A stretch of DNA of 64,000 nucleotides, taken from Anaerolinea sp. (lineage in GTDB: Bacteria; Chloroflexota; Anaerolineae; Anaerolineales; Anaerolineaceae). Under the pieces are notes generated by a model that saw only the letters and a program-made list of their open reading frames with translations, was not told the origin of the DNA and did not search any database. Below, piece by piece: positions 1 to 64,000 of this stretch (position 1 is its first letter; every line of letters begins with the position of its first letter). A program made the translations under genes and the position numbers. The stretch spans positions 124,001 through 188,000 of the forward strand of contig DYEC01000004.1 in NCBI GenBank assembly GCA_020725865.1, read 5' to 3'.

Positions 1-673
1 AGAGTGAAGCGGGTCCCTGATGCATGCGGTTTTCACTCTGACGTGCCATCTCAGTAATGTGATGCATGACACGTTCAGCTACTGCGCGAACATAGGGACG
101 ATCCTCAGGGTCACCAAGAAAATATAATGGCTGGCCAACGGTCATGTTGTACTTTCCACGAATATACCAGCGTCCATATTCGACTCGTCCCTTGACAACT
201 GACCGTATCGTGTGAAGGCGCTCTCGTTGGAGGTGAATGCCAACCGGTATGACTGGTGCACCGCTTAGCAAAGCCAGCCGGGCGACACCTGTACGCGGTG
301 GAAGAAAACCTCCTTCGATAGGGCTCAAGTCGCCTTCTGGAAAGATAATCACCGTTTTTCCCTCTGCCAGAAGTTCAAGCGCAGCCTGCATGGCTGCCTG
401 ACCGTTGCCGGCGATAACCGGTATATGACCTGACTTGCGTAGATAAGTTCCCAATACCGGAACCTGAAATAAAACGTTATTGATTAATATGTAAACCTGC
501 TGGCGTGCTAGCGAAGCAACAAAAAATGGATCAGTTGTACTGGGGTGATTAGCGGCGATGATTTTTGCGCCTTCTGGCATTTGCCCGTGTCGGAAGATGC
601 TGGTTCTTAACATGGCTCCCATGTAGGATTTGACCACGGGCTTTGAGAAGAAATAAAGAAATTTCGAAATCAT
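1..673 (-). CDS. 1-acyl-glycerol-3-phosphate acyltransferase family (PlsC-like), partial
   Basis: Reading leftward from an ATG at 673, an open frame runs off the window edge, so the C-terminus is missing (224 residues visible). The acyltransferase block I motif NHPSTTD (H-x4-D) lies near residue 42 and FPEGD, the glycerophosphate-binding block, near residue 113. Family members acylate lysophosphatidate at the inner face of the membrane in phospholipid synthesis. AGGA sits four bases before the ATG, a good ribosome site. It could equally be a related lysophospholipid acyltransferase; the family is clear but the exact substrate is not. Confidence 0.85.
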   Translation of the reverse strand, partial: MISKFLYFFSKPVVKSYMGAMLRTSIFRHGQMPEGAKIIAANHPSTTDPFFVASLARQQVYILINNVLFQVPVLGTYLRKSGHIPVIAGNGQAAMQAALELLAEGKTVIIFPEGDLSPIEGGFLPPRTGVARLALLSGAPVIPVGIHLQRERLHTIRSVVKGRVEYGRWYIRGKYNMTVGQPLYFLGDPEDRPYVRAVAERVMHHITEMARQSENRMHQGPASL

Positions 674-891
674 AACATCCTGTTTCTATTGATTATACTG
701 TAAGCGAAAGCCGATACTGTTCTGTTAGAGGATACCAGAGGAGGGCTTTTCCGTTATGAGCTACAGGTAATAGTTGCACTATATGACTAGGCATATTTAT
801 TGGGGAAAAGCGAAACCAAAGGCATAGCTCTCACTGCAACTGTCTTCTATAACCCCCCGCTGGGCAAAAAGATACGGCAGCTCTAGAACCA

Positions 892-3800
892 TTAACGGCG
901 TTCAGCCCGTAGAGCTTCACAGGCGCGTTGATATACCTCTCGCAGTTTAGGAAGCCGGGCTTGAGCAGCTTCGTGGTCGTCCCTTTCCAATAATTTTTCA
1001 AGCTCATTACATGCCGCAGCGATAGAGCGCACTCCCAGGTTGGCACTGGTGCCTTTCAGACTGTGTAATGCCTTTCTCACATCCTGCAAATTTCCTCCAA
1101 TTATTCCATCCTGAATGCGCTCCATTAAAATGTTAGAGTCTTCCAAGTAGATATCAATCAGTTCAGTAAGAAAATCCGCTTCGCCCTCGGTTTGTAGCTC
1201 ACGGATGTTGTTGAGCATATTGTAGTCTAGGGGTTCAATATCTTCAAGCGGTTGTGGAGCTTTCTCAAGCGTGGGTAAGGCGGTTTCTTTTGTCCTTAAC
1301 CAGCGGTGAATAGCTTCTGAAAGAGATGGTAAGGTTACCGGCTTGCTGATATAGTCATCCATGCCAGCAGCAATACATGCTTCCCGATCACCCTGCATTG
1401 CATTGGCTGTCATGGCAACAATTGGAATATGCAACCCCCTCTTCATTTCCTCATCCCGAATCAAGCGTGTTGCTGTAAAGCCGTCCATTTCGGGCATCTG
1501 ACAATCCATCAAAATCAGGGCGAACTTATAGGGGGCTTGTAAATACGCTTGAAGAGCTTTTTGTCCATTTTCAGCGGTTTCGACCTGGAAGCCGAGCTTT
1601 TCAAGCTGTACCGTTGCCAGTTTTTGATTTGCCGGGTTATCCTCGGCAAGTAGAATAATCTTGCGGGTTGTTGGTGTCACCTTCTGTTTTGTTTCTGGTT
1701 GAATAACGACATTTTCAAAATCATAGGCTTTTTCAGAAGATGGCTTGTGCTTTGAAATCAGTGGTTTGCCCAGTTTTGCAGAGCAAAGTACCTGGAATAA
1801 TATCCCACGTTTGACAGGCTTTGTAATAAAAGCAGCAAAGCCGCGCCGCATTGCCATGTCTTCCATCCCACGTTGATCAAATGCGGTTAGTGCAACCAGA
1901 GCTGGTGTAATCTCTGAGGAATGAATCTCTTCGGCTAGAGAAAACCCATCCATATCGGGAAGTTGCAAGTCAATGATAGCAACATCATATAACATCCCTT
2001 CTTGAAGAGCGGAATTGATCATCTTAAGGGCACTTTGAGCATCTGGAGCCTCTTCGCAAACCATTCCCCAGCTTTCCATGTAGCGCCTCAAAATCAGACG
2101 GTGATTCTGGTTATCGTCCACAATCAGTGCATGAGTGCCAACCAAGTCTTGGTATATAAGAGGTGCGCTGGATATAGGGAATCCGGAGCGTCTCAGGCGC
2201 ACTGTGAACCAGAATGTTGATCCCTTCCCCTCGACACTTTCGACACCAATTTCTCCTCCCATCATCTCAATAATGCGCTTTGATATCGCCAGCCCAAGTC
2301 CAGTTCCACCATACTGTCGTGTGGTACTGCCATCTGCTTGTGTAAATGGTTGGAATAGCCGTTCCCGTGCTGAGGCAGATAGCCCAACACCGGTATCTTT
2401 CACCTCAAAACGCAACAGCAAATCATCAACGGTTTGCTCTTCAATCTCTGCAGTAACCAGGACCTCGCCCCTCTCTGTGAATTTCACCGCGTTTCCGATC
2501 AGGTTGATCAAAACCTGTTTTATTCGCATAGGGTCACCGCATAAAACTGCGGGGATTTCAGGCGATACCCCAGACATTAAACTGAGATTTTTCTCGCGCG
2601 CCTTAACACTAAATATTTCAACTGCTGACTCGATAATCTGTAAAGGTTCAAAGTCAATTTCTTCCAGCTCAAGTTTGCCTGCCTCGATTTTAGAAAAATC
2701 AAGAATATCATTTATTAAACTGAGCAGAACCTGTGCCGACTCTCGCACAATTTCTGAATATTCACGTTGTTCTTGATTCAGAGGTGTCTCTAATAACAAC
2801 TCAGCCATACCAATCACGGCGTTCAAGGGGGTTCGGATTTCATGGCTCATAGTAGCCAGAAACTCCGATTTTAGTCGTGAGCTTTCCAATGCTTGGTCTC
2901 GCGCTATTGCCAGTTCTTTATTGGCGCGCACAATTTCCTCGGAATAGGTCTGTAATTGATTTAGATATTGTTCCTGTTCTATTACTGACCCAACCCAGCG
3001 TGCCATCAAACGTAAAGCTTCTTGTTCCGATGAAGCGAATTGCTCTGTTCGGCTTTTCCTACCCAAAAAGCCCAATATGCCGTATGGTTTGCCATTCACC
3101 GTTATTGGGATGCCCAGGTAGCTTTCGATCTGGGTGTTCTGATTGCGAACCACTTGCCTGCTATGTCTTAAGTCTTCATGAGCAATCAGCTGGTTGGCAC
3201 GTAAGGTAGCGTGATAGAGTTCTGTTGCTGACTCGACCAGCTCGTTAGTCACTTTCTGTGGTTCTAATGTGTAGACCTCGACCGCATTGCAGGTTTCTCC
3301 CTCAATTTTTGTCAGCACCCCAATCTGCATCTTGAAATACTGACAGCCCATTTGTAGCAAGGATTGCATCTTTTGAGAGAATGGGAGGTTTTCCTGTGAT
3401 GTGATGTTGTATAAAACTCGTAAAAATTCCTCGTTTCTTCTTAGGGTTTCTTCTGCCCGACTACGGTCGGTTAAGTCGGTAGCCACAAATATTGCCGCTG
3501 TAACATCTTCTGCGCTTACTAAAGGTGCACCCACCATTAGGGTGAGAGCTATCTGTCCATCTTCGCGCAATAATCTGATTTCATCCTGTGTAAACCTGCT
3601 CTGCCTCAATTCTTCTAAAGCTCGAGAGAATAAATGAAGATCATCCGGAAATACAATTTCTGAAAATGTTGAATTTGATAGCTGTTCAGGAGTATATCCC
3701 AGGAGTTTTGCGAATGCTGGGTTAACAAATTCAAATCTACCATCCAGTTTGGTAATGATCAAACCTTGTCCCATTTTGTTCATTACCTGAAGGGCGAAAT

Positions 3801-5241
3801 CGCGCTGGAGTTTTAATTCGCGTTGTAGATTTTTTATTTGACTGACATTGTTGATGGTAATATAGATAAATGAGCGCTGGTTAAATGCTAAACGCCCGGC
3901 GGTTGCTAAAAAATCTTCACGGTTGTTCCCCATTTTCTGGCAACTGATCTCAAAAGTGATGACCTGATTTTCCTGTAGCACTTTTATGCGTTGCTCAAAA
4001 TCATCCAGATCGGTAATACATCCAGCCTTGGTGATCAGTCTGGAAAAGCTTTCATCTGGTAGCTCTTCCCTTTTCAACCCAATCCATGAACGAAAGACCC
4101 CATTGGCATCGAGTACTTTGTAAGTTATGCCATCCAATAACGCGACAGCGACCTGTGCATTCTCCAACAACGTCAGATACAGTCTGCTGCGCAGGAGTGC
4201 TTTCTGTTGAATCTCTCTGGTTTGTTCCAGCAGGGCTTGTAGAGGACGAGTCAGGATGGCTTCTTCTAGTTGACCCGGAAAATCCATCAGATTCAACAAT
4301 TCACCTTGTGCTTTACTGCGCAGGTTTTCCACCAGGTGAGTTACCGGTTGAGTTACGAGGCGATCCACCACAAACATGCCCAGCAATGCCAGAGTGACAT
4401 TTAACAAAACAAATGCCAGAAGTAAGAATTTGAGACTGACCAACCCCTGTTGATAGATGATTCGAGGACTTGTCCATTGAAACGCGCCAATACAATAACC
4501 GCGTGAATCTATGACCGGCACATATCCTGTAAGTAAGTTTTCATTCACATATTCAATCAGTTCGTCATTCTGTGTATTATTATCTGAGAAAACCGACTGT
4601 ACCGAAGCGCTTAATTCTGCATATGGCACAAACCGGATATCTTTTCCGCTTTGTTCTTTAAGGCGTATTAATTCTGTTTTTAGCAGATTTCTTGCTACAA
4701 TGAGAATTCCTGACATCTGTTCAGAGTCTTTGGAAGACGGCACAGGACAGGATGAAAAAATATAGCTTTCTTGTGGTCGGTTAAGCACCCCATTCTGGCA
4801 GGATCGTGATAATTCCATCCGGAAACTTTGTTCAAATTCGCTTGGGCTCACAAAGTCGGGAATTTCTTCCCACTTGTTTATTTGTATGGAACTCCCCACA
4901 CTAAAAAGCTGGTTCCCTGAAGTGTCATAAAGGCCCAAGAAGTCAACCTCTGAAGAACTGAACCACAGGAAGATTGGATCACTTGTGAAAAGCGTAGCAT
5001 CCTGCTGATTGGCAAAGTTCATGATTTTGCTGTTTGTTGACCAGTTTCTGGCAAGTTGGGTTAATTCGTCATTATCTCTTGAAAAAAGACTGGTAATTTG
5101 TTTTAGTTCCTGTTGGGCAAGCGAACGCTCAGCCTGCTCTAGAGACCTTAAAAGGATTGCTCTGGAAGCAATATACAATCCCCCCGTTGATAACAGCAGG
5201 ATGGCAATTACCACTAAAATTGTTTTTAGACGTACTGACAC
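892..5241 (-). CDS. Hybrid sensor histidine kinase with two receivers and HPt
   Basis: A 1449-residue membrane kinase starting at GTG 5241 behind GAGAG. Order: TM helix about 7-27; an outside sensor of roughly 240 residues with CHASE4-like text; TM about 267-292; HAMP; PAS (about 355); PAS (about 485); GAF (about 625-750); HisKA with phospho-acceptor His in SHEIRTPLN (about 799); HATPase with the DTGVGL and GGTGLGL boxes; receiver 1 with Asp in IIDLQLPDMDG (about 1090); receiver 2 with Asp in MDCQMPEMDG (about 1243); and HPt with His in ALHSLKGTSANLG (about 1392). All phosphorelay residues are present, so an intramolecular His-Asp-His relay is likely. No separate response regulator lies beside it; the final output is unknown. 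Confidence 0.93.
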   Translation of the reverse strand: MSVRLKTILVVIAILLLSTGGLYIASRAILLRSLEQAERSLAQQELKQITSLFSRDNDELTQLARNWSTNSKIMNFANQQDATLFTSDPIFLWFSSSEVDFLGLYDTSGNQLFSVGSSIQINKWEEIPDFVSPSEFEQSFRMELSRSCQNGVLNRPQESYIFSSCPVPSSKDSEQMSGILIVARNLLKTELIRLKEQSGKDIRFVPYAELSASVQSVFSDNNTQNDELIEYVNENLLTGYVPVIDSRGYCIGAFQWTSPRIIYQQGLVSLKFLLLAFVLLNVTLALLGMFVVDRLVTQPVTHLVENLRSKAQGELLNLMDFPGQLEEAILTRPLQALLEQTREIQQKALLRSRLYLTLLENAQVAVALLDGITYKVLDANGVFRSWIGLKREELPDESFSRLITKAGCITDLDDFEQRIKVLQENQVITFEISCQKMGNNREDFLATAGRLAFNQRSFIYITINNVSQIKNLQRELKLQRDFALQVMNKMGQGLIITKLDGRFEFVNPAFAKLLGYTPEQLSNSTFSEIVFPDDLHLFSRALEELRQSRFTQDEIRLLREDGQIALTLMVGAPLVSAEDVTAAIFVATDLTDRSRAEETLRRNEEFLRVLYNITSQENLPFSQKMQSLLQMGCQYFKMQIGVLTKIEGETCNAVEVYTLEPQKVTNELVESATELYHATLRANQLIAHEDLRHSRQVVRNQNTQIESYLGIPITVNGKPYGILGFLGRKSRTEQFASSEQEALRLMARWVGSVIEQEQYLNQLQTYSEEIVRANKELAIARDQALESSRLKSEFLATMSHEIRTPLNAVIGMAELLLETPLNQEQREYSEIVRESAQVLLSLINDILDFSKIEAGKLELEEIDFEPLQIIESAVEIFSVKAREKNLSLMSGVSPEIPAVLCGDPMRIKQVLINLIGNAVKFTERGEVLVTAEIEEQTVDDLLLRFEVKDTGVGLSASARERLFQPFTQADGSTTRQYGGTGLGLAISKRIIEMMGGEIGVESVEGKGSTFWFTVRLRRSGFPISSAPLIYQDLVGTHALIVDDNQNHRLILRRYMESWGMVCEEAPDAQSALKMINSALQEGMLYDVAIIDLQLPDMDGFSLAEEIHSSEITPALVALTAFDQRGMEDMAMRRGFAAFITKPVKRGILFQVLCSAKLGKPLISKHKPSSEKAYDFENVVIQPETKQKVTPTTRKIILLAEDNPANQKLATVQLEKLGFQVETAENGQKALQAYLQAPYKFALILMDCQMPEMDGFTATRLIRDEEMKRGLHIPIVAMTANAMQGDREACIAAGMDDYISKPVTLPSLSEAIHRWLRTKETALPTLEKAPQPLEDIEPLDYNMLNNIRELQTEGEADFLTELIDIYLEDSNILMERIQDGIIGGNLQDVRKALHSLKGTSANLGVRSIAAACNELEKLLERDDHEAAQARLPKLREVYQRACEALRAERR

Positions 5242-5309
5242 TTAAAACTCTCGCAATTTTTTCTCGATGAGTAGCCTTGAAATCATCTGATGTGTTTGAT
5301 CGAGCCGGG

Positions 5310-5978
5310 TCAGGTTGCAACAGGCGTAATCACATCGGGAGTATCATGCTCGGGTTTGTTCACCATTCGTGATACTGGTTGTGCAACAAGTGGTAGTGAA
5401 AAAGGAGCCAATATGGATTGAAGTTCTTTTACTGGCGAATCAGATAACCAAATCCACGCTGAACTTGCATCCAGAATGACCGGCATTCGATCATGCACGA
5501 ATGAGATGACCTCATTTGCCTTACATGTAATGATGGTGCAGCTTAACAACTCGTTTCCATCAGGTGAATGCCAGATATCCCAAAGACCGGCAAACATAAA
5601 AGGGCGGTGGTTAGGCAGATGAAAGTAATAGGGCTGACGCTGTGAGGGAACTCCAGAACGGTTTTGCCACTCAAAGAAACCATCCGCAGGGATCAAACAA
5701 CGTTGAGTTTGAAAAGCCCTACGGAATGCGGGCTTTTCCATCAGGGTTTCAGAACGGGCATTGATCAGCCTATTACCAATCCCTGGATTTTTTGCCCAGG
5801 AAGGAATCAATCCCCAACGCATCCACTGTGCAACGCGCTTCAAGCTGTCTTTTATCACTAAAATAGACTGGCTAGGGGCGATATTGTAACGCGGCTGCCA
5901 GTTGTCCGGAATAGCACCTAAACCCAACTCCCTTTGCAATTCAGAAGCTTCCAGTGTCAACGTAAATCGCCCGCACAT
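5310..5978 (-). CDS. SRAP domain protein (YedK/HMCES-like abasic-site crosslinker)
   Basis: SRAP proteins bind abasic sites in single-stranded DNA and form a thiazolidine link through Cys2. The start is set at ATG 5978 because MCGRF then places the catalytic Cys at position 2; GAAGG lies seven bases upstream. A TTG at 5984 would bury it. Also visible are Asn in RLINARSE, Glu in GFFEWQ, and His in VHDRMP, the family active-site set. At 222 residues it matches the usual length. It lies between the rsmI-like gene and the hybrid kinase on the same strand and may share their transcript. Confidence 0.92.
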   Translation of the reverse strand: MCGRFTLTLEASELQRELGLGAIPDNWQPRYNIAPSQSILVIKDSLKRVAQWMRWGLIPSWAKNPGIGNRLINARSETLMEKPAFRRAFQTQRCLIPADGFFEWQNRSGVPSQRQPYYFHLPNHRPFMFAGLWDIWHSPDGNELLSCTIITCKANEVISFVHDRMPVILDASSAWIWLSDSPVKELQSILAPFSLPLVAQPVSRMVNKPEHDTPDVITPVAT

Positions 5979-6053
5979 GTTCAAACCTTCAACAATATTA
6001 TAAGCCTTGTTGCGTATGCACGTGAGCTTCTATAAAGCTGCCAAACCTTTCAA

Positions 6054-6725
6054 CTAATGGATTACCAGAACAAATTCAGCTTTACGGGTTTTCAGGTTAT
6101 TTCTAACATCCAACACGCTACCTCGATAGATTTTTTCGTCTGACATGGTTAAGTTGCAGGCAAGTGTGACATGTTGTTTTTTGCCAAAAACTCTGGAGAC
6201 TTCATCCAACAGGGTGACCATGCGATAGGGTGTGTCCATCAGTATGATGGGCATGTTTAAAGAACGTAGACGTTTAAGTTCCTGATTGCGTTGCACAGGA
6301 GTTCGCGGCAGGAATCCGCCAAAAACAAACTTCTCTAGCTTGAAATCCAGGATGGAGAGTATTGCTGAAAGCGAAGATGGCCCAGGAACGGGAGTGACAT
6401 CCAATCCTGCCTGGATTGCCTGCCTGATCAAGAAATGTCCGGGGTCGGCGAAAACCGGTGTGCCACAGTCTGAAATTAACGCAATAGATTGGCCGTTCAA
6501 CAAGCGGGATACGATTTCGGCAGCTTGTGTGGATTCATTGTGCTCATTAAGCACGATCAATTCTCGTGCAGTGATATCCAGTTTCTTAAGTAACCTGCTT
6601 CCCTGACGGAGTTCTTCACAGATTATTGCATCAACTTCGCTCAGCACCTTTAGAGCGCGCAGCGTAATATCCAGCGTGTTGCCGATTGGCATCGCCACAA
6701 TATACAAGTGTCCTAGTGGGGGCAT
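6054..6725 (-). CDS. rsmI: RsmI-like 16S rRNA 2'-O-methyltransferase (short form)
   Basis: A SAM-dependent tetrapyrrole-methylase-fold protein. MPIGN near the N-terminus, followed by DITLRALKVL, matches the RsmI opening (usually TPIGN). SDCGTPVFADPG matches the SAM-loop region and VPGPSSLSAIL the following helix. RsmI methylates the ribose of C1402 in 16S rRNA. At 223 residues it is about 50-60 shorter than typical RsmI and ends at EFVLVIH, lacking the usual C-terminal extension. It may therefore be a divergent paralogue. Start ATG 6725; it is divergent from the cyclase gene. Confidence 0.7.
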   Translation of the reverse strand: MPPLGHLYIVAMPIGNTLDITLRALKVLSEVDAIICEELRQGSRLLKKLDITARELIVLNEHNESTQAAEIVSRLLNGQSIALISDCGTPVFADPGHFLIRQAIQAGLDVTPVPGPSSLSAILSILDFKLEKFVFGGFLPRTPVQRNQELKRLRSLNMPIILMDTPYRMVTLLDEVSRVFGKKQHVTLACNLTMSDEKIYRGSVLDVRNNLKTRKAEFVLVIH

Positions 6726-6906
6726 AAGTATAGTTTAACACATCGAGACGTCTTTTGTGTACCCGCCTGGTCAGTTTGGCAGAAATACTCGCTCGTTTTG
6801 TGTTGTACGCAATGGAAAACCGCCTAATGCAGGGAAAGGAAGCCGTCTTAAAATAAACGGGGGTTCGGATTATAATAAAAACATATAATAGGTATGATGG
6901 ATTGTT

Positions 6907-8631
6907 ATGGCATCTAATCGCTCCGAATCCTTAACCTTCACAGCACTGGATCAAAGCCTGGTTAGTCTGGGGGTTGTTGTCGAACAGCTTCAGGCCTTCT
7001 TACAGCAGAGTCGTCCGGCGGTTATTCCAACCAACATATATGAGGGAGTTGGACAACTGACAAATGTGCTTGCCCAGGTGCGTAAACATATCACCGCCTT
7101 GGAGGAAGAGCGGCGCAATTTGAATGCCCTGGCACAGATTGGCAGATATGTCAATTCGACCTTGGAGCTGGATGATGTGTTGCAAATCGTCATGGATACA
7201 ATTATCCAACTAACCGAGGCAGAGCGAGCCTTTCTTATGATGCGTAACGAAAAAGGGGAATTGGTCATTCGTATTGGCAGGAATTGGGAGCAGGAATCAA
7301 TTGATAAATCTGAGCTGGCAATCAGTCGTACAGTGATTTATCGTGTTGCAAATGAAGGTCAGCCAGTATTGACCACAAATGCTCAAGAAGACCCACGTTT
7401 CACTGGGCAGCAAAGCGTGGTTGCGTATAATCTTCGTTCGATTTTGTGTGTTCCTTTGAAGGTAAAGGATGTTGTCACAGGGGTTATTTATGCAGATAAT
7501 CGCATTCGTAGCGGCCTGTTCACCCAAAAAGACCTGGATTTGTTAGTTGCCTTTAGCAATCAGGCGGCGGTGGCGCTCGAAAATGCGCGTTTGTTTGATT
7601 CGGTTCGCCGAACCCTTGCCGAAGTAACTGAGCTCAAAAACCTGATGGATAACGTTTTTGCGTCTATTGCCAGTGGAGTTCTGACTACAGATATTCAGGA
7701 GCGTATTTTGCTATGTAATCGGGCTGCGGAACAAATTCTTGGGGAGACCTCGCGCGCCTTGGTTGGCCGTGGTATCCCAGAGGTTTTGCCCCCCCTTGTT
7801 CCGGTGATCAAACCTCATCTGGTGTCTGTTTTAAAGAATGACGAGCCAGTGTTGGGTCTGGAGACCAGCTCTGAATTTCCTAACCGCGGGCGGGTGGACT
7901 TGCGTCTAAGTCTATCTCCCCTGAAAGATGCTCAGAAAAATACCCAAGGTGTGGCAATTGTGTTGGAAGACCTGACGGAAAAAAAGCGTCTGGAGGCGCA
8001 GCGGCGGCTGTTTGAGCGCATGGTTTCGCCAGCAGTGATTAATCAATTGAATCCAGACTCTCTCCAGTTAGGTGGCAAGCGGCAGGAAATTACCGTCTTA
8101 TTTGCAGATATTCGCGGTTTTACCAGCTTTAGTGAAAATATTCAGCCAGAGGAGCTGGTGTCTGTGTTGAATCTTTATCTGGCAGCCGCAGCGGAGGTCG
8201 TTCTGCGGGAGGGTGGCACGATTGATAAATTCCTTGGGGATGCGATTATGGCGTGGTTCAATGCACCAATTCCTCAACTCGACCATACATTGCGAGCGGT
8301 ACGGGCAGCGCTGGGGATTCGACAGGCTGTTCACGATCTTCATCGCAGGTTGCCTGAAAAGCACCGCCTTTCCTTTGGAGTGGGGATACATCTAGGTGAT
8401 GCGGTGCTGGGTTTGGTGGGAACACAGAAACGGCTTGATTACACCGCGATTGGTGACAGCGTTAACACCGCTAAACGAATTCAAGAGAATGCAGCCAGTG
8501 GACAGATATTGATCAGTCAGCAGGCATACCGCCAGGCAATGGAGCATATTATTGCGATGCCGGTTGAGCCAATCCTTGCCAAAGGTAAAAAAGAGCCATT
8601 AATGGTGTTTGAAGTACTGGGACTGCGCTAG
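6907..8631 (+). CDS. Class III adenylate cyclase with GAF and PAS domains
   Basis: A 574-residue soluble signalling enzyme: N-terminal helices (1-60), GAF (about 65-225), PAS (about 243-360) and a class III nucleotide cyclase domain (about 380-574). Catalytic residues are visible: metal-binding Asp401 (FADIRGF) and Asp445 (KFLGD), adenine-selecting Lys441 and Thr513 (DYTAIG), and transition-state Asn520 and Arg524 (VNTAKR). The Lys/Thr pair points to ATP as substrate and to the class IIIb type, which in known members responds to bicarbonate; that response is inference here. TATAAT-like boxes occur at 6871 and 6884. The ribosome site is weak. Confidence 0.92.
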   Translation: MASNRSESLTFTALDQSLVSLGVVVEQLQAFLQQSRPAVIPTNIYEGVGQLTNVLAQVRKHITALEEERRNLNALAQIGRYVNSTLELDDVLQIVMDTIIQLTEAERAFLMMRNEKGELVIRIGRNWEQESIDKSELAISRTVIYRVANEGQPVLTTNAQEDPRFTGQQSVVAYNLRSILCVPLKVKDVVTGVIYADNRIRSGLFTQKDLDLLVAFSNQAAVALENARLFDSVRRTLAEVTELKNLMDNVFASIASGVLTTDIQERILLCNRAAEQILGETSRALVGRGIPEVLPPLVPVIKPHLVSVLKNDEPVLGLETSSEFPNRGRVDLRLSLSPLKDAQKNTQGVAIVLEDLTEKKRLEAQRRLFERMVSPAVINQLNPDSLQLGGKRQEITVLFADIRGFTSFSENIQPEELVSVLNLYLAAAAEVVLREGGTIDKFLGDAIMAWFNAPIPQLDHTLRAVRAALGIRQAVHDLHRRLPEKHRLSFGVGIHLGDAVLGLVGTQKRLDYTAIGDSVNTAKRIQENAASGQILISQQAYRQAMEHIIAMPVEPILAKGKKEPLMVFEVLGLR

Positions 8632-8636
8632 CCTGC

Positions 8637-9659
8637 TTAAGCTCTTTGCACCATCTCGCGCAGTGCATCTAAACGGTATTGCGCCAGACCGGGCAAAACA
8701 TCCAATCCATAGAAAGCGCCATTGCCTTCAATCACAATTGAGGCGGAAATATTACCATACAAAGCTGCCTCCAGGGGGGAAAAGGTTTTCTGAAAGCCGG
8801 CCAGAAAGCCGCCACAGAAGGCGTCACCAGCGCCTAAGGGATTAGCAATGCGTACCGGATAGGGAGGGATGATCCAGCGATTATTTCCGGGTTTATCATA
8901 AACCATTTGACCTTGTCTGCCCCTTTTAATCACCACAATTTCGCAGCCATATCCGGTGATCATTTCTGCCATTTCCCAAAAATTGTCACTGCGGCCCTGA
9001 AAAAAGTTTCGCAATTTTTCTTCTGAGACCAGAAACGCGGTCAGGTCTTTGATGATTAGAGGAAGTTCATTCCAGTTTGCTGGTTGCATATAGCTGAAAG
9101 CTGGATCGAGGATAACTGTATGGATATTTCCCTGTCGCAGGTGGACGGGTAAAATGGTATGGGTGTGAAAATCCAGCGGGCAGAGCAGTAGCGCTCCTGC
9201 TTCGAAATAATCGTTGGGTATACTATCTAGACGGATAGTGAGCGGTGTTGGTTTTTGTTTGTTATCCGTTTTTAATACAGTTGGGGTATATCCTAAAAGA
9301 TTTTTGGGGAAAGGCAGACCAAGTCGGGCATAGTGGGAAATTGGGTTATCATAGTAACGGCTTTCAGAATCATCAAATGCGACAAAAAAGCGTAGATCAA
9401 TGCTTTCGGGAGCTATTTGAATCCCACGCACATCCATGCGGTATCCTGCAATTTGTCGAATCCATTCCTGGGGATAATCCTGTCCAACGCGGCTGATTAA
9501 ACCGGTATTGCCCCCCCAAATTGCCAAACCAGTAGCAGCATAGAGTAAATTGCCGCCCGGAACATCTTCAAGCGATTTGCCTTTAGGTGTAATAATATAG
9601 TCCCTCTGGAGTCTTCCGGCAATGATAAACTTTGGTGATGGTATAGCAAAATCATCCAT
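8637..9659 (-). CDS. PfkB/ribokinase-family carbohydrate kinase
   Basis: A 340-residue kinase of the ribokinase fold. The PfkB signature 1 region is around GGNLLYAATGLAIWGG (residues about 34-50). Signature 2 is NPLGAGDAFCGGFLAGF near residue 273, whose Asp is the catalytic base. Members phosphorylate sugars or nucleosides with ATP; the substrate cannot be told from sequence. It overlaps the small membrane-protein gene upstream by eight bases and ends five bases from the convergent cyclase stop. Confidence 0.85.
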   Translation of the reverse strand: MDDFAIPSPKFIIAGRLQRDYIITPKGKSLEDVPGGNLLYAATGLAIWGGNTGLISRVGQDYPQEWIRQIAGYRMDVRGIQIAPESIDLRFFVAFDDSESRYYDNPISHYARLGLPFPKNLLGYTPTVLKTDNKQKPTPLTIRLDSIPNDYFEAGALLLCPLDFHTHTILPVHLRQGNIHTVILDPAFSYMQPANWNELPLIIKDLTAFLVSEEKLRNFFQGRSDNFWEMAEMITGYGCEIVVIKRGRQGQMVYDKPGNNRWIIPPYPVRIANPLGAGDAFCGGFLAGFQKTFSPLEAALYGNISASIVIEGNGAFYGLDVLPGLAQYRLDALREMVQRA

Positions 9660-9855
9660 GTTTAGGATTGGCTAGTTCGGTTACCAATCGCAAAAGCCCT
9701 AAAATGCCTAAACCAAGTTTTACTCCCTCGCCAGAAGACAATTTGGGTGTTGTCTCTTGTTGTTCTGCGCGCTGAATCAAAATGTACGAAGCCAATAATC
9801 CGGTTATTGCGCCGGCAACAGCGCCAATGAGTAAGGTTTTGGTTTTCCAATTCAT
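9652..9855 (-). CDS. Small membrane protein of unknown function
   Basis: 67 residues with an N-terminal hydrophobic helix (about residues 7-25, LLIGAVAGAITGLLASYIL) and a second glycine-rich hydrophobic stretch (about 47-60). AAGGA lies nine bases before ATG 9855. Its stop overlaps the start of the PfkB gene, which supports co-translation and that it is a real gene. No family was recognised; the single Gly-rich helix resembles YtxH-like small proteins only loosely. Confidence 0.6.
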   Translation of the reverse strand: MNWKTKTLLIGAVAGAITGLLASYILIQRAEQQETTPKLSSGEGVKLGLGILGLLRLVTELANPKHG

Positions 9856-9882
9856 ATTTGGTGTTCCTTTTCGTCGGTATGG

Positions 9883-10332
9883 TTAATTGGGATCATTTAT
9901 CAACTTCGATTTGTGAGAAAAGATCAAGTTAAAGAATTTTGCTACTGCTGCCGAAGTGCTCTGTAGCCATAACACTGGCTGAACCAATCGGTTTGCCCAC
10001 ACAAGAACGAAAAAGGAGAACTGAAAGATATAAGTTCTGACGATTAATGAATAGACGGGTAGAATTTTCAACACTTTCGCCAGACCATAGATGAGGGCTG
10101 CCAGGATTCCTATTGCGATCAGTCCTGCAGGTAAGAGTGGGAGAATTAGGATGACAATTGAGATACTTGACCAATGTGTGCCACTATCCGCACTGTAAGA
10201 AGTTCCAATAATAGAAAGCCCAGCAAGCACTATGAATACCAAAACAAGCAAGGCTACCGGTAGCCAGATTTGCCACAGTACCTGGCGTCGGTGAATCTCC
10301 AGGGTAGATAGTTCAATAGTTGTTCTTTTCAT
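9883..10332 (-). CDS. Small integral membrane protein of unknown function
   Basis: 149 residues with about three hydrophobic segments (residues about 20-43, 58-80 and 95-113) and a short charged tail. No catalytic motif is seen and no ribosome site lies before ATG 10332. It precedes the 67-residue membrane protein and the PfkB gene on the same strand, probably as the head of that transcript, and is divergent from trmI. Confidence 0.6.
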   Translation of the reverse strand: MKRTTIELSTLEIHRRQVLWQIWLPVALLVLVFIVLAGLSIIGTSYSADSGTHWSSISIVILILPLLPAGLIAIGILAALIYGLAKVLKILPVYSLIVRTYIFQFSFFVLVWANRLVQPVLWLQSTSAAVAKFFNLIFSHKSKLINDPN

Positions 10333-10410
10333 GTTATTTATTTTAGCATGTTTCTTTTCTTAAAAAAGTGTCTGAGTTGTAGGGATGATTTTTGCCGACC
10401 ATACATGTTT

Positions 10411-10440
10411 TTGGTTATGCCTCACTCAATCGGCTATAAT
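10411..10440 (+). promoter_or_regulatory. Candidate promoter of trmI
   Basis: TTGGTT at 10411 and TATAAT at 10435-10440 are separated by 18 bases and lie about 45 bases upstream of the trmI ATG. This is a sigma-70-like arrangement judged by eye. Confidence 0.45.
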
Positions 10441-10487
10441 TGTGCAGCGGGTAGCTGGATTCTTTGACCCCGCAGGGAGAGATAACT

Positions 10488-11345
10488 ATGTCCTGGAATT
10501 TGCACAGCACACACGCTCAGGCAGGTGATCTGGTAGAACTGGTTGGCTTGCGACATTCACATTTTATTTTTCGACTGGAACAGGGCGGAAAACTTGAAAC
10601 CCATCGGGGCATTGTATATCACGACGATTTGATTGGCAAACCGTGGGGGATGCAGGTTTTCAGCCATTTGGGTAATCCTTTTTTTCTACTTCAGCCTTCT
10701 TTGGGTGATTTGCTGTTGGATACACCGCGTATTACTCAGATTATGTACCCCAAAGATATTGGTTTTGTTCTGGTCAATCTTGGTATTGGACCGGGACAAC
10801 ATGTTGTCGAGGCAGGGACAGGCTCCGGATCGTTAACATGTGCTCTAGCTTTTGCTGTTGGTTCAGGAGGCAGAGTTACGAGCTATGATACGCGTCCGGA
10901 TATTCAGAAACTTGCAATTGCGAATATTGACAGGCTTGGGTTGTCAGATCGGGTTTATTTCAAGTTGAAGGATATTGGGGAGGGGTTTGATGAGACTAAC
11001 GTTGACGCGCTGTTCCTTGATGTTCAGAACCCTTTTGATTACATGGAGCAAGTGCGCGCATGTATAAAACCGGGCGGTTTCTTTGGCAGTATTTTGCCGA
11101 CGGTCAATCAGGTTATTCACTTGCTCACAGCATTGAAACAAAACAACTTTGCTTTTATTGAGGTTTGTGAGGTATTATTGCGTTATTATCGAACGGATGT
11201 AAATCATTTCAGACCTACTGATAGAATGGTAGCGCATACGGGTTTTCTGGTCTTTGCGCGCCCGGTCATTTTCGTTAATGAAGACACACGCAGCGAACTG
11301 CTTGATGACTCTTCAGGAATTGTTTTGCAGTCATCGGATGAATAG
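10488..11345 (+). CDS. trmI: tRNA (adenine-58 N1)-methyltransferase TrmI
   Basis: A Rossmann-fold SAM methyltransferase that makes m1A58 in the tRNA T-loop. The SAM motif VEAGTGSGSLT lies about residue 108. The N-terminal beta domain with a GKPWG turn and the motif ALFLDVQNP are typical of TrmI. ATG 10488 is chosen because AGGGAGA precedes it by about ten bases; the longer frame would need a TTG at 10464 with no ribosome site. This gives 285 residues. Confidence 0.85.
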   Translation: MSWNLHSTHAQAGDLVELVGLRHSHFIFRLEQGGKLETHRGIVYHDDLIGKPWGMQVFSHLGNPFFLLQPSLGDLLLDTPRITQIMYPKDIGFVLVNLGIGPGQHVVEAGTGSGSLTCALAFAVGSGGRVTSYDTRPDIQKLAIANIDRLGLSDRVYFKLKDIGEGFDETNVDALFLDVQNPFDYMEQVRACIKPGGFFGSILPTVNQVIHLLTALKQNNFAFIEVCEVLLRYYRTDVNHFRPTDRMVAHTGFLVFARPVIFVNEDTRSELLDDSSGIVLQSSDE

Positions 11346-11405
11346 CTCGTAGCATAGAACCATTGCTTTAGGGAACGACGCCAAAGGGATGGCAGAATTT
11401 ATACT

Positions 11406-11999
11406 ATGAATGTTGATCACCTAACCGAAAATCGTATTGTTGAGCTTTTGAGAAAGAATTCACATCAAACTTGTGCAGGGGTGCCAAATCCTTCCTATCG
11501 CCGCGCGGCAGTATTGGTCCCCCTGGTGTTAGTAGAAAACAATTGGCATTTGTTGTTCACCCGCCGAACCGAAGAAGTTCAATACCACAAGGGGCAGGTT
11601 TCATTTCCGGGTGGGGCGGCTGAACCCAGAGATCGAAGCATAGAGCACACCGCGTTGCGTGAAGCGTGCGAAGAGATCGGCGTGCGTCCACGGTATGTAC
11701 GGGTGCTGGGACAGCTTGAACCAGTTACAACGATTTCACAATACCTGGTCACCCCTGTTGTCGGTCGTATAAAGTGGCCGCTGGTGACGAAGCCTGCTCC
11801 AAATGAAGTCAGCCGCATTTTTACGATACCGTTGGAGTGGCTGGCAGAACGTTCTAACTGGGAGGAGCGCCCTTATGAGTTGCCTGATGGCAATATCCAT
11901 CAGGTGATATTTTTCCGCGAGTATGATGGTGAATTATTATGGGGAATTTCTGCCAAAATTACCCTGATGCTTTTGAAATTACTGAACTTATTAAGTTAA
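11406..11999 (+). CDS. Nudix hydrolase, CoA diphosphatase type
   Basis: A 197-residue Nudix enzyme. The Nudix box is read from SFPGGAAEP through REACEEIGV (residues about 70-95), with the metal-binding Glu residues in REACEE. Just before it lies a stretch ending HKGQVSFPGG, the extra signature of CoA pyrophosphatases (NudL/YeaB group), which cut CoA to phosphopantetheine and 3',5'-ADP. The gene is 60 bases after trmI on the same strand and is followed by a hairpin. Confidence 0.87.
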   Translation: MNVDHLTENRIVELLRKNSHQTCAGVPNPSYRRAAVLVPLVLVENNWHLLFTRRTEEVQYHKGQVSFPGGAAEPRDRSIEHTALREACEEIGVRPRYVRVLGQLEPVTTISQYLVTPVVGRIKWPLVTKPAPNEVSRIFTIPLEWLAERSNWEERPYELPDGNIHQVIFFREYDGELLWGISAKITLMLLKLLNLLS

Positions 12000-12001
12000 G
12001 T

Positions 12002-12028
12002 TGAACAGCGGCAAAAAGCCGCTGTTCA
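12002..12028. terminator. Hairpin between convergent nudix and rplY genes
   Basis: A perfect 11-bp inverted repeat (tgaacagcggc / gccgctgttca) with a five-base A loop directly after the Nudix stop. Neither side has a strong U run, so it is a plausible bidirectional but weak intrinsic terminator. Confidence 0.6.
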
Positions 12029-12063
12029 GTGACAGGTAAGTAACAGGTTGAGGAATTATTATC

Positions 12064-12705
12064 CTAATCTGGGATTTCCTCTTCCTTCTTGCCCTTTTCA
12101 ATGACTTCTGGTTCAGCACCCTCGGCAACTTCCTCGACAATTTCTTCCTCTGCGGTGCCGCCGGTGATAATGACAATCATTTCGTCCTTGTCTTCCAGAA
12201 TTTCGACCTTGTCACCGAGATTCAAGTCGCGCACATATATGCCATCCCCAATCTCTTGCAAGTTAGAGATATCTACAACAATTCGGTCAGGCAAATCTTG
12301 TGGCAGGCACTCAACTTCGATCTCTTCCAAACCGGTGAGAACCACACCATTGTAGACCTTAACAGCAGGTGATGTGCCAGTGAGCACAACGCCAACTTTG
12401 GCACGGATTTTTTCCGTCAACGAAACCACTTGAAAATCCACATGGAGTAGTTCGTTTTTAATGAAGTCGCGTTGTTTTTCGCGAACCAGTGCAGCATGTT
12501 CCTTGCCATCCAAATTGATGGTCACAAGACTGGAAGAGGTCAGGTGACTGAGTGCCAGCGTGGCATCATGGCGATCCAGAGTAATTGGTGTTGGGTTGAA
12601 GTTGTGACCGTAAAGCACGGCTGGGAGTTTTCCTTGACGACGGAGCGCGCCTACTTTCTTCCCCGTCACATCACGCTGAGTTGCATAAATTGTAATTTTT
12701 TCCAT
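12064..12705 (-). CDS. rplY: 50S ribosomal protein L25, general stress (Ctc/TL5) form
   Basis: 213 residues: an N-terminal 5S rRNA-binding L25 domain (about 1-92) starting ITIYATQRDVTGKKVG, then the TL5/CTC C-terminal beta domain (about 93-185), then an acidic tail rich in Glu. It binds 5S rRNA in the large subunit central protuberance. AAGGA lies before ATG 12705. The acidic tail is normal for the long form. Confidence 0.93.
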   Translation of the reverse strand: MEKITIYATQRDVTGKKVGALRRQGKLPAVLYGHNFNPTPITLDRHDATLALSHLTSSSLVTINLDGKEHAALVREKQRDFIKNELLHVDFQVVSLTEKIRAKVGVVLTGTSPAVKVYNGVVLTGLEEIEVECLPQDLPDRIVVDISNLQEIGDGIYVRDLNLGDKVEILEDKDEMIVIITGGTAEEEIVEEVAEGAEPEVIEKGKKEEEIPD

Positions 12706-12896
12706 CTTTTCTTCCTTCGAGCGCCTCTCACCCAGTAAAAGGTTACCCTCGCTCTATAATAATTTTCGGCATGCAAGCTGAGGTTAGATTTTATCGGTCA
12801 TTGCTTGTTTCGTCAAGAAAAAAGGTCGATTTCACCGCTACATTACATATTCGGCAGAAGCAAAAATATAAAATAGTGCTGATCGAATGGCATTTA

Positions 12897-14285
12897 TTAT
12901 CCCCCCATGCATTCGTGTGCAGCTATGGACATGATTTCGCCAAGCGTAGGAAAGCCGTGACAGACTCTTTCCATCTCCTCCAGTGTATGACCGTTGGCGG
13001 TAGCAAAGATGATTTCCCCAAGCAGTTCTTGAACATTGGCTCCAATCATGTGTGTGCCTAAAATCAGATGGGTATCAGCATCGGCGACTAGTTTCAACCA
13101 GCCAGTCGTATCTCCCTGGCATATTGCCATGCTGTTACAAGAGAAAGGTATCCGCGCAGTTTTGACACGATACCCCCGCTGATGAGCCATTTCGGCAGTT
13201 ATTCCAAAAGATGCAATTTGAGGGTGGCAATAGGTGATCTTGGGCATGTTTTCGTAGTTAAGCAACGCTGGATTATGTCCGGCAATCTTTTCTGCAACAT
13301 ACCGTCCCATTTCACGGCCGGCAGCAGCCAGCATCAATTTTCCATTGACGTCGCCAATCGCCCAGATGCCCGGAATGCTAGTTTGCATGTGTTCATCGGT
13401 TTCGATCACGCCATTGTCTCCCAGTTTTACTCCTATCTCTTCCAGTCCGAGCCCTTCGCTGTTATGTTTGAAACTGACTGCTTCCAACACCCGGGCAACA
13501 CGAACCGTTATTTTGTCTTGGCGTCCTTGAATATAGACTTCCGCATGGTCTGTAAAGCGTTGGATGGATTCAATGCACGCGTTAGTTATGACCCGAATAC
13601 CTCGAGTCATAAACGCTTTTTCTAGCTCCATGCCGATTTCCTGATCTTCGTATGGCACAAGGTGAGACAACATTTCGACAATGGTTACTTTAACGCCATA
13701 AGCGTTCCAGAATGAGGCAAATTCAACTCCCAACGCACCACCGCCGACAATCAGTACTGACTCGGGCTTCGTTTCCTCGAGGATAGCGTGGCGGTAATCC
13801 ATTACGACCCTGCCATCTGTTTCGATTCCTGGAACTTGCATGGGTGTAGCGCCCGTAGCAATCACAATGTGATCAGTCATAAATTGGACAGGATAATTTT
13901 CGCGGGTTATTACCTCAACTGTATTTTTGTTCACTACTCTGGCAATCCCCGAAAGAAAGTCCACACCGCTTTGCTGTAACTTACTTGTTATTTGGTCGGA
14001 CAGAGTCTTTGCCACCTGACGACTGCGCAGAATGGCAGCCTTGTAATCCAGTTCAAGATTGGCTGCCGAAAAGCCGAATTGCCTGCCCGAATTTCCTAAT
14101 GTCCAAGCAATTTCGGCATTCTTCAAAAGGGCTTTTGTTGGCACAGCGCCCATGTTTACACAGGTGCCGCCCGCGGTGTCTTTTTCGACAATCAAGACTT
14201 TCAAGCCAAGTTTAGCGCTACGTAGCGCAGCTTCCACTCCTGAGGGTCCTGAACCGACAATGATAAGGTTGTAATTGTTGTTCAT
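12897..14285 (-). CDS. Dihydrolipoamide dehydrogenase-like flavoprotein lacking the redox disulfide
   Basis: A 462-residue FAD/NAD(P) oxidoreductase of the pyridine-nucleotide disulfide family. The FAD-binding GSGPSG lies at 11-16, a second GGGALGVEFA Rossmann motif mid-protein, and AIGDVNG in the FAD tail. The redox site reads GGTCVNMGAVP: Cys42 is kept but the partner is Ala47. The C-terminal catalytic His-Pro-Thr is Phe445-Pro-Thr, with Glu450 kept. Classical lipoamide or glutathione reduction is therefore unlikely; SthA-type transhydrogenases also lack the second Cys. ATG 14285 is chosen since GGAG lies six bases ahead. Divergent from the Ser/Thr kinase; no 2-oxoacid dehydrogenase genes are near. 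Confidence 0.85.
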   Translation of the reverse strand: MNNNYNLIIVGSGPSGVEAALRSAKLGLKVLIVEKDTAGGTCVNMGAVPTKALLKNAEIAWTLGNSGRQFGFSAANLELDYKAAILRSRQVAKTLSDQITSKLQQSGVDFLSGIARVVNKNTVEVITRENYPVQFMTDHIVIATGATPMQVPGIETDGRVVMDYRHAILEETKPESVLIVGGGALGVEFASFWNAYGVKVTIVEMLSHLVPYEDQEIGMELEKAFMTRGIRVITNACIESIQRFTDHAEVYIQGRQDKITVRVARVLEAVSFKHNSEGLGLEEIGVKLGDNGVIETDEHMQTSIPGIWAIGDVNGKLMLAAAGREMGRYVAEKIAGHNPALLNYENMPKITYCHPQIASFGITAEMAHQRGYRVKTARIPFSCNSMAICQGDTTGWLKLVADADTHLILGTHMIGANVQELLGEIIFATANGHTLEEMERVCHGFPTLGEIMSIAAHECMGG

Positions 14286-14308
14286 AACATTCTCCAAATG
14301 AGGTGTTG

Positions 14309-14314
14309 TATAAT
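14309..14314 (+). promoter_or_regulatory. Candidate -10 box for the Ser/Thr kinase gene
   Basis: TATAAT in the 66-base divergent gap, 24 bases before the AGGAGG ribosome site of the kinase. No convincing -35 box is seen. Confidence 0.3.
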
Positions 14315-14351
14315 CATTTCAAAGGTGCGTTATTCAAGGAGGAATGCTGGG

Positions 14352-15896
14352 ATGGCAATGTTTGATATCGTTGGAAAAAATCTGGGGCGTTATCATATTA
14401 TCGAAAGGTTGGGCGAGGGTGGCATGGCAGCAGTGTACAAAGCCTATGATACTGCCCTTGAGCGTTATGTGGCGGTTAAGGTTATTTTACCCGGTCAACA
14501 GCATTCTGAAATATTCTTAAAGCGTTTTGAACGCGAGGCAAAGTCGCTTGCCAAGGTCAGCCATCCAAATATTGTTCCGGTGCATGATTTTGGCGAAGAA
14601 GAAGGAGTACCCTATCTTGTGATGGAGTTTCTTCCGGGGGGCACGCTCAAGCAAAAGATGGGAACACCCATGCCATATAACGAAGCTGCAAAAATGCTTC
14701 TCCCTATCGCCCGGGCGCTTGAGTATGCACATCGGGAAGGTATTGTACACCGGGATGTAAAACCGGCGAATATTTTAATTACCAAAGCCGGCGATGTAAT
14801 GCTGTCCGATTTCGGCATTGCCAAGATTTTAGATGTAGAGGAAACCAGTCATTTAACCGGCACGGGGGTGGGGATTGGCACGCCGGATTATATGGCGCCT
14901 GAGCAAGGGATGGGGGTTCAGGTAGATTATCGCGCTGATATTTATTCATTGGGGGTTGTTTTTTACGAGCTGGTTACCGGTCGCAAGCCCTATGTGGCAG
15001 ATACCCCTATGGCAGTACTTTTAAAACACATCAGCGAGCCGCTTCCCAGGCCTCGTACTTACATGCCTAATCTACCAGATGCGGTGGAGCAGGTTATTTT
15101 CAAAGCGATGGCAAAGAAGCCTGAAGACCGTTACCAGAGCATGGGAGAGTTTGCCGTTGCACTAGAACGTATTGCTCAGATGAAATCTACTGATCTTATT
15201 GAGGAAGCCGAAACCAGGACAGCAGTTTACTCGGGTACGCCTCAAACACCTAAAGAGATTGCGACGCTTCCTGAAAAGCCAAGACCCAACAAGGTATTGC
15301 CTGTAGCAGGGGTTTTGGTTGGCGTTGTTTTGCTTGGAATTTGTGTAATTACCGGCGGCACTTTGTTATTAAGCCAGAGCGGGTTACTGGGTGGCGAAAA
15401 AAAACAGACTGAAACAAGCGTAGTGGGTAATCTTTCCCAATCCTCAACAGATAGTCAAACTGGGATGGAAACACAGACAAGTGGCTTGCCAACTATGCCC
15501 ACAAGTGCATTGCTGTTTACCGTCCAACCGCCGAGCGGGCCTCTAGGGTCACAAAGCGGCGGGGAATCCATTCCAACGGTATCACCGGAATTACTGGCAG
15601 ATTTTCCGAAAGATGTGCCTTTGGTTGAAGACCCTCAAAATTTTATGCGCATGACCGCCGAAGGCTCGATTACCTATACATTTATGACGAGTATGACCAT
15701 GCCAGAAGCAGTGAAGTTTTATCAAACTGGAATGGAAAAAAACGGATGGAAGGAGATTTATAAGAGTGAAACCGGGCAAATGATCTCCTTGACTTATAAT
15801 AAAGAGGAGGCTGCCACTCAGCGTGTTGTCATGATCACCTTTACCCCTTATGAAGAAGCAAAAGCGTGGGTGACGATTATGTTGATTGAAGAATGA
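14352..15896 (+). CDS. PknB-type Ser/Thr protein kinase with a single TM and outside sensor
   Basis: 515 residues from ATG 14352, nine bases after AGGAGG. The cytoplasmic kinase domain has the glycine loop GEGGMAAVY, Lys43 (VAVKVI), HRDVKPANIL with Asp135, DFG Asp153, and GTPDYMAPEQ. A Pro-rich linker leads to a TM helix (about 315-340). The outside part starts with a Ser/Thr/Gln-rich stretch, followed by a folded domain of about 80 residues around MPEAVKFYQTGMEKNGW. PASTA repeats, usual in PknB, are absent. It likely phosphorylates cytoplasmic proteins in response to an envelope signal. Confidence 0.93.
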   Translation: MAMFDIVGKNLGRYHIIERLGEGGMAAVYKAYDTALERYVAVKVILPGQQHSEIFLKRFEREAKSLAKVSHPNIVPVHDFGEEEGVPYLVMEFLPGGTLKQKMGTPMPYNEAAKMLLPIARALEYAHREGIVHRDVKPANILITKAGDVMLSDFGIAKILDVEETSHLTGTGVGIGTPDYMAPEQGMGVQVDYRADIYSLGVVFYELVTGRKPYVADTPMAVLLKHISEPLPRPRTYMPNLPDAVEQVIFKAMAKKPEDRYQSMGEFAVALERIAQMKSTDLIEEAETRTAVYSGTPQTPKEIATLPEKPRPNKVLPVAGVLVGVVLLGICVITGGTLLLSQSGLLGGEKKQTETSVVGNLSQSSTDSQTGMETQTSGLPTMPTSALLFTVQPPSGPLGSQSGGESIPTVSPELLADFPKDVPLVEDPQNFMRMTAEGSITYTFMTSMTMPEAVKFYQTGMEKNGWKEIYKSETGQMISLTYNKEEAATQRVVMITFTPYEEAKAWVTIMLIEE

Positions 15897-15927
15897 AGCA
15901 GTTTTATTTCTTAGGGTACTTTTTGGT

Positions 15928-16935
15928 TTACTTGACCTGGTCAATCAGAAGGGTTTTACGAACAGGGTCAGCAATTAGATAGAATACATTGAAGGTCTCT
16001 AGCACATTTCCCTTGCGGGTGACATAGCGGAGCGTAACATACACCGGTGCTGGATTTGCATTCCAGTCCTGAAGGTATGCCGTAAGCACTTCTACTTTTT
16101 CGATGGTGTTCCACCAATTTGAATAAACCACAAATGGATCATTTCCGGCGATGCTACAACAGCTTGATTGAAACTTGGGGGATAACATTGTCCAGGCACG
16201 CTCGTATTTACGGTTGTTGAGTGTATTATAGTAATCACGGATGAACTGTTCCGGGTTGGGATAGGCATCTCGTTGCCATGGTGTCAGGGTAGGTGTCGCT
16301 TGTGGGATGGTTTCAAGAGATGATAACGTAATAATTGCCACTGGAGATGGCGTTTGAGCGAGCCGGATGCCGGGAAAAGGTGGGGTCAGTGTCAGTTTTG
16401 CCAGTACGGTTGCTGCTCCTTGAGTGTATAGCATCTGAACAGACTGGGTGATAAAATGATCCGGAGAAGAAAATAACGACGAGCTAATTTGGCTGAAAAC
16501 GAAAACGATGCTGGCAATCAGTATAAATAGCGGGATGACCACCCATATCCACGTAAAGCTTCCGCCCTGAGATTGTTTGTGTACCTGGACCTGGTAAGTG
16601 CCAGCGACGATTTTTGTCCCCGCATTACTGTTAATGAGCAACAGAAAATCCACATAATAGGGTTTGGTTTGCCAGCTCGAGGGTGTTTGTGGCTCAAGAT
16701 GGACAGTGTGTTGACTGCTTTCCCCACTATTTAGACGAAAATTTGTGGGAGAAACTTTGACCCAACTTACCTGGGGAATGATTCTGCCAGCGAGAGTCCC
16801 TGTTCCTGTGTTCGTGATAGCAAGTTGTGCAGTAGGTAATTCAGAGGCCTCAAGTGCTGGATTAAAAATCCCGAAATCCAGGCAATCAGATGATATCTGG
16901 ATTTCTGGGTTAGGAACCGGTTTGTCAGATAACAT
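15928..16935 (-). CDS. Single-TM protein with Ig-like and NTF2-like domains
   Basis: 335 residues. Residues 10-110 form an Ig-like beta domain with the pattern CLDFG...ITNTGTGTLAG...VSPTNFRLNSGE, common beside or within Chloroflexi kinases. A TM helix spans about 130-152. The C-terminal 110 residues starting at PNPEQFIRDYYNTLNNRKYERAW look like an NTF2/SnoaL-type cone domain. No catalytic residues are evident. It converges with the kinase gene, ending 31 bases away; a functional tie is inference only. Confidence 0.65.
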   Translation of the reverse strand: MLSDKPVPNPEIQISSDCLDFGIFNPALEASELPTAQLAITNTGTGTLAGRIIPQVSWVKVSPTNFRLNSGESSQHTVHLEPQTPSSWQTKPYYVDFLLLINSNAGTKIVAGTYQVQVHKQSQGGSFTWIWVVIPLFILIASIVFVFSQISSSLFSSPDHFITQSVQMLYTQGAATVLAKLTLTPPFPGIRLAQTPSPVAIITLSSLETIPQATPTLTPWQRDAYPNPEQFIRDYYNTLNNRKYERAWTMLSPKFQSSCCSIAGNDPFVVYSNWWNTIEKVEVLTAYLQDWNANPAPVYVTLRYVTRKGNVLETFNVFYLIADPVRKTLLIDQVK

Positions 16936-16958
16936 CTCAGGGCATTTTTGAGTCCGTA

Positions 16959-17843
16959 TCAGACTTCTGAAGCTTCTGGCAAGATCAACCGAGTTGAACG
17001 CCTTGCTGCGATCTCATTGATTGCCAATGCCGCCAGAACAAGCGCTCCGCCAGTCAGCAGGTTAAGCACATTAGTCTTTTCGCCAAACACAAGCAGTGAG
17101 ACAGTAACCGCCAGAGGAATTTTGAGGTCATTGAAGATTGCCAGCGCGCCGGCGTTGGTGCGACGGGCGCCAAAATTCCAGAGAAAGAAACCAATACCCG
17201 AAGCAATTAATCCTAAATAAAGCAAAGCCAGAATTTGTTTTTGTGTAAATACGGTTTTGCTCCAATCTGCAAACATCAGACTGGAAATTGCAGTGGTAAG
17301 AATAGCCCCAAGATACAACAAAGCGAAGATGTGCTGATCTTTGATTTGTGGTCTGTTGGCAAGCAGTTGTTTATAAGCAATCTGTCCATAGGCAAAACAA
17401 ATATTGGAAACCTGAACGAATAGAAAGCCAACCCAGAGTTCCCATTGAAGTAGATTCTGCCCATTGACGATAGCTGTGCCTGCAATGGTGAGCAGAGTGG
17501 TTAAGAAATTTAACTTGTAGAAATGCTTTTGATAAACATTGTGAATAAGAGTTACATAGAGCGGGGTGAAGATGGTAAAGAGGGCTACCTGAAAGGACTT
17601 CAAGTATTGGAAGGAGTAAATATAGGTGATGTACATTAGCCCATATTGAACAGCTCCGATCCCCATCAGCTTCAAAGCCAGTTTTCGATCAATGCTCTTT
17701 AAACGCAGGAAAGGTGCAAATAACACAAACGAAATCGCCAGACGTATAAAGGCAACAATATTCGGGTTCAGTCCCGTGAGAGCGTCCTTAATAATCCCAA
17801 AAGAGAATGCCCAAATGATAGAAACAATGAACAGGTAGAACAC
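16959..17843 (-). CDS. EamA/DMT-family transporter
   Basis: 294 residues with about ten TM helices in two five-helix repeats, starting FYLFIVSIIWAFSFGI. EamA proteins of the drug/metabolite transporter superfamily export amino acids or other small metabolites; the substrate is not predictable. The start is GTG 17843 with AAGGA about 12 bases ahead. It follows hpt on the same strand by 23 bases. Confidence 0.85.
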   Translation of the reverse strand: MFYLFIVSIIWAFSFGIIKDALTGLNPNIVAFIRLAISFVLFAPFLRLKSIDRKLALKLMGIGAVQYGLMYITYIYSFQYLKSFQVALFTIFTPLYVTLIHNVYQKHFYKLNFLTTLLTIAGTAIVNGQNLLQWELWVGFLFVQVSNICFAYGQIAYKQLLANRPQIKDQHIFALLYLGAILTTAISSLMFADWSKTVFTQKQILALLYLGLIASGIGFFLWNFGARRTNAGALAIFNDLKIPLAVTVSLLVFGEKTNVLNLLTGGALVLAALAINEIAARRSTRLILPEASEV

Positions 17844-17866
17844 AGCGAAATCATCCTTAAGAAAAA

Positions 17867-18436
17867 TTATTTTTTTGAAGCCAGATATTTGTCTAGATCA
17901 ACAGAGGCAATATACGGGAGGTTGCGTCCTTTTTCATCAATATCTAAACCATAGCCCACCACAAAATAATCGGGAATAGCAAAACCCAGATAATCAATTT
18001 TGATATCCACTTTGTGTCTGGGCACTTTATCCAACAAAGCACAGAGCCGCAAGCTGCGAGGGTTTCGGTCCAAAAGCAGCTTGCGGATGGTATAGAGCGT
18101 ATAGCCGGTATCCACGATGTCGTCAATGAGAATGACGTCCCAGCCGCTGATGTTGGTTTTATGATCAGAGTCAATGCGAATAAAACCACTGCTTTCAGAA
18201 CCTGAGTAAGATGAGACGGACATGAAGTCCATCGTGAGCGGTAGCTGAACTTTACGCATTAAGTCAGTGATAAACATGACACTACCGCGTAAAAGGCCCA
18301 GCAGGAGAAGCCTGTCTGAATCGCGGTAGTCGTTGGTGATTTGTTCACCGAGCTGGGAAACTCTTTCCTCGATTTGTTCCTGAGTGATGATAATTTTGTC
18401 AATAAAATTATAAGGAAATTTGGGCGCGGTTTGCAT
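17867..18436 (-). CDS. hpt: Hypoxanthine(-guanine) phosphoribosyltransferase
   Basis: 189 residues. The PRPP-binding motif VILIDDIVDTGYTL lies near residue 105. LLGLLRGSVMFITDLMR in the first half and the C-terminal YFVVGYGLDIDEKGRNLPYI, the Hpt signature, are clear. It salvages hypoxanthine and guanine to IMP and GMP using PRPP. GGAGG lies ten bases before ATG 18436. Members close to tilS/ftsH are common elsewhere; that context is absent here. Confidence 0.95.
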   Translation of the reverse strand: MQTAPKFPYNFIDKIIITQEQIEERVSQLGEQITNDYRDSDRLLLLGLLRGSVMFITDLMRKVQLPLTMDFMSVSSYSGSESSGFIRIDSDHKTNISGWDVILIDDIVDTGYTLYTIRKLLLDRNPRSLRLCALLDKVPRHKVDIKIDYLGFAIPDYFVVGYGLDIDEKGRNLPYIASVDLDKYLASKK

Positions 18437-18505
18437 GGCAGGCGTACCTCCGCATCTGTAAAATGTAAGCGAATGCGCTCCTATTTTACCCCAAAAAGGT
18501 TTCTT

Positions 18506-19225
18506 TTATGCACAGGCAATAAAATTATCTATTTCCTGTCGCGTGGTGAGAACCTGCTCAATTTTGCCATCGCGCATCTGGATGACTTTGTCGACATACA
18601 CGCATAGACGCAAATCATGCGTAACCATAATGCCCGCTTTGTTTTGCTCATGAATCAGGTCTGAAAAAACTTTCACAACCTGATAGGCACGCTCAGAATC
18701 CAGATTTGCAGTAGGCTCATCAGCCAGCACCAGGCTGGGGTTATGGATAAGTGAGCGTGCAATTGCAACGCGCTGCTTTTGTCCTCCAGAAAGCCGGTTA
18801 GGCAGAGCATTCAGGCGGTCTTCTAATCCAAGCCAAACCAATAGCTGTCTTGCCCGTTCGCGCCCCTCTTTGTCCAGCTTTTGATTGAGCTTGAGCATCA
18901 TTTCCACGTTTTCCTGAACGGTCAGGTAAGGTAAAAGGTTATTATTCTGGAAGGTAAAACCAATTTTTTCGCGCCTGAAACGGACTCGTTCTGTCTCGTT
19001 CATATCGTTCAGATCATATCCATCGATCCGAACGTGCCCAAGTGTTGGTCGAAGCAGAGAGGCAAGCACAGCCAGCATGGTTGTTTTTCCAGAACCGCTG
19101 GGCCCAACCAGTGCCACAAACTCGCCAGCTTTGACATCGAGGGAGACATTGTCCACAGCTCGAACACTTGAACCATTATTTGAATAAATTTTCGAGACCG
19201 ATTCAGCTATCAGTACAGGTTGCAT
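18506..19225 (-). CDS. ABC transporter ATPase, MacB/LolD/DevA group
   Basis: 239 residues. Walker A GPSGSGKTT, Q-loop near FTFQNNNLLP, signature LSGGQKQRVAIARS and Walker B LVLADEPTANLD are intact. ATG 19225 is chosen because AGGA precedes it and this leaves a seven-base gap after the permease stop. The group powers FtsX-type permeases that move lipoproteins, glycolipids or peptides. No DevB/MacA adaptor gene is nearby, in keeping with a one-membrane envelope. Confidence 0.92.
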   Translation of the reverse strand: MQPVLIAESVSKIYSNNGSSVRAVDNVSLDVKAGEFVALVGPSGSGKTTMLAVLASLLRPTLGHVRIDGYDLNDMNETERVRFRREKIGFTFQNNNLLPYLTVQENVEMMLKLNQKLDKEGRERARQLLVWLGLEDRLNALPNRLSGGQKQRVAIARSLIHNPSLVLADEPTANLDSERAYQVVKVFSDLIHEQNKAGIMVTHDLRLCVYVDKVIQMRDGKIEQVLTTRQEIDNFIACA

Positions 19226-19232
19226 AATATCC

Positions 19233-20393
19233 TCACGAAGAAAGGCCAAGAGCAATTAGTGGTTCGACGGATACAGCCAGTCGAACGGTTACCAGTCCAC
19301 CCAAGGGACCAATCAGCAACAGAGCAGTGGTTGCAATGGCTACCAAAGTGCCATTAAAGACAATTGGCACCGTAGATGGTATCAAAGCTGCCAGTGTGAA
19401 AGTAACAACTGATCCCAATGCGACCCCAAATGTTGTGACTAACACGATTTGTAACACGGTGGCGATTGCTACGATGGCGTTCGATACGCCAATTGCTTTG
19501 AGTACACCAATTTGGGGGACTTTTTGGAGCATTTGAATCTGGAAAAAGCCGCCTATCACCAGTACTCCAATCAGTAGAGTAAAAATCTGTTGTGTGTTTA
19601 GGGTATTTTGTTGAGCAGTATAGCCTGGCAGTGCTCGGATAGCAGTGGAGATATCCGTGACCTCAATATCCTTAACGCCACTTTGTATGCGGTTGGCTAC
19701 TTCAGACGTATCCTGCCCGGCAGAGATTTTTACCGCCACAATGTTGAAAATCAAATCGGGCTTGATAATGCTTGGAGTAGGTTGCGACCGAATTTCATCC
19801 CAGGTTCGGTAGGGAACAAAGATTGATGGGCGGAACAGATATTGTTGACCACCATCTGTTACACCAACTACTTTGAGGGTGAAAAACTTCTCGTCAGTCC
19901 CTTGGATAGTTTTAATGGTGAGGTTGTCTCCGGGGTTGATGTCAAATTTTTGCGCTATGCGTTGGTCAATGATGACTTCACGAGCGCGGGTGGTTTTAAG
20001 ATTGCGTCCCAAAAGGACGGGGGGCAAACCAGGTTTTCCGGGTTCCACACCTATTAGTGAAACGTCCTGCTGGGATTGTTGCGCGGATGAGAGAATAATT
20101 GTTGCGCTGCTTAGACCAATGGCACCAACTGTTTCAACACCCTCTATCCGTTTGATACTGGTGAGCAGTGATTCGCCGATTTGACTGGCATTTGCCGACA
20201 GATCAACGTTTTTCTGAAAGACGATGAGTTGCGCATCGAGTTTGGATAAATATTCCCGATTAGCAGAAGCCAGTCCTTCCGCCAGCGCGGCAGTGAAAAG
20301 CACCAGTGTTGTGATCAGCGCAATCACCAGGCTGAATAGAAAGTAGCGTCCCCTGTTGCGCCAGACCTCTTTAGTGGCTAGATAAAAAGCCAT
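19233..20393 (-). CDS. ABC transporter permease, FtsX/DevC type
   Basis: 386 residues: TM1 (about 18-40), a long outside domain of about 230 residues, then three clustered TM helices, the MacB/FtsX layout. The text MAFYLATKEVWRNRGRY is a DevC-like opening. ATG 20393 sits seven bases after GGGAGGG, preferred over the longer frame. It pairs with the ATPase just downstream to form one exporter. Confidence 0.9.
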   Translation of the reverse strand: MAFYLATKEVWRNRGRYFLFSLVIALITTLVLFTAALAEGLASANREYLSKLDAQLIVFQKNVDLSANASQIGESLLTSIKRIEGVETVGAIGLSSATIILSSAQQSQQDVSLIGVEPGKPGLPPVLLGRNLKTTRAREVIIDQRIAQKFDINPGDNLTIKTIQGTDEKFFTLKVVGVTDGGQQYLFRPSIFVPYRTWDEIRSQPTPSIIKPDLIFNIVAVKISAGQDTSEVANRIQSGVKDIEVTDISTAIRALPGYTAQQNTLNTQQIFTLLIGVLVIGGFFQIQMLQKVPQIGVLKAIGVSNAIVAIATVLQIVLVTTFGVALGSVVTFTLAALIPSTVPIVFNGTLVAIATTALLLIGPLGGLVTVRLAVSVEPLIALGLSS

Positions 20394-20547
20394 GCTGTTC
20401 CCTCCCAAAATATTTTGTGATAAGCATGAACAAATTGTAAGACAAAAAGAAAGGTTTGTATATATTTTGTATAATGTAGTACCTTCTTGAAAAATTTGTG
20501 TTGGTTATTGTTGGAAATTGACGGATTATGCTAAACTTTGAAAGATT

Positions 20548-20572
20548 GTCCGATCGGACGGCTATCTGATAG
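20548..20572. promoter_or_regulatory. Two tandem palindromes ahead of the corrinoid gene
   Basis: GTCCGATCGGAC (20548-20559) is a perfect 12-bp palindrome, followed two bases later by CTATCTGATAG (20562-20572), another perfect dyad. Both lie 35-60 bases before ATG 20607. The layout suggests an operator or leader structure, but no regulator is known for it. Confidence 0.4.
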
Positions 20573-20606
20573 AGCAAGTTCAGTCTTCTATGGAATGAGG
20601 AAAGTT

Positions 20607-21263
20607 ATGGATGAAATTTTGCAGAAAATCATAAGCGCTTTGGATGAGGGGGAAGACGAACAGATCAGCTTGCTGGTACGGCAGGCTCTGGCGATTGGGT
20701 TTGAACCGATGACAATTCTGGAAAATGCTTTGGTGCCGGCTATGACTCGGGTAGGTGAAAAATTTGCCTGTGGTGAATATTTTTTGCCCAACCTGATTGT
20801 CTCGGCGGAGGCAATGAAACAGGCGATGTTTGTTCTTGAACCGGTCATGCGTCAGCGGCAACAGATGCTCAAAAGGGCGGGTGTGGCAGTAATCGGCACG
20901 GTTCAGGGTGATATCCATGAAATTGGCAAAACACTGGTCGGGACGATGCTTTCAGTCAATGGCTTTGAGGTACATGATCTGGGCGTAGATGTCACTCCAG
21001 AAAAGTTTGTGTCGGCAGTTGCGGAGACAGGTGCAAACCTGTTGGGGCTTTCAGCGTTATTAACCACAACGATGACGGTTCAGCGTGATGTGATACAGAA
21101 ACTTGAAGATGCCGGTATTCGCGAACAGGTTAAGGTAATAGTGGGTGGTGCGCCGGTAACACGAGCATGGGCAGATGAGATTGGTGCAGATGGATATGCT
21201 GAGGATGCAATTGGAGCGGTTGAAATAGCGCGCCGACTCCTCGATGTGGAGGGGATAATATGA
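20607..21263 (+). CDS. Corrinoid (B12-binding) methyltransferase protein, MttC/MtbC type
   Basis: 218 residues. An N-terminal helical cap (about 1-85) with ANALVPAM-like text is followed by a cobalamin-binding Rossmann domain with DIHEIGK (the D-x-H-x2-G motif whose His ligates cobalt), SALLTTTM and VGGAP. It carries a methyl group from the neighbouring MttB-family protein to a second methyltransferase. ATG 20607 has GAGG six bases ahead. It overlaps the next gene by ATGA, so the pair is probably made together. Confidence 0.92.
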   Translation: MDEILQKIISALDEGEDEQISLLVRQALAIGFEPMTILENALVPAMTRVGEKFACGEYFLPNLIVSAEAMKQAMFVLEPVMRQRQQMLKRAGVAVIGTVQGDIHEIGKTLVGTMLSVNGFEVHDLGVDVTPEKFVSAVAETGANLLGLSALLTTTMTVQRDVIQKLEDAGIREQVKVIVGGAPVTRAWADEIGADGYAEDAIGAVEIARRLLDVEGII

Positions 21264-22714
21264 GCCAGAAAATTTTGAGCGCGATTGATCCCAAATTACG
21301 GGTCTCGGTGCTGAGTGAGGATGAGATTCGTCGCATTCATACAGCGACGATGGATGTTTTGGAAACGATTGGTGTGCGTTTCCCTTCTGAAAAAGCACTG
21401 AACATTTTGGAAGCTCACGGTGCGCAGGTAGACCGTGAGACCATGATCGCGAAAATCCCGGGTGTTATTGCTGAAGAACATCTGTCAAGAGCGCCTTCAA
21501 CATATACTTTATGTGGGTTGGAGCCAGATTTTGATTTGCCGCTGGATGGGAGTCACAGCTATCTGGGTACAGATGGCTGCGGGGTGGAAATTATAGATGC
21601 TTTCACTCAAGAGAAGCGGCCTTCCACCAAGCGTGATGTTTCTGACGTGGGGCGGGTAGCAGACGCATTGCCAGAAATAGCCTTTCATTGGGTGCCACTT
21701 TCCGCTCAGGATTGTCCGGTGGAGAGCAGGGGACTTCATGAACTGGATGCCATCTGGAATGTAAGTGGCAAACATTTGCAGACCGAGTCTATCGTTAGCG
21801 AGCGCGAAATGCGCTTTGCGGTTGAGATGGCTGCTTTGCTGGCGGGTGGGCGCGAGGCGCTACGCAGGCGGCCAGTGCTGAGCATTATGCAATGTACGAT
21901 CAGCCCGCTTTGTCATGATGCCGGCAGCTTGGAAGCGGCGCTGGTTGCCGCTGAAGCCGGATTGCCGGTGGGGTTTATGACGATGGCTTCCTGCGCTTCT
22001 ACCGGTCCGGCAACGCTGGCGGGCAATCTGGTGGTTGGCAATGTGGAAGTCCTCTCTGCGTTGGTGCTGTTGCAGATGGCTTATCCGGGTTGCCCGGTGT
22101 ATTATGCGGCGGCTCAAACTGCAACTGATTTGCGCACCGGCGCATACACGGGCGGCGGGCCGGCGGATTACCTCTTCGGCGCAGCCACGAATCTTCTGGC
22201 GGATTTTTATCGCCTGCCGCTCTCAATGGGCGCTTTCGCCACTGGCGCCAAACAGCCAGACTGGCAGGCAGGGGTAGATAACAGCCTCTCGGCATTCATG
22301 GCAGCTTCTACAGGAGCGGATATGCTATTGGGAGCAGGATTATTACATGGTTCACGTATCTTTTCGTATGAAGAATTACTGATGGACAGCGAGATTTGGA
22401 ATATGCTTTGCGCGACTTTACGGGGAATTGTAGTGGATGACGAAACGCTGGCTTTGGAAGTGATCCGGCAGGTAGGACCTGGTGGACACTATCTTGCTCA
22501 TCGTCATACATTGAAGCACATGCGGGAACTATGGCAGCCGACCCTGATGGACCGGCGCCCATACAGCGTTTGGGAAGAAAAGCGCGATGGTGCCCGTGAA
22601 TGGGCAAGAGAAAAAGCACAAAAGATTTTGCGCGAGCACCCAGGCAGACCACTGGAGGATGGGTTACGTTCAGAGCTGATGAAAATAATTGCCCTAGCGG
22701 AGCAACTTTCATAA
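21260..22714 (+). CDS. Trimethylamine methyltransferase (MttB) family, non-pyrrolysine
   Basis: 484 residues across the whole MttB superfamily fold, from LSEDEIRRIHTATMDVLETIGVRF through the GADMLLGAGLLHG region. It moves a methyl group from a quaternary or tertiary amine onto the cognate corrinoid protein. The frame has no in-frame amber codon and ends in TAA, so this is the MtgB-like branch without pyrrolysine. Possible substrates include glycine betaine, carnitine or proline betaine; the sequence does not tell. No RamA activase or MtgA/MtbA partner lies in this window. Confidence 0.9.
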   Translation: MSQKILSAIDPKLRVSVLSEDEIRRIHTATMDVLETIGVRFPSEKALNILEAHGAQVDRETMIAKIPGVIAEEHLSRAPSTYTLCGLEPDFDLPLDGSHSYLGTDGCGVEIIDAFTQEKRPSTKRDVSDVGRVADALPEIAFHWVPLSAQDCPVESRGLHELDAIWNVSGKHLQTESIVSEREMRFAVEMAALLAGGREALRRRPVLSIMQCTISPLCHDAGSLEAALVAAEAGLPVGFMTMASCASTGPATLAGNLVVGNVEVLSALVLLQMAYPGCPVYYAAAQTATDLRTGAYTGGGPADYLFGAATNLLADFYRLPLSMGAFATGAKQPDWQAGVDNSLSAFMAASTGADMLLGAGLLHGSRIFSYEELLMDSEIWNMLCATLRGIVVDDETLALEVIRQVGPGGHYLAHRHTLKHMRELWQPTLMDRRPYSVWEEKRDGAREWAREKAQKILREHPGRPLEDGLRSELMKIIALAEQLS

Positions 22715-22765
22715 AGCTGTTTAAATGCTCATTGCGTGGCAATCTCGCTCTAAGATTTTTGGCTA

Positions 22766-23512
22766 TCACTTCACGGTCGTTCTTTCCAGAACATCCTGGA
22801 TGCAAAGAAGCCAGCTCTGCTGGAGCGCGTCCAGCTCGCCGTTGTATGTCACAAGAATTGGCTGGCTTAAATCCTCTTCGGTTACGTTGTTGAGAGTTAA
22901 TGGTTTCACGTTAACGTCCAGCCAGCGTGCCGGTAAAAAGCCAATGGCGGCAGGGTTTTGGGAGACTGCTTGGCGCATGGCTTCGGGGTCTGGCGCTAGC
23001 ATGGCAAAGGGGTTGCGCAACACGGGCGTTTCCAATAATGTTTCAAAATCCTGCTGGATTACCTGTTCCGGCAGGTAACGCCACACCTCAATTTGCTCTA
23101 AGAAAACCGCCGAGTCGTTCAGTTCGCTCCATTTACGGATATTGTTCTGGTAGATACTGCGCAGATCTTCTATGGTGAGACCGTTAATTGGGTTATCGGG
23201 ATGGACGATAACTGCCAAACTATCCTTACCTAAAACAGCAGCATGTCCTTGGATTATTTTATGGTCTCCCCATCGAAAGAAGAAATCCACAACTGCTGTA
23301 CTTGAGGATGTTCCTTCATCCACCAGCACAATCCCAATTGCGGGGTTTTGTTGAGCACAAAGGTTGAAAAGGGGTCTGAGATAATCTAACTCAGCATCAA
23401 CCTGCACGCGCCAGATGGAGGCTAGAGTTGGTGCTGATGGGTTTGGGGTGAAAGCAGGTGTACAGGCAACCAGGACAACAAGTAGTATTGGAAGAATTAT
23501 TTTAGAAGGCAT
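22766..23512 (-). CDS. PstS-like substrate-binding lipoprotein
   Basis: 248 residues. A signal peptide ends in lipobox LVAC (Cys about 17), giving a membrane-anchored lipoprotein. The body shows the phosphate-binding-like fold with AVLGKDSLAVIVHPDNPINGLTIEDLRSIY, very like PstS or tungstate-binding proteins. No Pst permease genes adjoin it. The start overlaps the end of uppP by 11 bases. The ligand is uncertain. Confidence 0.75.
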   Translation of the reverse strand: MPSKIILPILLVVLVACTPAFTPNPSAPTLASIWRVQVDAELDYLRPLFNLCAQQNPAIGIVLVDEGTSSSTAVVDFFFRWGDHKIIQGHAAVLGKDSLAVIVHPDNPINGLTIEDLRSIYQNNIRKWSELNDSAVFLEQIEVWRYLPEQVIQQDFETLLETPVLRNPFAMLAPDPEAMRQAVSQNPAAIGFLPARWLDVNVKPLTLNNVTEEDLSQPILVTYNGELDALQQSWLLCIQDVLERTTVK

Positions 23513-24323
23513 AAATCAACAGAAGGACTACTGTGCCGAGTACAGCACAATACAAAGCAAAGGCATTGAGTGAGCGGCGCATCAAGAAACCAAGCAGCCA
23601 GTGGATGGAAAGGTAACCAACAATAACTGCGCTCAAGAATCCAAGCAGTAGAACAGGAAGAAAACTGGAGAGGTCAGGAACTTTTAGCAAGTCAATAATA
23701 CCTATCACACCGGCAGCCAGCATCACGGGAATGGACATCAAGAATGAGAACCGTGCCGCATCGCGCCTTTGGAAGTGACGCAACATGCCGCCTGAGATAG
23801 TTGCACCGGAGCGAGAAACACCTGGAAAAATGGAAAGTGCTTGAAATGCTCCAAAAACAAGCGCATCCAGCCAGCTCAACTTTTGTAAAGTGTTCACTTT
23901 TTTCCCTACCCGTTCGGCGAGAAACAGGAGGGAGGCGGTGACGAAAAGAAAGCCGCTTGCCGCTGCCGGACTGTTGAAAGCTGCTTCCACTTGGTCTTTA
24001 AGCAGAAGACCAAGAATGCCCGCCGGGAGCGTTGCCAAAATTAAAGACCATCCTAGACGAGCTGTCTGGTTTTCGAATGGTTTACGCCGCCAGAGGGCGC
24101 GTATAAACGCCAGTATGATTTGATACAAATCACTCCAAAAATAGATGATCACTGCGAGCAATGTTCCAACCTGGATGAGAACATCAAAAGCAAATACCTG
24201 CTGGTATGGAAGCTGCCAGTTCAACAAAAAGGGAGTGATAACAAGATGTGCAGAGCTTGAAATGGGCAGGAACTCGGTCAAGCCCTGAATAACACCGAGG
24301 ATAAGCGCCTGAAGAAAAGTCAT
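23502..24323 (-). CDS. uppP: Undecaprenyl-diphosphate phosphatase
   Basis: 273 residues and about eight TM helices. GVIQGLTEFLPISSSAH (about 9-25) contains the catalytic Glu and Ser motifs, and PGVSRSGATISGG (about 168-180) contains the conserved Arg. It recycles the lipid carrier for peptidoglycan and the surface polysaccharides made by the cluster at the right of the window. AAAGGA precedes ATG 24323, which overlaps the tgt stop by ATGA. Confidence 0.96.
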   Translation of the reverse strand: MTFLQALILGVIQGLTEFLPISSSAHLVITPFLLNWQLPYQQVFAFDVLIQVGTLLAVIIYFWSDLYQIILAFIRALWRRKPFENQTARLGWSLILATLPAGILGLLLKDQVEAAFNSPAAASGFLFVTASLLFLAERVGKKVNTLQKLSWLDALVFGAFQALSIFPGVSRSGATISGGMLRHFQRRDAARFSFLMSIPVMLAAGVIGIIDLLKVPDLSSFLPVLLLGFLSAVIVGYLSIHWLLGFLMRRSLNAFALYCAVLGTVVLLLIYAF

Positions 24324-25468
24324 AAAGTCCTTTCGGGAGTTGAAGCTGTGGTTGCCTTGCTCGAGTGATATTGATGCAAAAAGTTGGCAGCAAATGCGCT
24401 ATACCGCTGTTCAAGTATTGCCTGGCGAGCCTGGCGGACCAGCTCTTCCAATGTAAAAATATTATGGATTGAGATAAGTGTGGCGGCCAGCATTTCCTTA
24501 GCACTGATCAAATGGCGCAGGTAAGCGCGGCTGAAGTGACGGCAAGTATAGCATTGGCAGTCGGGATCAATAGGCTGAGGATCACGAGCATATGCCGCGT
24601 TCAGCAGGTTCAAACGTCCGCTAACAGTCATGGCGGCCGAATGACGCGCCAGACGGGTTGGCAGCACGCAATCGAAAATGTCCACGCCGCGTTGAATGCC
24701 GTTAATCAGGTCTTCTGGTGTGCCAACACCCATCAGATAGCGCGGTTTGTTTTGCGGCAGGATGGCATTGACAATTTCCAGCATGGCGTGCATCTCCGCT
24801 TTAGTCTCTCCGACAGACAAGCCACCAATTGCGTATCCGGGAAAGTCGAGGGAAGTCAGGAATTCGGCAGATTTCTGCCGCAGATCAGGAAACACGCCGC
24901 CCTGAACGATGCCGAACAATGCTTGATCTTGACGGATCTTTGCCTGCAAACAGCGTTCAGCCCATTGATGGGTGCGTTGCATGGCATGTTCCGAATAGGT
25001 GCGGTCATAAGGAGGTGCGCACTCATCAAAAGCCATGATGATATCCGCCCCCAGATTTTGCTGTATCTCAATGGATTTTTCCGGCGTAAAGCGGTGAACG
25101 CTACCGTCAATATGGCTTTTGAAGGTCACGCCGTCTTCGTCAATTTTTCTCATTTGTTCGAGTGAGAATACCTGAAAACCACCCGAATCGGTTAAGATAG
25201 GGTGCGGCCACTGCATAAAGGAATGCAAGCCCCCCAACTCGGCGACTACATCAGCACCGGGACGCAAGTAAAGATGATAAGTATTTGCCAGCACTAAAGC
25301 AACGCCAATCTCTTCCAGTTGGGCTGGAGTAACTGCTTTTACAGTAGCCTGTGTGCCGACGGGCGCAAAAACTGGCGTAGGCAGATCACCGTGCGGCGTG
25401 TGAAAAACACCAGCGCGTGCCTGTCCATCTTTTGCGATTAAGTCAAACGAAAAAAGCAGTTTATTCAT
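24320..25468 (-). CDS. tgt: tRNA-guanine(34) transglycosylase
   Basis: 382 residues. Tgt swaps guanine 34 for preQ1 in tRNAs for Asp, Asn, His and Tyr. Visible are DSGGFQVFSL (catalytic Asp about 95), FDCVLPTRLARH (nucleophile Asp about 264), and the zinc site CQCYTC with a His further on at SIHN. It is the third gene of an SLC13-tgt-uppP-lipoprotein run on the minus strand. Confidence 0.96.
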   Translation of the reverse strand: MNKLLFSFDLIAKDGQARAGVFHTPHGDLPTPVFAPVGTQATVKAVTPAQLEEIGVALVLANTYHLYLRPGADVVAELGGLHSFMQWPHPILTDSGGFQVFSLEQMRKIDEDGVTFKSHIDGSVHRFTPEKSIEIQQNLGADIIMAFDECAPPYDRTYSEHAMQRTHQWAERCLQAKIRQDQALFGIVQGGVFPDLRQKSAEFLTSLDFPGYAIGGLSVGETKAEMHAMLEIVNAILPQNKPRYLMGVGTPEDLINGIQRGVDIFDCVLPTRLARHSAAMTVSGRLNLLNAAYARDPQPIDPDCQCYTCRHFSRAYLRHLISAKEMLAATLISIHNIFTLEELVRQARQAILEQRYSAFAANFLHQYHSSKATTASTPERTL

Positions 25469-25491
25469 GGCAAATCACCAAGGCGGGCTGA

Positions 25492-27273
25492 TTATAATCC
25501 CCAAAAAAGTTTTAGTCCAAGCAAAATCAAGAAGGATGTCAGTATAGTTAGGGGTGTTCCAACTCGCAGATAATCTTTCAATGTGTACCCAGCCGGGTTC
25601 ATAATCATAATGTTTACCGGATGCCCAAAGGGTGTGGGAAAAGCTAGTGAGCAACCTAGAGCGACAGCCATACCGTAACCGTGGGGGTCTATGCCTAACT
25701 GTGAGGCAGTTGCCAGTGCCAGTGGCGCGAGAACCAGTGCTGCTACCTGCCCACTCATCAATTGTGTCAAAATAAATGCCAAGGCGATTAAGATGGCAGC
25801 AAGCATCAGAGGTGTGGCGTGCCCAACTAAAACGCTGATGACCTTTGTGATCTGGTCTGCCAGACCAGTGATGCGAATGGCGGTGCTCAAGGGCCACATA
25901 CCGGCAATCAGGAAGATTGCTTTCCACTCGATGGCTTTATAGGCGTCCTGTATATCCACGCATTGGGTCAGGATTAGCAACACAGCACCCGCCAGAACAA
26001 CTATTGCAACCGGGAGATAACCTAATGCTGCCACAGTCAGAGAGATCAGCGTGATCACCGTAGCAAGGAGCTGTTTTTGCGGTCTAATAACAGCATCTGG
26101 CTCTTCGGTTATCAGAATTACATCAGGTTCCTGGCAGAGAAGGTGAACGTGTGCTGCAGTACCCTGTATCAACAGAGCATCTCCGGAGCGTAAAGGAACT
26201 TTGGAGAGATTCGCTGTGATGGCTTTATCATCGCGCCAGATTGCCAGGACGTTCACATGGTATTTATCGCGGAAGTGAATCTGTTCCAAGGTTCGCCCAT
26301 CCAATGTAGAGTGAGGCTTAATCAATACTTCTGCTAGAGTGACCGCGTCGCTGGTCAGCGGTGGGGTATTATCTGCCGGGATTGGCGCCAGCCTCAATTC
26401 TTCCAATTGGCTTGAATCAAACTGACCATGAAGAATTAACTGGTCACCCGGCAAGATGGTCAGATTTGGGGCAGGTGCTACCAGAGGGCGGTTATCTCGG
26501 ATCAACCCAATCACCGTTGCACCGATGCGCTGTGACAAATGTCCCTGTGCAATAGATTGGCTGACAAATGGGGAATTGGAGAGGACTTCTACAACCCGGG
26601 TTGTCTTGTCTAGGTTATAAATGAAAGCCAGATCGCCTTTGGGTTTGGATGATTGGTGGTCTGGTGATGCAGGTAGCCACCGGCGACCGATAAGCAGAAG
26701 ATATAGCGTGCCGAGCAGGACGATTGGAGCACCAATGGGTAGAAAATCCAACAATCCAAAAGGAACAACACCGGCATCACGCAAGGCGCCACTGACAATG
26801 ATATTAGATGTGGTTAGTAGCGTTGCCATCCCGCCAAGCAGCGTGCCATAGGCAAGGGGTAATAACAGGCGTGAAGGAGATACCCGGCTTTGCCTCGCAA
26901 GGGTCATCGTGGCAGGCAAGAGAACACCAACTGCGGCGATGTTGTTCATAAAAAGTGAGAGAAACGCGGAAAACAATGTTACCGACAGGATGAGTTGCCA
27001 TTCCCGCTGTCCTGATATGCGGTACATGGTTGTTCCCAGCCAGCGCGTAATACCCGTCTGACGCAGGCTTTCGGAAATAATAGAAATCCCCAGAATGGTC
27101 ATGACTGCGGAACCACCAAACCCTGCAAATGTTTGTTCAGGTGAGGTAATCCCACTCAATCCAAGAATGACCATGACCAGGAGGGCAATTAGGTCTGGAC
27201 GCAGACGTTCGCTGACCAGTGTCACCGCAGCAAAGACGATTAGGCACAAGGTGAAAATCGCTGCTGGATCCAT
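25492..27273 (-). CDS. SLC13/DASS-type transporter with two TrkA-C domains
   Basis: 593 residues from ATG 27273: TM bundle 1 (about 1-180) with SRVSPSRLLLPLAYG, two RCK_C/TrkA-C regulatory domains (about 190-390), then TM bundle 2 with MSGQVAALVLAPLALA. Members carry dicarboxylates, sulfate or similar anions with sodium. No ribosome site lies before the chosen ATG, and a -10-like ATTATAAT ends only seven bases upstream, so a leaderless message is possible. Longer upstream frames look non-coding. Confidence 0.85.
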   Translation of the reverse strand: MDPAAIFTLCLIVFAAVTLVSERLRPDLIALLVMVILGLSGITSPEQTFAGFGGSAVMTILGISIISESLRQTGITRWLGTTMYRISGQREWQLILSVTLFSAFLSLFMNNIAAVGVLLPATMTLARQSRVSPSRLLLPLAYGTLLGGMATLLTTSNIIVSGALRDAGVVPFGLLDFLPIGAPIVLLGTLYLLLIGRRWLPASPDHQSSKPKGDLAFIYNLDKTTRVVEVLSNSPFVSQSIAQGHLSQRIGATVIGLIRDNRPLVAPAPNLTILPGDQLILHGQFDSSQLEELRLAPIPADNTPPLTSDAVTLAEVLIKPHSTLDGRTLEQIHFRDKYHVNVLAIWRDDKAITANLSKVPLRSGDALLIQGTAAHVHLLCQEPDVILITEEPDAVIRPQKQLLATVITLISLTVAALGYLPVAIVVLAGAVLLILTQCVDIQDAYKAIEWKAIFLIAGMWPLSTAIRITGLADQITKVISVLVGHATPLMLAAILIALAFILTQLMSGQVAALVLAPLALATASQLGIDPHGYGMAVALGCSLAFPTPFGHPVNIMIMNPAGYTLKDYLRVGTPLTILTSFLILLGLKLFWGL

Positions 27274-27280
27274 GTCATGG

Positions 27281-27288
27281 ATTATAAT
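27281..27288. promoter_or_regulatory. Shared palindromic -10-like box between the transporter and recJ
   Basis: ATTATAAT reads the same on both strands, giving TATAAT in each direction. For the minus-strand transporter it would place the transcript start at or next to the ATG. The -35 boxes are weak on both sides. Confidence 0.35.
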
Positions 27289-27349
27289 ACGGCTATTGTA
27301 AATATCCGAACATAGTACCTTGTATGGGGTACAGGGAGATACTCGAACA

Positions 27350-29053
27350 ATGCAGGCTTCATCTCGCAAACGGTGGCAGGTTGCTCAACGAATTCCACCC
27401 GAAATTGAAGCGAAACTTATTCAATACCCTGCAATTCTTCGTCAACTTCTCTACAATAGGGGAATTTCGGACGCAGAGGAAGCGGAGCTTTATTTATCTG
27501 CTGGAGGTTCGTTATTCGATCCTTACCGAATGAAGGATATAGAGAAAGCGGTTTGGCGGTTGATGCGGGCTGTTCAACTGGGTGAACCAATCGCTGTATA
27601 TGGGGATTATGATGTAGACGGAGTGACTGCAACTGCTTTGATGGTACAGGTGTTGCGTCATCTGGGAGCGCAAGTGTGTCCATATATCCCCGACCGATTT
27701 GAAGAAGGATACGGCGTCAATAATGGTGCACTGGCATGCTTGCAACAGCAAGGGATAAAAGTAATTCTCACGGTGGATTGCGGGATTCGTTCGCCTGCTG
27801 AAGCGGACTTTGCCCGATCGTTGGGAATTGATCTGATTATTTGCGATCATCACGAACCGCAGGGTCAGTTGCCAGAAGCTTTTGCAGTGATATGTCCCAA
27901 GCAGCAGGGTGATCTTTATCCTGAAAAGAATCTGGCAGGGGTTGGGTTAGCGTACAAAATAGCAGAGGCTTTATTGAGTGCAGCTCCACAGACAGGACTG
28001 GTTACCGAAGATTTTCTTGACCTGGTCGCGATCGGCACAGTGGCGGATGTGGTTCCCCTGACTGGTGAAAACCGCTCGCTGGTAAAGGCTGGGTTGCTAA
28101 AACTTCACAATACACAAAGACAGGGCCTTGTCTCACTGGCTGCAGTAAGTGGACTGGAACTCAGCCGGGTGAATGCGCGCGATATTGGTTTTGTCATTGC
28201 ACCCCGATTGAACGCAGCGGGAAGACTCGAGTCCGCTCTTGAAGCTTACAAGTTGTTAATGACGGATGATCCACAGGAGGCTGCCAGACTGGCGCAACAA
28301 TTGGATGATCAGAATCGGCAACGTCAGGAAATGATGCGCCAGATGCACGAACAGGCGGAGAATTTAATCCAGTTCAAAGAGCCGCGCCATTTACTACATG
28401 CGGTTTATACCGACTTTCGTCAGGTAGGCGTGATCGGGCTGGTAGCTTCGCGCCTGACAGAGCAGTTTTATCGCCCGGCAGTTGTTGTGACACAAGAGGA
28501 TGAGTTTACTCGGGGGTCATGTCGAAGCATCCCGGAATTTCACATTACCCATGCTTTGGACGAGTGCGCTGACTTGTTGGTTCGCCATGGTGGACATTCT
28601 ATGGCTGCTGGCTTTACAGTCCGGACTGAGAATTTGCCCAAGCTGTTTGAGAGGCTCTCTCTAATTGCTGACCGCGAGCTTGAAGGGCGGGATGTGCGTC
28701 CTGTCCTGAAGGCGGATATGGAAATCAATTTTCCTGATTTACATCCCAAACTTTTCAATGACATCGATGCCATTGAGCCAACGGGACTTGAGAACCCGGG
28801 TGTGTTATTTGTCTCTCGTAACGTGCGAGTGTTACGAAGCAAGCGCGTTGGTAGTGAACAGCAGCATTTACGTCTCACGCTAAGCGGTGATTCAATCGTG
28901 TTTGATGCGATTGCCTTCCGTCTCGGATTTTGGGATGGACAGCTCCCTGACCGAATTGATATTCTGTATTCTTTTGAGCGCAATCATTATTCAGGACGCG
29001 ATTCGCTTCAACTAAATATCCGAGATTTGAAACCTGCCAACCAGCCGGACTGA
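27350..29053 (+). CDS. recJ: Single-stranded-DNA-specific exonuclease RecJ
   Basis: 567 residues. DHH-superfamily motifs are in order: VYGDYDVDGVTAT (about 91-103), VDCGI, and ICDHHEP (about 165). The DHHA1 domain carries GGHSMAAGF near residue 420, and an OB-fold end follows. RecJ degrades 5' single strands in recombination and mismatch repair. ATG 27350 is used, with GGGAG 11 bases ahead; the longer frame needs a TTG at 27320. Confidence 0.94.
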   Translation: MQASSRKRWQVAQRIPPEIEAKLIQYPAILRQLLYNRGISDAEEAELYLSAGGSLFDPYRMKDIEKAVWRLMRAVQLGEPIAVYGDYDVDGVTATALMVQVLRHLGAQVCPYIPDRFEEGYGVNNGALACLQQQGIKVILTVDCGIRSPAEADFARSLGIDLIICDHHEPQGQLPEAFAVICPKQQGDLYPEKNLAGVGLAYKIAEALLSAAPQTGLVTEDFLDLVAIGTVADVVPLTGENRSLVKAGLLKLHNTQRQGLVSLAAVSGLELSRVNARDIGFVIAPRLNAAGRLESALEAYKLLMTDDPQEAARLAQQLDDQNRQRQEMMRQMHEQAENLIQFKEPRHLLHAVYTDFRQVGVIGLVASRLTEQFYRPAVVVTQEDEFTRGSCRSIPEFHITHALDECADLLVRHGGHSMAAGFTVRTENLPKLFERLSLIADRELEGRDVRPVLKADMEINFPDLHPKLFNDIDAIEPTGLENPGVLFVSRNVRVLRSKRVGSEQQHLRLTLSGDSIVFDAIAFRLGFWDGQLPDRIDILYSFERNHYSGRDSLQLNIRDLKPANQPD

Positions 29054-29096
29054 GAGTAATTATAGGGCGGCTGGGCAAGCATTTTAGGTTGGAACT

Positions 29097-29780
29097 TCAA
29101 TCTATAAACCGATATTTCAATAAAGTCCAAACGGCAATAAAGGCGTCTTTGGCACGGATTTTTTTGCCCTCAGAGTAGTCACGCGGGTTAAAGGCAATTG
29201 GAACCTCAAAAATGCGGTATTTTCTCTTGAGTACTTTGGCAGTGAACTCAGGCTCGAATTCAAAGCCCTGCGCGTGAAGGGGAATATCTTTTACCATATT
29301 CAGCCGAAAAACCTTGTATCCAGTTTCCATATCGCTGAGAATGTTGTTGTAAAGAATATTAGTCAGCAAGGTAAGTATCTTGTTGGCAACCATATTCCAA
29401 AAGAGGATTGGTCGTCTTGCAGCACCAAGAAAACGCGAGCCATATACAATGTCAGCGATGTTTTCCTCAATTGGTTTTAGCAAATTAGGATATTCACGCG
29501 GGTCATATTCTAGATCGGCGTCTTGAATAATCACAACGTCACCTGTAGCGTATTGTAATCCCGTGCGTATAGCGGTGCCTTTACCTTGATTACGATCGTG
29601 GAAGAGTATGTGGATATTGCTGTGTTGTTTTAGTCCTTGAAGTATAGCCTGGGTTCCATCAGTTGAGCCGTCGTCCACAATGATTATCTGACTGGCGAGA
29701 CCAGTTGCCTGAACGCGACGAACAATTTCCTGGATGGTTGAGGCTTCGTTGTAGACGGGGATGATAACGGTAATCTGCAT
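29097..29780 (-). CDS. Family 2 glycosyltransferase (dolichol-phosphate-mannose synthase-like)
   Basis: 227 residues, GT-A fold, no TM helix. VIIPVYNEASTIQEIV at the N-terminus, DDGSTDGT, the metal-binding DADLEYDP and YGSRFL match the DPM1-like group that makes polyprenyl-phosphate sugars or acts in glycan assembly. Expected donor is GDP-mannose or UDP-glucose (inference). It follows hpf behind a terminator. Confidence 0.88.
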   Translation of the reverse strand: MQITVIIPVYNEASTIQEIVRRVQATGLASQIIIVDDGSTDGTQAILQGLKQHSNIHILFHDRNQGKGTAIRTGLQYATGDVVIIQDADLEYDPREYPNLLKPIEENIADIVYGSRFLGAARRPILFWNMVANKILTLLTNILYNNILSDMETGYKVFRLNMVKDIPLHAQGFEFEPEFTAKVLKRKYRIFEVPIAFNPRDYSEGKKIRAKDAFIAVWTLLKYRFID

Positions 29781-29810
29781 GAGGTTGATTATAACGGCTT
29801 TTACGTCTTT

Positions 29811-29846
29811 AAAAGAATAACTGACAGAATGAGTCTGCCAGTTATC
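29811..29846 (-). terminator. Intrinsic terminator after hpf
   Basis: Read on the minus strand, a 12-bp stem (arms 29834-29845 and 29817-29828, one G-U pair) with a five-base loop is followed by a CUUUU tail. It closes the tad-comF-hpf run before the GT2 gene. Confidence 0.7.
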
Positions 29847-29868
29847 TTGTTAATATTCTTTGCTGATG

Positions 29869-30429
29869 TTATCCCAGTTTTGGTTCAATCAAACCATAGG
29901 TTCCGTCGCGACGAGTATACAGGATGTTAATGGCATTAGTGTTAACATTGTAAAAGACGAAGAAGTTTTCATGACCAAGTAGCTTCATTTGCTCAATCGC
30001 TTCCAGTTCGTCCATTGGCACAAGCGTAAACTCTTTCCGACGAGCAATGATGGGGGTTGGTTCTTCTTCGGCTGCTTCGGTTTCCGGCACAATTTCATGC
30101 GCGGGTGTTCCATCACCCCGTCCGCGATAGCGTTTGCCCTTATAACGTTCAATCTGGCGTTGCATTTTATCTAGCGCAGCATCAATAGCAGCAAAAATGT
30201 CATCTGCTCGTTCTTCAGCCCGTAAGATGTAACCGCGCCCGCGTAATGTGAGTTGTGCCACATGACGGTCTGAGGCGCTTCGAGCAGACTTAACATAGGC
30301 AAGGTCAACGCGAGTTTCTTCGATGTTGCTGATATAGCGATCTAGTTTGGAGACCTTCTTGGTAACGTACTCCTGAATGCGTTGTGTTACGTCCATATTC
30401 CTTGCAAAAATTTCTGCTTTGACTGCCAT
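29869..30429 (-). CDS. hpf: Long-form ribosome hibernation promoting factor
   Basis: 186 residues: an N-terminal S30AE/RaiA domain (1-100) with DVTQRIQEYVTKKVSKLDRY, a linker, and the C-terminal dimerisation domain (about 130-186) with FVFYN, YTRRDGTYGLIEP. The long form pairs two 70S ribosomes into a resting 100S dimer. AGGAGG lies five bases before ATG 30429. It is 19 bases after comF and probably co-transcribed with it. Confidence 0.95.
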   Translation of the reverse strand: MAVKAEIFARNMDVTQRIQEYVTKKVSKLDRYISNIEETRVDLAYVKSARSASDRHVAQLTLRGRGYILRAEERADDIFAAIDAALDKMQRQIERYKGKRYRGRGDGTPAHEIVPETEAAEEEPTPIIARRKEFTLVPMDELEAIEQMKLLGHENFFVFYNVNTNAINILYTRRDGTYGLIEPKLG

Positions 30430-30448
30430 ATTCGCCTCCTATTTGGGG

Positions 30449-31177
30449 TTAAGATTGATTTTCTTCAGGTATGGGTGAAACCTGAGAGAGGATTTCGTCT
30501 GAAAATGTAGCCCTGGCAAGAGTTAACCCATACACGCTCTTTGCCCCTGCATCCAGCAGGGCACGGGTGCACTCATGCAAGGTAGATCCTGTTGTAGCGA
30601 CATCGTCAACTACGAGAATAGTTTTATTCGCTACAAAAGTAGGATTGGCTTCGAAGGCATTGTGGACATTTTGGATGCGGTCAGAAGCCTTCAGCCCAAC
30701 CTGGGCTTCTGTATGACGGACTCTTTTAAGTGCCCGAGTCGAGAAAGGAATTTTGAAATAAAGAGCCACTGGTCTGGCTAACAGGCTGGCTTGATTGTAT
30801 CCGCGTTCCCGTAACCGCTGTGAGCTAAGTGGAACCGGTACTATTAGGTCGGCTTGCCATTGTGTTTGTTCATAGACCTGGATCAGATGATGTCCTAGCG
30901 CTTCTCCCAAACCCATGTCGTTCTTATACTTGAGACGATGGATGGCATTGCGCAAAGGCCCAGAATATGTTCCCCAGGAACGCAGGGCACGATAGAGTGG
31001 TGGTATAGACTGGCATTCCTGGCAAATACCGGCTTTGGGTAATGGACATCCGCAGGATTGGCAAACTGCATCCTTCAGAATGGTAGTCTGTTGCTGACAT
31101 TTCAAACACCAGCGCAACCCGGGTCTGTCGCAACCGCCGCAAACTGGTGGAAAAATCCAGTCAATGGTGGTCCACAT
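30449..31177 (-). CDS. comF: ComF-family phosphoribosyltransferase-like protein
   Basis: 242 residues from ATG 31177. The N-terminal double zinc ribbon shows four CxxC pairs (CGGC, CLKC, CQSC, CQEC). The PRTase motif ILVVDDVATTGSTL lies near residue 190. ComF helps bring DNA in during natural transformation in Firmicutes and is often linked to pilus genes. The start is uncertain: ATG 31243 (264 residues) is also possible and neither has a good ribosome site. The short form matches the family, which usually opens with a hydrophobic FPP-C motif as here. Confidence 0.85.
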   Translation of the reverse strand: MWTTIDWIFPPVCGGCDRPGLRWCLKCQQQTTILKDAVCQSCGCPLPKAGICQECQSIPPLYRALRSWGTYSGPLRNAIHRLKYKNDMGLGEALGHHLIQVYEQTQWQADLIVPVPLSSQRLRERGYNQASLLARPVALYFKIPFSTRALKRVRHTEAQVGLKASDRIQNVHNAFEANPTFVANKTILVVDDVATTGSTLHECTRALLDAGAKSVYGLTLARATFSDEILSQVSPIPEENQS

Positions 31178-31247
31178 CAGGTGATGGAACAAAAAAGCTG
31201 GGTGCGATTGCAGCTCTGCTGCTGTTATTCTGTGTACCTCCATTTGT

Positions 31248-32201
31248 TCATCGGAATCCAAACATTGGTCCAAGCGTACCAATAAGCCGCAATCCAGCTG
31301 GTGTTAATAAAACTATCAACAATGAAGGAAAAATTAACAATCCCATTGGTATCAGCATCTTGATAGGGGCTTTATGAGCTTCTTCTTCTGCTCGCTGACG
31401 ACGCCGAATGCGCATTTGATCCGATTGGATACGCAATACTTTTGCAAGACTAACACCCAATGATTCGCTCTGGATAACCGCGGCTACAAAGCTGGTCATT
31501 TCTGGAATCCCAATGCGGTCTGCCATATCCCGTAACGCTTCACGGCGCATTTTGCCAAGCTGAATTTCCTGAATAACCCGTGCAAAAGCAAGAGATAGTT
31601 CGGTTTGCCACTTTTCACTCACTTTTGCCATTGCCGCATCAAAACCCAGCCCGGCTTCCACACAAATGGTCAAAAGATCGAGGGCATCCGGCATAGCGCG
31701 GCGGATATTTGTCTGACGGCGAGTTATTTTGCTGGAAAGCCAGAGTTGCGGAAAGTAGAAGCCAAGCAATCCAAAGAGAAGTGCTGCTAAGATAATCCGT
31801 CCAGCCGACCATTTTGTTGGTCCAACAGTAAAGACCAGAACGACCAACCCGGCGAAGAGTGCCATTGCGATGAATTGACTGGCGAGAAAGATTGTTGGGT
31901 CAAGTCGCGCCGGGCTACCTGCCAACTCCAGCTTCTTTGAAATTGACTGTAATGCGTTTTGGGGAGTGAACCGGATGGCTACTTCACCCAGCTTGCGAGC
32001 AATTGGATAAATCACACGTTCAGCAAAGGGTTGAGAAAGCTCGATTTTCTCCAGATCAACGGTTTCCCCCCGCTTTGTAAGTTCTTCCAGGCGAGCCTGA
32101 AGTGCCACCTCATCTGATACTTGAGGATTTCGTATTCCGATGTACACCAGAATTGCAGCGCCGAACAACAAAATACCAATTCCGATCATCAGGTAGAGCA
32201 T
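31248..32201 (-). CDS. tadC: Tad pilus inner-membrane platform protein TadC
   Basis: 317 residues, type II secretion F domain. TM helix near the N-terminus, two central TMs (about 110-160), a cytoplasmic four-helix F domain with RRAMPDALDLLTICVEAGLGFDAAM, and a final TM. Together with TadB it forms the platform for Flp pilus assembly. GAGGTG precedes ATG 32201. It is 20 bases after tadB. Confidence 0.92.
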   Translation of the reverse strand: MLYLMIGIGILLFGAAILVYIGIRNPQVSDEVALQARLEELTKRGETVDLEKIELSQPFAERVIYPIARKLGEVAIRFTPQNALQSISKKLELAGSPARLDPTIFLASQFIAMALFAGLVVLVFTVGPTKWSAGRIILAALLFGLLGFYFPQLWLSSKITRRQTNIRRAMPDALDLLTICVEAGLGFDAAMAKVSEKWQTELSLAFARVIQEIQLGKMRREALRDMADRIGIPEMTSFVAAVIQSESLGVSLAKVLRIQSDQMRIRRRQRAEEEAHKAPIKMLIPMGLLIFPSLLIVLLTPAGLRLIGTLGPMFGFR

Positions 32202-32221
32202 AATTCACCTCTTCCCCTTGG

Positions 32222-33205
32222 CTAGACTTCAATATCAGCCAGTTTATTCATTGCCAAGTAGCCAAAGATGATAAGCAGACCCGCAAGCCCTAATGCTACG
32301 TACCCACAAGGAAAACCAAGGTTATTTTCGGGTTTGAAAAACTCCATCATATACTCGCGGTTTAACAGCATTAGGATACCCATTACAGCCAGCGGCAGGA
32401 TTGATAGAAATCGTCCAGAATACATAACCTGGGTTGTCAAAACGCGGATCTCGCCTTTGATGCGGACACGCTCGCGTATAGTATAGGAGATTGTATCTAA
32501 AATTTCTGCCAAGTTGCCACCAACCTCGCGTTGGACATTAATTGCCGTGATACAGAGATCAAGATCATCACTTGGAATACGTCTTAGGAGATTATCCAAA
32601 GCTTTTTCCATTGGTACACCAAGCTGCATTTCTTGAACAACGCGGCGGAATTCATCACTGATTGGGGGCGGAAGCTCTTTGCTCACTGCTTCCATTGCCT
32701 GCATGGTTGAGAAGCCCGCTCGCAGTCCATTGACCATCAGGTTGAGCATGTCGCTGAGCTGATCATTAAAGCGAATAAGACGACTGGCTTGTTGTCTCTT
32801 GACATATAAGCCGGGCAATAAAAAACCGCCGCCAGCACCTAAGATTGCGAACAGCGTGGAACGACCACCGAGCAGATAACCAATCAAGCCAACGACGAAG
32901 GCCGATATAATCAGTAAAGCAATATACTCCCCCGGTTTCATTTTGATATCGGCACGTGCCAGGTTCTTTGAAATTTTCTCCGCCCAGGATGACCCTTCAA
33001 CGCGCTTATTGAGCCAGTCCGTTAAGGGGGTTGCTGTAGCTCGTCTTTTTTCCGGCTCAATTACTCGGCCGCTTTCAGCAATTTGACCCAGACGTTCTTC
33101 AACAATGGACCGTTCGCTGGTTATGGAAATGATAATCCCGATCAACAACAGAAGTAACGCTAAACCACCGCCAACTCCTAAAATGATGATGGGATTAATA
33201 ATCAT
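32222..33205 (-). CDS. tadB: Tad pilus inner-membrane platform protein TadB
   Basis: 327 residues from ATG 33205 with AGGTG ahead; the longer frame overlaps cpaF and has no coding character. T2SS F domain with FNDQLSDMLNLMVNGLRAGFSTMQAM in the cytoplasmic part and TMs at both ends. Its second-half text EVGGNLAEILDTISYTIRERVRIKGE is the classical TadB/GspF pattern. Confidence 0.92.
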   Translation of the reverse strand: MIINPIIILGVGGGLALLLLLIGIIISITSERSIVEERLGQIAESGRVIEPEKRRATATPLTDWLNKRVEGSSWAEKISKNLARADIKMKPGEYIALLIISAFVVGLIGYLLGGRSTLFAILGAGGGFLLPGLYVKRQQASRLIRFNDQLSDMLNLMVNGLRAGFSTMQAMEAVSKELPPPISDEFRRVVQEMQLGVPMEKALDNLLRRIPSDDLDLCITAINVQREVGGNLAEILDTISYTIRERVRIKGEIRVLTTQVMYSGRFLSILPLAVMGILMLLNREYMMEFFKPENNLGFPCGYVALGLAGLLIIFGYLAMNKLADIEV

Positions 33206-33251
33206 CTTGCACCTGCCTTTCGAAAAAATGGCAACTCCCCAGCTATAGTTT

Positions 33252-34619
33252 TCAGCGTCTGCCAAAACCGAAAATAGAAGGTGAAAGCGAAATTCCGGCG
33301 CTCTCCAGCTTCTCCATGAATCTGGGACGCAAACCGGTTGGTCGCAGACGACCAATAACCTTGCCGTTTTCAAGTCCGGTTTGTTCGAAGACAAACAGAT
33401 CGGTCAGTGTAATAACCTCACCTTCCATTCCAGATACCTCTGTAATGTTGACCACTTTGCGCGAACCATCCCGCAAACGCTCCTGATGGACAATCAGGTC
33501 AATTGCCGATGAAATTTGTTCGCGTATCGCGCGCACGGGGAGATCCATGCCCGCCATTAACACCATGGTTTCCAAACGGGCAAGAGTATCACGTGGGCTG
33601 TTTGAGTGAAGAGTGGTCATTGAGCCTTCATGCCCGGTATTCATTGCTTGAAGCATATCCAGAGCAGCTTCGTCGCGAATCTCGCCAACAATAATACGAT
33701 CAGGGCGCATCCGCAATGTGTTGATGACAAGCTGGCGGATTGTGATTTCCCCTTTCCCCTCGATGTTGGGCGGGCGAGATTCCAGTGTGACAACGTGCTC
33801 CTGACGAAGCTGCAATTCTGCAGCGTTTTCAACTGTTATGATTCGCTCATCGGGGGGAATAAAACCAGAAAGCACATTCAGCAAAGTGGTTTTTCCGGAG
33901 CCCGTGCCACCAGAAATGACGATATTGCATCTTGCAACTACGCACGCCTGGAGAAACTCCACCGCTTCTGGTGTGATCGAACCAAATTGGATCAGTTGCT
34001 CCACTGTAATAGGATTTTTAGAGAACTTCCGAATGGTCAGCACTGGTCCGATCAGCGAAATGGGGGGGATGACCGCATTGACGCGTGAGCCATCTGGCAG
34101 ACGAGCATCTACATATGGACTGGATTCGTCAACGCGACGGCCCAGAGGAGCAACAATCTTTTCAATGATATGCATGACATGTTCGTTGCTTTCGAATGCC
34201 ACTGGCGCACGATAGATTTTTCCTTTCCGCTCCACGTAAATATTCTTTGCACCGTTGACCATAATCTCGGTGATGCTGTCTTCTTCGAGTAAGGGCTGTA
34301 AGGGACCAAAACCGAGAATTTCTGCCGCAATTTGTTCAAATAGCCGAGCCCGTTCTGAGCGGGAAAGGATGATGTTCTCCTCATTCAAGATTTGCTCGAA
34401 CATTTCCTGTATGGTGCGGCGAACTTCGGCAATTTTTGTAACATCGGTGCCAGGATCAAGGGTGGCAAGCAGTTTGTTTTGAACCCGTGTTTTTAAGTCC
34501 TGGTAGGTACTTTCGATACCTGTATGTGCAATGCGGTGAGGAGCGGCTGGACCGCGGACATCGCCAGCCCCTCCAGGTTTGTTTAATTCGTCACTTTGCA
34601 ACCGCCTAAGTATAGACAT
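33252..34619 (-). CDS. cpaF: Tad/Flp pilus assembly ATPase CpaF (TadA)
   Basis: 455 residues. An N-terminal helical domain, then Walker [13 protein letters not shown] (about 238), the Asp box, [16 protein letters not shown] and the His box, and [11 protein letters not shown] (Walker B region). It powers pilin insertion at the inner membrane. GGAGAAAG lies before ATG 34619. It is the fourth gene of the tad run. Confidence 0.95.
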
Positions 34620-34643
34620 ATACCAGCTTTCTCCCTAAACTAT

Positions 34644-35873
34644 TTACTTCTTAATCATCGGTTCGATTTCCATCTCTAATTTGACGACACGATTACGAGT
34701 TAATTCGGCAAGTGCCATGATACTTTTACAGACCAGATGGGCTTTGTTTTCTATAAAAAGCGGTTGACCCCGATTAATCGAATTGCCCACCGCACGTTCG
34801 TCAAATGGAATCACTGCAACGATTTCCTGCCGTAAACTCTTACTAACACTTTCGGGTGCAATGGTGATGCGTCTGTCGTAGCGATTCATCACAAAGAGGA
34901 TACGATTACGTGGAATGCCTGTGGCATCTGCCATTGTCAGGAACGTATTGGCATTTTTAATGGCGGGGATGTCCTGTGTTGTTACCAGTACGATCAGGTC
35001 GGCAACTTCCAATGCAGCCTGAGTAATATCCGTCAGGTAGGAAGCCGTATCCACGATAGTAAATGCATAGACCTGACGCATGAATTGTAACAGCTTCGCA
35101 AACTGATCACTAATTACTTTGACTGCCAGCTCTGGTTTAGGTGGGGCTGCAAGAATATGCAATCCCGAAGCTGCATGGTCAATCATCACCTCTTTTACAA
35201 CATCCGCATCCAGCTCTTCGACACGTGGTGTAAGGTCTAATACGCTGTTTTTAACCTGCTCATTGAAGAAAATTGCCACATCACCATACAGCATATTTCC
35301 GTCAACCAAAGCCGTTGGCGTTTCGGGGCTCTGCAATGCTAATGCTAAATTGGTCGCGATCATTGTACAACCAGTGCCACCTTTGGGGCTATACACGACG
35401 ATCACTTTGCCTTGGAAGGTGAGTGGGACGCCTGCGGCGCCGGGAATCACACCTGGAGGAAGTGCTTGTGCGGCTCTGATTCGTTCTTCATGTGCCGTCA
35501 CGCCGGCGTGGTGGATAGCGGCGGTGAGTTCATCAATCGAAGGCGGCTTTGTCAAAAAATCACGAGCACCAACCCTCATTGCACGCTGCATGTAATGGGC
35601 ATCACTCTGCACAGATAGAATCACTACTTGTGCATAAGGAATTTTACGGCGGATGGCTTCTGTTGCGGTGATACCATCCATGTCGGGCATATTGATGTCC
35701 ATGATGACGACATCTGGTTTGAGTTGCGCTGAAAGGTCAATCGCTTCTTTCCCGCTTTTAGCTGCACCCACAACTTCGATCTCCGGATCGAATTGCAGGA
35801 GCCGCCGGATATTTTCGCGGGTTTCTGCGATATCGTCAACAATCAAGACCCGGATTTTTTCCTGAACGGGCAT
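34644..35873 (-). CDS. cpaE: CpaE/TadZ-like ATPase with an N-terminal receiver domain
   Basis: 409 residues. Residues 1-125 form a true receiver with VLIVDD at the start, phospho-acceptor Asp in VVIMDINMPDMDG and Lys in FLTKPP. Residues 155-400 are a MinD/ParA-like ATPase with the deviant P-loop YSPKGGTGCTMIATNLA. TadZ/CpaE proteins place the pilus machine in the cell. Most CpaE N-domains are degenerate; here the acidic pocket and Lys appear intact, so control by phosphorylation is likely. Confidence 0.9.
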   Translation of the reverse strand: MPVQEKIRVLIVDDIAETRENIRRLLQFDPEIEVVGAAKSGKEAIDLSAQLKPDVVIMDINMPDMDGITATEAIRRKIPYAQVVILSVQSDAHYMQRAMRVGARDFLTKPPSIDELTAAIHHAGVTAHEERIRAAQALPPGVIPGAAGVPLTFQGKVIVVYSPKGGTGCTMIATNLALALQSPETPTALVDGNMLYGDVAIFFNEQVKNSVLDLTPRVEELDADVVKEVMIDHAASGLHILAAPPKPELAVKVISDQFAKLLQFMRQVYAFTIVDTASYLTDITQAALEVADLIVLVTTQDIPAIKNANTFLTMADATGIPRNRILFVMNRYDRRITIAPESVSKSLRQEIVAVIPFDERAVGNSINRGQPLFIENKAHLVCKSIMALAELTRNRVVKLEMEIEPMIKK

Positions 35874-35936
35874 ATATTACTCCAAATGTTTTGTGTGTCA
35901 CCAGTAATTAATTCCAGTGTTTCTTTCCTTCAGTTT

Positions 35937-37088
35937 TTATGGACCGGTCACAACAGGGGCAGGTTGCGAAGTAGTATTTTGAAGGGTGGACGGCAGAAGG
36001 TCAAGTCTAGGTTCCAGTCCATAGGGCAACTTGGCAGGGTATGGAATTCCATATTGGTCCAGAACGTATTGTAAGGTCACAGCTTGGGTTGGAGGGGCTT
36101 GTGTATCACCAGCGCTACGTAAAACTATGTTGAGGTTAGCCCCGGAAAGCATTAAGTAGTTCAGTGTAACCGCATCTTGGGGTGAAACAACAAGGGTTAC
36201 AATGTCAGGTCGTGTTGGTGCAGGGGTTGCTGCTTGCCCCTCGGCAGGCGGAGGAGGGGTGGGAGTGGGTTTATTCAAGTCCACATCACCGCTGGGAAAT
36301 TCACCCACCCACAGCACCATCGCATCCTGTACCAGTGTCTGACTTACTAGGCGAGGTCGCTGAGGTTCGGAGGGTACGACGTAGATAGCCTGATTCAACG
36401 TTGTGTCCAGCTCGGCACGACCCTGAGTAGAAGCAGCCCCGCCGGAGGTTATGGTTATACCTAAGTTTATTGGTACTCCCTCAGGAGAGGCTGGACCGGG
36501 GGCTAGAATCTGGGCTGAATAATTGGGCAAGCGGGACTGGAAGCTGGCGTCAATGTCAACAAGCAATATGGACGCAATGACATTGACCCGATCCCCTGGA
36601 TATAACCCATAGGATACAGAAGATAGCCGATTCATCGGAATAGAGATTGCCACTTTACCCTTTTCAATGTTATTGGAGGCATATGATCCCATTGGTCGGT
36701 CGGTAAGCAGAGCTTCTGTTAGCGGCACTCCATTTTGTAGATCGTAACGGGCCCGCAGCTTTCGATCAATTATCTCTTGTTTTCGTTCTTCGCGGAAGAA
36801 TAGTTCATTTGTGCCGTCAACAATCATGGCACTCTGGGGATAATCAATGGAAGCCAGCATAGCTTCGGTGATCAGAGTTCCCCGACTGACCGGTTGGGCC
36901 AGCACCAAAATTTTAACTAGGTTTTGTACAGGGGTAGAAGTAGGCAGTGGTTGCGCGATACCCCCTCCGGTAATAGACCCAATAATCTGGTCGCGCAAAA
37001 GAAAGCCGACTGCAGCCAGAACCAGGATCAGAATCAGCGCAAGAATAATTAAAATACTACCCCTTCTGCGACGACCACCTGCGGCCAT
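35937..37088 (-). CDS. cpaB: Flp pilus assembly protein CpaB (RcpC)
   Basis: 383 residues. A positive N-terminus (GGRRRRGS), one TM helix (about 10-30), then the SAF domain with VSRGTLITEAML and the RcpC repeat region GKVAISIPMNRLSSVSYGLYPGDRVNV. A Pro/Thr/Ala-rich linker (about 275-300) precedes the last fold. In diderms it works with the secretin CpaC; none is in this locus, fitting a single-membrane cell. GGAGG lies six bases before ATG 37088. Confidence 0.9.
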   Translation of the reverse strand: MAAGGRRRRGSILIILALILILVLAAVGFLLRDQIIGSITGGGIAQPLPTSTPVQNLVKILVLAQPVSRGTLITEAMLASIDYPQSAMIVDGTNELFFREERKQEIIDRKLRARYDLQNGVPLTEALLTDRPMGSYASNNIEKGKVAISIPMNRLSSVSYGLYPGDRVNVIASILLVDIDASFQSRLPNYSAQILAPGPASPEGVPINLGITITSGGAASTQGRAELDTTLNQAIYVVPSEPQRPRLVSQTLVQDAMVLWVGEFPSGDVDLNKPTPTPPPPAEGQAATPAPTRPDIVTLVVSPQDAVTLNYLMLSGANLNIVLRSAGDTQAPPTQAVTLQYVLDQYGIPYPAKLPYGLEPRLDLLPSTLQNTTSQPAPVVTGP

Positions 37089-37208
37089 ATGTACCTCCTT
37101 GTATGCAAAGAATCAGAAACCCAACTTTTTATTATTATACGACTAAAGTAAATTAATATGTCTATACCAAGTTTATAGATTTTCTTTCTTTTAGAAAGTT
37201 GTGAATGT

Positions 37209-37249
37209 AACAAAAAGAGCTCTGACTGTTACCCAGAGCCCTTTTTGTT
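37209..37249 (-). terminator. Terminator between flp and cpaB
   Basis: On the minus strand a 16-bp near-perfect stem (arms 37234-37249 and 37209-37224, one G-U pair) with a nine-base loop; the 3' arm ends in a CUUUUUGUU tail. It lies 26 bases after the flp stop and 121 bases before cpaB, so it likely lets most transcripts stop after the pilin. Confidence 0.85.
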
Positions 37250-37274
37250 CGGTGAAATGAACCGCGTTGGTGAA

Positions 37275-37421
37275 TTAGATGGATTGGACGATGTCGCTGA
37301 AGACTTTTCCGATAGCCGGGCCGAGCAGTGCAAGAATAACAATCACAACAACGGCCACTAAAACAAGAATCAACGCATACTCTACTAGACCTTGGCCTTT
37401 TTCCTTGGGTGCGAACAGCAT
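37275..37421 (-). CDS. flp: Flp/Fap-type major pilin
   Basis: A 48-residue prepilin: MLFAPKEKG followed by QGLVEYALILVLVAVVVIV and a short tail ending SDIVQSI. Cleavage after Gly9 would give mature Gln+1 with Glu+5 and Tyr+6, the hallmark of Flp pilins. The hydrophobic stretch (about 16-33) forms the fibre core. AAAGGAGG is ideally placed before ATG 37421. No prepilin peptidase (TadV/CpaA) is in the window. The gene leads the tad run. Confidence 0.95.
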   Translation of the reverse strand: MLFAPKEKGQGLVEYALILVLVAVVVIVILALLGPAIGKVFSDIVQSI

Positions 37422-37464
37422 TTTTGTCACCTCCTTTCTGTCCATAAAATTGTTATCTGTTTTG

Positions 37465-37492
37465 ATTATAGTGCGTTTAATATCTTTTTCAA
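37465..37492 (-). promoter_or_regulatory. Strong promoter of flp
   Basis: On the minus strand TTGAAA (37487-37492) and TATAAT (37465-37470) are spaced by 16 bases and lie 44 bases before the pilin ATG. Near-consensus sigma-70 form. Confidence 0.75.
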
Positions 37493-37530
37493 GAACGCTG
37501 GCATTACAAATACCTTACAATCTCGCAATC

Positions 37531-38553
37531 CTATCTTGCAATATTCAAGATAGCCAGCGAGCTAAAAACAGGGTAGACCTCGTAAAAGACACGAAACTCA
37601 TACGGAAAACCGAAAGGAACAATCAGTGCTAGTAATGGAAGAACCATAATCAGCGCATGACGAAGGAAAAGAGGCTTGCGTTTCCAGTTGCGGAAAACCA
37701 GTAACAAGAGGATCGCCAATATAAAGAAAGAGATAATACCAACCCAGGGTTGTTTTTGTAAAACCATCTGATATTCTGTCAGGTGAATCTCTACAAGTTC
37801 CCCAGGATTGTTTCGAAACTCAAAAAACAACCAGCCTTTGACCAAAGCGTAAATGATCACTTGCACAACAAGCAGAGTCAAAAACCGCAAACGTGGCATT
37901 CGGTTTTGATCTTTGTAGTGCATGAAAAAGACCAGTGGTAACAGGATTGCGGTTTCCTTATTTACACAAGCCAGCACAAAAACCGAAAGATAAGCCAGCC
38001 ATTTCTTTTGTGCCATCCAGGCAAGAGCAAGGGTGAAAAGGAAAAGTGTTGTGAAATCGTAAATGTAACCAAAGCCAAAAAATAAAAACAAGGGAATCAA
38101 AGCAAACAGGGTGGACAGGTCTATAGAAAAAGAAGACTTAAAGCCTCCCGTAATGGATAAAAGATAACGAATTGAGTAACAAAATCCGAGCAATGAAAAG
38201 TACATAATAATCCAAACCAACAATGCTTCCAATCCAAGGTCACGTGGGGCATTGAAGATGAACAGCCATCTTTGTATCGTTTGATTTCTGGTAAGCCAGC
38301 TACGCGCAGCATCTTCGAGAGGGACCGGAAGGACTGAAAGTACACCGCGCACGACACCGGGTACCAAGACCCGATAGATGTATGGCTTGTAGGCTGTCCC
38401 ATTCAGCATCTCGCGAAAACCCGCTTTTGGGTTCCGATTGACACCAGAGATCTGTATGAATGTGACCAGTAATGCAACGCACAGGATCGCACTAGCTGAC
38501 AGGAAAACGAATTCCCGGATCTGTGAGAAGCGTCTGAGGGAAGCGTTATACAT
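37531..38553 (-). CDS. Polytopic membrane protein of unknown function
   Basis: 340 residues with about eight to nine TM helices. Near the N-terminus is the stretch GTAYKPYIYRVLVPGVVRG after TM1, then alternating hydrophobic segments with many aromatic residues. The layout recalls GT-C-type or polysaccharide polymerase-like membrane enzymes, but no catalytic motif is firm. ATG 38553 is preferred over TTG 38574. It stops about 40 bases upstream of the flp promoter on the same strand. Confidence 0.65.
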   Translation of the reverse strand: MYNASLRRFSQIREFVFLSASAILCVALLVTFIQISGVNRNPKAGFREMLNGTAYKPYIYRVLVPGVVRGVLSVLPVPLEDAARSWLTRNQTIQRWLFIFNAPRDLGLEALLVWIIMYFSLLGFCYSIRYLLSITGGFKSSFSIDLSTLFALIPLFLFFGFGYIYDFTTLFLFTLALAWMAQKKWLAYLSVFVLACVNKETAILLPLVFFMHYKDQNRMPRLRFLTLLVVQVIIYALVKGWLFFEFRNNPGELVEIHLTEYQMVLQKQPWVGIISFFILAILLLLVFRNWKRKPLFLRHALIMVLPLLALIVPFGFPYEFRVFYEVYPVFSSLAILNIAR

Positions 38554-38640
38554 AATGAATTTCAGAGAAATCAAGATAAGAATTCTTCAAGGTAAAAATT
38601 TAATTTATTTTTAATGTTACAAGCGTATATATCTCAGGAA

Positions 38641-38698
38641 TTACATGATGTAAAAGTTTATATTTCACGCTATAATGCAATAAGAGGTTGGATTGCAT
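38641..38698 (+). promoter_or_regulatory. Promoter region of the SPFH pair with two dyads
   Basis: TTACATGATGTAA (38641-38653) is a perfect 13-base dyad. TATAAT is at 38671-38676. A second inverted repeat, ATGCAAT at 38675-38681 and ATTGCAT at 38692-38698, overlaps the -10 box and the probable transcript start. This looks like a controlled promoter for the gene at 38728. Confidence 0.4.
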
Positions 38699-38727
38699 CC
38701 CTAATTATATATTATGGAGGAGTCAGC

Positions 38728-39258
38728 ATGAGCGATTTGTTCAATCGTGTTACCGAGGAATCGGATATATTCAAAAAAATCCTGAGCAAGGTCCCTGGAT
38801 TCAGTGGCTATTTTGAGCGGCAAAACCGTCGAGCTGCTGATCAACTTGTGCGCCAAACTGTAGCAGCCCGTTTTGAAGAGCAATGGAAACGTCTTTCTAG
38901 CTTGCAACGCGATCTGATCAGTCAGGGAGAAATACAGTATGTAGATGACCTGGAGGGCGCCGCGGTTAAGATACGCCAGTTTATCGACCGAATTAAGACT
39001 GCTTCCTATGGTTATGCCGGCCTTTTCGATAGCATCAAGATCAATCAGGAAGAGCTGGCGAAGATTTACGAATATGATCTTGCACTGTTAAATTCTGTTG
39101 ACGAGCTGGCGAAAGCGATTGATCTGGTGGAGACATCTATCGGTTCGGAGGGTTTGCCCGCCGCGATCCGTAATGTGACTGGGGTTGCTCAACAAGCTGT
39201 TGAAGCCTTTAACCGCCGCTCAGAGGTGATCCTGGGCAGTCAAGAATCATCACAGTGA
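38728..39258 (+). CDS. Alpha-helical protein of unknown function, paired with SPFH gene
   Basis: 176 residues from ATG 38728, seven bases after GGAGG. No signal peptide or TM helix. The protein is rich in charged helices (for example FEEQWKRLSSLQRDLISQGEIQ and VKIRQFIDRIKTASYGYAGLFD), so a coiled-coil or helical bundle is likely. It ends 29 bases before the SPFH gene and probably shares its message. I do not recognise the family; PspA-like membrane-stress partners are one idea. Confidence 0.7.
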   Translation: MSDLFNRVTEESDIFKKILSKVPGFSGYFERQNRRAADQLVRQTVAARFEEQWKRLSSLQRDLISQGEIQYVDDLEGAAVKIRQFIDRIKTASYGYAGLFDSIKINQEELAKIYEYDLALLNSVDELAKAIDLVETSIGSEGLPAAIRNVTGVAQQAVEAFNRRSEVILGSQESSQ

Positions 39259-39287
39259 TTTCTAGTTCAGAGGAAATGGAGTGAGAC

Positions 39288-40343
39288 ATGGGTAGGGTAT
39301 TTGATGTAGTTGAATATCCAAGCGAGATGCCGGATGAAATCGTTCATCGGTTTCCTGAAACCGGCGTTGCAGATTTGCGAATTGGCTCGCAGGTGATCGT
39401 GCGCGAGTCCCAACGAGCGGTTTTCTTCCGCAGTGGTAAAGCGTTGGACGTTTTTGGTCCTGGAATGCATACCATTGTTACTGCTAACATCCCCAAGTTG
39501 GTTGATCTGATTGGTAAGCTTTTCAACGAACGCACGCCTTTCACAGCGGAAATCTATTTTGTGTCTATGAAGGAATTCGCTGATCGGAAATGGGGCACAC
39601 CACAGCCCATTATTGTCAGGAATCCTGGCATGGGATTGGGGGTGGCGCTTTTGCAGGGTTTTGGTACATATAGTTTCCAGGTGGCAGATCCCCAGCAGTT
39701 TGTAACCCAGTTGGTTGGGGCGCAAGGGATTTATCGGACAGCTGATATTGAAAACCGCTTGCGCAACATGTTGCTTTCAAAACTTCAGGATTTGCTTGGT
39801 GAGACGGCACAAAAACACAGCGTTGTTGAACTGATCGGACTGACGGAGGAGTTAGGTGCCGGGGTACGCGCAAAGGCTCAGGATGATTTTGCAGCCATTG
39901 GCTTAACGCTGAAGAGTTTTTATATTGCCAATCTGAAGCCTTCTGAAAAATCAGCGGAAGAACTCCGTGCGATGGGTATGCTTGATATGAATGTATATAC
40001 ACAACTTCAGGCGGCAGACGCTTTGCGTGAAGCGGCACAGAACCCAAGTGGTGGTGCTGGCCTGACGGCAGGAATCGGCGCAGGCATGGGACTGGGTCAG
40101 GTAATCGGCCAGTCACTCCAAGGGGCAACTGGTGCGGGAGCAAAATCTGGCGCAGAAGCAGCGGCAGGTACCGGGGCGGCCTTGCCGGATGTAATGACAC
40201 CTTCAGAGGCGGCGCAGTTTTTGAAGGTTTCTGAAGAAGATGTTATTGCCGCGATCAATGCCGGTGAGTTGAAAGCGCGCAAGATTGGTGCTGCCTACCG
40301 GATCAGCAAGGAAGCCTTGCAGGATTTCTTGAAAGGGCAGTGA
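39288..40343 (+). CDS. SPFH/band-7 (YdjI-like) protein with C-terminal excisionase-type HTH
   Basis: 351 residues. Residues about 10-230 are an SPFH domain of the YdjI or virion-core-like type (opening VFDVVEYPSEMPDEIVHRFPE, then SQVIVRESQRAVFFRSGKALDVFGPG). A Gly/Ala-rich linker follows (about 255-300). Residues about 303-350 match the HTH_17/excisionase fold: MTPSEAAQFLKVSEEDV, then AGELKARKIGAAYRISKEAL. In YdjI relatives this place usually holds a zinc ribbon or similar tail. The HTH could bind DNA or serve as a protein tag. Confidence 0.85.
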   Translation: MGRVFDVVEYPSEMPDEIVHRFPETGVADLRIGSQVIVRESQRAVFFRSGKALDVFGPGMHTIVTANIPKLVDLIGKLFNERTPFTAEIYFVSMKEFADRKWGTPQPIIVRNPGMGLGVALLQGFGTYSFQVADPQQFVTQLVGAQGIYRTADIENRLRNMLLSKLQDLLGETAQKHSVVELIGLTEELGAGVRAKAQDDFAAIGLTLKSFYIANLKPSEKSAEELRAMGMLDMNVYTQLQAADALREAAQNPSGGAGLTAGIGAGMGLGQVIGQSLQGATGAGAKSGAEAAAGTGAALPDVMTPSEAAQFLKVSEEDVIAAINAGELKARKIGAAYRISKEALQDFLKGQ

Positions 40344-40356
40344 GACCTTGAGACAA

Positions 40357-40396
40357 ATGATCAGCCCGGGATTGAGTACCGGGCTGATCATTTCTT
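40357..40396 (+). terminator. Terminator after the SPFH gene
   Basis: A perfect 13-bp stem (arms 40357-40369 and 40379-40391) with a nine-base loop, followed by TTCTT. It lies 14 bases after the SPFH stop. Confidence 0.75.
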
Positions 40397-40416
40397 ACCG
40401 GTAGATTCAAGACCTG

Positions 40417-40447
40417 TTGTTTGGGGTGGATAGCCGCATGGTATAAT
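40417..40447 (+). promoter_or_regulatory. Candidate promoter of sucCD
   Basis: TATAAT at 40442-40447, with TTGTTT at 40417 (19-base spacer) as the best -35. The ATG of sucC follows 48 bases later. Confidence 0.4.
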
Positions 40448-40494
40448 CAGATCGCTTTTCAGGTTTTGCATCCTGTACTGGCTGGGGAATCTGG

Positions 40495-41628
40495 ATGAAA
40501 TTGCACGAATACCAATCCAAGCAGATTTTTTCAAAGTATCACATTCCCATTCCACAAGGAAGAATAGCGGACAATGCCTGTGATGCACGACAAATCGCCC
40601 AAGAATTGGGCGGACGTGTGGTCATCAAGGCTCAGGTTTTAGCGGGGGGACGGGGCAAAGCGGGTGGTATCCGACTGGCCCGGACACCTGAGGAAGCCGA
40701 GGCATTAACCACGCACATCCTGGGCATGGAAATAAAAGGGCTGCCAGTACATAAGGTTCTGGTGGATGAGGCGGTCAATATTGCACAGGAAATTTATCTA
40801 GCGATTATTAGTGATCGTGAGGAGCGTGCCCCGCTGATGATGGCTTCTTCCGAGGGTGGTGTCGATATCGAAGAAGTGGCGCATATAAGCCCGGAGAAAA
40901 TTTCGCGCGTTCACATAAACCCTCTATTAGGACTGAGGAGTTTTGCGGTGCGTGATCTTGCGGTTGGAATTGATTTGCCTCATCAGCACTGGAAATCATT
41001 TATTGAAATTGCGCAGAAGCTCTGGCAGGTTTATTGTGAGACGGATGCTTCCCTGGTTGAGATTAATCCACTGGTCATTACAGTAGATCAAAGGATGTTG
41101 GCGCTGGACGGTAAGGTTGTTCTTGATGATAATGCACTCTTTCGGCATCCCGATTTGTCTGACCTGCGCGATCTGGATGCAGAATCGCCTGCTGAAACGG
41201 AAGCGCGCAAATACGGCCTTTCTTATATCAAAATGGAAGGTGAAATCGGGTGTCTGGTAAATGGCGCTGGTTTGGCAATGGCTACCATGGACATAATCAA
41301 GTTGTGCGGCGGAAGACCGGCGAATTTTCTGGATGTTGGGGGGGGCGCCAGCGCAGAGAGGGTAGCAGTGGCGTTAAGGCTTATCCTCTCTGATCCAAAC
41401 GTGCGGGTGGTTCTGGTAAATATCTTTGGAGGAATTACACGCGGTGATGAGGTGGCGCGGGGAATTCTTCAGGCATTGTCGGATTCAAATATCAAACTGC
41501 CGATGGTGGTCAGACTGGCAGGGACGAATGCCAAAGAGGGTTTGAAACTATTGGCAACAGCAGAGGTGCAGGTAGCTGAGACTTTGGTTGAAGCCGGTAG
41601 AAAAGCGGTTACTCTGGCGAGTAGTTGA
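40495..41628 (+). CDS. sucC: Succinate-CoA ligase beta subunit
   Basis: 377 residues. An ATP-grasp domain with [12 protein letters not shown] at the start and [12 protein letters not shown] near residue 50. The C-terminal CoA-ligase domain carries [16 protein letters not shown]. With SucD it makes succinate and ATP or GTP from succinyl-CoA in the TCA cycle. GGGGA lies before ATG 40495. sucD follows with seven bases between stop and start. Confidence 0.96.
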
Positions 41629-41635
41629 GGTTGCA

Positions 41636-42502
41636 GTGAGCATTCTGGCGAATAAATCAACACGTTTGCTGGTTCAGGGAATTACGGGACGGGAAGGACT
41701 GTTTCATACGGTACAAATGGTGCGCGATGGTACCAATGTGGTTGCAGGGGTGACTCCCGGCAGGGGTGGGGAATGGGTTCTGGATGGGAAAATTCCTGTG
41801 TTTGATACCGTTCGGTTGGCAGTTGAGGCGACTGGCGCGAATGCGTCGGTGATTTTTGTTCCAGCTCGATATGCTCCCGATGCAATTTTTGAAGCAGCCG
41901 ATGCAGGGATTTGTTTGATTGTGTGTATTACCGAAGGCATACCCAATCAAGATATGATGCAGGTCTATCATTACCTCGCTCAAAAGAAAGTCCGGTTGAT
42001 TGGGCCCAACTCACCGGGTATTTTGTCACCTGGGGAAATCAAGATAGGGATTATTCCCAGCGATATTGCAATTCTGGGAAACACGGGCGTTGTTTCTCGC
42101 TCTGGTACTCTGACCTATGAAATACTGTATGCACTCAAACGGGCTGGAATGGGGGTAAGTACATGTGTTGGGATCGGCGGAGACCCAATAATCGGGACAG
42201 ATTTTCTGGATGTCTTAAGCATGTTTGAGGCAGATGCACATACAGACCGGGTTGTTTTGATTGGCGAAGTTGGTGGCACGGATGAAGAACGCGCCGCCAG
42301 TTATATCGCAAAAGAAATGACCAAGCCAGTAGTGGCTTTTGTCGCCGGTTTGACGGCTCCACCGGGGCGACGGATGGGTCACGCGGGCGCCATCATTGAG
42401 GGCGGGGCAGGTCTGGCGCAGAGCAAAATCGAAGCTTTAGAAAACGCGGGGGTGCATGTGGTCAGAAATCCGGAAGAAATCCCTCTTTTCCTCAGCTCTT
42501 GA
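41636..42502 (+). CDS. sucD: Succinate-CoA ligase alpha subunit
   Basis: 288 residues. The start is GTG 41636 (reads [18 protein letters not shown]), with GAGG overlapping the sucC stop. The longer frame from 41588 lies within sucC. CoA-binding domain first, then the ligase domain with active-site His249 in [14 protein letters not shown], which takes the phosphate. Forms the enzyme with SucC. Confidence 0.96.
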
Positions 42503-42523
42503 ATTATTTTGAAAACCATCATG

Positions 42524-42548
42524 GGGGCAGCACAAGTTTTGCTGCCCC
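42524..42548. terminator. Terminator between convergent sucD and acp
   Basis: An 8-bp GC-rich stem (ggggcagc 42524-42531 and gctgcccc 42541-42548) with a nine-base loop; a short T-rich stretch follows on the plus side. It can serve both genes. Confidence 0.7.
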
Positions 42549-42582
42549 TGAGTGTTTTCCTGCCTGTTTACTCTATTTGGGA

Positions 42583-42822
42583 TTATGATTTCTTGTGACT
42601 GTTAATATAGTTGACGGCGTCGGCAACCGTGCGAATCTGACGGGCATCCTCATCGGATATATTCAGGTCAAACTTCTCACAAAAACCGTCAATCAAGAAA
42701 AATTGATCCATCGAGTCAGCTTTCAAATCTTCAATAAAGCGGGATTCCATCGTAATTTCATTGCTGTCAATCTTGAGCACATCAGCAATCACCGCTTTAA
42801 CTTCTTCGAATGTATCGGACAT
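42583..42822 (-). CDS. Acyl carrier protein
   Basis: 79 residues, acidic, four-helix. The phosphopantetheine Ser lies in ADSMDQFF (usually DSLD), and the helix III/IV pattern DEDARQIRTVADAVNYI is typical. It carries acyl chains; no fatty-acid synthase genes are nearby, so it could serve fatty acids or a specialised acylation. AGGAGG precedes ATG 42822. It has its own promoter with a dyad in the spacer. Confidence 0.93.
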   Translation of the reverse strand: MSDTFEEVKAVIADVLKIDSNEITMESRFIEDLKADSMDQFFLIDGFCEKFDLNISDEDARQIRTVADAVNYINSHKKS

Positions 42823-42861
42823 TGATTATCCTCCTGGGTTTTGATCAATTGCAACGCTAAA

Positions 42862-42889
42862 ATTGTAATTGTCTGTGACAATCTGTCAA
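42862..42889 (-). promoter_or_regulatory. Promoter of acp
   Basis: On the minus strand TTGACA (42884-42889) and TACAAT (42862-42867) are spaced by 16 bases, 40 bases ahead of the acp ATG. A full consensus -35. Confidence 0.7.
42868..42882. promoter_or_regulatory. Operator-like dyad in the acp promoter spacer
   Basis: ATTGTCTGTGACAAT is a perfect inverted repeat (six-base arms, three-base centre) that fills the gap between the -35 and -10 boxes. A factor bound here would block or twist the promoter. It does not match the FapR site that I know. Confidence 0.5.
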
Positions 42890-43045
42890 GAGCATATTCA
42901 CTCTCAATTTGTGATAATTGGTATGAGAAAGCAATCTGGACAAGCCGCAAGTTAACAATTTTTGACGATGGGGAATCGTCATAGATTATCTGAGGCGCTT
43001 AACCGCATATTACGATAACCCCCAATTCTTCCAATCGTTGCATTT

Positions 43046-43418
43046 ATGAGAGCAAGGTATAATAAAGAAAATTTTCAGAAGGCATGTGTGTTTTATAAAG
43101 AGAAATTTTCGTCCTATTTTATGCGCGAAATGACAGCGGAAGATCGTTTATGGGTGTGGCAGATGATTCGCGAGCGTTGGGGAAATGACATTGTGGTGGC
43201 TCATGAGGTGGTTGATTATCCGGTGGAATCCCCCGGATTTGCGGATTTTGAAGCGGGTGAGTAGCGCGGTGGGTTTGATTACTTATGGTTGCATACCTAA
43301 AAATGCTGTGGAGAAAGAGCAGGCAATCAAACCTTCGATATTATTTGCAGGTGAATTCGGCATTCCAATTTGGGATGAACTCGAATTGGAAATCGAGCTT
43401 TTGAGACGCTCAGAATAA
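43046..43418 (+). pseudogene. Broken GNAT N-acetyltransferase gene
   Basis: Two pieces in different frames. The first (43046-43264) contains a GNAT N-terminus: AEDRLWVWQMIRERWGNDI then HEVVDYPVESPGF, ending at TAG after FEAGE. The second resumes one frame over with AVGLITYG and jumps at once to what looks like the family C-terminus, IKPSILFAGEFGIPIWDELELEIELL. The acetyl-CoA-binding core (R/Q-x2-G-x-G/A) is gone. So there is a frame shift plus a central deletion of roughly 60 or more residues by family comparison from memory. Confidence 0.65.
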
Positions 43419-43449
43419 AAATTCGTTTATTACAGGTTGCGAGAATTTT

Positions 43450-44616
43450 ATGATTAAGCGCGTGATTTTTGCAATTTTCCTACTGGGGAGTTTTTGGGGG
43501 GTGACGGGACAGGTAAAGGCGCAGTCTGCCTTGTCGAGTGAACCAGAACCCCCGTTTGGTGACGTGCTCTGCCAGCCGGGAGTTTATCAGAATGTTTCTG
43601 CCGATTGTCTGGCTTTGGGACCTTCTGAGTTCCTGACTGATCTGGCACGATTGGGAATTGTATATCCGCCACAACCTTTGCCGGCTTATCACCCTGGGCC
43701 GGAGTATGATCAGGTGCCGGTCAAGTTTGCCAAGATCAATGTTGAGCCAACGGAGCCTGTGGCGATCTATTCGTCTGTGGAGGATGCAGCCAGCGGCAAC
43801 AACCCTCTGCGCTATCTGGGCGGTGGGATTTTACGATACGTGTCGTATAAAAATCAGGTGGATATGGGCGGGGGGCATTATGTTCAATTGCAGACCGGCG
43901 AATGGATGCGCGCTTCCCCGGCGGCGCTGTCCAGTTTTCAAGGGTTGGTGTTTGCACAATTGCCGAAGAATTCTTTTGGCTGGATTGTGGAGCGGACGCG
44001 TCCGCGTAGCGCACCCGATTACCAAAGCCCGGAGCTGGGAAAGGTGTTGGAGCGGGAAACGGTTGTACCGATTTATAACCTTCAGCGTAACGCGCAGGGA
44101 GACTGGTATCTAGTGGGGGTGAATGAGTGGGTTGAACGGCGTTACATCCGGCAATTTGTGATCAACCTTACCCCACCGGAAGGTGTGGATAATAATCGCT
44201 GGATTGAAATCAATCTCTACGAACAAACACTTGGAGTATACGAGAATGGCAGATTGCTGTTTGCCACATTGATCGCCAGTGGAGTTAAACCATATTACAC
44301 CCGGCCCGGTTTGTTTAAAATCGAGAAAAAGAAACCGCTGGAAACCATGCAAGGAGCATTTGAGGCGGACAAATCGGATGCCTATTACCTGGAGGACGTG
44401 CCCTGGACAATGTACTTTGATCAGGCGCGTGCATTACATGGTGCTTATTGGCGAACGATGTTTGGTTATCCCCAATCGCACGGCTGTGTCAATTTATCCC
44501 TTGGTGATGCACACTGGTTATATGACTGGGCAAAGGAAGGTGATTGGGTCTATGTCTGGGATCCATCCGGCGCCACGCCAACCGATCCGGAGTTTTACAC
44601 GCAAGGGGGAGCATAA
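43450..44616 (+). CDS. Exported L,D-transpeptidase (YkuD domain)
   Basis: 388 residues. Signal peptide 1-25 (VIFAIFLLGSFWGVTGQVKAQS). The middle holds two SH3-like stretches with EPVAIYSSVEDA and a second around VERTRPRSAPDYQSPELG. The YkuD domain (about 240-380) has catalytic HGCVNLS, with His344 and Cys346. It cross-links peptidoglycan by 3-3 bonds or anchors proteins outside the membrane. GCGAG lies before ATG 43450. Confidence 0.92.
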   Translation: MIKRVIFAIFLLGSFWGVTGQVKAQSALSSEPEPPFGDVLCQPGVYQNVSADCLALGPSEFLTDLARLGIVYPPQPLPAYHPGPEYDQVPVKFAKINVEPTEPVAIYSSVEDAASGNNPLRYLGGGILRYVSYKNQVDMGGGHYVQLQTGEWMRASPAALSSFQGLVFAQLPKNSFGWIVERTRPRSAPDYQSPELGKVLERETVVPIYNLQRNAQGDWYLVGVNEWVERRYIRQFVINLTPPEGVDNNRWIEINLYEQTLGVYENGRLLFATLIASGVKPYYTRPGLFKIEKKKPLETMQGAFEADKSDAYYLEDVPWTMYFDQARALHGAYWRTMFGYPQSHGCVNLSLGDAHWLYDWAKEGDWVYVWDPSGATPTDPEFYTQGGA

Positions 44617-44644
44617 AATTGTGAAGCTGCTTTGTGCCTGAGGA

Positions 44645-45757
44645 CTAAGGTTCAAGCGTAATGGTCAGACTGGATAAAGCTACTGTGCCCGGAATGCGCC
44701 CTGCACTTTCCTGGCGCAGAGTTAATCTGACTTGTTTGCTCTGGCTGATTTTATATGGGATAACTGCCTCGAAGGGTGTGTGGCTTAAGTCGCCCGTCGG
44801 TGGTGGTACCTGAACCTGTGTGGAGCCGACAATATTACCCTGTGTATCAATCAGTTCAAGGATGACCGGATTGCTATTCACCGGATTCGCCAGACCAATG
44901 ACGGGTACATTCCCGCCGGAGATGGTGTAGTCAGGCTTAGGAAAGCGAACCAGATAGCGTTCCTGAATTGTATCTGGGGGATAAATTTCGTCTTCTCCCA
45001 CAAGCATCAAAAGCAGATCAACAGACGAGAGGGCAATCAGGCGGTTATACTCATCTTTGGTGCTTAGCTCCAGACGGGCAGTTTCCACTGCTGAGCTGAT
45101 GGAAAAGTTCACCAAAGGGGCGATACGCAAACTGCGGTCTTTATACTGCCGATAGTCCAGTTTTTGCTCAACGATAATGCGATTATCTTCACCGACGAGT
45201 CGCAGCCAGACATACCCATCTCTGCCCGGCATGACCAGCGCGCCGAGTGTAAACGGGGAGGTTACCATCGAGAGCGGTCCGGGTCGTTCAATGCGTAGCA
45301 TAGCAAACGGCGGTGTAGGGGTATTTGTGATGGTGGGTGTCAGGGTTAGGGTTGGTGTTAGAGTTTCGGTGGGGGTGCGTGAGGGGATGCGCGTTCTTGT
45401 TGGAGTGCGCGTGTTTGTGGGTGTCCGGCTGGCAGTGGGTGAGGGTCCCTCGGTGGCTGTGTCCGTTGCGGTGGGCTCAAGGGTTGCCGTTTTGCTGGCG
45501 GTGGCGGTTAAGGTTGGGGGAGGCGGTGTTTCGGTGAAGGTCTCTGTTGGTGATGGGGTTGGACTGGGTGGTTCAGGGGTGAGCGTTGGTGTCACAGGGG
45601 TAGGTGTTATGGTTAAAGTGGCGGTTGGGGTCATGATGAATGCGAGCGGGTCAAACCCAACACAGCCACTCAGCAGCAAAATAACGGAGAAGCCTACCAG
45701 CACAAAAAGTGTCTTAACTAACACTGGTTTTTGCTTAGATATTGTAAATATCGCCAA
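44645..45757 (-). CDS. Lipoprotein with long Thr/Pro-rich linker
   Basis: About 370 residues. The N-terminal signal ends in lipobox LSGC (Cys about 32). Residues about 40-150 are almost all Thr, Pro, Ser and Glu (TPT and PTP repeats), a stalk common in Chloroflexi surface proteins and likely a glycosylation site. The last 220 residues form beta-rich folds with LSMVTSPFTLGALVMPG. The frame opens at TTG 45757 with AAGGA close by, overlapping the M32 stop by 23 bases; the start is uncertain. Function unknown. Confidence 0.75.
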   Translation of the reverse strand: MAIFTISKQKPVLVKTLFVLVGFSVILLLSGCVGFDPLAFIMTPTATLTITPTPVTPTLTPEPPSPTPSPTETFTETPPPPTLTATASKTATLEPTATDTATEGPSPTASRTPTNTRTPTRTRIPSRTPTETLTPTLTLTPTITNTPTPPFAMLRIERPGPLSMVTSPFTLGALVMPGRDGYVWLRLVGEDNRIIVEQKLDYRQYKDRSLRIAPLVNFSISSAVETARLELSTKDEYNRLIALSSVDLLLMLVGEDEIYPPDTIQERYLVRFPKPDYTISGGNVPVIGLANPVNSNPVILELIDTQGNIVGSTQVQVPPPTGDLSHTPFEAVIPYKISQSKQVRLTLRQESAGRIPGTVALSSLTITLEP

Positions 45758-47237
45758 ACTTCCTTTTTAGATAGCGCAAATAAGGCTGCGGGGTAATAGT
45801 TGAGCCGGTAACTTTTTCAACCAGCTCTTGAGGCGGGAATTTCATACCGTGCCGGTGTATTTTTTCACGCAACCAGCTCAACAGTCCTGAAAATTCGCCG
45901 CGTTCAATCTGGTTTTCCAAATCCGGGATGTCTTTCATGATTGCTTCCCATATCTGTGCAGAAACCAGATTTCCCAAGGCATAAGTGGGGAAATACCCCA
46001 TGCCGCCAAAGGCCCAATGAATATCTTGAAGCACACCCTCTTGATTAGATTTCGGAGCAATTCCAAGATATTCCTGCATTTTGCAATTCCAAATCTCTGG
46101 TAATTCATGGACTTTGAGACTGCCCTCCATGAGTGCAATTTCTAGCTCCAGCCGTAACATGATATGCAGGTTATAGGTCGCCTCATCGGCTTCGGTACGG
46201 ATTAAAGAAGGCTGGACTTTGTTGATTGCCCGGTAAAACGCCTCCATGCTGACATTTCCAAGTTGTTTCGGAAAAGTCTCCTTCAAGCGGGGGTAGAAGA
46301 AGGTCCAGAATGCTCTGGAACGCCCGACAAGGTTTTCCCAAAACCGTGACTGGGATTCATGGATCGCCATTGAGGCACCGGCGGCGAGAGGTGTGCGGCG
46401 CAGTGCTGGGGAAATGCCCTGATCATACAGAGCATGCCCGCATTCGTGCATGGTGCCAAACAATGCTGTCGCCAGCCGGTCCGGGTCAAAACGGGTGGTA
46501 ATACGTACATCCCCCAAGCCGAAACTGGTGCTGAAGGGATGAACGGAACGGTCTTGCCTTCCGCGCCGCCAGTCATAGCCAAAGCGCGTGATTACTTCCA
46601 CCCCAAAATCCCATTGCGCTTTTTCGTCAAAAGGCTGATGCAGAAAAGAATCATCCACTTGTTGGCGTGAAGCAATTGTGCGAATCAGTGCCACCTGTTC
46701 GGATTTAAGTGTGCCGAAAATTTGTTGAACTTCAGCAGTTTTTAACCCGGGTTCAAAATCATCGAGAAGCGGGTCGTATATATGCTCATAGGGAGCGAAA
46801 AATTCTGCGTATTGCTGCCGCATCTCTACGATTTTTTCTAAATGTGGACGAAAATACTCAAAATCATCATTGGCTTTTGCCTGTTCCCAAGCGGTTTGAG
46901 CCAGTGTGGTCACCTGAGCAAATTCTGCAACATAACTGGCGGGCACACGGGTTTGTTTACCATATAGGCGACGCGTCACGCGCAACAGACAGGCTTCATC
47001 CGAGTCTGGAGGAAGTTGATCGACAAAAACCTGTAAATCTTCTAGTAGCTCTCCGACCTCTGGGGAGGTGAAGCGCTCATGGGCGAGCTGGGCCAGCGTT
47101 GCTAATTGCTCACCTCTTTCTTCCGCTCCCCCAAGAGGCATATAGGTTTGTTGATCCCAGTTCAAAAGCTGTTGAACTGCATTCAAGTCATAAACCTGAA
47201 AAAGGATTTCTTTCAATTGTTTTAGTTTCTGTTCCAT
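45735..47237 (-). CDS. M32 family carboxypeptidase (Taq type)
   Basis: 500 residues from ATG 47237. The zinc site HECGHALYDQG (HExxH, about residue 264) and the M32 text HPFSTSFGLGDVRITTRFD upstream of it, and HESQSRFWENLVGRS after it, are all present. It trims C-terminal amino acids from peptides in the cytoplasm. The 500-residue length is standard; the frame start at 47282 adds 15 residues that do not fit the family. Confidence 0.93.
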   Translation of the reverse strand: MEQKLKQLKEILFQVYDLNAVQQLLNWDQQTYMPLGGAEERGEQLATLAQLAHERFTSPEVGELLEDLQVFVDQLPPDSDEACLLRVTRRLYGKQTRVPASYVAEFAQVTTLAQTAWEQAKANDDFEYFRPHLEKIVEMRQQYAEFFAPYEHIYDPLLDDFEPGLKTAEVQQIFGTLKSEQVALIRTIASRQQVDDSFLHQPFDEKAQWDFGVEVITRFGYDWRRGRQDRSVHPFSTSFGLGDVRITTRFDPDRLATALFGTMHECGHALYDQGISPALRRTPLAAGASMAIHESQSRFWENLVGRSRAFWTFFYPRLKETFPKQLGNVSMEAFYRAINKVQPSLIRTEADEATYNLHIMLRLELEIALMEGSLKVHELPEIWNCKMQEYLGIAPKSNQEGVLQDIHWAFGGMGYFPTYALGNLVSAQIWEAIMKDIPDLENQIERGEFSGLLSWLREKIHRHGMKFPPQELVEKVTGSTITPQPYLRYLKRKFGDIYNI

Positions 47238-47326
47238 GAGTGATTTCCATGGCGAGAGCGGGTCTTGCTTGTGAACTAGCAAGGATGTCCCGCTCCCGCT
47301 TCCAGGCTATAGAATTTGTTGAAACC

Positions 47327-48268
47327 TCAAGCGACCTTCCAGCGTAGGGGTTTGTCTTCCAGCGCTGCCAGAACTTCGGTGGCAATGTCGTTGGCGGCGC
47401 GGCGCTGCGCCTGAACGGTTTGACCTCCAATATGCGGGGTTGCCACAACTTTAGGGTGGGTAACCAGCGGCGTTTGTCCGGGCGGCTCAGTGGCAAAAAC
47501 ATCGAGACCTGCACCGGCTACGTGACCGCTATCCAAGGCGGCCAATAACGCAGCTTCGTCAATAACGCCGCCGCGCGCCGCACAGACGATGTAAACACCC
47601 TTCTTCATCTTTGCGAATGCTTCAGCGTTTAATATATTTCGGGTTGAGTCGGTGAGCGGAGTATGCAGGGTGATAACATCTGAGCGGGTGAACAGCTCAT
47701 CAAGAGATACAGGTTCGGCTCCTAGTTTGCGGATATCATCGGCAGATACCACCGGGTCGTAGGCGACGATTTTCATGTCGAAGGCAGCTGCCCGTTTGGC
47801 TACCGCCTGACCAATGCGTCCGAATCCAATGATACCAAGGGTGTTTTCCCACAGTTCGCCGCCTTCCAGCTCTTTCTTGAGCCATTTGCCTTCTTTCATG
47901 CCGGCGTCTGCGCGTGGAATTTCACGCATCACTGCCAGCATTAAGCCGATCGTTAACTCTGCTACAGCGATGGTTGTAGCGATAGGTGCATTGACAACAG
48001 TAACGTTGTGCTGTTTGGCGGCGTTTAAATCAATATTGTCAACACCAACCCCAGAACGACCGACAACCTTTAGTTTTTTGCCGGCATCGAAGACCGCAGG
48101 GGTGACTTTAGTGCGCCCGCGTACGATCAGGGCGTCATATTCGCCGACGACCTGCAGCAATTCTTCTGCCGTGATACCTGCGCGGTCGTCAGTTTGTGCC
48201 GCTGCACGCAGGATTTCCTGTCCATTTTCTTCCAATCCATCTGTTAACAAGATTCTCCAGTTACCCAT
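47327..48268 (-). CDS. serA: D-3-phosphoglycerate dehydrogenase-like 2-hydroxyacid dehydrogenase
   Basis: 313 residues. The NAD-binding GxGxxG is read as GIIGFGRIGQAVA. The catalytic triad is visible: Arg in CAARGGVIDE (about 234), Glu in VFATEPP (about 262) and His in PHIGGQT (about 281). It lacks the C-terminal ACT domain, so feedback by serine is unlikely. The fold also covers hydroxypyruvate and other reductases; SerA is the best guess. AAGGAG lies before ATG 48268. Confidence 0.85.
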   Translation of the reverse strand: MGNWRILLTDGLEENGQEILRAAAQTDDRAGITAEELLQVVGEYDALIVRGRTKVTPAVFDAGKKLKVVGRSGVGVDNIDLNAAKQHNVTVVNAPIATTIAVAELTIGLMLAVMREIPRADAGMKEGKWLKKELEGGELWENTLGIIGFGRIGQAVAKRAAAFDMKIVAYDPVVSADDIRKLGAEPVSLDELFTRSDVITLHTPLTDSTRNILNAEAFAKMKKGVYIVCAARGGVIDEAALLAALDSGHVAGAGLDVFATEPPGQTPLVTHPKVVATPHIGGQTVQAQRRAANDIATEVLAALEDKPLRWKVA

Positions 48269-48387
48269 TGGTTTTCTCCTTCACTTACAAAAATATATTG
48301 AGATAATCCCTTTATTTTATTTTACCCCCAAATAAAACCTTAAAGGGCAAGAGACCTCTCTTAAACGATTCTTAACTTGGGTTTGCC

Positions 48388-48416
48388 TTGTGAACTTGAT
48401 ATTTTTCAGTTATAAT
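48388..48416 (+). promoter_or_regulatory. Promoter of the polysaccharide-cluster regulator
   Basis: TTGTGA (48388-48393) and TATAAT (48411-48416) with a 17-base spacer, 29 bases before ATG 48446. Near-consensus. Confidence 0.75.
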
Positions 48417-48430
48417 TCAACAGTTGAATT
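48414..48430. promoter_or_regulatory. Operator-like palindrome over the transcript start
   Basis: AATTCAACAGTTGAATT is a perfect 17-base dyad (eight-base arms around one A) that overlaps the -10 box and the likely transcript start, just ahead of AAAGGA. Best fit is a binding site for the winged-helix protein made by the next gene (self-repression). Confidence 0.6.
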
Positions 48431-48445
48431 TTAGAAAGGACCTTC

Positions 48446-48946
48446 ATGGAACTTTCAACGGAACATAGCCGGGATCTGATTATTCTTGAACAGATTGAGC
48501 AAGATCCGGACGCCACGCAGGCTTCGCTTGCCCAACAACTCGATGTGGCGGTTGGCACCATCAATTGGCATCTCAAACGTTTGATTGCAAAAGGATATGT
48601 CAAAGTTCGGCGCGCCCAGCGCAAAAAACTGCGCTATATCATCACCCCAGAAGGGATGGCTTTTCGCGCTCGCTTGACTATTGACTATATTCAAAATTCT
48701 TTTCGGTTGTACCGATTAGTGCGTGAACGTGTATTGGCAGCATTAGAGCAGATTCAGGCTGCCGGCTATAATCAGGTTCAAATTTCTGGTGATGGTGAGG
48801 TGGCTGAGGTTTGCCGTTTAACCTGTTTGGATAGAGGGATCGCGGTTACTGAAAAAAGTGGTTTACCGCGGCTGGAAATTCACGGGTTGAAAATCATTGT
48901 ATGTTTCCCGGATGGGGTTTTTTGGCCGGAGAAGCCGTTGGAATGA
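48446..48946 (+). CDS. Winged-helix regulator at the head of the polysaccharide operon
   Basis: 166 residues. The N-terminal winged helix (about 5-72) has recognition text QASLAQQLDVAVGTINWHLKR, as in MarR or EPS-associated regulators, and a basic wing (KVRRAQRKKLRYI). A helical linker follows. The C-terminal half (about 100-160) has QVQISGDGEVAEVCRL, a small Rossmann-like part that might sense a sugar nucleotide (guess). It starts a run of sugar genes on the same strand and likely controls it. Confidence 0.8.
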   Translation: MELSTEHSRDLIILEQIEQDPDATQASLAQQLDVAVGTINWHLKRLIAKGYVKVRRAQRKKLRYIITPEGMAFRARLTIDYIQNSFRLYRLVRERVLAALEQIQAAGYNQVQISGDGEVAEVCRLTCLDRGIAVTEKSGLPRLEIHGLKIIVCFPDGVFWPEKPLE

Positions 48947-48969
48947 ACGGTGTTATCTTATGAGAGGCT

Positions 48970-48988
48970 CGGATGTTTATCGGATGTT
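48970..48988 (+). repeat. Direct repeat between the regulator and the sugar genes
   Basis: CGGATGTT occurs at 48970-48977 and again at 48981-48988, an 11-base period (one helix turn), just ahead of AAAGGA for the next gene. Possible protein site or chance. Confidence 0.3.
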
Positions 48989-48990
48989 AG

Positions 48991-49968
<978 letters not shown>

Positions 49969-49994
49969 GAGTTGGAAAACGGGCTAATTGTGTG

Positions 49995-50831
49995 ATGGAA
50001 CGGCATGACGCTTCGATTACGGTAATCCGACCGGAGAGCGGCTGGCTGGCGCTCAATCTGACGGATTTATGGCGTTACCGCGAGCTGGTCTATTTTATGA
50101 CTTGGCGGGATATCATCGTGCGTTACAAGCAGACCTTGCTGGGTGCAGGCTGGGCGATTCTGCGGCCGTTTCTGACTATGGTGGTGTTCAGTATTTTCTT
50201 TGGCGAACTGGCAAAGGTGCCTTCTGAAGGTGTGCCGTATCCGATCTTTACATACACAGCACTGCTGCCTTGGGAACTGTTTGCCGCTGCTTTAAGTGTT
50301 GCCAGCCGTTCGCTGGTGCAAAACAGCCACATGATCACTAAAGTTTACTTTCCTAGGCTGATTTTGCCGCTGGCGGCAATTCTAGCTGGCGTGGTAGATT
50401 TTTTGATTGCGTTTGTCATTCTAATTGGGATGATGGCATATTATGGCATTACCCCAACCCCAGCTGTATGGACACTGCCGCTGTTTCTGTTGTTGACTTT
50501 GGTCACCTCGCTGGGCGTGGGGTTGTGGCTCTCGGCGCTAAATGTGCTTTACCGCGATGTGGGTTATGTCACGCCTTTCTTAACACAATTCTGGCTTTTT
50601 ATTACACCGATTGCTTACGGGGCTTCGCTGGTGCCGGAGCAGTGGCGCTTTTTATATGCCTTAAACCCGATGGTGGGTGTGGTCAATGGTTTTCGTTGGG
50701 CGCTTCTGGGCATTCAAACTGCTGCGCCGGATAGCCAGCTTGTGACATCGGTGATTGTCTCGCTGGTGTTGTTGGTCAGTGGGTTATTTTATTTCCGCCG
50801 AATGGAGCGTTTGTTTGCCGATATGGTTTAG
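49995..50831 (+). CDS. Polysaccharide ABC exporter permease (Wzm type)
   Basis: 278 residues and six TM helices. YFMTWRDIIVRYKQTLLGAGWAILRPF is the signature N-terminus of ABC-2 export permeases (TagG/Wzm). It moves a finished glycan across the membrane on its lipid carrier. ATG 49995 is chosen; the frame from TTG 49965 overlaps the previous gene. Works with the next gene, the ATPase. Confidence 0.92.
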   Translation: MERHDASITVIRPESGWLALNLTDLWRYRELVYFMTWRDIIVRYKQTLLGAGWAILRPFLTMVVFSIFFGELAKVPSEGVPYPIFTYTALLPWELFAAALSVASRSLVQNSHMITKVYFPRLILPLAAILAGVVDFLIAFVILIGMMAYYGITPTPAVWTLPLFLLLTLVTSLGVGLWLSALNVLYRDVGYVTPFLTQFWLFITPIAYGASLVPEQWRFLYALNPMVGVVNGFRWALLGIQTAAPDSQLVTSVIVSLVLLVSGLFYFRRMERLFADMV

Positions 50832-50886
50832 TTGGCTTATACGGCAAGGCCGATTGAGCTTGGCGTTACGGATGCGATTTGAAACG

Positions 50887-52155
50887 ATGGGCACGATTGC
50901 GATACGAACCGAAAAATTGGGAAAACAATACCGCATTGGCTTGCCGGCAGTGCGTTATCAGACATTGCGCGAGAGTTTGGGTGAACGCTTGGTCTCGCCG
51001 GTGCGCCGATTGCGCTCCAACGCCGATGAATATGGCAAAATTTGGGCTTTGCGGGATGTGTCTTTTGAAGTACAGCAGGGACAGGTGCTGGGCGTAATCG
51101 GGCGCAATGGCGCCGGTAAAAGCACTTTGTTGAAACTGCTTTCACGGGTGACCTACCCGACAGAGGGCACAGCTCAAATACATGGGCGGGTGGGATCATT
51201 GCTGGAAGTTGGCACAGGATTTCATCCCGAGTTAACCGGGCGCGAGAACATCTACCTGAATGGCGCAATTCTTGGCATGAAGCGGCACGAGATCGAACGG
51301 AAATTTGATGAAATTGTATCCTTCGCCGAGGTCGAGAAATTTATTGATACCCCTGTCAAGCGTTATTCCAGCGGGATGTACTTGCGGCTGGCGTTTGCGG
51401 TGGCGGCGCATCTGGAACCGGAGATACTGGTGGTAGATGAGGTTCTAGCAGTTGGCGATGCCGAGTTTCAACGCAAATGTTTGGGAAAGATGAGCGATGT
51501 GGCCCAGCAGGGGCGGACCGTGCTTTTCGTCAGCCACAATATGTCGGCGATACTGCGCCTTACCGAAGAGACACTGGTGATTGAAAAGGGTCGGCTGGCA
51601 CTCCGAGCACCCACCCCGCAGGCGGTGGATTACTATTTATCGCGCGGCTTTTCACAGGAAGGAAAGAGGATTTGGGCAGAAGACGAAATCCCCCCAGAAG
51701 CGGCGCCATTCCACCCGATTGGCATTCGTATTCTCAATCCTCATGGAGAAGTTGCAGATACGGTGCGGTCTGTGGAACCTGTAACGGTTGAAATAGAATA
51801 CAGTCTGGCTGCGCCGGTTGTCGGGTTGCGCGTGGGCATTTATTTGCTCAGCACGCGCGGGGAATATATTTTTACCTCATTTGATACGGATGAGCCGGAG
51901 CATTTCGAACGTCTGGCTACCCGCCCTGCCGGCCATTATATCAGCCGTTGTACCATTCCGGCCGATTTTTTGAATGAAGGGCGGTATGTAGTTGCCGTGA
52001 ATGCCAGTTCATTTCGCGTCAGGCGATATTTTCAGGATGATCAGGCATTATCCTTTAACGTGGATGCGACGGGTGCACCCGGTATGCACTGGCCGGAGCC
52101 CAGACTGGGACCGGTGCGCCCGCGTCTGGAATGGAAAATTGAGGCGATCAAATGA
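50887..52155 (+). CDS. Polysaccharide ABC exporter ATPase with Wzt carbohydrate-binding tail
   Basis: 423 residues from ATG 50887 (50872 is also possible; neither has a strong ribosome site). Walker A GRNGAGKST (about 73), signature YSSGMYLRL (about 160) and Walker B ILVVDEVLAVGD. Residues about 270-423 are a Wzt_C domain, which in O9a-type systems binds the capped end of the glycan and couples chain end to export. Hence the chain is probably built fully inside and then exported. Confidence 0.93.
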   Translation: MGTIAIRTEKLGKQYRIGLPAVRYQTLRESLGERLVSPVRRLRSNADEYGKIWALRDVSFEVQQGQVLGVIGRNGAGKSTLLKLLSRVTYPTEGTAQIHGRVGSLLEVGTGFHPELTGRENIYLNGAILGMKRHEIERKFDEIVSFAEVEKFIDTPVKRYSSGMYLRLAFAVAAHLEPEILVVDEVLAVGDAEFQRKCLGKMSDVAQQGRTVLFVSHNMSAILRLTEETLVIEKGRLALRAPTPQAVDYYLSRGFSQEGKRIWAEDEIPPEAAPFHPIGIRILNPHGEVADTVRSVEPVTVEIEYSLAAPVVGLRVGIYLLSTRGEYIFTSFDTDEPEHFERLATRPAGHYISRCTIPADFLNEGRYVVAVNASSFRVRRYFQDDQALSFNVDATGAPGMHWPEPRLGPVRPRLEWKIEAIK

Positions 52156-53789
52156 CTGCTGCGAGTAGAGAAGTGATCAAAAAGTTGCTGGGGCAAATCC
52201 CTTTTACGGCTGAGTTGTATTGGCTGGCGCGGCAGCGCGGCAAGCCAATCACCAGCCGCTTTTCCCTGAAGCATTTACAGGCTGCAATGCCAGAGCTGGT
52301 AAACAAAGCAACGATATTGCACCAATCTGCAACGCCGGGCAAGAATGTACTTCTTTTCGCCACGCTGCATTACTGGATTGAGCATGTCGCTTTGCTTGGG
52401 ATGACGCTGGCTGCTCAGGGCCATAAGGTTACTCTGGCATATCTGCCGTATGCAGAATGGCAAAAACCAATTAATCTTTTCGATTTGCGCCGCCAGAACG
52501 TTTATGCTCAACGGGTGCTTTCTCAGGCAGCGTCTCTGATGGATTCAGTTTCGTTTTTCAGTCTCAAGACCCCATATAAACCGCTGCCTGAGGTAGTTAA
52601 TGCCATGATTCGGCAGGTTACTGATTATGATACCCAATACACCTTGCAACGCGAGGATGTTGACCAAAACAGTGAGATTTATCACCTGCGGTTAGAGAGG
52701 AACACAGAAGCAGCACGTGCGGCGTGGTTTTGGCTGGGTAATCACCGCCCTGATGTCGTAATTGTCCCGAATGGGACGATTCAAGAGCTGGGAGTTGTCT
52801 ATCGCATTGCGCGCTTCTTGAACATTCCGACGGTTACCTACGAGTTTGGCGACCAGCGTCAGCGCATCTGGCTGGCTCAGAATGCCGAGATTATGCGTCA
52901 GGAAACAGATGGGCTTTGGAAAGCCCGGCAGGGAACACCGTTGACCGAAGCCGAGCTGGAACGGTTGCGTTCCTTGTTTGTTGCCCGTCAGCGGGCATCA
53001 ATCTGGGAGAATTTTGCCCGCCGCTGGCAGGGAGTGCCGGCACAGGGAGGGGAAAAGGCGCGCGCTGCTTTGGGTTTAGATGAGCGCCCGATGGTACTTT
53101 TGGCAACCAATGTATTGGGTGACAGCCTGACGTTGGGACGTCAGGTTTTTAGCAAGACGATGTCAGAGTGGATTGCCCGGACAGTACAGTACTTTTCTGA
53201 AATCTCCGGTGTTCAGCTGGTTATACGAGTTCATCCGGGTGAAGTGCTGACGCATGGTCTTTCGATGGTGGATGTCGTTCGGGATGTAATGCCAAAACTT
53301 CCGGAGCATATCCGGCTGATACGTCCGGAAGACCCGGTAAACACGTATGACCTGATTGAGGTTGCCGATCTTGGGCTGGTATATACCACAACGGTCGGTC
53401 TGGAAATGGCGATGAACGGGATTCCGGTTGTGGTAACCGGTCAGACGCATTACCGGGGGCGCGGCTTCACTTTTGATCCGGATAGCTGGGTGGCTTACTA
53501 TAAACTACTCGGGCAAATGCTGGAAAAGCCAAAGGCTTATCGTTTGAGTCCGGAAAAAGTTGAGCTTGCCTGGCAATATGCTTATCGTTTCTTCTTTGAG
53601 TTTCCGCGTCCGTTCCCATGGCATCTGGTGCGGATGTGGGAGGATTACGCTATGCGTCCGCTGGATGTTGTTCTAAGTCCAGAAGGTCTCAATTTATATG
53701 GTGATACCTTCCGTTATCTCGTTGGCGAGCCTTTAGACTGGAAGCAAATTGCCACCCATGAGGTACAGATAAGTGGAGCAGGAAAATGA
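52152..53789 (+). CDS. GT-B fold capsule-type glycosyltransferase (KpsC/KpsS-like)
   Basis: 545 residues, no TM helix. The C-terminal half has the GT-B nucleotide-binding region: IRVHPGE, then YTTTVGLEMAMNGIPVVVTG and HYRGRGFTFDP, which recall capsule Kdo transferases and related surface-glycan proteins. The N-terminal half is family-specific. Donor and acceptor are unknown. Overlaps wzt and the next gene by ATGA on each side. Confidence 0.75.
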   Translation: MTAASREVIKKLLGQIPFTAELYWLARQRGKPITSRFSLKHLQAAMPELVNKATILHQSATPGKNVLLFATLHYWIEHVALLGMTLAAQGHKVTLAYLPYAEWQKPINLFDLRRQNVYAQRVLSQAASLMDSVSFFSLKTPYKPLPEVVNAMIRQVTDYDTQYTLQREDVDQNSEIYHLRLERNTEAARAAWFWLGNHRPDVVIVPNGTIQELGVVYRIARFLNIPTVTYEFGDQRQRIWLAQNAEIMRQETDGLWKARQGTPLTEAELERLRSLFVARQRASIWENFARRWQGVPAQGGEKARAALGLDERPMVLLATNVLGDSLTLGRQVFSKTMSEWIARTVQYFSEISGVQLVIRVHPGEVLTHGLSMVDVVRDVMPKLPEHIRLIRPEDPVNTYDLIEVADLGLVYTTTVGLEMAMNGIPVVVTGQTHYRGRGFTFDPDSWVAYYKLLGQMLEKPKAYRLSPEKVELAWQYAYRFFFEFPRPFPWHLVRMWEDYAMRPLDVVLSPEGLNLYGDTFRYLVGEPLDWKQIATHEVQISGAGK

Positions 53790-54649
53790 GCCAGCCCGAA
53801 GTTAGAAAACAGGTGCGGCAGTTTTATGATCAGGTGGGCTGGCAGTTTGTCGGTGACACCTATCAAAATGCGCGCTACGAGGATTTGCGCCCGGTTTCCA
53901 GTGAGTATATTCACCGCTGTCACCTGCGGGTGACGCCGTTTTTACGGCCCGGCGGACGCTTTCTATTGGATGCTGGTTCGGGACCGGTGCAATATCCAGA
54001 GTATTTGACTTATTCAAGGGAATATCAGAAACGGGTTTGTCTGGATATTTCTTTTGTGGCGTTGCAGGAAGCACGGCGGCGGATTGGCGAACACGGGCTG
54101 TATGTTGTCGCAGATGTGGCAAACTTGCCTTTTCGGGCTGAAGCATTTGATGGCGTGGTATCTCTGCATACGCTTCACCACTTGCCGTTGACAGAACAGA
54201 AAAAAGCTTATGCGGATATTTACCGTGTCTTACGGACGGGCAGGCGGGCAGTTGTAGTCAATGGCTGGACCGAGTCGCCTTTGATGCGCCGCACGCAGCC
54301 TCTAGTGAAGTTTTTTGAGCGTGTGGGTGGTTGGCTGACGCGTCTGCGCGGTGGGATGGCAAAAGAAAAAACCCCCGAAGCTTCCGTTGGGAACAATAAA
54401 CCTAGCGGGACTTTTGTGCAGAAACTAGATGCCGGATGGTTGAAGCGGGAAATCGGCTCTCAAATGCCGGTGGAGATTCGCGTTTGGCGCAGCGTCAGTG
54501 TGCGCTTTCTGCGCGCTTTGATCCATGAGGCATTGGCGGGACGTTTCTTGCTACGGCTTCTTTTTTGGCTGGAAGAACGCTATCCGCGGTATTTTGGCGA
54601 GCGTGGACAGTACCCTCTGATCGTGATCCGGAAGGAAGATAGAAAATGA
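53786..54649 (+). CDS. Class I SAM-dependent methyltransferase
   Basis: 287 residues. Motif I LLDAGSGPVQYPE, motif II VVADVANLPF and VVSLHTLHHLPL define a UbiE/Methyltransf_11 fold. Within a glycan operon with a Wzt_C exporter it might cap or decorate the sugar chain by O-methylation; chain-end methylation is a known stop signal in O8/O9a systems (the tie here is inference). The last 100 residues are basic and family-specific. Confidence 0.85.
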   Translation: MSQPEVRKQVRQFYDQVGWQFVGDTYQNARYEDLRPVSSEYIHRCHLRVTPFLRPGGRFLLDAGSGPVQYPEYLTYSREYQKRVCLDISFVALQEARRRIGEHGLYVVADVANLPFRAEAFDGVVSLHTLHHLPLTEQKKAYADIYRVLRTGRRAVVVNGWTESPLMRRTQPLVKFFERVGGWLTRLRGGMAKEKTPEASVGNNKPSGTFVQKLDAGWLKREIGSQMPVEIRVWRSVSVRFLRALIHEALAGRFLLRLLFWLEERYPRYFGERGQYPLIVIRKEDRK

Positions 54650-55233
54650 CTGCTGAAATATTACCGGATGGGCTGTCTTTTCATCCGCTCATTCCCGAAC
54701 GTTGGGATGACCTGGAGGCACTGTTTGGCTCGCGTGGTGCCTGCGCGGGATGCTGGTGCATGTATTGGCGGCAAACACAGAGGGAATTTGAAGCCAGCGC
54801 AGGGGAGCCGAATCGTTTTGCTCTGCGAAAGCTGATTGAAACGGGGGTAGTGCCCGGATTGCTGGCATATCATGATGGCAAAGCCATCGGCTGGATTTCT
54901 CTGGGTCCTCGCCAGAGCTTCCAAAGGCTGGCGCGCTCGCGTGTCCTGAAGCCTGTTGATGAACAGGAAGTGTGGTCGGTTGTTTGTTTCTTTGTTGCAA
55001 AAGAATACCGGCGTCAGGGATTGACAGCGCGCCTGTTGCAGGAGGGCGTGCGATTCGCTGCTGGTTGCGGCGCAGAGATTGTTGAGGGTTACCCGATTGC
55101 TGTGAAAAGCGGAAACACCCCTGCAGTATTTATCTATACCGGCATAGAATCTGCTTTTCTGAAAGCGGGTTTTGTCGAAGTGGCGCGCCGGTCTGAAACC
55201 AGACCGATGATGAGATATTACATCAAGAAATAA
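54646..55233 (+). CDS. GNAT-family N-acetyltransferase
   Basis: 195 residues. The Cys/Trp cluster CAGCWCMYWRQTQ near residue 29 marks a known GNAT subgroup. The acetyl-CoA loop reads VAKEYRRQGLTARLL (R-R-Q-G-L-T). Substrate unknown: in this operon an amino-sugar nucleotide is possible, but the subgroup is also found elsewhere. Overlaps the methyltransferase stop by ATGA. Confidence 0.85.
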   Translation: MTAEILPDGLSFHPLIPERWDDLEALFGSRGACAGCWCMYWRQTQREFEASAGEPNRFALRKLIETGVVPGLLAYHDGKAIGWISLGPRQSFQRLARSRVLKPVDEQEVWSVVCFFVAKEYRRQGLTARLLQEGVRFAAGCGAEIVEGYPIAVKSGNTPAVFIYTGIESAFLKAGFVEVARRSETRPMMRYYIKK

Positions 55234-55252
55234 GTAATAGGGTTAAACGCGT

Positions 55253-56263
55253 ATGGATTGGAACGATAAAGTTGTTTTGGTTACCGGCGGTACCGGTTCA
55301 TTTGGAAAAAAGTTTATTCAAATCATGCTCAAGGAATATCACCCGGCAAAACTGATTGTTTACAGCCGGGATGAATTAAAGCAGCATGAAATGCGCGTAT
55401 CTGGATTTGATCATCCCAGTCTGCGCTATTTTATTGGCGATGTGCGTGATCTTTCTCGTCTGGAGCGCGCTTTTCAAGGGGTGGATATTGTGATTCACGC
55501 AGCAGCATTAAAACAGGTGCCAGCCTGCGAGTATAACCCGATGGAAGCAATCAAGACCAATATACTTGGCAGCCAAAATGTTGTGGACGCTGCGTTGGAT
55601 GCCGGAGTCAAACGGGTGGTAGCTTTGAGTACGGATAAGGCGGTGAACCCGGTTAACCTCTATGGCGCAACCAAACTAGCGGCTGAAAAACTATTTGTTC
55701 AGTCCAATGCGTATGCCGGCGGCAAAGCAACCCGTTTTGCCTGTGTCCGTTACGGAAATGTGGTGGGCAGCCGGGGGAGCGTGGTACCGGTGTTCTTAAA
55801 GCAGCGGGCGAGCAATGGAAAATTGACTATCACAGATGAGCGAATGACCCGCTTTTGGATTTCACTGGAACAAGGAGCGCGCTTTGTGATCCGGTGTGCC
55901 GAGCAAATGCACGGCGGCGAAGTATTTGTGCCCAAGATTCCCAGTATGTCGATTGTGGATTTAGCCCGCGCAGTTGCACCGGATGCAGAGTTGAATGTAA
56001 TCGGTATTCGACCGGGGGAAAAACTCCATGAGGTATTGATTTCGGAAGACGAGGCGCGCTCGACGGTTGAGCTGGATGATATGTTTGTTGTCATGCCGGC
56101 TGAGGCGCTCTGGTTTGGGCGCGAATGGGAGAAAGTGGGCAAGCCCTTGCCGGATGGTTTCCGCTACGCCAGCAATAGTAACCCGCAGTGGTTAAGCATC
56201 GAAGATATCCGCAAGATGATTGAACCCATTGAAACCGAATACGAACAGGGTGCGATTGCATGA
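55253..56263 (+). CDS. pseB: UDP-GlcNAc 4,6-dehydratase (inverting), PseB/FnlA type
   Basis: 336 residues. NAD site VTGGTGSFGKKF, then VYSRDELKQHEMR, STDKAVNPVNLYGATKLAAEKLF with the catalytic Tyr-x3-Lys variant, and the C-terminal DGFRYASNSNPQWL that marks PseB. It makes the 4-keto-6-deoxy-L-arabino sugar from UDP-GlcNAc, the first step for pseudaminic acid or, with a reductase, L-FucNAc. The next gene is an RmlD-like reductase, which keeps the second route open. Confidence 0.88.
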   Translation: MDWNDKVVLVTGGTGSFGKKFIQIMLKEYHPAKLIVYSRDELKQHEMRVSGFDHPSLRYFIGDVRDLSRLERAFQGVDIVIHAAALKQVPACEYNPMEAIKTNILGSQNVVDAALDAGVKRVVALSTDKAVNPVNLYGATKLAAEKLFVQSNAYAGGKATRFACVRYGNVVGSRGSVVPVFLKQRASNGKLTITDERMTRFWISLEQGARFVIRCAEQMHGGEVFVPKIPSMSIVDLARAVAPDAELNVIGIRPGEKLHEVLISEDEARSTVELDDMFVVMPAEALWFGREWEKVGKPLPDGFRYASNSNPQWLSIEDIRKMIEPIETEYEQGAIA

Positions 56264-57177
56264 CGCGTTTTCTGGTGACGGGTGCCAGTGGTCTGCTCGG
56301 GTTGAATTTTGCGCTTCGTTTTGGCGAACAACACGAGATTATCGGGGTTGTCCACCAAAACCGGTTGCGTAACGTGCCTTTTCAAGTCCTGCAGGCTGAT
56401 TTAACCCACCTTGGTGTTCTGCAAGCTCTGGTGGAGAAGGCGAATCCTGAAGTGATTCTGCATTGTGCGGCACTGGCAAATGTGGATACCTGTGAAAGCC
56501 AGAACGATCTGGCGTACCGCGTAAATGCTGAAGTGCCAGGTGAACTGGCAAAGATTGCCCGAGACACAGGTATTCATCTGGTGCATATTTCTACCGATGC
56601 GGTTTTTGATGGGGCGCGCGGCAATTACACGGAGGAAGATCAACCCAATCCGCAAAACACCTATGCACGTACCAAGCTGGCAGGTGAACAGGCAGTTCAA
56701 AACGCTAATCCTGATGCCCTGGTCGCTCGGGTGAATTTTTATGGCTGGAGTATAAGCGGGCAACGCAGTCTGGCGGAGCATTTTTTTTATAACCTTTCAG
56801 CCCGCAAACAAATGAAAGGCTTTACAGATGTATTTTTCTGCCCGCTTGAAGTCAATCATCTGGCTGAGATTTTAATGCGGCTGATTACCCTAAAGGCTTC
56901 CGGTGTATATCATGTCGCAAGCGGTGAGGCATTGAGCAAATATAATTTTGGGCAGCGGATTGCCCGGCGGTTTGGGTTGGATAGCTCTTTGATTCAGCCT
57001 GTATCTTGGAGAGAAGCCGGCCTGAAAGCCGCCCGCTCGCCGAATCTGACGCTGAACGTTGATAAACTGCGAAACACGCTGGACGATGAGCCACCCACGC
57101 AGGATCAGGGTTTGGAGCGTTTTTATCAGTTATTTTGTGCGGGGTACCCGCAGAGATTGCTGACTTTAAGACAGTGA
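56260..57177 (+). CDS. RmlD-like sugar-nucleotide reductase (SDR)
   Basis: 305 residues. NAD(P) site VTGASGLLGLNF, HCAALANVDTCE, STDAVFDGARG and catalytic YARTKLAGE match the dTDP-4-dehydrorhamnose reductase family. After PseB it may reduce a 4-keto-6-deoxy sugar (WbjC/FnlB-like role) rather than make rhamnose; no RmlABC genes are visible. Overlaps pseB by ATGA. Confidence 0.85.
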   Translation: MTRFLVTGASGLLGLNFALRFGEQHEIIGVVHQNRLRNVPFQVLQADLTHLGVLQALVEKANPEVILHCAALANVDTCESQNDLAYRVNAEVPGELAKIARDTGIHLVHISTDAVFDGARGNYTEEDQPNPQNTYARTKLAGEQAVQNANPDALVARVNFYGWSISGQRSLAEHFFYNLSARKQMKGFTDVFFCPLEVNHLAEILMRLITLKASGVYHVASGEALSKYNFGQRIARRFGLDSSLIQPVSWREAGLKAARSPNLTLNVDKLRNTLDDEPPTQDQGLERFYQLFCAGYPQRLLTLRQ

Positions 57178-57218
57178 TATCGCTCAATCTTATTACTCGA
57201 TGATAGAAGGAGGCAGCT

Positions 57219-58286
57219 ATGGAAATGAAAATTGCAGATCGTCTGATAGGGGAAAACCACCCGACTTATTTTGTCGCCGATATTGCTGCCAACCACGATG
57301 GCAGTCTGGAACGCGCTAAACTGTTGATACGGCTGGCAAAGGAAGCTGGCGCGGATGCTGCCAAGTTTCAAAACTTCCGCGCTCCAAAGATTGTCTCGGA
57401 TTACGGTTTTCGTCAGATGGGAGGACAGGTTTCCCATCAGGCAAGCTGGAAAAAATCCGTTTTTGAGGTGTATCAGGATGCTTCCATTCCCTTTGAATGG
57501 ACGCCGATATTGAAAGAAGAATGTGATAAAGTTGGTATTCACTATTTTTCTTCGCCGTATGATTTTGAGGCTACCGATTTTCTGGACCCTTACGTGCCAG
57601 CTTACAAGATCGGCTCGGGTGATATTACCTGGTTGGAAGAAGTCGAGCGGATTGCCCGCAAAGGCAAGCCGGTTTTGCTGGCGACGGGAGCTTCGGATAT
57701 TGGTGAAGTACAAAAAGCAGTCCGCCTGATTCTTTCCATCAACCCGCAACTGGTTTTGATGCAGTGCAATACCAATTACACCGCCAGTCTGGAAAACTTC
57801 AATCATATTCATCTGCGTGTGCTTGAAACCTACCGGACGATGTTCCCGCGGGTTATTTTAGGGCTTTCGGATCATACGCCGGGTCATGCGACAGTGCTTG
57901 GAGCTGTGGCACTGGGGGCACGTGTAATTGAAAAACACTTCACGGATGACAACAGCCGCGAAGGGCCAGACCACAAGTTTGCTATGAATCCGCAATCCTG
58001 GGCGGATATGGTGGAAAACACCAGACAACTGGAGCGTGCATTGGGCTCGCCGGATAAAGTGGTTGCCGAGAATGAAAAGGACACGGTGATTGTGCAACGT
58101 CGGTGTTTGCGAGCAGCACGCGATATTAAGGCTGGCGAGGTTTTCACGCGTGAGATGATTGACGTTCTGCGTCCCGCGACTCCGGGCGCAATCCAGCCGT
58201 ATGATATTCCGGCAGTAATTGGCTGCCGCGCGCTGGTGGATATTCCGGCAGGACGTGAATTAACCTGGAAAATGTTGGGTGAATAA
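57219..58286 (+). CDS. NeuB/SpsE-family nonulosonate synthase
   Basis: 355 residues. The TIM barrel has ADIAANHDGSLERAK, AAKFQNFRAPKI and EKHFTDDNSREGPDH, all NeuB-type. The C-terminal SAF domain (about 295-350) reads RDIKAGEVFTREMIDVLRP. It condenses PEP with a hexosamine derivative to a nine-carbon acid (Neu, Leg or Pse). GGAGG precedes ATG 57219. With the SpsF-like gene downstream the pair recalls spsE-spsF of Bacillus. Confidence 0.9.
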   Translation: MEMKIADRLIGENHPTYFVADIAANHDGSLERAKLLIRLAKEAGADAAKFQNFRAPKIVSDYGFRQMGGQVSHQASWKKSVFEVYQDASIPFEWTPILKEECDKVGIHYFSSPYDFEATDFLDPYVPAYKIGSGDITWLEEVERIARKGKPVLLATGASDIGEVQKAVRLILSINPQLVLMQCNTNYTASLENFNHIHLRVLETYRTMFPRVILGLSDHTPGHATVLGAVALGARVIEKHFTDDNSREGPDHKFAMNPQSWADMVENTRQLERALGSPDKVVAENEKDTVIVQRRCLRAARDIKAGEVFTREMIDVLRPATPGAIQPYDIPAVIGCRALVDIPAGRELTWKMLGE

Positions 58287-59399
58287 GTGCGTATTTTGTA
58301 TTTTGCCCGCGATTATACACCACACGACCATCGCTTTCTGAGCGCGGCTGCCGAAGCCGGACATCGGGTTTATCTTTTAAGGCTGGAAAGAGGAAGCCTG
58401 CAGCGTGAGGATCGGCCAGTCCCCTCACAGGTGGAACAGATTCACTGGAGCGGGGGACAGCAGCCTTTCCGTTGGCGTATGCTGGCGCACCTTTTGCCGG
58501 AATTGCGGGCAGTAATTCGGCGCCTGAAACCTGATTTGATCCACGCAGGGCCGATTCAGAAAACAGCTTTTCTGGCAGCATTGAGCGGTTTTCAGCCGCT
58601 GGTGAGCATGTCTTGGGGTTCTGATTTGCTTCTGGATGCTGACCGTAGTGGCTGGATGCGCCGCGTGACAGAATTCACCTTGAAGCGAACGACAGTCCTA
58701 ATGGGCGATTGTGAAGCGGTCAAACAAAAGGCTCATTCATTTGGATTTTCACCCGAACGGTTTGTTCTTTTTCCATGGGGAGTAGATTTACAGGTGTTTT
58801 CTCCGGGAGAAGACGACGGACTTCGCAAACGTCTTGGCTGGGAGCAGGCGTTTGTCCTGCTTTGTCTGCGGGCGTGGGAACCCCTGTATGGCGTAGATGT
58901 TGTAGTCAGGGCATTTGTTCAGGCAGCTGAGCAAATGCCGCAATTGCGCTTGATTTTGCTGGGTAGTGGCTCGCAGGCGGCTGAGTTGAGGCGTCATCTG
59001 CTGAATCACGGTGTGATGGAGCGGGTGTATTTCGGCGGGCAGGTTAGTAACCGTGAATTACCTCGTTTCTACCGCGCGGCTGATTTGTATGTGAGCGCGT
59101 CTCACAGCGATGGTTCTTCAGTTTCCCTGATGGAAGCATTAGCTTGCGGGAAGCCAGTGGTTGTTTCTGACATACCCGGTAACCGAGAATGGATTACGCC
59201 CGGGGAGCAGGGCTGGTTGTTCCCGGACGGGGATGTTGACGCGTTGGCTGTGCGCTTTCGGGAAGCTGTCTTCAATCTAAACCAGCTGATAACGATGGGC
59301 GCGACAGCGCGCCGGCTTGCTGAAGAACGTGCTGATTGGAAGCGCAACGCGGCGAAGATGCTGGAAGGTTATGAGCTGGCTTTGCGCCTGCATCATTGA
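58287..59399 (+). CDS. Family 4 glycosyltransferase
   Basis: 370 residues, GT-B fold. The acceptor domain opens MRILYFARDYTPHDHRFLSAA. The donor site reads YVSASHSDGSSVSLMEALACGKPVVVSD, with the E-x7-E motif of retaining transferases. Sugar unknown. GTG 58287 directly follows the previous stop. Confidence 0.9.
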   Translation: MRILYFARDYTPHDHRFLSAAAEAGHRVYLLRLERGSLQREDRPVPSQVEQIHWSGGQQPFRWRMLAHLLPELRAVIRRLKPDLIHAGPIQKTAFLAALSGFQPLVSMSWGSDLLLDADRSGWMRRVTEFTLKRTTVLMGDCEAVKQKAHSFGFSPERFVLFPWGVDLQVFSPGEDDGLRKRLGWEQAFVLLCLRAWEPLYGVDVVVRAFVQAAEQMPQLRLILLGSGSQAAELRRHLLNHGVMERVYFGGQVSNRELPRFYRAADLYVSASHSDGSSVSLMEALACGKPVVVSDIPGNREWITPGEQGWLFPDGDVDALAVRFREAVFNLNQLITMGATARRLAEERADWKRNAAKMLEGYELALRLHH

Positions 59400-59413
59400 T
59401 TAGAGGTATCTTT

Positions 59414-60193
59414 ATGACGAAATTGTATCCTCGTACAGTGGCGATTATTCAAGCCCGTATGGCTTCCAGCCGGCTGCCCGGCAAAGTGTTGCTCAATATT
59501 TCCGGGCAGCCTATGCTCGGTTGGGTGATGGAGCGGACCAGACGTGCGCGCCTTTTGGATGCGGTCGGGGTGGCAACAACATTCAATGAAAGTGATGATC
59601 CGATAGCAGAGTTTTGCCGGGCGCGCGGTTATTTAGTTTTCCGCGGAGATGAATTTGACGTGCTGGACCGTTACTATCAGGCAGCCCGTTTCTTTCAGGC
59701 TGAAGTAGTGGTGCGGATTACCGCAGATTGCCCATTGATTGACTGGAATGTGATTGACCACACCGTACGCATGTTTTTTGAGCATGGGGTGGATTTTGCC
59801 GCTAACCGCCTGCCGCCACCCTGGAAGCGAACCTATCCGATTGGATTAGACACAGAAGTCTGCACCTTTGCCGCGCTGGAACGTGCCTGGCTCGAGGCGA
59901 AAGAGCCGTTTGAACGTGAGCATGTCATGCCTTACCTGTATGATCAGGAAGGACGTTTCAGAGTGCTGGTTGTCAATCATGAACCCGATTACGGTATGTT
60001 GCGCTGGACGGTAGATACTCCCGAAGACCTGGAATTGATCCGCCGGGTATTTGCGTACTTTAAAGACAGGGATGATTTTGGCTGGTTGGAGGTGCTGAAA
60101 CTGTTTGAGCAGCATCCTGAACTGGCAGAGATTAATGCTCAGGTCCAGCACAAAACTGCTACTGATATAGATGAGCGCTTGATAAAACCATGA
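59414..60193 (+). CDS. SpsF-like cytidylyltransferase
   Basis: 259 residues from ATG 59414 (AGAGG ahead). AIIQARMASSRLPGKVL is the nucleotidyltransferase N-terminus, and RITADCPLIDWNVID holds the metal Asp. SpsF proteins are relatives of CMP-sialic-acid synthetases and likely make the CMP-activated form of the acid from the NeuB-like enzyme two genes before. Confidence 0.87.
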   Translation: MTKLYPRTVAIIQARMASSRLPGKVLLNISGQPMLGWVMERTRRARLLDAVGVATTFNESDDPIAEFCRARGYLVFRGDEFDVLDRYYQAARFFQAEVVVRITADCPLIDWNVIDHTVRMFFEHGVDFAANRLPPPWKRTYPIGLDTEVCTFAALERAWLEAKEPFEREHVMPYLYDQEGRFRVLVVNHEPDYGMLRWTVDTPEDLELIRRVFAYFKDRDDFGWLEVLKLFEQHPELAEINAQVQHKTATDIDERLIKP

Positions 60194-61122
60194 CTCTCTT
60201 GACAGTTTTCACTGCACCAAAGCCGTTTGTCAATCCACACATTGCGATGATTCAGCGCAATGCTATTCGCTCCTGGAAAGCTCTGGGCGCAGAAGTGGAT
60301 GTTATTCTGATGGGTGAGGAAACAGGGTTGGGCGAGGCGGCACAAGAGATGGGCGTTCGTCATATTGATCGAGTAGAGCGCAATGCTGCGGGTACGCCGC
60401 TGGTCAGCTCGTTATTTGAGCTGGCGCGTCACAACAGTGACAGCCCATTGTTGTTATATGTCAATGCGGATGTATTGTTGCTACCAGACGTTTTGGAAGC
60501 CGCCCGCCTGGTGATGGCACAGACAGAGAAGTTTCTGATCGTCGGCCAGCGCTGGGATCTAGATGTGCGCGAACCGCTGGGGTTTGAATTAGGATGGCAA
60601 ACGCGGTTGATAGAGCGTGTGCAGAAAAATGGGCAGCGTCATCCGCGAGGCGGTAGTGATTACTTTATTTTCCCGCGAGATTGTTTTACAACCATACCGC
60701 CGCTGGCGGTGGGTCGCGCCGGCTGGGATAACTGGATGATCTATGAAGGGCGACGGAATGGCTGGGCGGTTGTAGATGCCAGCGAGATGGTAATGGTTGT
60801 GCATCAGGATCATGATTACAGTCATTTGCCTGGGGGCAAGCCCCATTATCGTTTGCCTGAAACCTTTGAAAATGTCCGTGTTGGTGGCGGTAAACGAACC
60901 ATTTTTACCCTACTGGATACCAGTCATGTTTTGGTTAACGGTCGATTACAAAAGCCAAAATTTACTTGGGAGAAGTTCTGGCGCGAGGTGGAGATTTTCC
61001 CGCTTGTTTCACTGCACTCAATGTTACTGGGACAACTGACGTATGCACTGTTTCATCCTCAGAAGGCATACCGGGAATTTCGTGCCTGGCTGCGAGAACG
61101 TAATTCCGCTTCAGGGAGCTGA
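60190..61122 (+). CDS. GT-A-like protein of a surface-glycan cluster
   Basis: 310 residues with no TM helix. The opening MTLLTVFTAPKPFVNPHIAMIQ and the DxD-like LLYVNADVLLLPD (about 95-107) suggest a nucleotide-sugar transferase fold; GGSDYFIFPRD and GWDNWMIYEGRRNGW follow, as in proteins found with hypothetical glycosyltransferases. Overlaps spsF by ATGA. Activity is not proven by motif. Confidence 0.65.
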   Translation: MTLLTVFTAPKPFVNPHIAMIQRNAIRSWKALGAEVDVILMGEETGLGEAAQEMGVRHIDRVERNAAGTPLVSSLFELARHNSDSPLLLYVNADVLLLPDVLEAARLVMAQTEKFLIVGQRWDLDVREPLGFELGWQTRLIERVQKNGQRHPRGGSDYFIFPRDCFTTIPPLAVGRAGWDNWMIYEGRRNGWAVVDASEMVMVVHQDHDYSHLPGGKPHYRLPETFENVRVGGGKRTIFTLLDTSHVLVNGRLQKPKFTWEKFWREVEIFPLVSLHSMLLGQLTYALFHPQKAYREFRAWLRERNSASGS

Positions 61123-61124
61123 CA

Positions 61125-62081
61125 ATGCGCATCGGACAAAACCCTGCAAAGTTTGTTAAAGAAGTTGCCAGACCTGCCCGGGTCACCGTGACGGTGTTGA
61201 ATTACATTCCTTTTCTCAGCGGTTTTTATGCTGAGATGTTGGATGTGCTGAAGGCTTGTTTGGGAAGTATTTATGAAAATACCGATACAGAATATGACCT
61301 GCTTGTGTTTGATAACGGAAGCTGTGCTGAGGTCAAACAGTTCCTGATGGGCGAACACGAGGTGGGTCGGATTCAGTATCTGATTCTTTCGGAAAAGAAT
61401 CTGGGTAAGGGTGGCGCGTGGAATATCATTCTTGGCGGCGCCCCTGGGGAGATCATCGCCTATACTGATAACGATTGTTATTTTTATAGAGGCTGGCTGG
61501 AGCGCAGTCTGGAAATTCTGGAGACATTTCCGAATGTTGGCATGGTCACGGCAAGACCTTTCCGCACTCCGCCTGAGTTTTACAGCGCCACAGTTGCTTG
61601 GGGTGAACAGACGCCAGGGGTTACGGTAGAGCATGGTCATTTTATCCCCTTTGAGGTGTTCCGGGAATTTGACTTGAGTCTGGGACAAAGTGAGGAAGAA
61701 ATCCGCCAGCATTATGAAACCAGCGAAGATGTTCGTCTGACCTATAAAAATGTCAGTGCGATTGCAGGCAGCTCACACTGGCAATTTATGGCACGCAAAG
61801 AAGTTTTGCAACAGTTTCTTCCCTTCAGTATGGACCGCCCGATGGGACAGGTTCGCCAGCTTGACCGGCGAATGAATGAAGCCGGATATTTACGCCTGAT
61901 GCCGACTGAGCCGTTCGCGATGAACATGAGTAACACGCTGCGGAATATGCCGGGGTTTGTTTCACCCACGCATGCCACCCGCAAGCCTGTCCGGATGCAA
62001 AAACTGTTGGATTTTCCGCCTGTAAAGAAGGGACTGCTGTCCCTGTATGATGCAATTTTTCGTTGGTATTATGACCGATGA
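61125..62081 (+). CDS. Family 2 glycosyltransferase
   Basis: 318 residues, GT-A fold. VTVTVLNYIPFLSGFYAEML start, then LLVFDNGSCAEVKQFL, EKNLGKGGAWNIILGG and the metal site AYTDNDCYFYRGWLE. Probably adds one sugar of the repeat unit. Starts two bases after the previous stop. Confidence 0.85.
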   Translation: MRIGQNPAKFVKEVARPARVTVTVLNYIPFLSGFYAEMLDVLKACLGSIYENTDTEYDLLVFDNGSCAEVKQFLMGEHEVGRIQYLILSEKNLGKGGAWNIILGGAPGEIIAYTDNDCYFYRGWLERSLEILETFPNVGMVTARPFRTPPEFYSATVAWGEQTPGVTVEHGHFIPFEVFREFDLSLGQSEEEIRQHYETSEDVRLTYKNVSAIAGSSHWQFMARKEVLQQFLPFSMDRPMGQVRQLDRRMNEAGYLRLMPTEPFAMNMSNTLRNMPGFVSPTHATRKPVRMQKLLDFPPVKKGLLSLYDAIFRWYYDR

Positions 62082-62118
62082 TGAAACAATACTAGTTTTT
62101 ATAGAGGAATGAATAAGG

Positions 62119-63558
62119 ATGCCAAAACGCATTTTTATCAGTGCTGATCATGGTTTAGCCATCGTTTATTTTTTACAAAGCGAGGTATTGTCCACTATCC
62201 TGAAGGCAGGAGTTGAAGTGGTTTTATTAACGGATGATGGTTTGAAAGACCGGATCGAAAAGCGTTTTGGTCAGCCGGGATTGATCGTCGAAGGTCTGCG
62301 ACTGAAAGAAGCCCGCCGATATACACAGACCACCGCGCCAACGACGCAATGGTGGTTGCACTTTTTGCGTCGCGTGGGTGGTTCAAAGCGCATCAATACT
62401 GAGGCAATGGACAGCCACATCTGGCAGGTGGACTATGAAGCCACCGGGCGCCGCAAAACAGTAATGCCGTTGATGAAATTATTGGTTGGTCTGCTTCGCA
62501 ATTCAAAGGCTGCTCGGCAGGTGCTGGTTCGTTATCAAATGCGTTTTTCGCCACAGCTTTATACGGATTTGTTTGAAAAGTACCAGCCTGAATTGGTGGT
62601 TGCCAGCACATTGGGATGGCGGTTGGATCGCTTTTTGCTACGGCAGGCAGTTCAGCGCGGCATCCCGACCGCCGGCGTCATCGTGGGTTGGGACAATCCA
62701 AGTAGTTACAGTTTGCCCGGTGCGCCAGTGGATTGGGTGACCTGCTGGTCTGATATTCAAAAAGAGGAACTGGTGCTTGGTTCCGATTGGGACGCGCGGC
62801 GGGTACATGTTGGCGGTATCCCTTCTTATGATGGGTATTTCCGCCGCGAGTGGGTGATACCGCGCGAAGAGTACTTCCGGTTGCACAACCTCGACCTACA
62901 GCGCAAGCTGCTGGGGTATGCGTGTAGCTTTGTGACCTTTTCACCCAATTATCAGAATGTCGAAACATTGGCGCGTCTGGTATCGGGTAATCAACTATCA
63001 GCCCCGGCTCAGCTTTTGATCCGCCTGCATCCCAATCATTTTATGGATGAGCCGCTGTTTGCCGGCGAGCGCGAGAAAATTCGTCGGCTGGCGCGTGAGC
63101 TGCCTCATGTTCACGTAGTTGAACCGGTGCCGCTGGGTGGTGAACTGGGCTATTATTCTGGGGAAGACATGCCGGAAAAAACTTCGATGATGGCTTATTC
63201 AGATGTGTTTCTCACCGTTTATTCGACAATGGTGGTAGAAGCGGCAATCCATGACCGCCCGATTGTTAGCGTTTGTCTGGATGCACCGGGCGGCTGGAAT
63301 CAACCCGGTCGGTTTTCGCTGGCGTTGTCAAAGATTGGTGACTGGCCTACGCACCAACGTTTCCGTCAGGCGGGCGCCGGGCACGTGGCATTTAGTGAAG
63401 ACGAATTGCAGCAAGCGATTAACCTGTATCTTGACCACCCATCACTGGATCGGGAAAAGCGGCAGGCTTTTATTAAGGACGAAGTGACTTTTGTAGATGG
63501 CAGCGCTGGCAGGCGAACTGGAGAGTATTTGATTTCCAGGATAGGCAGACGCGCTTGA
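62119..63558 (+). CDS. GT-B-like surface-glycan protein
   Basis: 479 residues. The C-terminal half shows LLIRLHPNHF, then SDVFLTVYSTMVVEAAIHDRPIVSV, similar to CDP-glycerol glycerophosphotransferase or capsule transferase cores. The N-terminus (RIFISADHGLAIVYFLQSEVL) is like glycosyltransferases of UDP-GlcNAc-epimerase fold. It could add a sugar or a glycerol-phosphate. Distantly akin in layout to the gene at 52152. Confidence 0.65.
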   Translation: MPKRIFISADHGLAIVYFLQSEVLSTILKAGVEVVLLTDDGLKDRIEKRFGQPGLIVEGLRLKEARRYTQTTAPTTQWWLHFLRRVGGSKRINTEAMDSHIWQVDYEATGRRKTVMPLMKLLVGLLRNSKAARQVLVRYQMRFSPQLYTDLFEKYQPELVVASTLGWRLDRFLLRQAVQRGIPTAGVIVGWDNPSSYSLPGAPVDWVTCWSDIQKEELVLGSDWDARRVHVGGIPSYDGYFRREWVIPREEYFRLHNLDLQRKLLGYACSFVTFSPNYQNVETLARLVSGNQLSAPAQLLIRLHPNHFMDEPLFAGEREKIRRLARELPHVHVVEPVPLGGELGYYSGEDMPEKTSMMAYSDVFLTVYSTMVVEAAIHDRPIVSVCLDAPGGWNQPGRFSLALSKIGDWPTHQRFRQAGAGHVAFSEDELQQAINLYLDHPSLDREKRQAFIKDEVTFVDGSAGRRTGEYLISRIGRRA

Positions 63559-63608
63559 ACTATTGCTGTTCAGCCTGCTAAAGGCATTTGCGCTGAAAGG
63601 AGTGAGCG

Positions 63609-64000
63609 ATGCGTTTCTTGATTGCAGGGTATGGTTCTATCGGGCGGCGTCATCTACGTAATTTGCTTGCACTTGGTGAACATGACATTGTTTTGTACCG
63701 CACGCGCCGCAGCACACTACCTGAAGACGAGATTTTTGGTGTTCCGGTGGAGACTGATCTCTCGGCGGCATTAGCCCATCAGCCGGATGCGGTGATTGTG
63801 GCAAACCCGACGGCGCTTCATCTGGATATTGCCATTCCCGCCGCTCGTGCCGGCTGTCATCTGTTTTTGGAAAAGCCGATTTCGCATTCACTTGCGCGGG
63901 TTGAGGAACTGAGCGAAGCGCTCAAAGCTGGCGGCGGAAAAGTGCTGGTGGGGTTTCAGTTCCGTTTTCATCCGGGTTTGCGGCAGGTAAAGAACCTGCT
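63609..64000 (+). CDS. Gfo/Idh/MocA-family oxidoreductase, partial
   Basis: A frame from ATG 63609 (AAGGAG seven bases ahead) runs off the right edge; 130 residues are seen. NAD site IAGYGSIGRRH, then VIVANPTALHLDIAIPAA and FLEKPISHS, with the EKP lysine motif of the family. It would oxidise or reduce a sugar nucleotide in the same operon. The C-terminal substrate domain lies outside the window. Confidence 0.88.
   Translation, partial: MRFLIAGYGSIGRRHLRNLLALGEHDIVLYRTRRSTLPEDEIFGVPVETDLSAALAHQPDAVIVANPTALHLDIAIPAARAGCHLFLEKPISHSLARVEELSEALKAGGGKVLVGFQFRFHPGLRQVKNL

Follow-up and report, generated by a model that had tools for sequence, protein, structure and literature searches.

The window, a 64,000-nucleotide stretch of Anaerolinea sp. 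DNA, carries on its minus strand (12897-14285) the gene for an altered paralogue of dihydrolipoyl dehydrogenase (Lpd). The open reading frame listed for this locus is a 466-residue frame beginning at a TTG codon; a start at ATG 14285, which has an SD site (GGAGA, 14295-14291) five bases upstream, is favored and yields a product of 462 residues plus a stop. The residue numbering of the first-pass annotation is therefore correct and is kept here. Base composition at each codon position resembles that of the adjacent genes. The altered copy does not adjoin genes for E1 or E2, and the same genome encodes a canonical Lpd, 44% identical to the altered one, next to an E2 gene. Further along the window, positions 20538-22714 encode a corrinoid protein adjoining an MttB-family methyltransferase that contains no internal TAG and is, by appearance, of the non-pyrrolysine type.

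The active site of the window protein reads GGTC42VNMGA47VPTK51, and its C terminus reads CHGF445PTLGE450. Cys42 (TGT, 14160-14162, minus strand) is the first cysteine of a one-time CxxxxC pair, the second member of which has been replaced by Ala47 (GCT, 14145-14147, minus strand), such that the redox disulfide of Lpd is absent. Phe445 (TTT, 12951-12953, minus strand) takes the place of the catalytic His, leaving the His-Glu pair of the Lpd HPTxxE motif incomplete with only Glu450 present. The first-pass annotation had described a protein with one redox Cys and no catalytic His, both changes being directly coded, and the minus-strand frame and its codons agree with that description. A third change, absent from that account, converts the LAH motif to LAA, with Ala321 (GCT, 13323-13325, minus strand) in place of an invariant His. 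In a comparison with 72 canonical Lpds of the class Anaerolineae, every one has Cys, Cys, and His at the corresponding places.

The remainder of the protein resembles Lpd (E3) in its length and in the elements that bind the two cofactors. The FAD and NAD(H) Rossmann motifs are present, including the GxGxxG motifs for both nucleotides, the Gly311-Asp312 FAD motif, and the Lys51-Glu188 pair near the flavin. The NAD-binding stretch (residues 174-210; 13656-13766, minus strand), delimited by alignment with E. coli Lpd and SthA and by column counts, contains a GGGALG motif, and its second strand closes with an acidic residue, Glu204, as in NAD(H)-specific Lpds. The earlier view that both cofactor sites are whole thus holds for every motif compared with canonical Lpds. 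The best matches of the window protein in the PDB are likewise Lpds (e.g. 3ii4). An AlphaFold2 calculation with the two orthologues returned a mean pLDDT of 37 and the model was discarded; no structural geometry is claimed here.

An orthologue of the altered protein is encoded in the genome of Anaerolineae bacterium isolate Ch10 (G025, record JABLWW01), which belongs to another genus of the same family. It is 46-47% identical to the window protein and reads GGIYINMGAIPTK and HARPTLSA in the two active-site regions. Ala47 and Ala321 are both Ala in the orthologue, the Lys51-Glu188 pair is kept, Cys42 is replaced by Tyr (YINMGA), Phe445 by Arg, and Glu450 is lost (RPTLSA). Of the two residues that had been proposed as marks of a clade, Ala is thus common to both lineages and Phe is not. 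Among 210 columns conserved in canonical Lpds, 107 are kept in both altered proteins, among them all of the FAD and NAD motifs tested, and 53 are changed in both. The two proteins carry the same new residue in 22 of the 53, Ala47 plus 21 other derived residues, whereas a comparison pair, the window protein and E. coli Lpd, agrees on the new residue in 8 of 47 jointly changed columns. A quick tree also pairs the two altered Lpds with an SH-aLRT value of 100, with a long-branch warning for both, and the derived residues held in common are stronger evidence than this tree for a single origin. The group so defined consists of two sequences only. The loss of dithiol chemistry with retention of the flavin and NADH sites is well supported, and a second lineage shares it. 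Identity between the two genomes is 71% for canonical Lpd and 46% for the altered copy, which has thus diverged faster. Judged by canonical Lpd, the two genomes do not pair as nearest relatives.

The altered form is rare. A profile built from the two sequences finds it in 2 of 147 genomes of the family, and no other genome scores near them among those 147, 400 of the order, and 400 of the phylum. The two altered Lpds score 929 and 954 bits and the next entries 579 or less; residue-by-residue reading covered the best of these loci, all of which proved canonical, with lower rows judged by score. The highest of them (G969, 579 bits) was considered as a third candidate and rejected, as it has both Cys residues and the His. 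Scanning 84,980 species for a pattern, a method that depends on exact matches to short motifs and would overlook more divergent relatives, returned the Ch10 copy as its sole match. Separately, a contig from a viral collection (IMGVR_UViG_3300034069_001058) encodes at its very end (L145:15-1415) a canonical Lpd 46% identical to an Anaerolineae Lpd, either as the flank of a provirus or because the contig is misassigned.

The genomic neighborhood in Ch10 offers a candidate partner. On the same strand as the altered Lpd gene, and one divergent gene away, lie genes for EtfB, EtfA, and an OYE/FadH-type Fe-S flavoenzyme (L035:11272-15231). The genome of the window encodes OYE, EtfA, and EtfB on a different contig (L079:6964-10862), with the gene order unchanged and with identities to the Ch10 proteins of 72, 38, and 34%, respectively, and its EtfA finds its best match within the family in that of Ch10. 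The OYE occurs in 2 of the 147 family genomes, exactly the two with altered Lpd, a match expected once in 10,731 random draws of two genomes, by a calculation that ignores relatedness and the choice of the test after Ch10 had been seen. As a control, an AOR gene adjoining the Ch10 locus is found in 55 of the 147 genomes and is absent from that of the window. The best PDB match of the OYE by sequence is NCR (6qkg), followed by dienoyl-CoA reductase and then trimethylamine dehydrogenase, an enzyme that passes electrons to ETF. Both EtfB proteins have lost the DGDTAQVG-type loop for adenylate or the beta flavin (DGASGLVG and DIMDRSFG in its place), which four of six other EtfBs compared retain, and both have a common insertion of about 25 residues near the C terminus. 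With an EtfB that lacks the usual loop, a separate NADH-oxidizing flavoprotein could supply the electrons.

Other features of the two loci weigh against a functional link. A divergent open reading frame separates the altered Lpd gene from EtfB in Ch10, so that they do not form a joint operon, and the genes are unlinked in the genome of the window. The OYE carries a Pyr_redox_2 domain and may take NADH directly. Two genomes may also have both features because these were inherited or transferred together, with no function in common. A literature search found no papers on a link between Lpd, ETF, and OYE. An uncharacterized conserved protein encoded in the window (15928-16935, minus strand), with no Pfam match and a C-terminal YPNPEQF...AWxML region, has a homologue about 5 kb from the altered Lpd in Ch10. 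This synteny was given little weight as evidence of linkage because the gene is present in 25 of the 147 family genomes and the window copy is nearer to those of other genomes than to that of Ch10. Upstream of the Ch10 locus (L035:559-4691), genes resembling hydrogenase accessory functions were recognized by eye (2Fe-2S ferredoxin-like, NuoE-like, PHP, DRTGG, and CBS-ATPase).

The altered Lpd has probably been repurposed to carry electrons from NADH. By the established chemistry of flavoprotein disulfide reductases, a protein that lacks the disulfide and the His base is not expected to turn over lipoamide, and NADH should still reduce the FAD. Two published relatives without the dithiol, Irc15p and LpdA, behave as this chemistry predicts (PMC6296175). 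According to the mechanism proposed here, an Lpd gene would have been duplicated and one copy would have lost the disulfide (Cys47 to Ala), the catalytic His, and the His of the LAH motif. NADH would reduce FAD by hydride transfer, as the intact NAD and FAD sites suggest, and the reduced flavin would then hand electrons to an acceptor other than a disulfide, most likely the ETF of the co-occurring OYE-EtfA-EtfB unit. We infer that the protein contains FAD, oxidizes NADH, no longer acts on lipoamide, and has the ETF as its partner; the ETF is preferred as acceptor on account of co-occurrence and proximity only. The reading favored here, a dithiol-independent NADH:acceptor flavoprotein (diaphorase) derived from an Lpd duplicate with this ETF as its most likely partner, is accordingly tentative, with a probability of roughly 0.4. 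A more elaborate proposal is doubtful: that the dithiol-free Lpd, as a dedicated NADH-oxidizing flavoprotein, feeds an ETF lacking the beta nucleotide site, which in turn drives a BaiCD/2-enoate-reductase-like Fe-S flavoenzyme in a new NADH-ETF-OYE system.

Several other functions have to be weighed against an ETF-linked diaphorase. A conceivable but rather unlikely one is that of an NADH:quinone reductase or general diaphorase, in which the reduced FAD passes electrons to quinone or a small oxidant with no specific link to ETF. The losses in the window protein are of the same kind as those in the two enzymes that exemplify such activity. LpdA (Rv3303c, Mycobacterium tuberculosis), which is missing one Cys and the His-Glu pair, is a quinone reductase with no disulfide reduction (PMC6296175). 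Irc15p is a neofunctionalized yeast Lpd paralogue that takes electrons from NADH and can pass them to menadione, ferricyanide, and dyes, whereas lipoamide and disulfides are not reduced (PMC6296175); like the window protein, it stems from an Lpd duplicate that lost its dithiol and is kept beside a working Lpd. It differs in having lost both Cys residues and kept the His-Glu dyad, where the window protein has lost the His and kept one Cys, and it is a eukaryotic, microtubule-associated protein of separate origin. Against this assignment, the window protein falls far below the cutoff of the model for LpdA-type NAD(P)H-quinone dehydrogenases (NF005883, 269.6 vs 479), and the assignment does not explain why the altered form and the OYE-ETF unit occur in exactly the same genomes. 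A role as pseudoenzyme, in which bound flavin and NADH would stabilize the protein or serve in sensing and its function would be that of a partner in structure or regulation, such as in a dimer with canonical Lpd, would account for the loss of three catalytic features and for divergence faster than that of the canonical Lpds in the same genomes. It is a distinctly unlikely outcome given a protein that retains its NADH and FAD sites residue by residue, with Lys51-Glu188 kept in both orthologues.

The first-pass annotation had also put forward a transhydrogenase and a Cys-sulfenate or persulfide enzyme; of its options, oxidation of NADH with a non-disulfide acceptor survives and these two are disfavored. 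An SthA-like soluble NAD(P) transhydrogenase of parallel origin is improbable, even though the window protein, 25% identical to SthA, matches it in keeping one Cys, followed by a small second residue, and in having an aromatic residue for the catalytic His and a changed LAH motif (C..A/FPT/LAA vs C..T/YPT/LAS). The parallel belongs to the window protein alone, as the Ch10 orthologue departs further from SthA. Soluble transhydrogenases (STH) are defined by CXXXXT and YXXXXE, and mutation of either motif residue in SthA lowers transhydrogenation about 10-fold (PMC9460512). The window protein instead has CXXXXA and FXXXXE, with Ala for Thr and Phe for Tyr, and the orthologue YXXXXA and RXXXXA. 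Both altered proteins have the NAD-type Glu204 where SthA has Asn-Thr-Arg, a difference that argues for an NAD-only site, as opposed to the binding of both NAD(H) and NADP(H) by STH. Transhydrogenation is made less likely by these motif differences and by Glu204, and the score against the STH model (NF003585) is 273.5 with a cutoff of 465. One-Cys chemistry, in which Cys42 would serve as a sulfenate, persulfide, or CoA-mixed-disulfide center, draws on the presence of that residue in the window protein. With Tyr in place of Cys42 in the only orthologue, it becomes very improbable, and the match to the CoA-disulfide reductase model (TIGR03385), limited to residues 105-444 of the 466-residue frame, reaches 102.9 against a cutoff of 578.8. 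Membership among mercuric reductases (MerA) was rejected as well (TIGR02053, 306.5 vs 454.45). That the gene is an ordinary Lpd marred by sequencing errors, a prospect the first-pass annotation had itself held out as a refutation, or a decaying pseudogene, has nothing in its favor beyond the missing residues and can practically be set aside: the orthologue in an independently assembled genome has both Ala47 and Ala321, the 462-residue frame is intact and preceded by a good SD site, its base composition at each codon position is like that of neighboring genes, and the cofactor motifs are conserved at 46% identity.

The missing residues bear first on annotation. The window protein scores 437.7 bits against the dihydrolipoyl dehydrogenase equivalog model (TIGR01350; cutoff 408.8) and so passes despite its missing active site; as this model accepts proteins without the redox Cys pair and the catalytic His, automatic annotation will misname them. 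Neofunctionalized, dithiol-free Lpds are already known, and the altered Lpd adds a variant with a candidate ETF/OYE partner. It is an apparently independent bacterial case, beside Irc15p, LpdA, and SthA, of an Lpd that has lost its dithiol and kept its NADH and FAD sites. The OYE-ETF unit provides a concrete genomic candidate for the partner, by which the acceptor of dithiol-free enzymes becomes testable.
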